The position numbers and the translations under genes are program-made. The notes below the pieces were generated by a model, which saw only the letters and a program-made list of their open reading frames with translations, was not told where the DNA came from and searched no databases. Below, piece by piece: positions 1-43,973 of a stretch of DNA of 43,973 bases. Within the stretch, counting starts at the first letter, position 1. Every line of letters begins with the position of its first letter. This DNA is from Thiotrichales bacterium (GTDB lineage Bacteria > Pseudomonadota > Gammaproteobacteria > HK1), in NCBI GenBank assembly GCA_026709935.1, contig JAPOSC010000046.1:1-43973 (forward strand), written 5' to 3'.

Positions 1-261
1 AGCGCTTGCCGTGAACAAGTGAGAAATGCGTATCAGGGCGTATGTGAAGAAGACGGGCATTCGGCCGCGTTTCTCACAGACCCTCGAATCGGAGCCATCC
101 AAGCATGAGTGTTTCCCCGATCCTTGCCGAGAACAAGTGAGAAATGCGTATCAGGGCGTATGTGAAGAAGACGAGCATTCGGCCGCGTTTCTCACAGGCC
201 CTCGAATCGGAGCCACCCAGGCCTGAGCGGTTCTCCAGTGCTTGCCGAGCACTGGTGAGAA
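1..261 (+). repeat. Tandem 118-bp repeat with 59-bp palindromic core
   Basis: Two full copies and the start of a third follow one another with an exact 118-bp period: GTGAGAA begins at 19, 137 and 255. Within each full copy a 59-bp core (19-77, 137-195) starts with GTGAGAAATGCG and ends with CGCGTTTCTCAC, so the ends are inverted repeats with one mismatch. The stretch after the core (CCTCGAATCGGAGCCA) and the lead-in (CTTGCCG.GAACAA) are also shared. The third copy diverges after GTGAGAA, at the 3' end of the polyol dehydrogenase gene. A related module lies at 35642-35760. The array may extend left of the window. I recognise no published family here; REP-like or MITE-like elements are the nearest analogy. 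Confidence 0.85.
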
Positions 262-263
262 CT

Positions 264-1733
264 TCAGGCAGTCGTATAGGCCCGCAAGACGGCCTCGCAA
301 CCCTCGGACCAGAGCTTTTCGAGCCAGCGTTCGAACGCATCCGCGAAGCGTGACGCCTCGGTGAGGTCGCCATAGATGGGGCGCTGCTCCAGCCAGGCGC
401 GCGGACGATCCCGCGCCGCCGTGGCGGCGGCCCGGAGCGTCTCCCAGAGCGGATCGTTCGGCTCGATGACGGAGCCGTCCTCGCGGGTGCCCTCGCACAT
501 GCGCGCCCAGAGCGCCTCGACCAGGGCAAGCCCCTCGACCGGCGTGCCGGCCGCGAGACCGTCGCGGAGAATCGGCAGCACGAAGCCCGGGTGGCGCGAC
601 GAGCCGTCGAAGGCGACCCGCCGCGGCGTATCCACGATGGCGGGGTTGGAAAAGCGGCGGGTAATCAGGTCCAGGTACGCCTCCGGCGTGAAATCGGGCA
701 CCGGTTCGACGTGAGGCATGATCTCGTCGCGCTGCACCTTGCGGAACAGGGCGTGAATCAGCGGCTGCGCCATGCACTGCGAGATGGTCGCGACGGACAG
801 GATCTCGCCGGGATGCCCGATGATCTGGTGACCCGCGTTGAGCATGCGGATCTTCATCGCTTCGTAGTCTCGGACCCGATCGGAGAAAGTGGCGCCGACC
901 CGCTCCCAGGCCGGTCGCCCGGCACAGAACTCGTCCTCGATGACCCACTGACGAAAGTTCTCGTGGGTGACGGGCACCGCGTCGTCGATACCGAACCCGT
1001 GCGAGAGGGCAAGCTCCCTCGGACCGGTCGCGGGCACGATGCAGTCGACCATCGAGTTCGGGAACGTGCAGTGCGCATCGATCCACCCGGCCAGGTCCGG
1101 ATCGGACGCCCGAGCGAGGGAGACCAAGGTCCGGCGCAGCACCGCACCGTTGCCCTGAATGTTGTCGCAGCTCAAGCCGGTGAACGGACCGATGCCCTGA
1201 TCGCGTCTGGCCCGGAGCGCCGCCACCATCGCGCCGAACGCGGTGCACGGGCGATCCGGGTGGGCGACATCGTGTCGCATGTCGGGATGCGCCGCGTCGA
1301 AGGCCCTGGTCGCGGGGTCGATGTAGTACCCGCCCTCGGTCACCGTCAGCGCGACGATGCGGATCGCAGGGTCGGCCATCCGGCGGATGAGCGCGGCGTT
1401 CCCCCCCTCGACCGGCACGTAGTCGATCATCGAGCCCACCACCTCCGCCGACGTGCCGGACGGGTCGAGCTCGATCAGCGTCGACAGGCCATCCTGCGCG
1501 AGCAGCTTCTCGCGCTGCGTCGCATCGTGTGGCCGAACGCCAGCGCCGACGATCGCCCAGTCGTGGTCGAGACCGCGCTGCATCAGCCGGTGCAGATACC
1601 AGGCCTGGTGCGCGCGGTGGAAGTTGCCGAGCCCGATATGGACGATTCCCGGAGTCAGGGCTGCGCGGTCGTAGGCGGGCCGCGCAACCCTCTCCGGCAG
1701 GGCGCTCAGGGTGGGGTTCGAGAGGCGGATCAT
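264..1733 (-). CDS. Mannitol 2-dehydrogenase family protein (polyol dehydrogenase)
   Basis: Predicted NAD-dependent long-chain polyol dehydrogenase of 489 aa that oxidises a hexitol such as mannitol, arabitol or sorbitol to the ketose in the cytoplasm. The N-terminal Rossmann fold shows GIVHIGLGNFHRAHQAW. The family K-x4-N-x2-H catalytic motif is seen as KIRMLNAGH, giving K294, N299 and H302. The length is normal for the PSLDR family (about 490). The ATG at 1733 is preferred over the one at 1754 because the family begins near this point and GGAG lies upstream. It is the last gene of the polyol ABC operon, 133 bp after the ATPase, which matches the mtlK position in Rhodobacter-type smo/mtl operons. 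Fructuronate or altronate reductase are homologous alternatives, but the transporter context favours a polyol. Confidence 0.88.
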   Translation of the reverse strand: MIRLSNPTLSALPERVARPAYDRAALTPGIVHIGLGNFHRAHQAWYLHRLMQRGLDHDWAIVGAGVRPHDATQREKLLAQDGLSTLIELDPSGTSAEVVGSMIDYVPVEGGNAALIRRMADPAIRIVALTVTEGGYYIDPATRAFDAAHPDMRHDVAHPDRPCTAFGAMVAALRARRDQGIGPFTGLSCDNIQGNGAVLRRTLVSLARASDPDLAGWIDAHCTFPNSMVDCIVPATGPRELALSHGFGIDDAVPVTHENFRQWVIEDEFCAGRPAWERVGATFSDRVRDYEAMKIRMLNAGHQIIGHPGEILSVATISQCMAQPLIHALFRKVQRDEIMPHVEPVPDFTPEAYLDLITRRFSNPAIVDTPRRVAFDGSSRHPGFVLPILRDGLAAGTPVEGLALVEALWARMCEGTREDGSVIEPNDPLWETLRAAATAARDRPRAWLEQRPIYGDLTEASRFADAFERWLEKLWSEGCEAVLRAYTTA

Positions 1734-1866
1734 GCACGCGGGCTCCGCTCGCATCCCGCCGGCCGCAGGCCGGGGCGCCTGCCCGCGCCGTCACGCGGGC
1801 ACCGGCCGGGCGAAGACCGCGCCGGTCGAGTCGGCCCGCGACGCACACCCGATGACTCCGGACGAT

Positions 1867-2871
<1,005 letters not shown>

Positions 2872-2881
2872 TGTCTCGTCC

Positions 2882-3712
2882 TCACTTCACCGCGCCGAAG
2901 GTCAGGCCGCGCACGAGCTGCTTCTGACTGAACCACCCGAGAATCAGGATCGGCGCGATGGCCATGGTCGAGGCCGCGCTCAGCTTGGCGTAGAACAGGC
3001 CCTCGGGGCTCGAATAGCTGGCGATGAAGGCAGTCAGCGGGCCGGCCTTCGCCGCGGTCAGGTTCAGCGTCCAGAACGCCTCGTTCCAGGCCAGGATGAA
3101 GTTCAGAAGCAGAGTCGAGGCGATGCCCGGAACCGCCATGGGCGTCAGCACGTACAGGATCTCCTCCCTGAGCGACGCGCCGTCCATCCGCGCCGCTTCC
3201 AGGATCTCTCCGGGGATCTCCCTGAAATAGGTGTAGAGCATCCACACGATGATCGGCAGGTTGATCAGCATCATCACGATGACGAGGCCGGTGCGCGTGT
3301 CGAGAAGCTCCAGCTCGATGAAGATCAGGTAGATCGGGTACAGCACTCCCACCGCCGGCAGCATCTTGGTCGAGAGCATCCAGAGCAGGATGTCCTTCGT
3401 CCGCCTCGACGGCACGAAGGCCATGGACCACGCAGCGGGCACCGCGACCACGATGCCGAGCACGGTGGAGACGCCGGCGATGATCACCGAGTTCAACAGG
3501 TAGCGCATGTAGTCCGAGCGTTCCTGCACCACCGCGTAGTTCTCGAGCGTCCAGTCGAAGAAGAAGAAGACCGGCGGGTCGGCGATCGCCTGCGCCTCGG
3601 TCTTGAAGCTGGTCAGGATCGTCCACAGCACCGGGAAGAAGATCAGGAGGCCGATCCCCCAGGCGATGGCGGTGTTGAGGGTCTTTCGCTGGTGCGTGAC
3701 GGCGCGGGCCAT
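2882..3712 (-). CDS. Carbohydrate ABC transporter permease (MalG/SmoG type)
   Basis: 276-aa inner-membrane permease of the MalG family with about six hydrophobic segments. The first is near residues 15-35 ([19 protein letters not shown]), then a periplasmic loop, then the transport core. The cytoplasmic EAA loop that docks on the ATPase is visible as [14 protein letters not shown] near two thirds of the protein. The start at 3712 has a strong AGGAGGA-type ribosome site in the 16-bp gap after the preceding permease gene. It forms the translocation pore together with that permease. Confidence 0.92.
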
Positions 3713-3727
3713 GGCTCTTCCTCCTCC

Positions 3728-4594
3728 TCAGGCGTCTAGGTTCCTGCCCACGATGCGCATCAGGAACAGCGCCACGATGTTGGCGAGGATGATCGCGTAC
3801 ACGCCGCCGGCCGAGCCGAGCCCCACGTTCTGGCTCTCCAGCACCCGCTGGAAGATCAGGTAGGTCAGGGTGCGGGTCCCGAACGATCCCTGGGTGGTGA
3901 CGAAGATCTCCGCGAAGATCGACAGCAGGAAAATCGTCTGGATGAGCACGACGATGGTGATGGCCTGGGCGAGGTGCGGGAGGACGATGTGAAGGAAGCG
4001 CGCGAGCGGCGGCGCGCCGTCCATCTCGCCCGCTTCGAGCTGCTCGCGGTCGAGCGACTGGAGCGCCGTCAGCAGGATCAGCGTCGCGAAGGGCAGCCAC
4101 TGCCACGAGACGATCAGGGTGATGGAGAAGAGCGGGGCCTGGCTCAGCCACTCCAGCGGCGCCAGCCCGAAGAACTTCGACAGGTGCGCGAACAACCCGT
4201 TCACCGGGTCCATGAACATGTTCTTCCAGACCAGCGCCGACACCGTGGGCATCACGAAGAACGGCGCGATCACCAGGATCCGGACCACGCCCTGCCCCCA
4301 CATCGGCTGATCCAGCAGGAGCGCGAGGAGAACGCCCACCAGGACCGTGATCAGGAGCACCCCGCCGACGATGAGCAGCGTCGCCTGTACGCTCGGCCAG
4401 AACGCGCTGGAGGTGACGAAGCGGACGTAGTTGTCGAACCCGGTCCATCCCAGGTCACCGCCGCGCAGCGGCAGGTAGCGCTTGAACGAGAACCAGAGCG
4501 TCATGGTCAGGGGAACGAGCATCCAGACCAGGAGCAGGAAGACCGCGGGCGCCATCATCGCGCGGGCGGCGGATCTGGAATGCAGGGTGGCCAT
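3728..4594 (-). CDS. Carbohydrate ABC transporter permease (MalF/SmoF type)
   Basis: 288-aa inner-membrane permease, MalF/UgpA family. Hydrophobic segments include MMAPAVFLLLVWMLVPLTM near the N-terminus and ATLLIVGGVLLITVLVGVLL further on. The EAA loop reads LEAGEMDGAPPLARF. The reading frame is open upstream to 4747, but the ATG at 4594 is preceded by AAGGAGGT at ideal spacing and matches the usual family N-terminus, so the longer form is rejected. It is the second gene of the operon, about 200 bp after the binding protein; that gap allows the binding protein to be made in excess. Confidence 0.92.
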   Translation of the reverse strand: MATLHSRSAARAMMAPAVFLLLVWMLVPLTMTLWFSFKRYLPLRGGDLGWTGFDNYVRFVTSSAFWPSVQATLLIVGGVLLITVLVGVLLALLLDQPMWGQGVVRILVIAPFFVMPTVSALVWKNMFMDPVNGLFAHLSKFFGLAPLEWLSQAPLFSITLIVSWQWLPFATLILLTALQSLDREQLEAGEMDGAPPLARFLHIVLPHLAQAITIVVLIQTIFLLSIFAEIFVTTQGSFGTRTLTYLIFQRVLESQNVGLGSAGGVYAIILANIVALFLMRIVGRNLDA

Positions 4595-4795
4595 GATGCA
4601 CCTCCTTGCGGACCGGGCGGCGGCGGGTCGGAGAGAACCGTTCCTCCGGTCGGGGGGCGACGATTGCCGCCCCCCGACGCCGGGAGAATGTTTCAGGGTT
4701 TCGGGCGGAACGCTGTCTCCATCATCGGAACCTGCGGGCGCTTGCAAGCGGAGGACCGGGCCGTTCGGCGGACCGCCGAACGGCCCGGATTCCCC

Positions 4796-6115
4796 TCAGT
4801 AGCCGGCGGCTTCCATCTCTTCGGCGGTCAGGGCCTGCGCCTTCGCGAGCGCCTCGGCCGCGGTCTGCCGGCCGGCGAGCGCGGCCGAGAACTCCTGGCC
4901 CACCTGGGTGGCGATGCCCGCGAATTCCGGGATCGCGACGAACTGGATGCCGGTGTAGGGCACGGGATCGACGGTCGGCTGCGTCGGATCGGCGGCGTTG
5001 ATCGAGCCGAGCGTCATCTCCGCGAACGGGGCCGCCTCCAGGTAGGCCGGGTTCTCGTACAGAGAGGTCCGGGTGCCCGGCGGAACGTTGGCCCAGCCTT
5101 CCTTCGACGCCACCAGCGCCGTGTACTCCCGGCTGGTCGCCCACTCGATGAACTTCTTGGCCGCGCCGGTGGCATCGGAGCCGGCCGGAATCGCCAGCGA
5201 CCAGGCCCAGAGCCAGTTGCCGCGCTTGCCGAGCCCGTTGTCCGGCGCCAGAGCGAACCCGACGCTGTCGGCCACGGTGGAATCCTTCGGGTTGGTCACG
5301 AACGAGGCGGCCACGGTGGCGTCGATCCACATGCCGCACTTGCCCTGCTGGAACAGCGACAGGTTCTCGTTGAACCCGTTGGTCGAGGCGCCCGGAGGAC
5401 CGTAGTTCGTCATCAGGTCCATGTAGAAGTCGAGCGTGTTCGCCCAGGCTTCGCTGTCGAACTGGGGCTTCCAGTCCTCGTCGAACCAGCGCGCGCCGAA
5501 GGAGTTGGACATGGCGGTGATGAACGCCGCGTTCTCGCCCCAGCCGGCCTTGCCGCGCAGGCATACGCCGTAGATCTCGTTGTCCTTGTCGGTCATCGCC
5601 GCCGCCGCCTGCCTGATGAAGTCCCAGGTCGGCGCTTCGGGCATTTCCATGCCGGCCTTCTCCATCAGGTCGGTCCGGTACATCACCATGGAGCTTTCGC
5701 CGTAGAACGGAGCGGCGTAGAGCTCGCCGTCGACGGTCAGGCCGGAGCGGATCGCGGGCAGGAGGTCGTCGATATCCCAATCGGCGGGGAGGTCGTTCAG
5801 CGACACGAGCCAGCCGTTGTTGCCCCAGATCGGAACCTCGTAGGTGCCGATGGTCAGGACGTCGAACTGCCCGCCCTTGGTGGCGATGTCCTGAGTCACG
5901 CGCTGGCGCAGCACGTTTTCCTCCAGCGTCACCCATTCGAGAGCGATGTCGGGATTCCGGGACGTGAAGTCGTCCGTCAGTCCCTGCATCCGGATCATGT
6001 CGCCATTGTTGACGGTGGCAATGGTGACGGTGGTGGTGTGCGAGTCCGCGTGGACGCCGGTCGCCGCGGCGAGCGCAAGCACACCGGCGGCACGGACCAT
6101 GGTCTTCAGGTACAT
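4796..6115 (-). CDS. Periplasmic sugar/polyol-binding protein (MtlE/SmoE type)
   Basis: 439-aa solute-binding protein that captures the polyol in the periplasm and delivers it to the two permeases. The Sec signal peptide is clear: two positive charges, the hydrophobic stretch AAGVLALAAATG, and likely cleavage after VHA near residue 23. The mature part has the family look, with TIGTYEVPIWGNNGWL and LYAAPFYGESSMVMYR. The family is bacterial extracellular solute-binding protein 1. GGGAGAA lies just upstream of the start at 6115. It is the first gene of the operon, behind the promoter at 6334-6362. Confidence 0.92.
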   Translation of the reverse strand: MYLKTMVRAAGVLALAAATGVHADSHTTTVTIATVNNGDMIRMQGLTDDFTSRNPDIALEWVTLEENVLRQRVTQDIATKGGQFDVLTIGTYEVPIWGNNGWLVSLNDLPADWDIDDLLPAIRSGLTVDGELYAAPFYGESSMVMYRTDLMEKAGMEMPEAPTWDFIRQAAAAMTDKDNEIYGVCLRGKAGWGENAAFITAMSNSFGARWFDEDWKPQFDSEAWANTLDFYMDLMTNYGPPGASTNGFNENLSLFQQGKCGMWIDATVAASFVTNPKDSTVADSVGFALAPDNGLGKRGNWLWAWSLAIPAGSDATGAAKKFIEWATSREYTALVASKEGWANVPPGTRTSLYENPAYLEAAPFAEMTLGSINAADPTQPTVDPVPYTGIQFVAIPEFAGIATQVGQEFSAALAGRQTAAEALAKAQALTAEEMEAAGY

Positions 6116-6333
6116 GTGAGTTCTCCCGGAATTTCCAGATTTGCGTGACGAAGATGGATCGCGTCGCCCTTCACCGTGTCGTGGGCTTCCCGGAAACCGA
6201 TGTCGGTAGTTCGACGAGTCGGGGTCCGCACCGGTGCGTTCCGAGCGGACAAGGTTCGGGGTCGCGAATCTGCCCGAACTCCCGCCACCGGCGAGACTGC
6301 CTCGTCCTTGCGGCTCCGAGTTCGGGCCGGTCG

Positions 6334-6376
6334 ATCTAACCCACGATGATCCACCTTGTCAATATGTAAATTACAT
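6334..6376 (-). promoter_or_regulatory. Promoter and palindromic operator of the polyol operon
   Basis: Reading on the minus strand, TTGACA (6362-6357) and TTAGAT (6339-6334) are separated by exactly 17 bp. Immediately upstream of the -35 box is the palindrome ATGTAA-A-TTACAT (6364-6376), in a short AT-rich island within high-GC DNA. This is a plausible binding site for a dimeric regulator of the operon, which starts at 6115. No regulator gene is in the window next to it. The 6116-6507 interval holds no other gene that I can support. Confidence 0.55.
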
Positions 6377-6507
6377 TGATTTTCTTATTTGCAGGCAGAG
6401 CGGCAGCGCTGTTGGCGGCCACTGCTGAAGGTCGATATCGGCAGCGTCAGGCCAGGGTTGCCGTCACCGGTCTCGCGATCGGCAGGACGGCGACCAGGTC
6501 TCCGAGG

Positions 6508-6737
6508 TCACGGCCCGATCCGCAGATCCGGCCGCAGATCCGGCCGCAGATCCGGCTCGACCGAGCGGCCCGCCACCAACCGGGCGTTGACGAGGTCGTT
6601 GGCCTCGATCTTCTCCTTCCGGAGGCGGGCGGCCCTGCAATTCCAAGGATGAACCGCCGGTCCCGGCGCGCGGCATCCGGAGGAAGCGCGGACAGCACCC
6701 GCGCGACAGCCGCCGTCGGACTGTTATTGGGTGCCAA
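6508..6737 (-). pseudogene. Internally deleted sugar/nucleoside kinase (PRK/FrcK-like) remnant
   Basis: From a TTG at 6737 the frame reads a typical start of a P-loop sugar/nucleoside kinase: RVLSALPPDAARR, then ILGIAGPPASG, which should continue GKST. Near 6618 the match jumps, in another frame, to EKIEANDLVNARLVAG, which resembles the C-terminal ENDLPNARLV motif of the same family, and ends at 6508-6510. About 150 residues of the middle are missing and the joint is out of frame, so no kinase can be made. The tail has picked up three 12-bp repeats. It overlaps the 3' end of the next gene upstream by 14 bp. The position suggests a former fructose or ketose kinase for the polyol pathway. Family assignment is by motif memory only. 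Confidence 0.6.
6521..6556 (-). repeat. 12-bp tandem repeat, three perfect copies
   Basis: CGCAGATCCGGC is repeated exactly at 6521, 6533 and 6545. In the frame of the kinase remnant's tail it encodes a four-residue PDLR repeat. Confidence 0.9.
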
Positions 6738-8289
6738 CCGGCTCGGCTCTGACTTCGAGAAGATTTCGCGCTTCGCGTCCGCAGGCTACGGCGACCAAAT
6801 GCACGGACTGGTTGCGGTACTTGTCGGCGTAGCCTCGATCCCGCATCTGGGCAAACGCAATGTCCAGTGCCGCCTCTGCGTCGTCCACACTCTCTGCCAT
6901 TTTGAATTCCAGGATAAAGATCTGCTCTCCGAGATGGATCACCATGTCCGCCCGTCCATGGCTTGAGGAGTCTTCTGCCTGGACTTCCACCCCGATGGCC
7001 CGAAAGCACATGTGCAGGAGGCTCGCATACCAGGCCTCGTAGCGCGCAAGGTCGCCTGCCGCGTGCCACTGATAGGGAATACTCGACAGCCAGGCTTTGA
7101 GTTGGTCGGCGAAGTCCCCGAACTCATGTGCTTCGAGATGCGCCCGAAGGCTTCGGCCCTCCTCTAGGGGGACCCGGTTCCTCTCGTCGAGATGGGCCAG
7201 CAAGTGGTCATTGAGGCAGAGCCGCACCTCGAGATTGGGATAGTCCAGCCGGTAGAAGATCCTGTGTCCCTCCCTGCGCTCTTCCGTGATGGTCAGATAG
7301 CCGGTCTGGAACAGGAGCGCCTCGACGCCGATGTCATCTACATCGAACCTCGAGACCAACGCCATGTCGGCCATCCGCCCTTCCAATTCCATCGGGCTGA
7401 CCGACTTTTTCTTCAGTGTCTCGAACAGGAAGCGCGGCGAGCCGGTCTCGAACCAGTAGGGACGAAATTCCCGGCGGTCGAGCAGCAGTAGCACGTCATA
7501 GGGGTTATAGAGCCGCTGGTCGCCGCGCCAATGGTAGCCGTTGTACCAGGAGCGGATCTCGTCCCGGTCCAGTCCGTCAAGTTCCGGGGCGAATACCTCG
7601 CCTATATCATCGTCCGTATAGCCACAGATCGCGGCATGGCGCGGATCGAGACTGATGTCCTTGAGATTGTTGAGACCCGAGAACAGGCTGACCTTCGAAA
7701 ACATGCTGATGCCGGTGACGAAGACGAAGCGGACATGCTCGGCACTGTCCTTGATGATGCCGTAGAAACCCCGCAGATAGTCGCGGTTGGCTTTTGCAAG
7801 TTCCGGGTCATCGAGCGCATCGAGGATCGGCTTGTCGTATTCATCAACAAGGATGACCACCCGTTGACCGGTGCTGCGATGGAGGCGGTCCAGCAGGTCG
7901 AACAGACGTTCCGGCGCGGTTCGGCAGGCAGCAGCCGAAAGCCCCGCATTGCGTTCGATAACGTCCAGTTGTGTGAGAATATTTCGCTCGATATCCTCAG
8001 GTTCGTTGTACTTTCCACCGAAACTCAGTCGCAGAACGGGATGGATGACAGACCAGTCCCAGTGCTCATGGATGTCCAGCCCTTCGAACAGCGACTCTCG
8101 CCCCTCGAACAGCGCCTTGATCGTGTCCACCAGCAGGCTCTTGCCGAACCGGCGGGGCCTGGACAGGAAGTAATAGCGACCATCGTCAGTCAGTTGTCGA
8201 ATCAGCGGGGTTTTGTCGACGTAATAGAACCCCTCGCTTCGGATCGTCTCGAAGTCTTGAATACCGATAGGCAGGCGCTTGCGGTTCAT
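6724..8289 (-). CDS. AAA-ATPase-like protein with PD-(D/E)XK nuclease domain
   Basis: 521-aa protein of the widespread AAA-ATPase_like plus PDDEXK_9 (DUF1703) architecture. The N-terminal signature is LPIGIQDFETIRS...YYVDKTPLI. A degenerate P-loop RPRRFGKSLL lies near residue 50 and a Walker B-like strand ILVDEYDKPI near 155. The C-terminus carries the nuclease core GRADMVIHL with ILEFKM (E-x-K). The ATG at 8289 is chosen over an upstream TTG because the family starts with MNRKRLPIGI-like residues. The family's role is not settled; it is often multicopy and has been linked to mobile DNA. The gene stands alone, and its 3' end overlaps the kinase remnant. Confidence 0.85.
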   Translation of the reverse strand: MNRKRLPIGIQDFETIRSEGFYYVDKTPLIRQLTDDGRYYFLSRPRRFGKSLLVDTIKALFEGRESLFEGLDIHEHWDWSVIHPVLRLSFGGKYNEPEDIERNILTQLDVIERNAGLSAAACRTAPERLFDLLDRLHRSTGQRVVILVDEYDKPILDALDDPELAKANRDYLRGFYGIIKDSAEHVRFVFVTGISMFSKVSLFSGLNNLKDISLDPRHAAICGYTDDDIGEVFAPELDGLDRDEIRSWYNGYHWRGDQRLYNPYDVLLLLDRREFRPYWFETGSPRFLFETLKKKSVSPMELEGRMADMALVSRFDVDDIGVEALLFQTGYLTITEERREGHRIFYRLDYPNLEVRLCLNDHLLAHLDERNRVPLEEGRSLRAHLEAHEFGDFADQLKAWLSSIPYQWHAAGDLARYEAWYASLLHMCFRAIGVEVQAEDSSSHGRADMVIHLGEQIFILEFKMAESVDDAEAALDIAFAQMRDRGYADKYRNQSVHLVAVACGREARNLLEVRAEPVGTQ

Positions 8290-8322
8290 GGATCGCTCAG
8301 CGTCCAATCCGCTTCAGGCGTG

Positions 8323-8994
8323 TCATTCCGATTCCGTGTTTCCTGCGTCGATCGGATTGCTCACGGAGCCGAGAACGGCCGCACCATTCTTTCCGCACTT
8401 GCCGGTTTGATCGGTGGTCACCGTGATACCGACCCATTTCCCACAGTCAACCTTCCCGAGAATGTCCGCACCGCCGCGGACGACCGCGCTTCCGTAGACC
8501 TCGCCGTAAGCGAGAACGTCCGTGTCAAAGCCGATCACCTTCGCGTTTCCGTAAACCTTCGGACCTGCTCCATCTACCGAGGCACCATCCAGAATCCGGG
8601 CGTTCCCGGAGATTGTGGCTCCGTCCCAGACCGAGCTTTTTACTATCCGCGCGTTCCCGGAGACCACAGCACGATGAACCAATGAGTCCCTGACGACGAC
8701 ATTGCCGGAAACGCTGGCGTAGACAACCACACTATGTCCTTTGACAACCACGTTACCGGAAAGCATTCCCCCGCATATCACCGAATTGCTTCCAACATAA
8801 ACCGAATCCTCGACCTGTGCATCTGCAAAAAGCAGACCTCCGCCGTTAGGGTGAGGCACCCCCGCGGATATCGGTTCGCCGTTGCAGTTGACCGCATGGT
8901 ATGGCCTCGCCATCGACGCCGTCGCGGCCATCAACAGCGCGGCCGACACTGCAAGCAACAAGAGAGTTGATAGTTTCGTTGGTAGTAGTCTCAT
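8323..8994 (-). CDS. Secreted left-handed beta-helix-like protein
   Basis: 223 aa with a clear Sec signal peptide (LLLLAVSAALLMAATASMA, cleavage near residue 29). The body is built of short recurring strands such as SGNVVVKG, SGNVVVRD, SGNARIVK and SGNARILD, the repeat style of bacterial hexapeptide/LbH or polymer-forming proteins. No catalytic motif is seen. Four cysteines (CNG, ICGG, DCGK and KCGK) could form disulfides in the periplasm. It lies 33 bp before the AAA-like gene on the same strand, so the two may be co-transcribed, but no functional link is evident. Function unknown. Confidence 0.75.
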   Translation of the reverse strand: MRLLPTKLSTLLLLAVSAALLMAATASMARPYHAVNCNGEPISAGVPHPNGGGLLFADAQVEDSVYVGSNSVICGGMLSGNVVVKGHSVVVYASVSGNVVVRDSLVHRAVVSGNARIVKSSVWDGATISGNARILDGASVDGAGPKVYGNAKVIGFDTDVLAYGEVYGSAVVRGGADILGKVDCGKWVGITVTTDQTGKCGKNGAAVLGSVSNPIDAGNTESE

Positions 8995-9228
8995 TTCGGG
9001 GTTCTCTGCTCGTCTTGAGTTTCTTGTTGGAAACGATACCGAATTTCAGCGATGATGGCGATCGATCGGAACCGATGCCGCAGTGTCCGTACTGTGGCAT
9101 GAACATTTGCTCCACGGGACATTCGCGTCGAGTCGGGCGAAGCGGGCCCGGACAGCTCGGCGTCCGGGGGCCGATGCATTCGAGGCAGGCCCGGCATGTC
9201 GTCCCGACTCCGCATCCAGGGAGAGGAA

Positions 9229-10497
9229 ATGAGCGCTATCTCGGGAGGGACCGCCCCGCTGACCCGCCAGTCGATGGCTTTCGTCCTCGCCGGAGGACGG
9301 GGCAGCCGTTTGCAGGAGCTGACGGAGAAACGGGCGAAGCCGGCGGTGTTCTTCGGCGGCAAGAGCCGGATCATCGACTTTGCGCTCTCGAACGCCGTGA
9401 ATTCCGGCATCCGGCGCATCGGCGTGGCCACCCAGTACAAGGCCCACAGCCTGATCCGCCATCTGCAACTCGGCTGGAGCTTCTTCCAGGCCGAGCGCAA
9501 CGAGATGCTCGATGTGCTGCCCGCCTCTCAGCGGGTCGACGAAGGACACTGGTACCTCGGCACCGCCGATGCCGTCACCCAGAACATCGACATCATCAAG
9601 AGCTACCGAGCGCGTTTCATCGTCATTCTGGCCGGCGACCATATCTACAAGATGGACTACGGCGTCATGCTGGCGCAGCACGTCGACTCCGGCGCCGACG
9701 TGACGGTCGGCTGCGTCGAGGTGCCCCGGACGGAAGCGAGCGGTTTCGGCGTGATGCACGTGAACGAGGAGGACCACATCATCCGGTTCTTCGAGAAGCC
9801 GGCCGACCCGCCCGGCATTCCGGGCGACCCCGACCACGCCTTGGCCTCCATGGGCATCTACGTCTTCGAGACCGGTTTCCTGATCGACCAGCTCCGCCGG
9901 GATGCGGCGGATCCGGATTCTGATCACGACTTCGGCAAGAACCTCATCCCTCACCTCGTCGAGCACGGCAAGGCAGTGGCCCACCGGTTCTCCGATTCCT
10001 GCGTCATGACGGGCTCCGAGCCCCGCCCCTACTGGCGCGACGTCGGCACCGTCGATTCCTACTGGCGCGCCAACATCGACCTCACCGACTTCGAGCCCGA
10101 GCTCGACATCTACTCCCGCAACTGGCCCATCTGGACCTACGGTGAAGTAACGCCGCCGGCCAAGTTCATCCACGACGAGCAGGACCGGCGCGGCACGGCG
10201 GTGTCCTCCATGATCTCCGGCGGCTGCGTCGTCTCGGGGTCCAGCGTGCTGCGGAGCCTGCTCTTCACCGGCGTGCACTGCCACTCCTACAGTCACCTGG
10301 AAGGCGTGGTCGCCCTGCCCTACAGCGTCATCCACCGCAATGCGCGCCTGACCCGGGTGGTCCTGGACCGGGGGGTGCAAATCCCCGAAGGTCTGGTGGT
10401 GGGAGAAGATCCGGAGGAGGACGCGAAACGGTTCCGGGTGACCAACGGAGGCGTTACGCTGATCACGAAGGCGATGATCAACGCCCTGGACGGCTGA
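9229..10497 (+). CDS. glgC: Glucose-1-phosphate adenylyltransferase
   Basis: 422-aa ADP-glucose pyrophosphorylase that makes ADP-glucose from ATP and glucose-1-phosphate, the committed step of bacterial glycogen synthesis. The N-terminal nucleotide-binding loop is [10 protein letters not shown] followed by [12 protein letters not shown]. The sugar-phosphate and metal region has [12 protein letters not shown], and the substrate loop reads FEKPAD. The C-terminal part is the left-handed helix domain. The start at 9229 has AGGGAGAGGAA just upstream, so an in-frame ATG 33 bp earlier is rejected. It is the first gene of the glg operon; allosteric control is expected for the family but cannot be read from sequence alone. 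Confidence 0.97.
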
Positions 10498-10528
10498 ACC
10501 CTGGACGGCTGAACCCCGGACGGCTGAG
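10484..10528 (+). repeat. 15-bp tandem repeat across the glgC stop codon
   Basis: Three 15-bp units (10484, 10499, 10514) of CCCTGGACGGCTGAA or one- to two-base variants cover the last codons and stop of glgC. Each copy repeats the LDG-stop end, leaving three in-phase stop codons. Confidence 0.85.
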
Positions 10529-10903
10529 CCCCGGGCCGCCGGACCATGAAGCGCCGGATCTCCCCGGAACCCGGGACGGCAGGCAAGCGCGACCGGCACG
10601 CCGAAATTGTGCGCGGGGCGGACAGAGCCATCATCGGAGTCCACGACCGCCCGATTCCATGGGTCCGAACCGGATGCCGAAGACTCCGACCGGAATCAAC
10701 TCTTCTGTTCATCGACACCGCCCCTCCTGTCCGGAGGGGGGGAGTCCACGGAGCAGAAAATCAGTTCCGGTCAGGGTCCCGAGGGTACGGCAATGGGTCC
10801 GGGACCAGACTCCCGGGAGGTCATCACCTTTGCGATTGAAGCGAGTCTGCACGATTTCACGGGAACGCAGGCATCTTGCCCGCCCGAGACGAAGCCTCGC
10901 GCG
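10498..10903 (+). other. glgC-glgA intergenic region, no gene seen
   Basis: 406 bp without a convincing gene. It holds the end of the 15-bp repeat and a short hairpin CCCCTCC/GGAGGGG (10721-10739) with no T-run. Frames open into glgA from upstream have no homology-like content. The length would allow an internal promoter for glgA, but I see no convincing one. Confidence 0.6.
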
Positions 10904-12469
10904 ATGAAAGTGCTGTCCGTCGCCTCCGAGTGCGTGCCCTTCGTCAAAACGGGCGGCCTCGCCGACGTGGCCGGCGCCCTGCCCGGCGCTCTGGCTCCGC
11001 TGGGCGTCGAGATGCGGGTCCTGATGCCGGGCTACCCGGCGGTGAAGGCGGCACTTCCCGAGGACGCCGAAGCCCGCCCCATCGGGCGGGGGCCGGGCGG
11101 GCGCGCGCGCGTGATCAGCGCCCGGGCCGCCGGCATCGACGTCATGGTGCTGGATTCACCCCGGTGGTTCGAACGACCCGGCAATCCCTACCTCGGCCCC
11201 GACGGCCGGGACTGGCCCGACAACCACCTGCGCTTCGGCGCCCTGTGCCGCGCCGCCGCGCGCATCGCCACCGCCGGGTTCGACGGCTGGCGGCCCGATG
11301 TGGTGCACCTGCACGACTGGCAGGCGGGCCTGACCGCGGCGTGGCTCAAACTCGGCCGCAAACCGGCGCCCCCGAGCCTTCTCACCATCCACAACATCGC
11401 CTTCCAGGGCCTCTTCCCGCCGGAGGCAACGGCGGCGCTGGAACTGCCCGAGAGCGGGTTTCATCCCGAAGGCTTCGAATTCTTCGGCCAGGTCGGCTTC
11501 CTCAAGGCCGGCCTCGTCTACGCGAACCGCATCTCGACGGTGAGCCCGACCTACGCCCGCGAGCTGACCCGCCCGGCGTTCGGTATGGGGCTGGAAGGGG
11601 TCATCGCGTCCCGGCGCGCCGAGGTGCACGGCATTCTGAACGGCATCGACCTCGACGTCTGGAACCCGGAGCGCGACCCGCACCTCACCGCGCATTTCTC
11701 GGCCCGGGCCCCGGCCCGCAAGGCCGGGAACCGCACCGCCCTTTGCCAACGGCTCGGGCTCCGAACCGCACCGGGCGAGCGGCTCGGGCTCCGAACTGCA
11801 CTGGGCGAGCGGCTCGGGCCCCGAACCGCACTGGGCCAGGGGCTTGGATCCCGAACCGCACTCGGCCAGCGGCTCGGGCTTCACGCCGCCGGCGAGGGCC
11901 CCCTGTTCTGCGTCATCAGCCGGCTCGCCCGGCAGAAGGGCCTGGACCTGCTGCTGGAAGCCCTGCCCCGGCTGCTCGCGCGCGGTGCGAGCCTCGCCCT
12001 GCTCGGCTCCGGCGAGCCGGATCTGGAGCACGCATTCCAGACGGCGGCGGCAGATCACCCGGGGCGGGTCGGGGTGGTCATCGGTTACGACGAGCCCCTG
12101 TCGCATCTCATGCAGGCCGGCGCCGACGCCATCCTGGTCCCCTCGCGTTTCGAGCCCTGCGGACTCACCCAGCTCTACGGCCTGCGCTACGGCACCCTGC
12201 CGGTGGTCACCCGCACCGGCGGCCTCGCGGACACCGTGATCGACGCCAACGACGCGGCGCTCCGGGCCGGGGTCGCCACGGGCTTCCAGTGCGCCCCGGG
12301 GTCTGCCGCGTCTCTGGCCGACGCCATCGACCGGGCCTGCGACGCCTTCGCCGACCGGAAGCTCTGGTCGGCGATGGTGCGGCGGGCGATGCGCCATCCG
12401 GTGGGCTGGGGGCCTTCGGCCGCGGCCTACGCCGAGCTCTACTCCGAGCTGCTCGACTCTGCGGCATGA
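10904..12469 (+). CDS. glgA: Glycogen synthase (ADP-glucose, GT5)
   Basis: 521-aa starch/glycogen synthase that adds glucose from ADP-glucose to the non-reducing end of alpha-1,4-glucan. The N-terminus has KTGGLADVAGALPGAL (the ADP-glucose binding KxGGL at 15-19), then DVVHLHDWQAGL and LTIHNIAFQG. The C-terminal Rossmann domain has SRLARQKGLDLLLEALP and SRFEPCGLTQLYGLRYGT, with the conserved glutamate. The ATG at 10904 matches the universal family start MKVLxVxSE. It is about 40 residues longer than usual because five 30-bp units encode residues 277-326, just before the second domain. It ends with an ATGA overlap into glgX. Confidence 0.95.
   Translation: MKVLSVASECVPFVKTGGLADVAGALPGALAPLGVEMRVLMPGYPAVKAALPEDAEARPIGRGPGGRARVISARAAGIDVMVLDSPRWFERPGNPYLGPDGRDWPDNHLRFGALCRAAARIATAGFDGWRPDVVHLHDWQAGLTAAWLKLGRKPAPPSLLTIHNIAFQGLFPPEATAALELPESGFHPEGFEFFGQVGFLKAGLVYANRISTVSPTYARELTRPAFGMGLEGVIASRRAEVHGILNGIDLDVWNPERDPHLTAHFSARAPARKAGNRTALCQRLGLRTAPGERLGLRTALGERLGPRTALGQGLGSRTALGQRLGLHAAGEGPLFCVISRLARQKGLDLLLEALPRLLARGASLALLGSGEPDLEHAFQTAAADHPGRVGVVIGYDEPLSHLMQAGADAILVPSRFEPCGLTQLYGLRYGTLPVVTRTGGLADTVIDANDAALRAGVATGFQCAPGSAASLADAIDRACDAFADRKLWSAMVRRAMRHPVGWGPSAAAYAELYSELLDSAA
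11731..11880 (+). repeat. Five in-frame 30-bp repeats inside glgA
   Basis: Units begin at 11731, 11761, 11791, 11821 and 11851, each 30 bp. Copies 2-5 share CCGAACYGCA at the start, and most end GGCTCGGGCT. They encode a ten-residue unit near RTALGQRLGL. The first unit is the most diverged and probably the original family sequence (ALCQRLGL), so roughly four copies are additions in the linker between the two GT-B domains. Confidence 0.9.
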
Positions 12470-14658
12470 CCTCGAAGACGAAGCGCGCGGTGGGCGCCGG
12501 CCGGCCGCATCCTCTCGGCGTCCATTGGGACGGCGAGGGGGCGAATGTCGCGGTGTTCTCCGAGAATGCGACCCGGATCGAGATCTGCCTCTTCTCCGCA
12601 GACGGCCGGCGCGAGACGGAGCGAGTGACCCTGCCGGAAAGAAGCGGACCCGTATGGCACGGCTATCTGCCGAACCTTGCGCCCGGAGCCCGGTACGGCC
12701 TGCGCGCCCACGGCCCCTACGCGCCCGAACACGGCCACCGTTTCAATCCTCACAAGCTGTTGCTCGACCCGTATGCCCGCGCCCTGCACGGGCGATTCAT
12801 CCCCGGTGATGCAGGTCTCGGCTACGATCCCGCCTCGCCTGACGGCGACCTGTCGTTTTCGCGCGTTGACAGCGCTCCGACGATGCCGAAATGCGTGATG
12901 ACCGCCCCCGCCCCGCCGGTGCCGGCCGACGAGCGACCCGACACCCCCTGGCCCGACACCGTGATCTACGAGGCCCACCCCAAGGGGCTCACCCGCCTGT
13001 GGCCGAAGCTGCCGAAAGCGCGGCGCGGCACCTGCGAGGCCCTCGCGGCGCCGCCGGTGCTGGAGCATCTGACCTCGCTGGGCGTCACGGCGCTGGAGCT
13101 CCAGCCGGTCCATGCCTTCGCCGACGAGCGTCGGCGGTTCGAAAGAGGGCTCGTCAACTATTGGGGCTACGACAGCATCGGCTTCTTCGCGCCCGAACCG
13201 CGCTACCTCGGGCCGGCCGGCCCCGCCGGCTTTCGCGAAGCGGTGCGCAGGCTCCACGCCGCGGGCATCGAAGTCATCCTGGACGTCGTCTACAACCACA
13301 CCGCCGAAGGCGACCAGAGCGGACCGACCCTGTCGTTCCGCGGACTGGACAACGCCGCCTACTACCGCCTGCGCGACGGGCAGGCGCGCTACTACGTCGA
13401 CGAGACCGGCTGCGGAAACACGCTCGATGTCGCGCACCCCTACGTGTTGCGCCTGGTCCTGGACAGCCTGCGCTGGTGGGTGGAGGCGATGGGGGTCGAT
13501 GGCTTTCGCTTCGATCTCGCCACCGCCCTCGCCCGGGAAGCCCACGGCTTCGACCCCCGTGGCGGCTTCCTCGACGCCCTGCGCCAGGATCCGGTGCTGG
13601 CCCGGGTGAAGCTGATCGCGGAACCCTGGGATGTCGGCCCCGGCGGCTATCGCCTGGGCGAATTCCCTCCCGAATTCGCCGAGTGGAACGACCGCTTTCG
13701 CGACGGCGTGCGCCGCTTCTGGCGGGGCGACGCCCACGGCGCCCAGGAGATGGCGGAACGGCTGCTCGGCTCGGCCGGCACCTTCGATCACGACGGACGC
13801 CGGAGCTGGGCGTCGGTAAACTGCGTCGCCTGCCACGACGGCTTCACCCTGGCCGATGTCACCACCTACAGCCGCAAGCACAACGAAGCCAACGGCGAAG
13901 ACAACCGGGACGGCCACGATGAGAACTGGAGCGACAACTGCGGCACGGAAGGCGAGACCGAAGACCCGGAGATCCTCCGGCGCCGAGCCCGACGGCAGCG
14001 CAACCTGCTCGCCAGCGTGTTCCTGGCGCAGGGCACGCCGATGCTGCGCGCCGGCGACGAGATCGCGGACAGCCAGCGGGGCAACAACAACGCCTGGTGC
14101 CAGGACAACGCAGTCGGCTGGATCGACTGGGCGCGCGCCGACACGGCCCTGCTCGGCTTCACCCGACGGCTGATCGCATTGCGCCGGGCCCACCCCTGCC
14201 TGCGGCAGAGCCGATTCCTGCACGGACGCGAACGCACCGGGGACGGGGCGCCGGACGTCGAATGGCTCGGGCTCGACGGCACCCCCGTCGACTGGGAAGA
14301 CCCGGAACTCAACGGTTTCTGCCTGCTGCTCGCAGCGCCCGTCGGGGCGTCGGACCCCACCCCCGACCGCAGTCGAATCCATCAGGGTGACCACGGCCAC
14401 CAGGGCGGGGGCCGGATTGATCGGGATGACCACAACGACCGAAGGAGCGACGGGGACCGGATGGCGCTCGTGATCAACCGTTCGGCCGAAGCGGTCTCCA
14501 TCCGCCTGCCCGCACTCGGCGACGACCGCACCTGGCTCCGCGTCCTGGACACCGCCCGGCCGGAGGCGCCGGAGACCGTGTGCGGTGACTTCCGACCGGA
14601 CATCGAGCCCGAGTCGATCGTCGCCTTCATCGCCTCTGTGGTCGGGTCCAGGCCGTGA
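12466..14658 (+). CDS. glgX: Glycogen debranching enzyme (GH13_11)
   Basis: 730-aa isoamylase-type enzyme that cleaves alpha-1,6 branches of phosphorylase-trimmed glycogen. The N-terminal CBM48-like domain starts HPLGVHWDGEGANVAVFS. The GH13 regions are visible: VVYNHTAEG, GFRFDLATAL with nucleophile D350, LIAEPWD with acid E386, and CVACHDGFT with D458. The start overlaps the glgA stop (ATGA). Oddity: residues about 625-665 form a Gly/His/Asp/Arg-rich insert (RIHQGDHGHQGGG) in the C-terminal domain where relatives have a short loop. The following frame starts with a GTGA overlap. Confidence 0.94.
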   Translation: MTSKTKRAVGAGRPHPLGVHWDGEGANVAVFSENATRIEICLFSADGRRETERVTLPERSGPVWHGYLPNLAPGARYGLRAHGPYAPEHGHRFNPHKLLLDPYARALHGRFIPGDAGLGYDPASPDGDLSFSRVDSAPTMPKCVMTAPAPPVPADERPDTPWPDTVIYEAHPKGLTRLWPKLPKARRGTCEALAAPPVLEHLTSLGVTALELQPVHAFADERRRFERGLVNYWGYDSIGFFAPEPRYLGPAGPAGFREAVRRLHAAGIEVILDVVYNHTAEGDQSGPTLSFRGLDNAAYYRLRDGQARYYVDETGCGNTLDVAHPYVLRLVLDSLRWWVEAMGVDGFRFDLATALAREAHGFDPRGGFLDALRQDPVLARVKLIAEPWDVGPGGYRLGEFPPEFAEWNDRFRDGVRRFWRGDAHGAQEMAERLLGSAGTFDHDGRRSWASVNCVACHDGFTLADVTTYSRKHNEANGEDNRDGHDENWSDNCGTEGETEDPEILRRRARRQRNLLASVFLAQGTPMLRAGDEIADSQRGNNNAWCQDNAVGWIDWARADTALLGFTRRLIALRRAHPCLRQSRFLHGRERTGDGAPDVEWLGLDGTPVDWEDPELNGFCLLLAAPVGASDPTPDRSRIHQGDHGHQGGGRIDRDDHNDRRSDGDRMALVINRSAEAVSIRLPALGDDRTWLRVLDTARPEAPETVCGDFRPDIEPESIVAFIASVVGSRP

Positions 14659-14840
14659 GTGCCAGGATTCGAGATCTCGGTGCCCTCCCGGACGTCGCGC
14701 AGGCCATGGGGGTCCAGCTTCATTGGCGCAACCCGGCGGGCGTGGAACCGACCACCGGCCCCGGCACCCAATGGGCTCTGCCGGCCACCGTGGAGGCGCC
14801 GGCGGAAAGCGAGACCGACGAAGCCGGAGCCGGGCCGTGA
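14655..14840 (+). pseudogene. Partial duplicate of the malQ 5' end
   Basis: A 61-codon frame that starts at a GTG overlapping the glgX stop and ends in a TGA overlapping the GTG of malQ. Its product aligns with the first 60 residues of the real MalQ: LPDVAQAMGVQLHWR against LGDLAAAMGVLPRWR, and GPGTQWAL against GPETQRAL. Both starts share GGGCCGTGAGT. This looks like a tandem duplication of the malQ start and N-terminal domain, with the upstream copy cut off after about 60 codons. It may still be translated through coupling. No independent function can be inferred. Confidence 0.65.
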
Positions 14841-16912
14841 GTACCGGGGGACGGGGCGACGATGCCCTCGGGGATCTCGCCGCGGCCATGGGGGTCCTGC
14901 CTCGCTGGCGCGATCTTGAGGGAACGGAGCGGGTCGCCGGCCCCGAGACGCAACGGGCGCTGCTCGCCGCCATGGGGGTGTCGGCGGCCGGCGAAGCCGA
15001 AATCCGCGAAGCGCTCGAAACGCTCCGCACGCGCGAAGCCGCCCGGCGTATCCCCGAAGAAATCGTGGTGACCGCGGGCACCGGCGACGCCCGTATCCCT
15101 CTCGAACACCCCGCGGACTGGCGCATCGCGCTCGAATCGGGCGACACGCTCGAAGGGCGCGACGCGCGGGAGATCGCGCTCGCGTTGCCGGCCGGTCTTC
15201 ATCGCCTGTCCGTCGGAGATGATGTATGCCTCGTGATCGCCGCCCCCGAGCGGGCACCGGCGGTGGGGGACGTGGCGGGGCGCAGCCGGGCCTGGGGGCT
15301 CTCCGCCGCCCTCTACGGTCTGCGCTCGCAGCGCAATCTGGGGGTCGGGGACTATCGCGATCTGGCCGAGGCGGCGGTGCAGGTGGCGCGCCTCGGCGCC
15401 GACTTCATCGGCATCAACCCGGTCCATGCCCACGGGACCGCGAGTGACGGTTTCAGCCCCTATTCCCCCACCTGCCGTACCGCGCTCGAACCGGGACACA
15501 TCGCCCCGGACGCAGTGCCCGGATTCGCGCCCTGGGCCGAGATCCATCGACGACTGAAGACGAACGCCGCGGGTCCGGAGGCCGCACAGGCCGGCGATCT
15601 CCTCGACTACGAGGCGCACGGGCAACGCCAGCATGCGATTCTCGAAGCCCTCTTCCGCACCACCATCGAGGCGGACGGGCCGGCCACGGCCGACCTCGCC
15701 GCCTGGCGGCAGGGGCCGGGCCGAGGGCTGGAGTGGTTCGCGGTGTTCGAGGCGATCGCCTGCGACCATGGCCCGGACTGGCGCACCTGGCCCGCGGCGC
15801 TTCGGACCGCCGACGGACCGGAGGTGCATCGCTTTGCGGCGGCGCATGCAGGGTCGGTGCGCTACCACGCCTGGCTGCAACGGCTCGCCGACCGGCAGCT
15901 CGCGGCGGCCCGGGCCGCCGCGACCGACGCCGGGATGGCGTTTGGTCTCTACCTCGATCTGGCGGCGGGGGTGCGCCCCGGCGGGGCCGACACCTGGGCC
16001 TCTCCGGCCTGCTTCGCCGATGGCGTATCGCTCGGCGCGCCGCCCGACGCCTTCAGCCCCGACGGCCAGAACTGGAGCCTGGCGCCGTTCAATCCCGCGG
16101 GCCTGCGCGCCGCGGGCTACGCACCCTTCGTCCGGATGCTGCGGGCCGCCATGACCCACGCCGGCATCGTCCGCATCGATCATGTGCTGGGTTTCGACCG
16201 CAGCTTCTGGGTTCCGGAGGGCGGCGCCCCCGGCGGCTACGTGCGCTACCCGCTCGACTCCCTGCTCGGGATCGTGCGCATCGAGGCGGCGCGGGCCGGC
16301 TGCATCGTTGTCGGCGAGGATCTGGGCTCCGTTCCCCCGGGCCTGCGCCGACGGCTTGCCGACGCCGGACTGCTGGGTTGTGCGGTCATGCAGTTCGAGA
16401 CCGACGAGCACGGGTTCCGGCCGCCCCGACACTACCGTTCCGCCAGCCTCGTCTCAGCCGGCACCCACGACACGCCGACCCTGAAGGGCTGGTGGTCCGG
16501 CCGGGACATCGAGCTGCGCCACCGCCTCGGTCGGACCACGGAGAAGGAACGCACCGCGGCGCTCGCCGCCCGGGCGACGGTGCGTGGGGATCTCGGCCGC
16601 CTGCTGGTGAAGGAAGGACACGCCGCGGCGGACCTCGATCCCGACGCAACGCCCCCGGAGGCCGACGACGCGCCCGTCGTCGCGATCCACGCTCTCCTCG
16701 CCGACGCCGACTCCGCGCTGCTCGCAGTTCAGCTCGACGACGCCCTGGGCCTCGTCGAGCAGCAGAACCTGCCCGGCACCGTCGACGAACACCCCAACTG
16801 GCGACGCCGCTATCCGGTGGCGGTGGAAGCGCTTGCCGACGATCCGGGTCTTGCCGCCATCGCGCGCGTCATGGGCGCACCTCGTGGGCGCGCGCGGGAA
16901 CGGTATCCGTGA
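14837..16912 (+). CDS. malQ: 4-alpha-glucanotransferase (amylomaltase, GH77)
   Basis: 691-aa disproportionating enzyme that joins short malto-oligosaccharides left by debranching and phosphorolysis. It starts at a GTG in a 4-bp overlap with the preceding small frame. The N-terminal extension (first about 140 residues) is typical of the long MalQ form. Catalytic features are RIDHVLGFDRSFW with nucleophile D448, VGEDLGSVPPGLR with acid E494, and HDTPTLKGWW. NPVHAHG and YSPTCRTALEPGHI are conserved substrate-site segments. Its place between glgX and pgm fits glycogen turnover. Confidence 0.94.
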   Translation: MSTGGRGDDALGDLAAAMGVLPRWRDLEGTERVAGPETQRALLAAMGVSAAGEAEIREALETLRTREAARRIPEEIVVTAGTGDARIPLEHPADWRIALESGDTLEGRDAREIALALPAGLHRLSVGDDVCLVIAAPERAPAVGDVAGRSRAWGLSAALYGLRSQRNLGVGDYRDLAEAAVQVARLGADFIGINPVHAHGTASDGFSPYSPTCRTALEPGHIAPDAVPGFAPWAEIHRRLKTNAAGPEAAQAGDLLDYEAHGQRQHAILEALFRTTIEADGPATADLAAWRQGPGRGLEWFAVFEAIACDHGPDWRTWPAALRTADGPEVHRFAAAHAGSVRYHAWLQRLADRQLAAARAAATDAGMAFGLYLDLAAGVRPGGADTWASPACFADGVSLGAPPDAFSPDGQNWSLAPFNPAGLRAAGYAPFVRMLRAAMTHAGIVRIDHVLGFDRSFWVPEGGAPGGYVRYPLDSLLGIVRIEAARAGCIVVGEDLGSVPPGLRRRLADAGLLGCAVMQFETDEHGFRPPRHYRSASLVSAGTHDTPTLKGWWSGRDIELRHRLGRTTEKERTAALAARATVRGDLGRLLVKEGHAAADLDPDATPPEADDAPVVAIHALLADADSALLAVQLDDALGLVEQQNLPGTVDEHPNWRRRYPVAVEALADDPGLAAIARVMGAPRGRARERYP

Positions 16913-16943
16913 TGCGGCCGGGAGTTCATGCGGAGGCATGGAA

Positions 16944-18635
<1,692 letters not shown>

Positions 18636-18833
18636 GGATGTCGGGCCAGGGCCAAGACTCGGGCCAAGATTCCGGCCGGGGCTCCAGGAGCCATCCGTAG
18701 ACCGCGCTCCCGGGGGCGCATTGGGCAGGACTTGAATTCATCTGCAAGGATGAGACGGGCTCGAGGACTCCAACCCACCGGGAATTCTCATTGCCGTCGG
18801 GCGACGAAATCGCAGGACAGCCAAGAGGGACAG

Positions 18834-21248
18834 ATGCCAAGCGAGCCGATGATTCACGAGCTTTCGACGCCGCCCGACGCCGCGGCGCTGCGTCGATCCA
18901 TCGAGTACCACCTGCGCTATACCGCCGGGAAGACCCCGGCCGCCGCGACCCTGACGGACTGGCGGCGGGCGGTCTCGCGGGCGATTCGCGATCTCGTGAT
19001 CGCGCCGTGGTTCGAGACCACGCAACGGGTGTACGCGGAAGATCGGAAGAGGGTCTACTACCTGTCGATGGAGTTCCTGATCGGCCGGCTGCTCCAGGAT
19101 GCGGTGGCCAACCTGGGGCTCGAAGAACGGCTGCGGACAATCGTCGAGGGCTTCGGCATCGACTACGGCACGCTGCTCGCCGACGAGCCCGATGCCGCCC
19201 TCGGCAACGGCGGTCTCGGCCGTCTCGCCGCCTGCTTCCTGGACTCCATGTCCACCGTGGGTCTTGCCGCCTATGGCTACGGTATTCGCTATGACCACGG
19301 ACTGTTCCGGCAGTCCTTCGAGAACGGTTGGCAGGTGGAGGAAGCCGAGGACTGGCTGCGGCAAGTCCATCCCTGGGAATTCGAACGGCCGGAGGCCAGC
19401 CTTCCGGTGCACTTCGGCGGGTCCGTGCGCACCGACGGCGCCCGCACCACGTGGACACCGGCGGAAACCGTGCTGGCCGTCGGCTACGACACGCCGATTC
19501 CGGGCTGGCGCGGGCGCTGGGCCAACACGCTGCGCCTGTGGTCCGCGAAATCGGTTCGGGAATTCGAACTGGAACCCTTCAACCGGGGCGACTGGATGGC
19601 GGCGGCCGCCCCCTCGGTCCTGGCCGAGACCGTCAGCCGCGTGCTCTACCCCGACGACACCACCGAGCCGGGCCGGGAGCTGCGGCTGAAGCAGGAGTAC
19701 TTCCTCACCGCCGCATCGCTCGCCGACATCCTGCGGCGCTACCAGGCTCAGCACGACGATATCGCGAAGTTGCCGCGCGCCATCGCGATCCAGCTCAACG
19801 ACACCCACCCCGCCATCGCCTTCCCGGAGCTGATCCGCCTCCTCGTCGACAACCACGGACAGACGTTCGACGACGCTTTCGAGATCGCCCGCGCCTGCCT
19901 CCACTACACCAACCACACCCTGCTCCCGGAGGCGCTGGAACGCTGGCCGGTGCACCTGATGCACCGCGTCCTGCCCCGGCACATGGAGTTGATGGAGCGC
20001 ATCGACGCGCATCACGCCGCCTCGGTGCGGCGGCCTGACGGAGTCCGGGTGATCGACGTCGGCGAGGTACGCATGGGAGATCTGGCCTTCATCGGCGCGC
20101 GCCGCGTGAACGGCGTCTCCGCGCTGCACACCGAGCTGATGAAGCAGACCGTGTTCAAGGACCTGCATGCGCTGCATCCCGAACGCATCGTCAACCAGAC
20201 CAACGGGGTGACACCCCGGCGCTGGCTCTACGGCTGCAATCACCCGCTCCGCCACCTCCTGACGGAGGCCGTGGGGGAAGCCTGGGTGACCAATCTCGAA
20301 CGCCTGGAGGCACTGGCGCCGCTGGCCGACGACCCCGCCTTCCGCACGCGCTTCGCCGAGGCCAAGCATCGCAACAAGCGTCGACTGGCCGACTGGCTGG
20401 AGCGCGGCACCGGCGTCATCGTGGACCCCGAGGCCATGTTCGACATCCAGATCAAGCGGATCCACGAGTACAAGCGCCAGCTCATGAACATCCTCCACGC
20501 CGCCGCGCGGTGGAACGCCATCCGCCGTAATCCGGGGGCAGCTCATGCGCCGCGGGTCAAGATCTTCGCCGGCAAGGCGGCGCCGAGCTACGCCATGGCC
20601 AAGGCGGTGATCAAGCTGATCAACGACATCGGCGCCACCATCAACGCGGACCCACTCATGGCCGGGCGCCTGCAAGTGGTCTATCCGCCCGACTACAACG
20701 TCTCCATGGCGGAGGTTCTGATCCCCGCCGCCGATCTCTCCGAGCAGATCTCCACCGCCGGCATGGAAGCCTCGGGCACCGGCAACATGAAGCTGGCCAT
20801 GAACGGCGCCCTCACCGTCGGCACTCCGGACGGCGCCAACATCGAGATCGGCGAGGCGGTGGGGCAGGAGAACATCTTCACCTTCGGCCTGACCGCCGAG
20901 GAAGTGACCGCCCGCCGCGCCGCGGGCCATCGGCCCGAGCGCCACATCGCCGCCAGCCCGGCACTGGCCGAAGTGCTGGAGCAGATCGCGTCCGGGCGCT
21001 TCTCCCCCGACGATCCGGGCCGTCATGTCGCCCTGGTCGACAATCTGCGCCATCACGACTGGTTCATGGTGACCGCCGACTTTGCGGCCTACGTGAAGAT
21101 CCAGCGCCGCATCGATACGGCCTGGGGGCAGCGGGACGACTGGACCCGGCGGGCGGTGCTCAACACCGCCCGGATGGGCCGGTTCTCCTCTGACCGCACC
21201 ATCCGCGGCTATGCCCGCGACATCTGGGACGCCACGGCCGCGTTCTGA
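18834..21248 (+). CDS. glgP: Glycogen/maltodextrin phosphorylase (GT35)
   Basis: 804-aa PLP enzyme that releases glucose-1-phosphate from the ends of glycogen. The ATG at 18834 follows AAGAGGGA and is preferred over open frame upstream. Family landmarks are YYLSMEFLIGRLL, ALGNGGLGRLAACFLDSM, YGYGIRYDHG, IQLNDTHPAIA and RIHEYKRQLMN. The PLP-lysine motif is EASGTGNMKLAMNGALT (K653), followed by GTPDGANIEI. Length matches MalP/GlgP (about 800). The 198 bp before it contain only a loose repeat of GGGCCA-type units (18650-18680) and no gene. Confidence 0.96.
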   Translation: MPSEPMIHELSTPPDAAALRRSIEYHLRYTAGKTPAAATLTDWRRAVSRAIRDLVIAPWFETTQRVYAEDRKRVYYLSMEFLIGRLLQDAVANLGLEERLRTIVEGFGIDYGTLLADEPDAALGNGGLGRLAACFLDSMSTVGLAAYGYGIRYDHGLFRQSFENGWQVEEAEDWLRQVHPWEFERPEASLPVHFGGSVRTDGARTTWTPAETVLAVGYDTPIPGWRGRWANTLRLWSAKSVREFELEPFNRGDWMAAAAPSVLAETVSRVLYPDDTTEPGRELRLKQEYFLTAASLADILRRYQAQHDDIAKLPRAIAIQLNDTHPAIAFPELIRLLVDNHGQTFDDAFEIARACLHYTNHTLLPEALERWPVHLMHRVLPRHMELMERIDAHHAASVRRPDGVRVIDVGEVRMGDLAFIGARRVNGVSALHTELMKQTVFKDLHALHPERIVNQTNGVTPRRWLYGCNHPLRHLLTEAVGEAWVTNLERLEALAPLADDPAFRTRFAEAKHRNKRRLADWLERGTGVIVDPEAMFDIQIKRIHEYKRQLMNILHAAARWNAIRRNPGAAHAPRVKIFAGKAAPSYAMAKAVIKLINDIGATINADPLMAGRLQVVYPPDYNVSMAEVLIPAADLSEQISTAGMEASGTGNMKLAMNGALTVGTPDGANIEIGEAVGQENIFTFGLTAEEVTARRAAGHRPERHIAASPALAEVLEQIASGRFSPDDPGRHVALVDNLRHHDWFMVTADFAAYVKIQRRIDTAWGQRDDWTRRAVLNTARMGRFSSDRTIRGYARDIWDATAAF

Positions 21249-21255
21249 CCACGCC

Positions 21256-23451
21256 ATGGCCCGACCGCTCACCGACCCGAGCCAGGACGCCGCCCTTGCT
21301 CGCGGCGAGCACGGCGATCCCTTCGCCTATCTCGGCCCGCACCGCCTGACCGGAAAGAGCTGGGTGTTGCGCGTCTTCCGGCCCGGCGTGGATGCGGTCA
21401 CCATGCTGCCCGAACCCCGGCGCCGCCGGCCGGTAACGCTCCAGGCCATCGATCGGGACGGGCTGTTCGCCGCCCGACTGAGACGCGAGCCGGGCGCCTA
21501 TCGGCTGTCCGTGCGCAGAGAAGACCGCACCTGGGAGGAGGACGACCCCTTCCGCTTCGGCCCGGTGCTGGGCGAGATGGACGAGCACTTCCTCGGCGAG
21601 GGATCGCACCTGGAGCTCTGGAAGGTGCTCGGCGCCCATCCCCTGACCGCCGAGGGAGTCGCCGGCGTGCATTTCGCGGTGTGGGCGCCCAATGCGCGGC
21701 GGGTGTCGGTCGTTGGTGACTTCAACCACTGGGACGGGCGGCGCCACCCCATGCGCCGGCGCGGCTCGACCGGGGTGTGGGAGATCTTCCTGCCCGGGGT
21801 GTCGGAGGGCGCCCGCTACAAGTTCGAGATCCGGAACGCCGGCGGTGCCCTTCTGCCGCAGAAGGCCGATCCGATGGGCTTCGGGGCCGAGCGGCCACCG
21901 GCCACCGCGTCCGTGGTGCGGGATCTCGGCGGAAAGGACTGGGGAGACGACGCATGGCTGAGCCGACGCGAGACGGCAAACCGGCGTGATCGGCCCATCG
22001 CCGTCTACGAGGTCCACCTCGGCTCCTGGAAGCGGGCGGGCGACGGCGCCCGCCCCCTCGGCTACCGCGAGCTGGCCGAGGACCTGGTGCCCTACGTGCG
22101 CGACATGGGCTTCACCCACATCGAGATGATGCCGATCTCCGAGTACCCCTTCGACGGCTCCTGGGGCTATCAGCCCATCGGTCTCTACGCGCCGACCAGC
22201 CGCCACGGCGCCCTCGGCGAGTTCCGCGACTTCGTCGAGGCCTGCCACGCCGCGGAGCTCAGCCTCATTCTCGACTGGGTGCCCGGCCACTTCCCCACCG
22301 ACGCGCACGGCCTGGGGCGATTCGACGGCACCGCGCTCTACGAGCACGCCGATCCGCGCGAGGGCTTTCACCGGGACTGGAACACGCTGATCTTCAACTA
22401 CGGCCGTCACGAGGTGCGGAACTACCTGATCGCGAACGCCCTCTACTGGCTGAAGGAGCACCACGTCGACGGCCTGCGGGTCGATGCCGTCGCCTCGATG
22501 CTCTACCGGGACTACTCGCGCCCGGAGGGCGAATGGGTGCCGAACGTCGAAGGCGGACGCGAGAACCTGGAGGCGATCGCCTTCCTGAAGCGCCTGAACG
22601 AGGTGGTCTACGCCCGCTGCGAGGGCGTCGCCACCTTCGCCGAGGAATCGACCTCCTATCCCGGGATCTCCCGGCCCACCGACGCCGGCGGACTCGGATT
22701 CGGCTACAAGTGGAACATGGGCTGGATGAACGACACCCTGGACTATATGCGGCGCGAGCCCATCCACCGAAGACACCACCATCACCAGATGACCTTCGGC
22801 CTGCACTACGCCTTCTCGGAGAACTTCGTGCTGCCGCTGAGCCACGACGAGGTGGTGCACGGCAAGGGCTCGCTGCTCGCGAAGATGCCGGGCGACGAAG
22901 CGCAGCGCTTCGCCAACCTGCGCGCCTACCTCGCCTTCATGTGGGGTCATCCCGGGAAGAAGCTCCTGTTCATGGGCCAGGACTTCGCACAAGCCCGCGA
23001 ATGGAACCACGACGCGAGCCTCGACTGGCACCTGCTCGGCAACCCGAGCCACACCGGCATGCAGAGGCTCGTTCGCGACCTCAACCGCCTCTACCGGACC
23101 ACCCCGGCTCTCCACGAGCTGGACTGCGAGGCGGCGGGCTTCGAGTGGATCGAGGCCGACGCGGCCGAAGATTCCGTCTACGCCTGGCTGCGCCGAGGTC
23201 GCGGCGAGGCGGCACCGGTGGTCGTCGCGTGCAACTTCACGCCGGTGGAACGAGCGCCTCGGCGCCTCGGCGTGCCGGCGGCCGGACGCTGGGTCGAGCG
23301 CATCAACACCGATGCCGCCGAATACGGCGGCCAGGGTCGCAGCAACCTGGGCAGCGTCCGCAGCGATGCCATCGCGTCCCACGGCCGGCCGGATTCCGTG
23401 GAAATCCGCCTGCCCGGGCTCTCGACCGTGGTCTTCGAGCTGGAGCGGTAG
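21256..23451 (+). CDS. glgB: 1,4-alpha-glucan branching enzyme (GH13_9)
   Basis: 731-aa enzyme that introduces alpha-1,6 branches into nascent glycogen. It has an N-terminal family-specific domain (DPFAYLGPH), then CBM48 (VHFAVWAPNARRVSVVGDFN) and the GH13 barrel. Catalysis: GLRVDAVASMLY with nucleophile D410, FAEEST with acid E463, and LPLSHDEVVHGK. The start lies 7 bp after the glgP stop with no obvious Shine-Dalgarno, so translation is probably coupled to glgP. It is the last gene of the operon. Confidence 0.96.
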   Translation: MARPLTDPSQDAALARGEHGDPFAYLGPHRLTGKSWVLRVFRPGVDAVTMLPEPRRRRPVTLQAIDRDGLFAARLRREPGAYRLSVRREDRTWEEDDPFRFGPVLGEMDEHFLGEGSHLELWKVLGAHPLTAEGVAGVHFAVWAPNARRVSVVGDFNHWDGRRHPMRRRGSTGVWEIFLPGVSEGARYKFEIRNAGGALLPQKADPMGFGAERPPATASVVRDLGGKDWGDDAWLSRRETANRRDRPIAVYEVHLGSWKRAGDGARPLGYRELAEDLVPYVRDMGFTHIEMMPISEYPFDGSWGYQPIGLYAPTSRHGALGEFRDFVEACHAAELSLILDWVPGHFPTDAHGLGRFDGTALYEHADPREGFHRDWNTLIFNYGRHEVRNYLIANALYWLKEHHVDGLRVDAVASMLYRDYSRPEGEWVPNVEGGRENLEAIAFLKRLNEVVYARCEGVATFAEESTSYPGISRPTDAGGLGFGYKWNMGWMNDTLDYMRREPIHRRHHHHQMTFGLHYAFSENFVLPLSHDEVVHGKGSLLAKMPGDEAQRFANLRAYLAFMWGHPGKKLLFMGQDFAQAREWNHDASLDWHLLGNPSHTGMQRLVRDLNRLYRTTPALHELDCEAAGFEWIEADAAEDSVYAWLRRGRGEAAPVVVACNFTPVERAPRRLGVPAAGRWVERINTDAAEYGGQGRSNLGSVRSDAIASHGRPDSVEIRLPGLSTVVFELER

Positions 23452-23699
23452 CGCCGTGGCGCGGCGCCCGCAGTCAGCTCCGCGCGGGATTCACGCCGGA
23501 CCTTCACCCGCACTTCTCCCGGTGCCGGGTGCCAAAACCGCAGACCCATGGAGAATCTCTGGCCGCAGCAGGAGCCAGTGAGAAATGAAGCTAGGTCCGC
23601 TATCCGGTTGCCGCTTCGTCCCCGGCACCGGCCTCCCCTGGAGAGGAATGTTCGCGGGAGCGGACAACCCGCCGTCTCGCCCGCCGGATCAAATCGTCT
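23452..23699. other. glgB-sulfite reductase intergenic region
   Basis: 248 bp between tail-to-tail genes. I see no gene and no strong terminator. GTGAGAAATG at 23578-23587 matches the left arm of the 59-bp palindromic element and is preceded by GGAGCCA, but there is no right arm within 100 bp. It may be a solitary half element or chance. Confidence 0.5.
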
Positions 23700-24953
23700 T
23701 CAGGTCATGTGGGTCGGGGCGCCGATGTTCGGAGTCGCGAGTCCCAGCCCCGCAAGCCGCTCCCACAGCGCGTGCAGGTCGTCGAGCGCGACGTCGGCGA
23801 ACAGGAGGTTCCGGTTGTGGCTGGCTCGAATCAGCCCGAAGCTGTACCGATCCGCCAGATCGGCGACCTCCCGCATCTGTTCGGCCGTCATGTCTCCGGG
23901 CGGAACGTCCGGGGCCTTGAGCGAGACGAAGGCGGCCCGATAGCCGGAATGGCGGTGGGCGACGGTATTGAAGCGCACCCACCGGGCGAAGGCGGGGTCC
24001 GACGCCCTGGCCGCCTCGAAGCGCCCGACCTCGACGAGCGGCCGGTAGGGCGGTGGCCTGAAGTGCGAACGCAGCGCTTCGAGCTCCTCGGGATCGAAGG
24101 ACGCGACATGCCTCCGGGTCACCCGCCATTCGGCCTCCACGCGCCAGCGAAACTCCTCGATCCCCAGCGCGTCGACCAGGATCTCGAGGCGCGCCTTGCA
24201 CTTGTTGTCCCGGCGCCCTGCCGGGTTGCAGACGCGCATGATCGCCTGGAGGTAGGAGAGGAGGTGACGGTCGGGAAGGAACGTGCGCAGTACCTTGCCG
24301 ATGACCGGCGTGCGTCCGAGCCCGCCGCCGACCCGGACCTCGAAGCCGCACTGCCCGTCGGCGTTCGCGATGAGCCGAAGGCCGATGTCGTGCGTCTCGA
24401 TGACGGCATGAGCGCGCGGCGCTCCGGTCACCGCGATCCTGAACTTGCGGGGCGGGCAGGCGAACTCCGGCTGCAGGGTCGACCACTGGCGCAGCAGCTC
24501 GCAGTAGGGGCGGGGATCGGCGATCTCGTCCGGCGCGATGCCGGCCAGATGATCGCAGGTGATGTTGCATATGGTGATGTTGCCTGGGAAGTTGCCGCGG
24601 GTCTGAATGGCATGCATGTCCACCGAGGCGAGATCGGCGAGGAGGTCCGGCACCCGTTCCGGGGCGGGCCAGTCGAACCGGATGTTCTGGCGGGTAGTGA
24701 AATGGCCGAAGCCGCGGTCATAGCGCACGGCGACCGAGGCCAGCATCCGCAGTTGCGTCGACGACAGGAGGCCACCGGGGATCGCCACCCTGAGCATCGG
24801 GGCGAGCCGCTGGAGGTGGAGCCCGTTCGTCAGCCGCAGAGGCTTGAACTGCTCCTCGTCGAACTCTCCGGTGAGATAGCGCGAGGTCTGCTCGTGAAAG
24901 TCGGCCCCCCGCTCCTGCCCGCACTGCCGGTCGAAAGTGTCGCACTGGTACAT
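23700..24953 (-). pseudogene. C-terminally truncated sulfite reductase hemoprotein (CysI-like)
   Basis: 417 aa that match the first three quarters of proteobacterial ferredoxin/NADPH-type sulfite reductase: EEQFKPLRLTNGLHLQRLAP, RYDRGFGHFTTRQNIRF, VDMHAIQTRGN and PPRKFRIAVTGA. The frame ends just after LATPNIG, exactly where relatives continue into the cysteine motifs that hold the 4Fe-4S/siroheme centre, so the essential ligands are absent. No other frame in the 250 bp beyond encodes them. The usual GNCIRN segment is replaced by GNFPGNITICN, which loses a conserved arginine. The gene is therefore probably inactive. It is still led by an intact cysteine attenuator. A non-catalytic siroheme-binding role cannot be excluded. 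Confidence 0.75.
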
Positions 24954-24979
24954 GGTCGTGTGTCCCCGATTCCGAAATG

Positions 24980-25013
24980 AAAAAAGCCGCAGTCCGGAGT
25001 CCCGGACGGCGGC
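24980..25013 (-). terminator. Attenuator terminator of the cysteine leader
   Basis: On the minus strand GCCGC-C-GTCCGG, loop GACT, CCGGAC-T-GCGGC is followed by six T. It sits only 27 bp before the sulfite reductase start, so it must be an attenuator and not a gene-end terminator. Its 5' arm plus loop (TCCGGGACTCC, 25006-24996) is the exact complement of leader segment 25092-25082, which provides the competing antiterminator. Confidence 0.85.
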
Positions 25014-25049
25014 CTTCTGGTATCGGGTGACGACTGGATCAGGCGGGTA

Positions 25050-25136
25050 TCAGCGCACGGTCCTCCCGGCAGAAAGCCCCCTCCGGGACTCCTGCGTACA
25101 GGTGCAACAACAGATGATGGGCGCAAACGGTTTCAT
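25050..25136 (-). CDS. Cysteine-rich leader peptide (attenuator)
   Basis: A 28-codon frame from ATG at 25136 to TGA at 25050 begins MKPFAPIICCCTCT, with cysteines at 9, 10, 11 and 13. It lies between a promoter-like pair (25203-25175) and a rho-independent terminator (25013-24980), upstream of a sulfite reductase gene. This is the layout of classical ribosome-mediated attenuation (trp/his/leu leaders), here with cysteine codons and a cysteine-synthesis gene. A ribosome stalled at the UGU UGU UGC run would leave GGAGUCCCGGA (codons 15-19) free to pair with the terminator's 5' arm. The ribosome site is weak (GATCCCG). The peptide itself need have no other function. Confidence 0.82.
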   Translation of the reverse strand: MKPFAPIICCCTCTQESRRGLSAGRTVR

Positions 25137-25174
25137 CGGGATCGATAACGTCGGGCCTGAAGTCGACGCGGCGG

Positions 25175-25203
25175 AGTGTCCTCCGCGGAATTCGGGTTGT
25201 CAA
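25175..25203 (-). promoter_or_regulatory. Putative promoter of the cysteine leader
   Basis: TTGACA (25203-25198) and GACACT (25180-25175) are 17 bp apart on the minus strand, placing transcription start about 30 nt before the leader ATG. A palindrome GCGGAG-GACA-CTCCGC (25186-25171) is centred on the -10 box and could be an operator. The -35 is consensus, the -10 is weak. Confidence 0.5.
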
Positions 25204-25355
25204 TCGCCTCGCTTCGGTATTCCGCCGCAACGTCACAAGGATTCCGGCCAGAATAATTTTCCGTTCAGCTTGCTTGCACCCCATGCCTGAAAGGGGATTG
25301 GAGTCGGTGAGGTGGAAAGTTGATTTCGGTCGGGGCATCAGGGCGGGAAGACGCA

Positions 25356-26120
25356 TCAGACCGGAACCGACGGATAGCGATCGGAGCGGGTGCCCGGAAT
25401 CGGCCGGTTGCGGCCGGCGTGGTACGTAAACACCGCGGAGAGCTTCACCTCGCCGGAGCAGTTCTTGCCCGCCGCGTGGAAGAGCCGACAGTGGAAGAAG
25501 AGCGCATCACCCGCTTCGAGTTCCACAATGGCCGCGGTATCGATGAGCGCGCGGTTCTCGTCGAGCTCCGGGCGCAGGAACAGGTGCCGATCGAAGCGTC
25601 CCCGGTCGAGGTGCAGCCGGTGACTGCCGGGAATCACCCGCAGGGCGCCGTTCTCCTCGCGTTCGGGGCCGAGCGCGAGCCACACCGAGACGAGTTCCGG
25701 GGCGTCGAACGACCAGTACCGGATGTCCTGATGCCACGCGGTCGAGCTGCTGAACCCGGGATGTTTGGTCATGATGCAGTTGTGGTGGCACTGGGACATT
25801 TCGACGCGGTCCTCGCGCAGGACGCTGCGCAGCGTCGAGCCGAGTTCCGGCGCGGTCGCCCACCGGCGGAAGACCGAGCCGCGGGAGTAGGCGTGCAGCA
25901 ACCGCCGCGGGGTATTGCCGCCGGCCGCGTCCCGGCTCGCGGGCGAACCCGGATAGCCCACGTCCGTCTCGAATTCCGCGGGACCCTGCAACGGACGAAG
26001 GGCTCGCCGCACCGTGGCCCGCATCTCCTCGACGCCCGGACGATCGACGAGACCGCGGACGACCAGATAACCGTCGCGCTCGAACGTGTCCGGCGAAAGA
26101 TCGTGCATCGCGTCGACCAT
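25356..26120 (-). CDS. Phytanoyl-CoA dioxygenase (PhyH) family protein
   Basis: 254-aa Fe(II)/2-oxoglutarate oxygenase. The family start FERDGYLVVRGLVD is near residue 13. The iron ligands are H130 and D132 in WHQDIRYW and the distal H215 in CRLFHAAGKN. VIPGSH and GDALFFH are also typical. The ATG at 26120 follows GAGGGG. Members hydroxylate varied small molecules, including ectoine and secondary metabolites, so the substrate is unknown. Nothing nearby makes ectoine. It lies about 125 bp after gnd on the same strand and may be independently expressed. Confidence 0.85.
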   Translation of the reverse strand: MVDAMHDLSPDTFERDGYLVVRGLVDRPGVEEMRATVRRALRPLQGPAEFETDVGYPGSPASRDAAGGNTPRRLLHAYSRGSVFRRWATAPELGSTLRSVLREDRVEMSQCHHNCIMTKHPGFSSSTAWHQDIRYWSFDAPELVSVWLALGPEREENGALRVIPGSHRLHLDRGRFDRHLFLRPELDENRALIDTAAIVELEAGDALFFHCRLFHAAGKNCSGEVKLSAVFTYHAGRNRPIPGTRSDRYPSVPV

Positions 26121-26245
26121 GGAACGCCCCTCCTCGTTGCGCACGAACCGTGCCCGCACCGCCCGCGCAGTCTACGCCGATCGCGAACCTCGACAATCCC
26201 GCTGCGCGGCCGGCGACGTGCAACCGGGGGGCTCGATTCGGCCGA

Positions 26246-27880
26246 CTACGCGTTGTACGCGGTCGACACCGTCTCGCCGCCCCGTCCTGTCCAGTCGGTG
26301 TGGAAGAACTCGCCGCGGGGGCGGTCGATCCGCTCGTAGGTGTGGGCGCCGAAGTAGTCGCGCTGGGCCTGGAGCAGGTTTGCGGGCAGACGGGCGCGGC
26401 GGTAGCCGTCGTACCAGGCCAGTGCGCTGGCGAACGCGGGTACCGGCACGCCCCGAAGCACGGCGGTGGCGACGACCCGGCGCCAGGCGTCCTGCGCGTT
26501 CGCCATCGCGTCGCGGAAGTACGGCGCCAGCAGCAGGTTCGCAAGATCGGGGGTCTCGTCGTAAGCGGCCTTGATGCGGTCGAGAAACGCGGCGCGGATG
26601 ATGCATCCGCCGCGCCACATGAGCGCAATAGCGCCGAAATCGAACCGCCAGTCGTACTCGGCCGAGGCCATCGACAGGAGCTGGAAGCCCTGGGCGTAGG
26701 AGCAGATCTTCGATGCATAGAGAGCCTGGCGCACATCGTCTGCGAACGAGGCCACATCGGCGTCTTCGGCGCCGGGATCACGCCCCGCCATCGCTTCTCC
26801 GGCACAGGCACTCGGGGTCGCAGCGCGGGCGTTTGGAGCCTCGGTAAGGGCACTCGGGGCTACGGCGAGGGCGTCTGTCGCGAATGATGGAGCGCCACCT
26901 TCGGCCCCTCTCCCCGTTGCCGCTTCCGGCCCCGGCAGGACTTGCGAGGCCGCGACTCGCTCGTCCTTGAGCGCGGAGAGCGCCCGCGCGAACACCGCCT
27001 CGGTGATCGCGGTGACCGGTGCACCGAGCATCAGGGAGTCGATACCGGTCCACTTGCCGGTCCCCTTTTGCCCCGCCGCATCGAGAATCACATCGACCAG
27101 AGGGCGGCCCGTTGCGTCATCGACGCGCGCCAGGATCCCGGCCGTGATTTCGACGAGATAGCTCGACAGCGCCCCCTCGTTCCAGCGCGCGAAAATCTCG
27201 CTCATGGCGGCAGGCTCGATACCACCCACATCCATGAGCAGCGAGTACGCCTCCGCGATCATCTGCATGTCGCCGTACTCGATGCCGTTGTGCACCATCT
27301 TCACGTAGTGGCCGGCACCGTCGGGGCCGATCCAGTCGCAGCACGGGGTGCCGTCTTCCACCTTGGCGGCGATCGCCTTGAAGATCGGCTCCAGCATCGG
27401 CCATGCGTCCGCGTTGCCGCCTGGCATGATGCTCGGCCCGAGCAGAGCGCCTTCCTCGCCCCCGGAAACGCCGGTGCCAACGTAGAGGATTCCGGCCTCC
27501 CGCAGTGCGTGCGTGCGCCTCGTCGTGTCCCGGTAGTTCGAGTTGCCGCCGTCGATGAGCACGTCTCCCGGCTCGAGCAACGGGGTCAGGGTGTCGATCA
27601 CTCGGTCCACCGCGCGGCCCGCCTGGACCATGAGCATCACCCGCCGCGGCTTCGCGAGCTTCGAGACCAGCTCCTGCGGCGACCAGGCGCCGACGATGGC
27701 CCAGCCGGCGGCGCGGCCGGCGAGGAACGCATCGACCTTCGACGTGGTCCGGTTGTACACCGCCACCGTGTACCCGCGGCTCGCGATGTTGAGCACCAGG
27801 TTCTCGCCCATGACCGCGAGCCCGATGACCCCGATGTCCGCGGCCTCCGCACAGTGTGGCGACAGATCTCCGCCACTCAC
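26246..27880 (-). CDS. gnd: 6-phosphogluconate dehydrogenase (decarboxylating)
   Basis: 544-aa NADP enzyme that converts 6-phosphogluconate to ribulose-5-phosphate and CO2. The dinucleotide fold is IGVIGLAVMGENLVLN. GVSGGEEGALLGPSIMPGG, KMVHNGIEYGDMQMI and QKGTGKWT are the substrate and catalytic segments. It starts at a GTG (27880) six bases after GAGGGG. It is about 60-70 residues longer than usual: residues 317-376 are an Ala/Pro-rich insert between VLPGP and DVRQALYASKI, containing a 42-bp tandem repeat. The insert sits in a surface loop of the helical domain in known structures, so activity may be kept. It follows glk by 85 bp. Confidence 0.94.
   Translation of the reverse strand: MSGGDLSPHCAEAADIGVIGLAVMGENLVLNIASRGYTVAVYNRTTSKVDAFLAGRAAGWAIVGAWSPQELVSKLAKPRRVMLMVQAGRAVDRVIDTLTPLLEPGDVLIDGGNSNYRDTTRRTHALREAGILYVGTGVSGGEEGALLGPSIMPGGNADAWPMLEPIFKAIAAKVEDGTPCCDWIGPDGAGHYVKMVHNGIEYGDMQMIAEAYSLLMDVGGIEPAAMSEIFARWNEGALSSYLVEITAGILARVDDATGRPLVDVILDAAGQKGTGKWTGIDSLMLGAPVTAITEAVFARALSALKDERVAASQVLPGPEAATGRGAEGGAPSFATDALAVAPSALTEAPNARAATPSACAGEAMAGRDPGAEDADVASFADDVRQALYASKICSYAQGFQLLSMASAEYDWRFDFGAIALMWRGGCIIRAAFLDRIKAAYDETPDLANLLLAPYFRDAMANAQDAWRRVVATAVLRGVPVPAFASALAWYDGYRRARLPANLLQAQRDYFGAHTYERIDRPRGEFFHTDWTGRGGETVSTAYNA
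26808..26891 (-). repeat. 42-bp tandem repeat inside gnd
   Basis: Two 42-bp units (from 26808 and 26850) both begin GCACTCGGGG on the plus strand and encode related 14-residue Ala/Pro-rich units (ALAVAPSALTEAPN and ARAATPSACAGEAM). The frame is kept. Confidence 0.7.
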
Positions 27881-27965
27881 AATGAGCCCCTCGGCACGAC
27901 CTTATTCATATCAATGTCGATATCTGCATCACGCGTTCCGAATCGTCTCGTGGCGGTCGGTTTCC

Positions 27966-28970
27966 TCATGATCGGCGCGCCATCTGGTGTTCAAGCAGAT
28001 GCTCGACTCCGACGAGTCCCGGATGCGGTCGGGTCACGACATGGACAGGGATCGCGCTCAGCCAGGAGTGGAAACGGCCCTTGGCGCGGAACCGTTCGAG
28101 GAATCGCCGGGCGTCGAAGCGCTCGCCCCAGCCCGGGACGATGCCGCCGGCGATGAACACGCCGGCGCGGGCGCCGAGGGTGAGGGCGAGGTCGCCCGCC
28201 ACCGACCCGAGGAAGCCGGTGAAGACCGCGATGGTCTCCTGCGCGATCGGGTCACGGCCGGCGAAGGCATCCGCCGCGATCTCCGCCGCGGTCTTGTCGC
28301 GCTCGCACCGCTTGCCGTCGATCGCGGCGATTGCCTTCCAGGTGGCCTCGATTCCCGGTCCGGAGAGCGCGCGTTCGGCGGAGGCGTGCCCGAACCGCTC
28401 CGCAAGGGTGGTGACGATCGCCCATTCCCGCGCGTCGTGCGCGGCGAGCGTCCGGTGTCCGCCCTCCCCTTCGATACCGGCGAATCCTCCCGACGCGACC
28501 GGCACGAGCCCGGAAACGCCGAGGCCGGTTCCCGGCGCGAGCACCGCGCGGGCCGCATCGTCATCCGGGGTGCCTCCATCCGGACTGCCTTCAGTCGGAC
28601 TGCCCGCGGCAATAGTTCGCAAATCCTCGCGGCCGAGCGACGGAAGCGCCCAGGCAATGGCCGCGACATCGTTGACGAGCAGGCAGCGCCGCACGTTGCA
28701 GTCACGCTCGATGGCACAGGCATCGAGCACCCAGTCGAGGTTCGTGACCTCTGCCCTTCCTCCGGTCACCGGGCCCGCCGCCGCGATCCCGATGGCATCG
28801 AGCTCTCCGTGTATCCCGGTCTGCGCGCGCCATTGATCGAGCGCGTCCTCGAAGCTCCGGGCACCGTCCGATTCGATGACCTGCACCGGAACCGGCTGCT
28901 CCCTCTCGTCCGTCAGCAGCCGGAACCGGATGTGGGTCCCCCCGAGGTCGACGGCGAGGAGACGCTTCAT
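27966..28970 (-). CDS. glk: Glucokinase
   Basis: 334-aa ATP-dependent glucokinase of the E. coli Glk type, making glucose-6-phosphate from free glucose in the cytoplasm. The phosphate loop is AVDLGGTHIRFRL. NDVAAIAWALP, LAPGTGLGVSGLV and GIEGEGGHRTL are the usual sites, and IAGGIVPGWGERF lies near the end. The ATG at 28970 overlaps the otsA stop (ATGA), showing tight coupling. A short Gly/Pro/Asp-rich repeat-like insert (GSPTEGSPDGGTPDDD) sits before the GTGLG loop. Its context suggests it recycles glucose from the GH15 enzyme or from glycogen debranching. Confidence 0.92.
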   Translation of the reverse strand: MKRLLAVDLGGTHIRFRLLTDEREQPVPVQVIESDGARSFEDALDQWRAQTGIHGELDAIGIAAAGPVTGGRAEVTNLDWVLDACAIERDCNVRRCLLVNDVAAIAWALPSLGREDLRTIAAGSPTEGSPDGGTPDDDAARAVLAPGTGLGVSGLVPVASGGFAGIEGEGGHRTLAAHDAREWAIVTTLAERFGHASAERALSGPGIEATWKAIAAIDGKRCERDKTAAEIAADAFAGRDPIAQETIAVFTGFLGSVAGDLALTLGARAGVFIAGGIVPGWGERFDARRFLERFRAKGRFHSWLSAIPVHVVTRPHPGLVGVEHLLEHQMARRS

Positions 28971-30664
28971 CGCACCGCGTAGAGTCGTTCGAGGAACGAT
29001 TCGCGCCAGGCCATCACGTCGTCGCGACGCACGCCCTCCACCAGCGTCCGCCACCGCTCCTTGCGCTCCGCGAGCGGCATGTTGAGCGCCCTCTGAAGCG
29101 CGTCGGCGACACCCCCGACGTCGTAGGGATTGACGATGACGGCGCCGTCGGCGTGGCGTGCCGCCCCGGCGAAGCGCGACAGCACCAGCACCCCCGGGTC
29201 CCGCGGCGACTGGGCCGCAACGTACTCCTTCGCCACCAGGTTCATCCCGTCGCGCAGCGGAGTGACGAGCCCGATCCGCGCGATGCGGAACAGCCCGGCG
29301 AGGGCGCGGCGGCTGAAGCTCCGGTTGATGTAGCGCAGCGGCGTCCAGTCGAACTCGGAGTACTCGGAGTTGATGCGCCCCGACAGCGTCTCGAGCTCGT
29401 GGCGGATGTCGACGTAGTCCTGCACGTCGGAACGGGACCGCGGCGCGATCTGGATATAGCTCGCCCGCCCCCGGTTCTCGGGATAGTCGGCCAGCAGGCG
29501 CTCGAAGGCGCGAAAACGCTCCGGGAGTCCCTTGCTGTAGTCGAGACGGTCCACCCCCAGGATGGCCTGCCGATCGTTGAGCACCCGACGCATGCGGGCC
29601 GCGTGCTCGCCCGCCTCCCGGGTGGTCGCGTACCGCGCGAACGCCCCGGCGTCGATGCCGATCGGGAATGCGGCGACGACGACCTCCCGGCCGTATGCCT
29701 GCACCCGGTCGTGGCCGAGGATCCTGCCTCCCGCCTCCTTCACGACGTAGTCGAGGAAACAGTCCCGGTCGCCTTCGGTCTGGAAACCGATCACGTCGTA
29801 GGAGAAGAGCGCCCGGACAAGCACGTCGTGGGTGGGGAGCGCGGTGAGCACCTCCCGGGCTGGAAAGGGGATGTGGAGGAAGAATCCCATGGGACTGGTG
29901 CACCCCATCCGCCTCAGCTCCTCGCCGCAGGCCATGAGGTGATAGTCGTGGACCCAGACATGGTCCCCCGCCTTGAGCAGGGGCAGCAGCGCGTGCGCGA
30001 AGCGCTGGTTGACCTTGAGATAGCCCTGGTAGTGCTCGCGATCGAACGTCGCGAGGTCGAGGCGGTAGTGGAACAGCGGCCACAGGGTCGAGTTCGCGAA
30101 GCCGTTGTAGTAGTCCTCGTAGTCGTCGGAGGTCAGGTCGAGGGTCGCGACGGTCAGCGCGCTGTGGTGCTGGAGCTTCGGGGTCCTGCGCTCCCGTTCG
30201 GAAATCTCCCCGCTCCATCCGAACCACACGCCTCCGCTGCGGCGAAGCGCGTCGAGCAACGCCACCGCAAGTCCTCCGGCCCGGTCCGGATGCCTGACCG
30301 ACGCCACCCGGTTGGAAACAACTACTAAGCGAGCCCGCGTAGCGGGCGGTGTCTGGCGAGCCCGCGTAGCGAGCGGCAGTTCCGGGCGAGCTCGCGTAGC
30401 GAGCGGCAGTTCCGGGCGAGCTCGCGTAGCGAGCGGGGCCGGTCGAGCCTGCGAAGCGGGCGGTGCCGGTCGAGTTCGCTTGGCGGACGGCACTTCCGGT
30501 TCAGCTCGCGCCGCAGACGGCGGTTCGGAGCGATCTTGCGAAGCGGCTGAAGTCCGACGTGTCGGTTGTCCGGACGAATCGCGCGCCTTCACCGCCGCGC
30601 CGGCGCTCGGGCCGGCACTGGAAGTCCGCCGTGCTGATTCCCCGGACGAATCGCGCTGGCTCAT
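28967..30664 (-). CDS. otsA: Trehalose-6-phosphate synthase (GT20)
   Basis: 565-aa enzyme that joins UDP-glucose and glucose-6-phosphate. The catalytic part begins about residue 112 with RLVVVSNRVASVRHPDRAGG and continues WVHDYHLM, GFFLHIPFPA and GVDRLDYSKGLPERFRA. The C-terminal nucleotide site is TPLRDGMNLVAKEYVAAQ. The ATG at 30664 has GGGAGGA upstream and overlaps the stop of the GH15 gene. The first 111 residues are an abnormal low-complexity extension (Arg/Ala/Pro/Ser) with nine- to ten-residue repeats such as RPELPLATRA, encoded by 27/30-bp units. Typical OtsA starts at the RLVVVSNR segment, so the extension is an added repeat tract. Confidence 0.94.
   Translation of the reverse strand: MSQRDSSGESARRTSSAGPSAGAAVKARDSSGQPTRRTSAASQDRSEPPSAARAEPEVPSAKRTRPAPPASQARPAPLATRARPELPLATRARPELPLATRARQTPPATRARLVVVSNRVASVRHPDRAGGLAVALLDALRRSGGVWFGWSGEISERERRTPKLQHHSALTVATLDLTSDDYEDYYNGFANSTLWPLFHYRLDLATFDREHYQGYLKVNQRFAHALLPLLKAGDHVWVHDYHLMACGEELRRMGCTSPMGFFLHIPFPAREVLTALPTHDVLVRALFSYDVIGFQTEGDRDCFLDYVVKEAGGRILGHDRVQAYGREVVVAAFPIGIDAGAFARYATTREAGEHAARMRRVLNDRQAILGVDRLDYSKGLPERFRAFERLLADYPENRGRASYIQIAPRSRSDVQDYVDIRHELETLSGRINSEYSEFDWTPLRYINRSFSRRALAGLFRIARIGLVTPLRDGMNLVAKEYVAAQSPRDPGVLVLSRFAGAARHADGAVIVNPYDVGGVADALQRALNMPLAERKERWRTLVEGVRRDDVMAWRESFLERLYAVR
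30329..30540 (-). repeat. 27/30-bp degenerate tandem repeats in the otsA 5' region
   Basis: About seven units. 30356-30385 and 30386-30415 differ at one base and are 30 bp; the flanking units are 27 or 30 bp and more diverged. Consensus on the plus strand: GCGAGCTCGCGTAGCGAGCG plus CAGTTCCGG. All unit lengths are multiples of three, so the otsA frame is kept. GCGGTTCGGAGC (30520-30531) also occurs reverse-complemented in the glgA array (11758-11769). Confidence 0.85.
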
Positions 30665-32511
30665 GCGTTGTCCTCCCACGACTCGCTCAGACGGGTCGCT
30701 GCGTTGATGATGCCGACGAGCGAGTAGGTCTGCGGATAGTTCCCCCAGAGTTCTCCGCTCGAAGGATCGATGTCCTCGGAGAGAAGGCCGAGCGGGTTCC
30801 GCGCATCGAGCATCGCATCGAAGATCTCGCGTGCCTCTTCCCGGCGCCCGAGCCGCGCCAGGGCGTCGATGTACCAGAACGTGCAGATGTTGAACGCATT
30901 GTGCGGCGTGCCGAAGTCGTCGGCGGTCGCGTACCGGAAGAGATGATTGCCACGGCGAAGTTCCTGCTCGATACGAACCACCGTGGACCGGAACCGGGCA
31001 TCGCACGAGTCGATGAACCCGACTTCGGCCATCAGCAGCAGACTCGCGTCCAGCCCGTCGCCTTCGAAGCTCTCGGCGAAGGCGCCCAAATGGGGGTTCC
31101 AGGCTCGTTCCAGGATGGTCGCGCGTACCGTCGTCGCCCGCTCGCGCCACCGCGCGCACCGCTCGGCCAAGCCGAGATGGGCCGCGATCTTCGCGAGCCG
31201 ATCACATGCGGCCCAGCACATCAGGCTCGAAGACGAGTGCACCCGGGCCATGGTGCGCAGCTCCCACATGCCGGCATCGGGCTGATCGTGCACGGCGAAG
31301 GCGCGCTCGCCGATTCTTTCGAGGCGCTCGAACTCGACGCGACCCGGGCGCGCCAGGAGCCGGGTGTCGAAGAACGCCTGGGAGGCCGCGAGCACCACGT
31401 TGCCGTAGACATCGTGCTGGATGTGCTCGAACGCCTGGTTCCCGGCCCGCACCGGTCCCATGCCGCGATAGCCCGCAAGCGACGTGACGGTGCGCTCGGT
31501 CAGGCGGCGTTCGAGACCGATCCCGAACACCGGTTGCAGGTGCCCGTCGGAGTTCTCCACCTCGTTGCCGCTGATGAGGTTGTTCAGGTAGCGAAGATAA
31601 TCCTCCATCGTCTCGACCTCGGCGAGACTGTTGAGCGCCCGCACCACGAAGAACGAATCCCTCAGCCAGCAATAGCGATAGTCCCAGTTCCGCTCGGTAT
31701 CCGCGGCCTCCGGGATGCTCGTGGTCATCGCCGCGATGATCGCGCCGGTCTCCTCGAACGCGCAGAGCTTCAGGGTGATGGCGGCGCGGGAGACCGCTTC
31801 CTGCCATTCGAACGGCAGCGCCAGACGCCGGGTCCACCGCCGCCAGTAGGTTTCGGTCTTCTCCTCGAACTCGCGCGCGGTCGGCTCGACGCCGCCGGCG
31901 AGGGTCTCGTCGGGGCCGAGGAGCAGGCTCACCGGCTCTTCGAGCAGGAACGGCGTCTCGTCGAGCACGTAGGTGATCGGGGCGTTGGTGTTGAGCCGCA
32001 GCGCCTGGCGGGTGTGCGCGTAGCGAATGTGGTTGGAGCCGTAGGTGATGTCCGGGGCGCGGGCGCCGTAGTTGAAACGCGGGCGCACCCGAACGCGGAT
32101 GCGCGGCGAGCCGCTGATGGCGCGGACCCTGCGAACCAGCGTGGTGGGCCGGAACGTGCGCCCGCGCGTTTGGAAGCGCGGGGCGAAGTCGGTCACGACG
32201 ATGCGGTTCCCCGCGCCGTCCGCCATCCGTGTTTCCAGAATCGCGGTGTTCGGACGATAGCTCTGCGTGACCTCCACCGCGCCGAGAAGATCGATGGCGA
32301 AGAAGCCCGCCCCGGCGTCCACATCGGCCCCCGAGCCTGTCTCCGAGGGATCGGGCCGGGAACGATGGCGTCGGGGAGCGTCGTCGATCAGGCGGCAGAA
32401 CACCGGGTCCGCGTCGAACCGCGGCAGGCAGCACCACACGATGCGCGCATTCTCGTCGACGAGAGCGCCGTAGGTGCAGTTGCCGATGACTCCGAGGTTC
32501 AGCGAGGCCAT
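30661..32511 (-). CDS. Glycoside hydrolase family 15 protein (glucoamylase/trehalase-like)
   Basis: 616-aa GH15 enzyme with the N-terminal beta domain (LGVIGNCTYGALVDENARIVW, CCLPRFDADPVFCRLID) and the (alpha/alpha)6 barrel: NWDYRYCWLRDSFF near the middle and EDIDPSSGELWGNYPQTYS near the end, carrying the expected catalytic glutamates. It has no signal peptide, so it acts in the cytoplasm. GH15 proteins of this form include trehalases and glucoamylases. Its place between otsB and otsA suggests trehalose hydrolysis or glucose release for glk. The start at 32511 has GAGGAGGA upstream. A small Arg/Pro/Gly insert follows residue 45. Confidence 0.88.
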   Translation of the reverse strand: MASLNLGVIGNCTYGALVDENARIVWCCLPRFDADPVFCRLIDDAPRRHRSRPDPSETGSGADVDAGAGFFAIDLLGAVEVTQSYRPNTAILETRMADGAGNRIVVTDFAPRFQTRGRTFRPTTLVRRVRAISGSPRIRVRVRPRFNYGARAPDITYGSNHIRYAHTRQALRLNTNAPITYVLDETPFLLEEPVSLLLGPDETLAGGVEPTAREFEEKTETYWRRWTRRLALPFEWQEAVSRAAITLKLCAFEETGAIIAAMTTSIPEAADTERNWDYRYCWLRDSFFVVRALNSLAEVETMEDYLRYLNNLISGNEVENSDGHLQPVFGIGLERRLTERTVTSLAGYRGMGPVRAGNQAFEHIQHDVYGNVVLAASQAFFDTRLLARPGRVEFERLERIGERAFAVHDQPDAGMWELRTMARVHSSSSLMCWAACDRLAKIAAHLGLAERCARWRERATTVRATILERAWNPHLGAFAESFEGDGLDASLLLMAEVGFIDSCDARFRSTVVRIEQELRRGNHLFRYATADDFGTPHNAFNICTFWYIDALARLGRREEAREIFDAMLDARNPLGLLSEDIDPSSGELWGNYPQTYSLVGIINAATRLSESWEDNA

Positions 32512-32529
32512 GGATCCTCCTCTGTGCGC

Positions 32530-33318
32530 TCAGCCGCATGCGCGAGTGCGCGCGATGCCCGCCAGCCAGTGGTGGAGCGAGGCGACATCGGGCACCCGGC
32601 AAGCGGCGGCGCTTTCGCCATCGCCGACCTTGACGCTGATGCCGCCATGGCGGTTCACGGCTGCGAACCCGTCCTCGTCGGTGATGTCGTCGCCCGCGAA
32701 GACCGGCGTGCGGCCGGCAAACGGAGGTGTCTCGAGAAAGCGATCGATGGCGGTGCCCTTGTCGGCATGGGCGGGCCTGATCTCCAGCACCATCTTCCCG
32801 TGCATCACCTGATGGCCGTTGTGCGGCGTCATCGCTCGGGCAACGAATTCGCGCAACTCCCGCTCGCGCTCCGGCGCACGCCGGAAGTGCAATGCCACCG
32901 AGGCGCCCTTGTCCTCGACGACCAGCCGCGCGTCTTCTCGAACGAGCGAATGAAACCGCGACCGCAGCTCGGCGAACTCCGGGTTGCGGGGCGCGGCCTC
33001 CTCGACCGTTTCGTCCGGCATCCGCAACTCGAGCCCGTGCAGACCGGCGGCGGGGAGCTTCAGCGGATCGAGCAGGGCGTCGAGCGCCGCGATCGGCCGA
33101 CCACTCACGAGCGCCACCGCTCCGTCGAACGCCTCCATGCACGCGGAGAGAGTCGCCCGCAGCTTCAAGGGGACCACCACCGCATCCGGGGTCATCGCGA
33201 GTTCGACCAGAGTGCCGTCGAAGTCCAGAAAGAGCGCCCAGGGGTCATCGCCCGGGTGTGCGGGCGGCTCCGTGCCGCCGAAGGGCGGGGTTGGCGCTGG
33301 ACTGGCCGAACGATTCAC
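32530..33318 (-). CDS. otsB: Trehalose-6-phosphate phosphatase
   Basis: About 262-aa HAD phosphatase that dephosphorylates trehalose-6-phosphate. HAD motif I is FLDFDGTLVEL, motif II is ALVSGRP, the lysine is in HADKGTAIDRF, and motif IV is VFAGDDITDEDGF. The start is uncertain: the frame is open to 33558 without a good ATG. GTG at 33318 (then NRSASPAPTPPFGG) or at 33330 gives the usual length, and neither has a clear ribosome site. It is the first gene of the otsB-GH15-otsA-glk operon, divergent from the response regulator gene, so the 190 bp between them must hold both promoters. Confidence 0.88.
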   Translation of the reverse strand: MNRSASPAPTPPFGGTEPPAHPGDDPWALFLDFDGTLVELAMTPDAVVVPLKLRATLSACMEAFDGAVALVSGRPIAALDALLDPLKLPAAGLHGLELRMPDETVEEAAPRNPEFAELRSRFHSLVREDARLVVEDKGASVALHFRRAPERERELREFVARAMTPHNGHQVMHGKMVLEIRPAHADKGTAIDRFLETPPFAGRTPVFAGDDITDEDGFAAVNRHGGISVKVGDGESAAACRVPDVASLHHWLAGIARTRACG

Positions 33319-33337
33319 GGTTCTGAGCACAGGTCGG

Positions 33338-33367
33338 ATGGTCCGGGGATGGTCAGGGGATAGTCCG
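33338..33367. repeat. 11-bp repeats before otsB
   Basis: ATGGTCCGGGG (33338), ATGGTCAGGGG (33349) and a partial ATAGTCCG (33360) are arranged head to tail just upstream of the otsB start region, in non-coding DNA. Confidence 0.7.
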
Positions 33368-33435
33368 ATGCAATGCCATACGGCATGCCATTGTCCAACG
33401 ATGACGCCACACCGACAAACACATTGGAATTTGGT

Positions 33436-33500
33436 GCCGGAATCTGGCGTCGGAATCCGGCGCCGGGATCGGGCGCCGGGATCTCGCGCCGGAAATGGCA
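33436..33500 (+). repeat. 13-bp tandem array upstream of the response regulator
   Basis: Five 13-bp units (33436, 33449, 33462, 33475, 33488) of GCCGGGATCGGGC type end 11 bp before the ATG at 33512. The period equals that of the array before pgm, though the sequence differs. Confidence 0.88.
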
Positions 33501-33511
33501 GAATCGCGCGC

Positions 33512-34198
33512 ATGCGCATTCTCCTCATCGAAGACGACCCGGAGACCGCCCGCTTCATTCGGAAGGGGCTGGAGGAGGCCGGCCACGTCCTGGATCAGGC
33601 CGGTGATGGAAAGCGGGGACTGCTGCTCGCACTCGATGCCGATCACGACGCTCTCGTCGTCGACCGAATGCTCCCCGGACTCGACGGCCTGTCGATCGTG
33701 CGGTCGCTGCGCGCGGCGGACCGCACCACCCCGGTGCTCGTCCTGAGCGCGCTCGGCGAGGTCGACGACCGGGTGGAGGGCCTGCGCGCGGGCGGCGACG
33801 ACTATCTCGTCAAGCCGTTCGCACTCGCCGAGCTCTCGGCCCGGCTCGACGCGCTGGTGCGGCGGCGCGACGCGGCCGCCGCCACCGCCGCGCCGCCGAC
33901 GCGGCTCGCGGTCGCGGATCTGGAGATGGATCTCCTGGCCCGTACCGTGAAACGCGCCGGGCGGGCCATCGACCTCAAACCCCGCGAGTTCCGGCTGCTG
34001 GAACACCTGATGCGCCACGCCGGACAGGTGGTCACCCGGACCATGCTGCTCGAAGCGGTGTGGGAGTACCACTTCGATCCCCAGACCAACGTCATCGACG
34101 TACACGTCAGCCGACTCCGCCGCAAGGTCGAACGGGACTTCGGCCCACCCCTCATTCACACCGTACGCGGCGCGGGCTACGTGATCCGCGCGCCATGA
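33512..34198 (+). CDS. OmpR/PhoB-family response regulator
   Basis: 228-aa transcription regulator. The receiver domain is MRILLIEDDPETARF with acidic D8/D9, phospho-acceptor D51 in VVDRMLPGLDG, T/S in VLVLSALG and K in YLVKPFALAEL. The winged-helix C-terminal domain has LKPREFRLLEHLMRHAGQVV and NVIDVHVSRLRRKVE. The start at 33512 has no good ribosome site. It is paired with the histidine kinase 40 bp downstream. The target genes are unknown; the neighbouring trehalose operon and the DegP-type protease are candidates by position. Confidence 0.94.
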   Translation: MRILLIEDDPETARFIRKGLEEAGHVLDQAGDGKRGLLLALDADHDALVVDRMLPGLDGLSIVRSLRAADRTTPVLVLSALGEVDDRVEGLRAGGDDYLVKPFALAELSARLDALVRRRDAAAATAAPPTRLAVADLEMDLLARTVKRAGRAIDLKPREFRLLEHLMRHAGQVVTRTMLLEAVWEYHFDPQTNVIDVHVSRLRRKVERDFGPPLIHTVRGAGYVIRAP

Positions 34199-34238
34199 CC
34201 GCCGCCGCGATCATCGCCTGCCGCGGCCCTTCCCGGCC

Positions 34239-35645
34239 ATGATCCCGAGCGCCCGCAGCATCGCGTGGCGCATCGCTGCCGGGTACGCGGTGCTGTTCGG
34301 GGCATCGGTGCTCGCGCTCCTCGTCTTCATCTACGTCTCCACCGACGGTTTCATGACCCGGCAGATGGAGGCGGTGATCGAGGCCGAGGTCCAGGGGCTG
34401 GCGGAGCGCTACCGCATCGGCGGCGTGCGGGGTCTGCGCAACCTCCTGCGCGAACGGGTCGCGCGCAACCCCGCAAGTTCGTCGATCTACCTGCTCGCCG
34501 ACCCCGGCTTCCGGGTGCTCGCGGGCAATCTGACCGACTGGCCCCGGGCGGCCCGGGGGGCGGACCCATGGGTCGAGTTCGAGCTGCGCACCACGGACGA
34601 TGCCGACGGCGGCGCGGTGCACCGGGCAAGGGCGCGGCACTTCCAGCTCCGACGCGGATACCACCTCCTGGTCGGACGCAACCTTCGGGACTACGAAGCG
34701 ATGCGTTCGGCCATCCTCCGCACCGTGGCCTGGGGCGTGGGCGTCGCCGGGCTCCTCGCCATCGCGATCGCGTGGTGGCTGCGCCGGAGCTTGGCCACGC
34801 GCATCGAATCCATCAACCGGACCGCACGCAGAATCATGGACGGAGAGCTCTCGGAGCGCATCGAAAGCCGTGGGAGCGGCGACGAATTCGACGATCTGGT
34901 CGCGAACCTGAACGCCATGCTCGCGCGCATCGAGACCCTGATGGACGATGTGCGCCGGGTCTCCGACAACGTCGCCCACGATCTCCGCACCCCGCTCGGC
35001 CGCCTGCGCACCCGCCTGGAGGAGCTTCGCGACGCGAGCCGCGAGAGCGGGTCGGCGTCGCTCGCGGAGGCTGCGCTGCACGATGCCGACCAGATGCTGA
35101 CGACCTTCAACGCGCTGCTGCGCATCGCCCGCGTCGAGACCCGGCAGCGGCGGCACGCCTTCGAGCCGTTGGACCTCGCCACCGTCGGCGACGATGTCGC
35201 GGACCTCTACGCGCCGGTGGCGGAATCGCGCGGGATCACCTTCCGTCATTCCGGAATCGCCGCGCCGATCGAGGGCGATGCCGACCTGCTCTTCCAGTCA
35301 CTCGCGAACCTGCTCGACAACGCCATGAAGTACACCCCGGCGGGTGGAGCGGCGACGCTGCACGTCACCTCCGACGACGGTTCCGTCACCGCGGTGGTCG
35401 CCGACTCCGGGCCGGGAGTGCCGCCCGAGGAGCGCGAAGCGGTGCTGCGTCGGTTCTACCGCGTCGAATCCGCCCGGAGCACCCCAAGCAACGGGCCAGG
35501 CAACGGGCCAGGCAGCGGGCCAGGCAGCGGACTGGGCTTGAGCCTCGTCGCCGCCGTCGCCCAGCTCCACGAGGCGGAGCTGACGCTGGAGGACAACGCA
35601 CCGGGGCTCATGGTGCGGATGCGTTTCAGGCGGGCGGGCCAGTGA
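34239..35645 (+). CDS. Sensor histidine kinase (EnvZ/QseC type)
   Basis: 468-aa inner-membrane kinase. It has two transmembrane segments (about 11-33 and 162-181) around a 125-residue periplasmic sensor region and a HAMP segment to about 240. The HisKA site is NVAHDLRTPLGRLR (H247). The ATPase domain has NLLDNAMKYTP (N box), VADSGPGVP (G1) and GSGLGLSLVAA (G2). Directly before G2 the ATP lid carries a Gly/Pro/Asn/Ser repeat (SNGPGNGPGSGPGSG) from four 12-bp units. The stop codon TGA lies inside the 59-bp palindromic element, so insertion of that element may have set the present C-terminus. Confidence 0.93.
   Translation: MIPSARSIAWRIAAGYAVLFGASVLALLVFIYVSTDGFMTRQMEAVIEAEVQGLAERYRIGGVRGLRNLLRERVARNPASSSIYLLADPGFRVLAGNLTDWPRAARGADPWVEFELRTTDDADGGAVHRARARHFQLRRGYHLLVGRNLRDYEAMRSAILRTVAWGVGVAGLLAIAIAWWLRRSLATRIESINRTARRIMDGELSERIESRGSGDEFDDLVANLNAMLARIETLMDDVRRVSDNVAHDLRTPLGRLRTRLEELRDASRESGSASLAEAALHDADQMLTTFNALLRIARVETRQRRHAFEPLDLATVGDDVADLYAPVAESRGITFRHSGIAAPIEGDADLLFQSLANLLDNAMKYTPAGGAATLHVTSDDGSVTAVVADSGPGVPPEEREAVLRRFYRVESARSTPSNGPGNGPGSGPGSGLGLSLVAAVAQLHEAELTLEDNAPGLMVRMRFRRAGQ
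35490..35537 (+). repeat. 12-bp repeats in the kinase ATP lid
   Basis: AACGGGCCAGGC (35490, 35502), AGCGGGCCAGGC (35514) and AGCGGACTGGGC (35526) are in frame and encode a four-residue NGPG/SGPG repeat that runs into the conserved GSGLGL motif. Confidence 0.9.
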
Positions 35646-35760
35646 GAAATGCGGGTCAAGGCGTGTGTGAAGGAGACAAGCGTTCGGCCGCATTTCTCAC
35701 AAACCCTTGAACCGGAGCCACCGATCCGAGACCGAACCTGGGTCCTGACCGAGAACTGGC
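35642..35760 (+). repeat. Third copy of the 118-bp module with 59-bp palindromic core
   Basis: The core 35642-35700 has the same 59-bp length as the two cores at the left end of the window and is identical at about 50 of 59 positions. Its ends GTGAGAAATGCGG and CCGCATTTCTCAC are perfect 13-bp inverted repeats. The downstream flank ACCCTTGAACCGGAGCCA and the distal CCGAGAACTGG (35749-35759) match the left-end copies at nearly the same offsets, so the module is longer than the palindrome. It separates two convergent genes and provides stop codons for both. Confidence 0.85.
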
Positions 35761-36150
35761 GGATGCGGATTGGGCGGACTCCCCGGCCGGATCGACATGA
35801 TCCGGCCGTGCGCGCGACGCGTCGAGACGGCCGGGCGCGTCTTCCATCGAGGACGAATGCATTGCATCGAGACGGGCCACATCCTCCTTGAGGACTGCTA
35901 CATCCTCCTTGAGGACGACTACATCCGCCTTGAGAGCGGATATGTCCTTGCGGATTTCGACCAGCTCGACCTGGATGTCCCTGATCGCGTCGTAGAGCAC
36001 CCCCATGCACCCGAGAAGCGCGACAAAAGCAGCCGCGACTGCCCACTTGAGGAGCCGAACCTCGCCGGAGAGCCGGCCGAGCTCGTAGACGTGATCGAAA
36101 TCGAGCACGACGGGGGCAGAGGGCGCCTGGGCGGACATCCCTTCCGACAT
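35656..36150 (-). CDS. Small membrane protein with coiled coil
   Basis: 164 aa, unrecognised. One transmembrane helix is at about 36-53 (WAVAAAFVALLGCMGVLY). It is followed by a coiled coil (residues 54-95) whose middle is repeated heptads, VVLKEDV and AVLKEDV, encoded by 21-bp tandem units. The rest is a polar, Ser/Arg-rich tail. The last 14 residues (VRNAAERLSPSHTP) and the stop come from the 59-bp palindromic element read in reverse, and almost the same peptide is encoded by the left-end copies. Starts at 36150 and 36138 are both possible. It is tail to tail with the histidine kinase. Confidence 0.6.
   Translation of the reverse strand: MSEGMSAQAPSAPVVLDFDHVYELGRLSGEVRLLKWAVAAAFVALLGCMGVLYDAIRDIQVELVEIRKDISALKADVVVLKEDVAVLKEDVARLDAMHSSSMEDAPGRLDASRARPDHVDPAGESAQSASASSRSGPRFGLGSVAPVQGFVRNAAERLSPSHTP
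35879..35941 (-). repeat. 21-bp heptad repeats
   Basis: Three units (35879, 35900, 35921) of ACATCCTCCTTGAGGACGAC type. Twenty-one bases equal one coiled-coil heptad, so copy number would change coil length by whole heptads. Confidence 0.85.
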
Positions 36151-36514
36151 CGAGTTGCCACTCCGGGAAATCGACTATCCCGGATTCTACGCCGGTTCAT
36201 CATCACGGCAATGCGCCCCGAGTCGCTTCTCTTGTAGGCCCGGGTCCCGTCGTGGCGAGCGTTCTCTCGCTCCGTGGGTAAACCGATCCGCGGGTTCGTT
36301 CTGTGCGTCAGGACCGCGGAACTCCGCGGATTTCGGCCATCTACGACCACCGGTCATCCGTACCAGCACGGCTTGGCGGAACGCTTGCTCATCGGGACGC
36401 GGCGGGCGGAGATGGCGCCCCGCCCGCCGCACTCCGTCTCGGGCCGTATCCTGCTATGGCCCGCGGGCCCGTGCTACGGCCGGCGGTGACCGTATCGAAC
36501 GGGAGGTCCGCCGA
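36151..36514. other. Intergenic region, no supported gene
   Basis: 364 bp upstream of the coiled-coil gene and downstream of the protease gene. No ribosome site with a plausible frame is seen. A plus-strand stretch near 36360-36410 (YQHGLAERLLIGTRR) faintly recalls the end of DDE integrase cores but is too short and isolated to call. Confidence 0.5.
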
Positions 36515-38071
36515 TCAGCCGCGGTCGAGCTCGATCGCGACGTAGCGCCGATGATCTCCGCGTTCGACGAGCAGCAGCACCGGCTTGCTTTCGGAGGCCG
36601 CCGACCGGACCGCGCCGGCAACGTCGCCGGGACCATTCACCGCAGCGCTGCCCGCCTGCACGATGACATCCCCGGGCCGCAGCCCGTTGCGTGCAGCCGG
36701 GCTGCCGGGAGCAACCTCGGCGATCGCGACCCCCGCTTTCCCGGGCTCGCCATGCGGCGCGAGCATCACGCCGAGCTTCACGTCCCCGCCGTCACCGGTC
36801 GCGGCCGAGGCGAGGAGTTCCTGCCCCTGCGTGGCAATGGTGGCGGCGAGCGTCTCCTTGCGACCGTCGCGCCAGATCTCGATCTCGACCTCGGTCCCCG
36901 AATCGACCGCCGCCACGATGCGGGGCAGATCTCTCATCGTGTCGAGCGACCGGCCATCGAACGAGAGAATGACATCGCCCGGACGCAGCCCGGCGGCCGC
37001 GGCCGGCCCATCGGCCAGGACCGATGCGACGAGCGCGCCCTTTGCACCATCAAGCCCCAGCGCCTCGGCCATGGTGGCGTCAATGGACTGAATCTGAACG
37101 CCGAGCCATCCGCGGTTTACCTTGCCGTCCGTGCGCAGCGACTCGATGACGGACTCGGCGACGTTTGCGGGAATCGCGAATCCGATGCCGACATTCCCGC
37201 CGGTGGGGCTGAATATCGCGGTGTTCACGCCAACCACCTGCCCGTTGCGGTCGAACAGGGGGCCGCCGGAATTGCCGCGGTTGATCGGAGCGTCGATCTG
37301 GAGGAAGTCGTCGTAGGGGCCCGAGCCGATGTCGCGCCCGCGACTCGAGACGATCCCCGCGGTGACGGTGCCCCCGAGCCCGAAGGGGTTGCCGACCGCA
37401 ACCACCCAGTCGCCGACCCGCGTGCGGTCGGAGTCCCCGAACTCGACCGCCGGCAGCGACTCGCCGACATCCACCTCGAGGAGCGCGAGATCGGTCTTCG
37501 GGTCCACGCCCACGACCTGCGCTTCGAGCTTGCGGCCGTCCTGCAGGGTCACGGTCACCGAGTCCGCGTCTTTCACCACGTGGTGACTGGTGACGATGAG
37601 CCCGGAGGCGTCCACGATGAACCCGGAGCCGACGCCTTCGGCCCTGGGTGGGCGCGGAGTGGCGAATCCCGGCATCGACCAGAAGCGGCGGAAGATTTCC
37701 GGAAGTTCTTCACCGCCATCCCTCTGCCACCTCAGGTGCGATTGCGCGGCGGGTTGAATGGCGCGAACGACCTCGACATTGACGACCGCGGGCCGGACTT
37801 CGCTGACCAGATCCGCGAAACCGCCCTGCATCGCGTCCATCAAGGCGTGGCTTGAGGTGTGGCCCGAGAGGTGGCTTGAGGTGTGGCCCGTGCCCTGACC
37901 CGTAGTGTGGCTCATGGTGGAGCTCGGGGCGGCGTCCGCACCCGACGCCGCGTTGGCCGGGCTCCAGGGCGCGTTGACGACGACGGCACCGACGATCGCA
38001 GCCGATACCGCGGCCGCGACCAGAGTGCGCCCCGTCCGGGATTTCCGTGAAACGGCGGTGTTGCTGATCAT
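36515..38071 (-). CDS. DegP/HtrA-type periplasmic serine protease
   Basis: 518-aa S1C protease/chaperone that degrades misfolded envelope proteins. The start at 38071 follows GAGGAGGG, so the open frame to 38170 is rejected. The signal sequence is LVAAAVSAAIVGAVVVNAPW with cleavage near ANA (residue 41). The catalytic triad is H164 (TSHHVVKDAD), D194 (TDLALL) and S268 (RGNSGGPLF). Two PDZ domains follow (about 310-410 and 430-515), with DGPAAAAGLRPGDVILSFDG and APGSPAARNGLRPGDVI. A His/Ser/Gly/Thr-rich stretch (residues 53-78) after the signal peptide contains a 24-bp tandem repeat. It lies near the envelope-type two-component system, which may control it. Confidence 0.94.
   Translation of the reverse strand: MISNTAVSRKSRTGRTLVAAAVSAAIVGAVVVNAPWSPANAASGADAAPSSTMSHTTGQGTGHTSSHLSGHTSSHALMDAMQGGFADLVSEVRPAVVNVEVVRAIQPAAQSHLRWQRDGGEELPEIFRRFWSMPGFATPRPPRAEGVGSGFIVDASGLIVTSHHVVKDADSVTVTLQDGRKLEAQVVGVDPKTDLALLEVDVGESLPAVEFGDSDRTRVGDWVVAVGNPFGLGGTVTAGIVSSRGRDIGSGPYDDFLQIDAPINRGNSGGPLFDRNGQVVGVNTAIFSPTGGNVGIGFAIPANVAESVIESLRTDGKVNRGWLGVQIQSIDATMAEALGLDGAKGALVASVLADGPAAAAGLRPGDVILSFDGRSLDTMRDLPRIVAAVDSGTEVEIEIWRDGRKETLAATIATQGQELLASAATGDGGDVKLGVMLAPHGEPGKAGVAIAEVAPGSPAARNGLRPGDVIVQAGSAAVNGPGDVAGAVRSAASESKPVLLLVERGDHRRYVAIELDRG
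37847..37894 (-). repeat. 24-bp repeat in the protease N-terminus
   Basis: Two 24-bp units beginning GTGGCTTGAGGTGTGGCCCG at 37847 and 37871 encode HTSSHLSG/HTSSHALM-like octads in frame. Confidence 0.8.
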
Positions 38072-38228
38072 GCATCTGCCCTCCTCTTTAGCAGTGCCGG
38101 AATCGCCAGGCGCGATTCGACGTGAGGGCAGGGTAGGACCGGACGGGTTGCCGCCCGGTGGACGGATCATTAACGTTTGTTCATGATGGCTTGCCGGGCG
38201 CTCGAAACTTGCTTGGTCCGAACCATAA

Positions 38229-38241
38229 GACCATACTGGTC
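38229..38241 (+). promoter_or_regulatory. Operator-like palindrome before the toxin-antitoxin pair
   Basis: GACCA-TAC-TGGTC (38229-38241) lies 3 bp before the antitoxin ATG, and a second dyad TGGT-CCGA-ACCA lies just upstream (about 38214-38225). Phd/YefM antitoxins repress their own promoters through such dyads, so autoregulation is likely. Confidence 0.5.
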
Positions 38242-38244
38242 ACG

Positions 38245-38526
38245 ATGAGCACAGTATCGATTTCCGAACTCAAGACGAATCTCTCGCGCTACCTCCGCGA
38301 GGTGCGACGCGGCGGCGAGGTGCAGGTTCTCGATCGCGGTGCGCCGGTCGCAAGACTGGTGCCCGCCGCGGCGACCGACAACGGGGGCGCTCGGGAGCGC
38401 CTGATCGGCGCCGGCCTGCTTCGACCGGGCGACGGTGCCACCGCGGCCGCCCTCGATCGACCGACGCTGACGCTGCCAGTGAGCATCTCGGAAGCGCTGA
38501 TCGAGGATCGGACGGATCGGCTATGA
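38245..38526 (+). CDS. Phd/YefM-family antitoxin
   Basis: 93-aa antitoxin. The N-terminal DNA-binding fold has the family signature MSTVSISELKTNLSRYLREV followed by GEVQVLDRGAPVARLVP. The C-terminal half (PVSISEALIEDRTDRL) would wrap the toxin. The start at 38245 lies right behind the dyad and matches family length. It overlaps the PIN toxin by four bases (ATGA), the usual coupling of these pairs. Confidence 0.88.
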   Translation: MSTVSISELKTNLSRYLREVRRGGEVQVLDRGAPVARLVPAAATDNGGARERLIGAGLLRPGDGATAAALDRPTLTLPVSISEALIEDRTDRL

Positions 38527-38945
38527 GGTACTGGGATGCGTCCGCGCTCGTTCCCATCGTGATTACCGAACCGGATAGCGAGCGCGTTCGGACCTGGCTT
38601 TCAGAGGACCATCACATCGTCACGTGGGCATGGAGCCGCACCGAAATCATCAGTGCGATAGAACGACGTGCCCGCGACGGGTCACTGTCGAGGCCACAGC
38701 GTCGCGAAGCGCTCCAGCGATTCGACGCATTCGCCGGGGGCTGGGATGAAGTGACCGAATTGCTCGCCGTTCGCTCCCGGGCGAACGCGTTACTCGCAAG
38801 GCATCCGTTGCGAGCCGCCGATGCAGGTCAGCTCGGCGCGGCCCTGCTGATCCAGGAGCAGCTCGCGGAGGTGCTGACTTTCGTGTGCCTGGACCATCGG
38901 CTTTCGACGGCGGCGGAGCGGGAAAGCCTGCGGGTCATGCTGTAG
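38523..38945 (+). CDS. PIN-domain ribonuclease toxin (VapC type)
   Basis: 140-aa PIN-domain toxin expected to cleave tRNA or rRNA when freed from its antitoxin. The metal-binding acids are D5 (MRYWDASALV), E41 (SRTEIISAI), D100 (LRAADAGQLGAA) and D124 (FVCLDHRLSTAA). Length is normal. It is translated from the overlapping ATGA of the antitoxin. Pairing of a PIN toxin with a Phd-type antitoxin is a known combination. Confidence 0.88.
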   Translation: MRYWDASALVPIVITEPDSERVRTWLSEDHHIVTWAWSRTEIISAIERRARDGSLSRPQRREALQRFDAFAGGWDEVTELLAVRSRANALLARHPLRAADAGQLGAALLIQEQLAEVLTFVCLDHRLSTAAERESLRVML

Positions 38946-38999
38946 ATGCGGTGCCCGCATGGCGGTGAACCGACCAGAACCGACATGGAGAACCACCCG

Positions 39000-39965
39000 A
39001 TGAACCTCCCCGAACCCTCATCCATCGATCGAATCGCCGTCATCGGCACCGGCACCATCGGAGCTTCCTGGGCCGCATACTTCCTTGCCCGGGGCCTGCA
39101 TGTGCAGGCGTGGGATCCGGCACCCGCGGGGGAGGCGGCGCTGCGCGCATTCGTCGACGGCGCATGGCCCACCCTCGAAGGGATCGATGCTGTCGTCCCC
39201 GGCGCCGGCCCCGAGCGGCTCACCTTTCACGCCGATCCCGCCACCGCCATCGCCGGCGTCGGCTTCGTGCAGGAAAGCGCTCCGGAGAAGCTCGACGTGA
39301 AACGCGCGCTCTATGCAGATATCGACGCCGCGCTCCCGGACGACGTAGTGATGTCGAGCTCGACCTCGGGCCTCATCATGTCGGAGCTTCAGGCGGGGCT
39401 CCGGAAAGCGGCGCGCTTCGTGGTGGGGCATCCGTTCAACCCGCCGCACCTCATCCCGCTCGTCGAGGTCGTGGGCGGTGCTGACACGGAAGCGGCCGTG
39501 GTCGACTGGACCATCGATTTCTACAACGCACACGGGAAGAAGGCGATCCGGCTCAACCACGAGGCGCCCGGGCATCTCGTCAACCGGCTGCAGGTCGCGC
39601 TGTGGCGCGAGGCGATGGACGCGGTGCTCACCGGACTCGTGAGCGTGGAAGACGTCGACGACGCCATCAAGTACGGGCCGGGGTTGCGCCTGAGCGTCAT
39701 GGGTCCGTTCGAGCTGTGCCACCTCGCGGGCGGCCCCGAGGGTTACTCCAACTTCATCGACCACTTCGGCGACGCACTCCAGTACTGGATGGACGACATG
39801 CGTGCCGTCGAGCTCACGCCGGAGGTACGTGGGAAGCTGAAGGCCCTCGTCGCCGACGCAATCGGCGAACGCGGATCCGCATCCATCGCGAGCGAACGCG
39901 ACACACTCCTGCTGCCGGTGCTCCGCACCCTCGCCCGTACTCGGCGCGAACACGGGCTGTATTGA
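39000..39965 (+). CDS. 3-hydroxyacyl-CoA dehydrogenase family protein (carnitine dehydrogenase-like)
   Basis: 321-aa NAD-dependent oxidoreductase. The Rossmann loop is IAVIGTGTIGASWA near residues 12-25. FVQESAPEKLDVK and the catalytic histidine segment VVGHPFNPPHLIPLVE are typical. The C-terminal helical domain has GPGLRLSVMGPFE. The ATG at 39000 is preferred (GGAG nine bases upstream) over the one at 38985. Relatives act on L-carnitine, L-gulonate or 3-hydroxybutyryl-CoA. The HPFNPPHLIPLVE form and the length of about 320 favour the carnitine 3-dehydrogenase or hydroxyacid branch. No carnitine genes are nearby, so the substrate is open. Confidence 0.82.
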   Translation: MNLPEPSSIDRIAVIGTGTIGASWAAYFLARGLHVQAWDPAPAGEAALRAFVDGAWPTLEGIDAVVPGAGPERLTFHADPATAIAGVGFVQESAPEKLDVKRALYADIDAALPDDVVMSSSTSGLIMSELQAGLRKAARFVVGHPFNPPHLIPLVEVVGGADTEAAVVDWTIDFYNAHGKKAIRLNHEAPGHLVNRLQVALWREAMDAVLTGLVSVEDVDDAIKYGPGLRLSVMGPFELCHLAGGPEGYSNFIDHFGDALQYWMDDMRAVELTPEVRGKLKALVADAIGERGSASIASERDTLLLPVLRTLARTRREHGLY

Positions 39966-39992
39966 CGTAATCGATCCGGATGCTGGGATCGG

Positions 39993-40193
39993 TCAGAATC
40001 GCCCGTCCCGCCTCATTTCGTCCAGGTCGCCTGTCCACCGCAGCTTGCCGCGCAAGCCACGGCTCTCTTCCTGCTTCTTCAGACGAACGAGCGCGGCCAG
40101 CCCCAGCTCGACGGCCTCACGCTTGGTCTTCGCTCCAGTGGCACGCATCGCGCCCTCGAGAAGGTCGTCGTCAATGACGATGTTCGTACGCAT
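39993..40193 (-). CDS. Orphan VapB-type antitoxin
   Basis: 66-aa protein of the VapB/DUF2191 type. The ribbon-helix-helix start MRTNIVIDDDLLEGAM is followed by TKREAVELGLAALVRL, and the polar tail LRWTGDLDEMRRD is the usual toxin-binding end. The ATG at 40193 follows GAAGGA. A VapC gene normally follows at once, but the space after the stop is only 27 bp before the convergent dehydrogenase gene, so the toxin is missing. Its promoter probably includes the TATAAT in the inverted repeat at 40247-40242. Confidence 0.78.
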   Translation of the reverse strand: MRTNIVIDDDLLEGAMRATGAKTKREAVELGLAALVRLKKQEESRGLRGKLRWTGDLDEMRRDGRF

Positions 40194-40229
40194 CGGTGGA
40201 ATCCTTCGCAGAATGTGTATAAGAAGCGG

Positions 40230-40297
40230 AATATTTAGGGAATTATACCGAAGACTAGCCATGCGCCCGATTTCCGGCTCGGTGGGTGGGGCCGGGT
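40230..40297 (-). repeat. Left inverted repeat of the 40.2-43.9 kb island
   Basis: Read on the minus strand this 68-bp segment matches 43859-43925 at roughly 86% (my hand alignment): CCGAGCCGGAAATCGGGC, then GGCTAGTCTTCGGTATAATT and AATATT. The AT-rich end with TATAAT points outward, towards the antitoxin gene. Confidence 0.8.
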
Positions 40298-40323
40298 GAC
40301 CCCGCCAGTTCCTCCCAGCCGAG

Positions 40324-40605
40324 CTACTTCGCGCCCTTGATCCGCTTCTTCGGGTCGGGTGGCTTCACTGCGGAGAATATCGCCCGTGCGACCTCCTCCG
40401 GCGTGGAGTGCAGCTTGATCTGCTGAGTCACCGGGCGACCCCGCACCTTCGCCGTGGAAATCGTCAGGGCATGGCCTTGGACTTTCACCTTCCCCTTCCT
40501 CCGCGCAGTCTTCACGGCTTTTGCGATATATACCGCTTTCTCGGCCTTCTCGGCCTTCTCGGCCTTCTCGGCCTTCTCGGCCTTCTCGGCCTTCTCAGTC
40601 TTCAC
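40324..40605 (-). CDS. Small basic protein with EKA repeats
   Basis: 93 aa from a GTG at 40605 with an excellent ribosome site (GAGGAGGG six bases upstream). Residues 4-24 are seven EKA triplets encoded by 9-bp tandem units. The rest is lysine-rich (KTARRKGKVKVQGHALTIS), with a short ordered-looking part HSTPEEVARAIFSAVKPPDP. The lysine- and alanine-rich nature recalls histone-like tails, but I do not recognise the family. It points left, towards the island edge. Confidence 0.6.
   Translation of the reverse strand: MKTEKAEKAEKAEKAEKAEKAEKAVYIAKAVKTARRKGKVKVQGHALTISTAKVRGRPVTQQIKLHSTPEEVARAIFSAVKPPDPKKRIKGAK
40538..40600 (-). repeat. 9-bp microsatellite
   Basis: Six perfect TTCTCGGCC units (40538-40591) and one altered unit (40592-40600), in frame within the small basic protein gene; each unit adds one EKA triplet. 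Confidence 0.92.
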
Positions 40606-40718
40606 GGCAGGCCCTCCTCGGGCATCGCGCCCTACTGCCTCTACTGCGTAAGTTACTCTTTTTTCAAAGGAATTGCTAGATCTGGGGCCTGATTCAAGCT
40701 CCCCGACGCTACCTCTGA

Positions 40719-40751
40719 TGCGGTGAGTATACCCCGAGGATAGTCACCGCA
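40719..40751 (+). promoter_or_regulatory. Inverted repeat upstream of the 63-aa gene
   Basis: TGCGGTGA (40719-40726) and TCACCGCA (40744-40751) are perfect 8-bp arms around 17 bp, 48 bp before the next ATG. It could be an operator or an RNA hairpin in the leader. Confidence 0.35.
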
Positions 40752-40799
40752 CGGTGGACTGTAGTACCTTCAAGTCGCTTGCCGGAAGGAGCACTGATC

Positions 40800-40991
40800 A
40801 TGACTGGCGACGGCCATGCCCTCTACGAACTCGGATGGGATGATGGCTACGAGGCCGTCAAGCAAGGCCGAATCACGGAAGACTTCCCGCATCACGACGA
40901 GTACCCGGACTACCGCCGAGGCTTCTGGGCGGGAATGAAGGCTGCGCGGGAGGAGGCTGCGGGAGAGAGTATTGGCTTGATGCAGCCCTGA
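40800..40991 (+). CDS. Small acidic protein of unknown function
   Basis: 63 aa from ATG 40800, preceded by GGAAGGAG. An in-frame ATG 21 bp upstream is rejected because it overlaps this ribosome site. The protein is rich in Asp, Glu, Tyr and Gly (YELGWDDGYEAVKQGRI, YPDYRRGFWAGMKAA), a pattern of two similar G-x-x-x-G/Y helices suggesting a compact helical fold. No family recognised. The ribosome site and codon pattern support a real gene. Confidence 0.55.
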   Translation: MTGDGHALYELGWDDGYEAVKQGRITEDFPHHDEYPDYRRGFWAGMKAAREEAAGESIGLMQP

Positions 40992-41160
40992 ATCTAGCCG
41001 TACCTTCCCTCAGACGCACAAAGGCCGGGATGGGAGTCCCGACCTAAGTACCTCGCCATCCCTTTTCCAGAGGACCGACGGCGAGAGCGTGTACACATGC
41101 AGGAGAGTATCAATCTGCATTGTACGCGGTCAATCGGCCATCGCATGCAGGAGGGTCGTC

Positions 41161-41358
41161 ATGTCAAACGAACCACGCGACACCTATAAGTACCGTGTTT
41201 GGTACAGAGGGAAAGTTGTTCATCACGGTATCACGATCGACCTCAAGAGGCGTGAATCAGAGCATCAGCAGAAATGGCCCGGATGCCGTATCGATCAAGT
41301 TGGATATAAGGTAACGAGATCTGCTGCTCTTGAGTGGGAGAGGGAGAGAGGATACTAG
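41161..41358 (+). CDS. Mini GIY-YIG-like protein
   Basis: 65 aa from ATG 41161 (GGAGGG upstream). The sequence YKYRVWYRGKVVHHGIT followed by DLKRRESEHQQKWPG and a terminal LEWERERGY resembles the core of GIY-YIG nuclease folds: two tyrosine-bearing strands, an Arg in the helix, and a late Glu. The second motif reads HHGIT and not YIG. It may be a minimal nuclease or a non-catalytic relative carried by mobile DNA. Function is inferred from motif shape only. Confidence 0.55.
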   Translation: MSNEPRDTYKYRVWYRGKVVHHGITIDLKRRESEHQQKWPGCRIDQVGYKVTRSAALEWERERGY

Positions 41359-41564
41359 TTTTCCTGCCCCTCACTACCTTCACTAGATGGCCCACACTCA
41401 AATCTTAGTCCGCATAGCCGTGCGACGATCGATAGCCATGCGTGCGCAGGCGTTGCGAGGAACTCGTAGATTCTGATGCGTGTCGTCACGGGCAGTTCCT
41501 TCAAATCTAAGCAGAGAAAGGAGAATACCTCATGTCTATAAACTTATCATGTCAAGCAAAATCA

Positions 41565-41579
41565 CCCCCCCCCCCCCCC
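41565..41579 (+). repeat. C15 homopolymer
   Basis: A run of 15 C lies between two possible starts of the secreted protein gene and is in frame with both. Such runs are prone to slippage during replication, or may be a sequencing/assembly weak point. Confidence 0.9.
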
Positions 41580-41609
41580 GCAAGGGAGCATTCTCGGGGA
41601 GGGCGCACG

Positions 41610-42260
41610 ATGAAACTCGCGGGGATTACGCTCGCCGCCGCAGTAGTGGCAACGGTGATGGCCGAGCCGGTGGCGGCGCAGACTACGACGGGGACGATTA
41701 CAGGCACCGTCGAGGACGGTTTTACCATTCCCATGACCGTAACGCTGAATGGCAATCGTGAATGGGAGATCACCTATAGCGCGGATTTCGCTACGAACAT
41801 CGTAGATCAAGTGAGGGTTTGCGGCATCGATACCGTTAACGTTCCGGATAGTACCAAATGCCCCATAAATCCGCCGTATATCATGCGGTACGGGGTACTG
41901 AGCCAAGCGGCTTGCACCTCCCAGCCCCCTCAGTCAGCGATACGGGGTGTTAACGGGATGATCCCCCTTGATGCGTGGACGCAGACCCTTCGGACGAAAC
42001 CGGAAACCTCGTACTGCATAGCCATGTATCCGGGCAACAGTGATCATCCGTACTTCAATGTTCCATTCGCGGTCGCTGCGTTCACAACCCCCGCCGATCC
42101 TAGTCCGCCGTCCACCCCTTGGGCACCGACGCCGGGGAGTAGCGGCTGTTTTGCCGAGACGAGCCCCTCTCTTGTTCAGTCATGCCTGAATTGCAAGTAC
42201 GTACAAACGGATAGACGTTGGGACGGCAACGCCAACCAGTGCGTATCGGCCAGCAGCTAA
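41610..42260 (+). CDS. Secreted cysteine-containing protein of unknown function
   Basis: 216 aa from ATG 41610 (GGGAGGG six bases upstream) with a clean Sec signal peptide (KLAGITLAAAVVATVMAEPVAA, shown as MKLAGITLAA then AVVATVMAEPVAA, cleavage near 23). The mature protein has about eight cysteines, a beta-rich first half (TGTITGTVEDGFTIPMTV) and a Pro/Ser-rich linker (PADPSPPSTPWAP) before a small C-terminal domain with CLNCKY. The frame is also open to an ATG at 41532 that has an even better site (AAAGGAG); that form would begin MSINLSCQAKS and include a run of prolines from the C15 tract. No family recognised. Confidence 0.65.
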   Translation: MKLAGITLAAAVVATVMAEPVAAQTTTGTITGTVEDGFTIPMTVTLNGNREWEITYSADFATNIVDQVRVCGIDTVNVPDSTKCPINPPYIMRYGVLSQAACTSQPPQSAIRGVNGMIPLDAWTQTLRTKPETSYCIAMYPGNSDHPYFNVPFAVAAFTTPADPSPPSTPWAPTPGSSGCFAETSPSLVQSCLNCKYVQTDRRWDGNANQCVSASS

Positions 42261-42293
42261 CGCACGCGGGGCGGTCCTCGGGCCGTGATACTG

Positions 42294-42317
42294 AAGGGGT
42301 CACTACGGTGGCCCCTT
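42294..42317. terminator. Bidirectional hairpin between convergent genes
   Basis: AAGGGGTCAC-TACG-GTGGCCCCTT forms a ten-pair stem with one G.T pair between the secreted protein gene (ends 42260) and the transposase gene (ends 42330). T-runs are short (two), so termination strength is uncertain. Confidence 0.6.
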
Positions 42318-42329
42318 CGCTCGTCAGTC

Positions 42330-43310
42330 CTACGAGTCTACTGAAATCGGCCTTGCGCCCGAGGGAAGGCCATTCGGCTCGATCAAGTCCCCGTAGGTCA
42401 GTCGCCTGCTCGTCATCCCCTTAGCGAGCTGCTCCATCTGATCGCGAGTATCCAGCCCGCGTACGTTGTGCCGACCTTCGAACTCGGTTACGTAGCGGTT
42501 CAGGTGCTTCGGGCTCATCTTGTGGTAGATGCCGACGTACCCGCGCTTCATGAGCGCCCAGAATGACTCAATGCCGTTCACATGCACCATCTCGCGGACG
42601 TACTCACCCGTGCTGTGCTTCACCGTCTCATGCTTGAACGGGAGTCCCTCATAGCTGGAACTTTCATCCGTGTATACGGTCGCATCCGGGGCGGTGTGCT
42701 CGGTGACGAACCCTTGAAGGGTCGGCTTGTCCGTAGACTGGACGACCTTCGCCCGGACACGCTTCGTCGATCGATCTTTCACGCCAGCGACTGCCGTCTT
42801 GCCGACCGGGCCGCGACCTGCCCGGAGCTTCTTCTTGGCGTGCTTATTCTTCTCCTTCCCGCCGATGTAGGTCTCGTCTGCCTCGACCGGACCAGGCATC
42901 GGCCGATTCTCGCCTTCGAGGAACCCTTCCCGGATGCGCTGCATCATGAACCAGGCGGATGCCTGCGTGATCTTGAGATCCCGATGCAGACTCATGCTCG
43001 ACGTGCCCTTGATGCCGGTGCACATCTGGTAGATGGCGATCGCCCAGTTCTTAAGGCCGAGCGAGGAGGACTGCATCACGGTACCCTTTTGCACCGAGAA
43101 GTGCTTGCGGCAGTCCTTACAGCGATATGGCATCGGCTTCCGGTTTTTCACGATAGAGTAGCGCTCAGAGCCGCAATCCGGGCAGAATCGTCGGCCACCC
43201 GGCCAGCGTTGCTCCTCGAACCAGCGCTCGGCTGCCTCATCGTCGGGGAACATGTCGAATAGCTCCGCGAGGGAGATGCCTTCTCGTTCACTGCGTCCGG
43301 GACCGCTCAT
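42330..43310 (-). CDS. IS1595-family transposase (ISXO2-like)
   Basis: 326-aa DDE transposase. An N-terminal zinc ribbon has C43, C46, C64 and C67 (CPDCGSERYS and YRCKDC). It is followed by the helix-turn-helix segment with WAIAIYQMCTGIKGTSSMSL. The catalytic domain has D145 (VEADETYIGGKEKNKH), D215 (VYTDESSSYEG) and the third-position segment VNGIESFWALMKRGY, with N245/E248. Length is normal, so it appears intact. I could not identify certain terminal inverted repeats directly around it: the left side is the hairpin at 42294, and the right side has GGCTAGT-type words shared with the island repeats. Confidence 0.93.
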   Translation of the reverse strand: MSGPGRSEREGISLAELFDMFPDDEAAERWFEEQRWPGGRRFCPDCGSERYSIVKNRKPMPYRCKDCRKHFSVQKGTVMQSSSLGLKNWAIAIYQMCTGIKGTSSMSLHRDLKITQASAWFMMQRIREGFLEGENRPMPGPVEADETYIGGKEKNKHAKKKLRAGRGPVGKTAVAGVKDRSTKRVRAKVVQSTDKPTLQGFVTEHTAPDATVYTDESSSYEGLPFKHETVKHSTGEYVREMVHVNGIESFWALMKRGYVGIYHKMSPKHLNRYVTEFEGRHNVRGLDTRDQMEQLAKGMTSRRLTYGDLIEPNGLPSGARPISVDS

Positions 43311-43349
43311 GGCACTAGCCTCAATTGATTCGTGGCTAGTATAGTATCA

Positions 43350-43373
43350 GAAAATCGGGAGGGTGGCTAGTCT
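43350..43373 (+). repeat. Partial internal copy of the island end repeat
   Basis: GAAAATCGGG(N5)GGCTAGTCT matches the right-end repeat at about 20 of 24 positions, without the TATAAT part. It lies between the transposase and the membrane protein gene. Confidence 0.6.
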
Positions 43374-43807
43374 TCTCTGAATGGCAGAATGCGCCGCGCC
43401 TCTTCCAGCTTCCCAAGCCACGCGCAGGCAATAAGAGCACCTACTTTCTCCGGTGAAGACTCGTCAGGAAGGGAGACTCCTAGCTCAGCCAGCTTGTAGC
43501 GTAGTCTCTCTTGACGAATGCAGTCTGCAACGTCGGTATATGAAGTAGATTCCTTTTCGATCAGTCTCTTAGCGACGGATTCCAGTTCAGGGGCGAGCTT
43601 CCGGAACCGCACGGCAGGGCGAAGACCGTTCATCCACTCGTAATTCAGGATGACGACAGTTCCCACGCAGAGGATAATTGCCGCGACATACTCCGGGGGG
43701 CCGAGATAATCGAGAATACTCACGCGCTTTTCCCACAACCACGAGACCGCAACCCACCCCTTCCCTGCGAGCGCAATGAGAGTCCCGAAATGACGGATCT
43801 TCTCCAT
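43367..43807 (-). CDS. Small membrane protein of unknown function
   Basis: 146 aa. Two hydrophobic segments, about residues 8-25 (TLIALAGKGWVAVSWLW) and 40-57 (YVAAIILCVGTVVILNYEW), are followed by an 85-residue cytoplasmic helical domain (LAPELESVAKRLIEKES, ERLRYKLAELGVSLPD). No recognised family; the arrangement of two helices and a small soluble domain is common in phage and island genes. The start at 43807 has a poor ribosome site. The 3' end overlaps the partial repeat. Confidence 0.55.
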   Translation of the reverse strand: MEKIRHFGTLIALAGKGWVAVSWLWEKRVSILDYLGPPEYVAAIILCVGTVVILNYEWMNGLRPAVRFRKLAPELESVAKRLIEKESTSYTDVADCIRQERLRYKLAELGVSLPDESSPEKVGALIACAWLGKLEEARRILPFRED

Positions 43808-43858
43808 CCGCAGACTTTATCTACCTGACTCCTCCTCGTCACTGATCTCGGCTCGGTA

Positions 43859-43925
43859 GCCCGACCCCGCCCGCCGAGCCGAAAATCGGGCTCGCGGCTA
43901 GTCTCCGGTATAATTCCCAATATTT
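43859..43925 (+). repeat. Right inverted repeat of the island
   Basis: 67 bp matching the reverse complement of 40230-40297. It contains GGCTAGTCTCCGGTATAATT, with TATAAT at 43909-43914 pointing right, out of the island. Its inner part is itself an inverted repeat (TCGGCTCGG/CCGAGCCGA at about 43848-43882). Confidence 0.8.
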
Positions 43926-43973
43926 ACACCAAAATGGAAGGGAGAAAAAGACGGACAGAGGAGTGCGCCAGCG
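43926..43973 (+). other. Window edge with possible start of another gene
   Basis: After the TATAAT there is a purine-rich stretch GAAGGGAGAAAAAGA and CAGAGGAGTG at the edge. A gene may begin here or just beyond, but too little sequence remains to call it. Confidence 0.3.

Follow-up and report, generated by a model that had tools for sequence, protein, structure and literature searches.

Among the described systems closest to the leader reported here is uORFC-8-2, a Cys-codon leader located before cysS in Rhodobacterales, which was found computationally and for which the authors, in the accessible part of their paper, propose ribosome-mediated attenuation by Cys-tRNA (PMC8632094). According to the same part of the source, it is alphaproteobacterial, and its first stem contains the two Cys codons, which are usually codons 14-15 of the frame. 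In actinobacteria, Seliverstov et al. 2005 described Cys-run frames before cys operons; these are presented, as far as the available text goes, without conserved terminator hairpins, and Rho was suggested (PMC1262725). In a further source, PMC2965389, the accessible part mentions cysteine in the reference list only.

Our leader precedes a cysI-type nitrite/sulfite reductase gene (cysB in a sister genus) in Gammaproteobacteria. With uORFC-8-2, as described in the accessible text, it shares a short frame with tandem Cys codons, stems, a terminator-like U run and the proteobacterial host, and both are computational findings (PMC8632094). However, its Cys codons occupy positions 9, 10, 11 and 13 and lie upstream of a hairpin that we call the protector. 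Since it precedes another gene and has its Cys codons at other positions and in another place relative to the stems, it is not a member of uORFC-8-2. In contrast to the actinobacterial leaders, as far as these are described in PMC1262725, it has an intrinsic terminator with an antiterminator and is not one of them. A search of the open-access literature returned, among the matches listed, no proteobacterial Cys-codon leader ahead of cysB or of a sulfite reductase gene. The impression of the first-pass annotation of this DNA that a terminator-type leader is undescribed for a proteobacterial reductase gene agrees with these listings as regards the gene, but such a leader is already known before cysS in Rhodobacterales (PMC8632094, accessible part). 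The likeness to the trp and his attenuators of E. coli lies in the stall codons and in the mutually exclusive antiterminator and terminator, the difference in the amino acid and the target. Cys-run frames of mycobacteria are reportedly leaderless, cysteine-responsive attenuators, in the wording of a title by Canestrari et al. 2020.

Frame, terminator and complementary segment, i.e., every element named in the first-pass annotation, are found on the minus strand of the window, which denotes the whole stretch of 43,973 nucleotides analysed (Table 1). The 28-codon frame with its four cysteines was confirmed. Of the 549 short frames counted in the window (8-60 aa, a single frame for each stop), no other has four or more Cys within five residues. 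A clear Shine-Dalgarno site ahead of the leader ATG is absent, which is a point against ribosome-mediated attenuation. The -10 box of the predicted promoter reads GATACT in three relatives, L018, L019 and L020 (TTGACA-18-GATACT), compared to GACACT in the window, which has 3/6 consensus matches. A simple consensus scanner reported neither promoter nor terminator in the leader region, because of these few matches in the -10 box and one mismatch in the terminator stem. The region around the leader (18732-31159) contains frames whose translations resemble glycogen phosphorylase, glycogen branching enzyme, phosphogluconate dehydrogenase, glucokinase and trehalose-phosphate synthase. The gene upstream of the leader is phyH in the window and a 3-dehydroquinate synthase gene in L002 (OY282353.1, an uncultured gammaproteobacterium). 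These differing neighbourhoods, where compared, suggest that the leader belongs to cysI and not to the place.

Table 1. Features of the cysI leader region in the window and of the second Cys-codon leader.
Feature	Position	Strand	Remarks
Phytanoyl-CoA dioxygenase-type gene (phyH)	25356-26159		upstream neighbour of leader
Predicted promoter, whole	25174..25203	minus	read off the sequence; equal spacing in L018, L019, L020
Predicted promoter, -35 TTGACA	25203-25198	minus	read off the sequence
Predicted promoter, -10 GACACT	25179-25174	minus	18-nt spacer from -35
Leader frame	25136-25050	minus	28 codons, MKPFAPIICCCTCTQESRRGLSAGRTVR, then stop; ATG, Cys10, Cys11 and Cys13 constant in 4/4
Regulatory Cys codons 9, 10, 11	25112-25104	minus	codon 9 is CGT (Arg) in 2/4 genomes
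Regulatory Cys codon 13	25100-25098	minus	constant in 4/4 genomes
Segment 2/protector hairpin	25069..25095 (25095-25085 with 25080-25069)	minus	-14.5 to -17.2 kcal/mol in 4/4
Antiterminator, consensus part	25000..25088 (25088-25070, segment 2, with 25019-25000, segment 3)	minus	18 pairs
Intrinsic terminator	25013-24986, six-U tract 24985-24980	minus	-23.4 to -28.6 kcal/mol
cysI-type nitrite/sulfite reductase gene	23700..24953	minus	417 aa, truncated; Pfam PF01077 and PF03460
cysB-type leader and gene	L030:1498-2620 (G013:C98)		Cys-codon leader, terminator, LysR regulator

Segment 3 of the leader RNA has two alternative partners, segment 2, which gives the antiterminator, and segment 4, which gives the terminator with its U tract. 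The exact complementarity of 25092-25082 to 25006-24996 was recognized in the first-pass annotation as an 11-nt match. It is correct, but the antiterminator is about twice as long: pairing runs on to 25070 and 25019, so that in the window 21-22 bp are formed, extending beyond the consensus part to 25092 with 24996. Across the four genomes, 70 of 72 antiterminator cells are paired, double-sided changes do not occur, and the duplex energies range from -32 to -46 kcal/mol. The duplex of leader and terminator arm was matched by 0, 1, 1 and 0 of 1000 dinucleotide shuffles in the four leaders (0 in the window). The terminator, which had been called strong and placed just before the reductase, is confirmed with 47/48 cells paired; the distance to the reductase ATG (24953) is 26 nt rather than 27 bp. 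A single terminator pair changed on both sides, which was equalled by 113/500 shuffles. In the protector all 40 cells are paired across the four genomes, three pairs vary on one side, and none on both. As there is almost no covariation, the terminator's one double change being within the range of shuffles, the structure rests on complementarity and conservation. Three properties of attenuators of the trp/his type are present: a frame rich in codons of the pathway's amino acid before the gene (in the four genomes with the leader), an intrinsic terminator between frame and gene, and an antiterminator which excludes the terminator and yet is available on a ribosome stall.

The leader unit recurs before cysI in three of the four other genomes of the genus, G003, G004 and G005, each with a full-length reductase; G002, the fourth, has no cysI match. 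The leader peptides read MARHAHVIRCCTCMRESRMGLSAGRTLR in G003, MASYARFICCCICMRKSRRGLSAKEDCALRPA in G004, whose upstream letters are identical to those of L002, and MTPYARFIRCCICMRNSRMGLSAGGDCALIPA in G005. In these three genomes the Cys run, both complementary segments and the terminator are kept, and the lack of conservation that had been named as evidence against attenuation did not occur. Stalling had been proposed at UGU-UGU-UGC. Codons 10, 11 and 13 are indeed the constant regulatory codons in 4/4 genomes, but codon 9 is variable (Table 1), and the C-terminus of the peptide is frameshifted between genomes. Mean pairwise p-distances are 0.096 for the Cys core, 0.117 for segment 2 and 0.106 for segment 3, compared to 0.302 for the first seven codons, and the synonymous differences of cysI among the four genomes amount to 0.25-0.38. 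Cys codons and RNA segments are thus better conserved than synonymous sites.

Judged from the sequences, the leader is likely to be a ribosome-mediated transcription attenuator which reads cysteinyl-tRNA, with transcription of the cysI-type gene predicted mainly at low cysteine; the evidence comprises four sequences of one genus. When Cys-tRNA is ample, the ribosome would pass through segment 2 and leave at the stop codon. The protector would then close behind it, segment 3 would be left for segment 4, and transcription would terminate. When Cys-tRNA is scarce, the ribosome would stall at Cys11 or Cys13 with its front edge over the 5' strand of the protector; during the stall the remaining segment 2 would capture the emerging segment 3, and the polymerase would read through into cysI. 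In the layout of the E. coli trp leader, the anti-antiterminator is the 1:2 pairing. Here, in contrast, this role would fall to the self-hairpin of segment 2, which lies on the 3' side of the Cys codons, and the leader frame extends far beyond segment 2. The first-pass annotation regarded terminator and antiterminator as sufficient. Both are present, but the protector is needed as a third structure for the logic, since, without a ribosome, equilibrium folding of the transcript grown to segment 3 favours the antiterminator as well.

Folding with ribosome positions was calibrated on trpL and hisL of E. coli as yardsticks. The segment-3 procedure recovers the trp leader, with 0.67 at the second Trp codon and 0.06 both free and at the stop, a contrast matched by 0/200 shuffles; the his leader is recovered partly, values being high also at codons ahead of the His run. 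When transcripts ending with segment 3 were folded with a ribosome whose A site holds a Cys codon, 2:3 pairing had P 0.85-1.00 in all four cysI leaders; with the ribosome on codons 17-23 it was 0.00. At equilibrium, the antiterminator stands at 0.84 in the four cysI leaders at this stage, whether free, at every Cys codon up to 13, or at the stop. The folding with and without ribosome suggested earlier therefore agrees in that a stalled ribosome leaves the 2:3 pairing, but the equilibrium is the same without a ribosome. In shuffles of the window alone, its stalled-versus-free contrast was equalled by 82/200. For the full leader, the equilibrium terminator probability is 0.99-1.00 in every ribosome state in L018-L020, stalling being without effect. 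For the window the corresponding values are 0.27 if no ribosome is present, 0.12, 0.63, 0.41 and 1.00 for a ribosome at Cys9, Cys10, Cys11 and Cys13, respectively, and 0.05 for one at the stop codon. The values of the window thus run opposite to the needs of a pure equilibrium switch.

As equilibrium fails to separate stalled from ribosome-free states in the cysI leaders, unlike in the cysB leader of G013 described below, the switch would rest on the kinetic effect of the protector. With the ribosome at Cys13, part of the protector's 5' strand is covered, and the most stable local structure that segment 2 can form is weakened from -16.7...-20.8 to -7.3...-11.4 kcal/mol. The weakening is smaller at Cys11 (to -9.0...-15.2 kcal/mol), and there is little effect at Cys9/10 (-14.5...-20.7 kcal/mol). 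Stalls at Cys9 or Cys10 barely touch the protector, which by the kinetic argument would then be free to form. In a heuristic path search, the direct change from protector to antiterminator had a computed barrier of 17-18 kcal/mol, and that from antiterminator to terminator one of 13-22 kcal/mol. With barriers of this height, whichever of protector and antiterminator forms first should persist during transcription.

The gene downstream is of cysI type, as the first-pass annotation had claimed with its sulfite reductase, but in this genome its C-terminal Fe-S/siroheme part is missing. The protein stops just before CCPGxDFC and also lacks SGCMNACGHHH in comparison to relatives of 552 aa; the intact reductases of L002, L019 and L020, about 550 aa long, contain both CCPGLDFC and SGCMNACGHHH. 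An insertion is present at the site where intact relatives read GNCIRNITCDH. The window's genome, G000, matches only residues 1-412 of a 552-aa query, and a separate C-terminal cysI match was not found in it at E <= 1e-100. The DUF934 gene, which follows cysI in L002, is missing as a neighbour of the window's cysI. Since the truncation precedes the Fe-S/siroheme motifs, the switch was probably inherited intact ahead of a decaying gene; an assembly error is the alternative.

It is somewhat probable that in the window's genome the leader is a relic, functionless before a dead reductase, a reading which is compatible with attenuation in the lineage. Apart from the truncated reductase and the missing DUF934 gene, it is favoured by dN/dS values of 0.32-0.39 for the window's cysI within the genus, compared to 0.21-0.27 among intact copies, and by G002, which belongs to the same genus and has no cysI match. 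On the other hand, the leader retains its promoter-like boxes, its frame, both alternative hairpins of segment 2 and the terminator, and the 417 codons left of the reductase form an open frame. Further genes of the pathway were surveyed in the genus. The N-terminal CysE domain PF06426 was found in none of its five genomes (G000, G002-G005), but eight of the 14 control genomes lack this domain as well. Matches to PF01507 (CysH/CysD) reach 33-39 bits in the genus, which is above the cut-off, compared to 164-198 bits in other genera; in G002 no PF01507 match was found. Both observations were weighed against the attenuator reading.

Within the loci surveyed here, attenuation of the cysI-type gene, as proposed for the genus, appears to be confined to a small lineage. 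The family search covered 17 genomes, the order search the identical 17, and a cysI match occurred in nine. The leader is absent from the five cysI genes in other genera of the family. Our covariance model R1 places its four source leaders, by construction, at E < 1e-58, and next to them only G013 comes near within the family. A protein search yielded, among the matches listed, more than 60 cysI relatives at 80-96% identity. The search of other gammaproteobacterial cysI upstream regions for a Cys-run frame plus terminator, proposed with the first-pass annotation, gave 0/62, and the element is thus not general; six of these regions have a frame with a Cys pair and are terminator-less. The 62 regions, four of them shorter than 400 nt, were taken from 71 rows after dropping the own genome, three loci already compared and five partial ones. 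The scanner applied to them missed the interrupted U tract of L019 and may miss similar ones. A widened version, which finds L019, detected the leader in 0/19 other cysI loci (14 outside the family and five of its other genera; L017, a C-terminal fragment, was omitted). It also gave 0/27 (two repeats) in a phylum-wide cysI search, where these loci are a part only, 110/299 genomes having had matches.

Class-wide, the covariance search gave matches in 48/369 genomes at E <= 0.01, the best outside the own genome at E 2.5e-7, and 29 of the loci (L046-L074) went through a script-based screen. In L051, L055 and L056 there are Cys-rich stretches ahead of a terminator, which were rejected as other frames of long coding frames; L072 was rejected too, its ICCC run lying inside a 563-aa frame. 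An Rfam search of the window reported no family at gathering score. A weak match to BcKCsr2 (17.7 of 40 bits) spans the leader and was rejected, its clear part being the terminator. The consensus of that family, RF02883 (Burkholderia sRNA 2), itself has an AUG start and in-frame UUU-UUU Phe codons well ahead of a terminator, so that BcKCsr2 may be an attenuator leader itself and not a trans-acting sRNA.

The match in G013 (contig C98, locus L030; E = 2.8e-9) lies in a sister genus, in a genome without a cysI match. A leader peptide MKRDRCPPCVCICPRMKLRAACAGRTEGECL is followed by a terminator and by the gene of a LysR regulator. The family that this regulator matches best is CysB (NF009326), with 368 bits, under the cut-off of 436 bits. 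With Cys9, Cys11 or Cys13 in the A site, the antiterminator probability is 0.61-0.83, compared to 0.01 free and 0.01 at the stop, and this ribosome-position profile was matched by 0/200 shuffles. In clarity, the folding profile of L030 equals or exceeds that of the E. coli trp leader; the plain duplex test is not significant (314/1000 shuffles). The leader ATG stands 6 nt past a -10-like CATACT, and the transcript may accordingly be leaderless. The model score at this place is 37.7 bits, and a terminator-only match on the other strand reaches 21.3 bits. Similarity of the peptide to those of the window, L018, L019 and L020 was reached by 11, 152, 55 and 64 of 2000 shuffles, respectively, and common ancestry of the cysB and cysI leaders is uncertain.

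The cysB leader with this profile is represented by one genome, G013. By eye, ten more CysB-like loci of the family (L076-L085) revealed no Cys-run leader. In the class, 123/369 genomes matched in the cysB survey; 70 places were taken, with G153 and G265 skipped, and L229, which is without a start, reduced them to 69. Among these 69 other gammaproteobacterial cysB upstream regions, flags were raised in 1/30 and 1/39, both for a Cys pair far from a plausible leader. Scanning of 17 cysS and five cysE upstream regions of the family, where the frame used for L271 was probably incorrect, flagged 1/22, an unconvincing 59-aa frame overlapping the gene.

Two further readings of the cysI leader have to be weighed. 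The ribosome might be stalled by the nascent peptide, with a conserved CC-x-C-xxx-S-R-x-G-L-S-A sequence acting as a metal, redox or arrest sensor and the RNA switch unchanged. The constancy of GLSA and SR in 4/4 peptides and the dispensable Cys9 speak for such a sensor. Nevertheless, we consider it unlikely: the protector/antiterminator strand codes for the constant residues past Cys13, so that constraint on the RNA can account for them, the frameshifts affect the C-terminus of the peptide, a ribosome stalled at Cys13 would be placed so as to open the protector, and the cysB leader has its Cys codons without SRxGLSA. Similarly improbable is a constitutive terminator behind a Cys-rich frame that senses nothing, the RNA merely lowering cysI expression. 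This would agree with equilibrium folding, which gives no useful separation of ribosome states in the cysI leaders. It is opposed by a Cys core that is conserved as well as the hairpins and better than synonymous sites, by antiterminator complementarity beyond shuffles in four genomes, and by the existence of a second Cys leader before cysB. A longer conserved protein in place of the leader peptide and a terminator belonging to the upstream gene were both rejected, the first because already the first seven codons are poorly conserved, the second because promoter-like boxes stand in between.

In model gammaproteobacteria, cysteine synthesis is under the control of the activator CysB together with its inducer and is not known to be regulated by attenuation. 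The principle of a Cys-codon leader is known, before cysS and in actinobacteria; new are the targets, cysI and cysB, and the gammaproteobacterial lineage. With Cys-codon attenuators before cysI in one genus and before cysB in another, the family may have taken up cysteine-tRNA attenuation for sulfur assimilation, which we put forward tentatively and as a possibility rather than an expectation. The two attenuators would show a logic of the trp type recruited for sulfur assimilation, in a three-hairpin design in which the amino-acid codons closely precede an antiterminator strand that can fold on itself. The window itself would present an attenuator that seems to outlast its gene. If the reading of the second leader is true, translation of a short peptide before cysB, the gene of the master activator, would set the activator level for the whole cysteine regulon.
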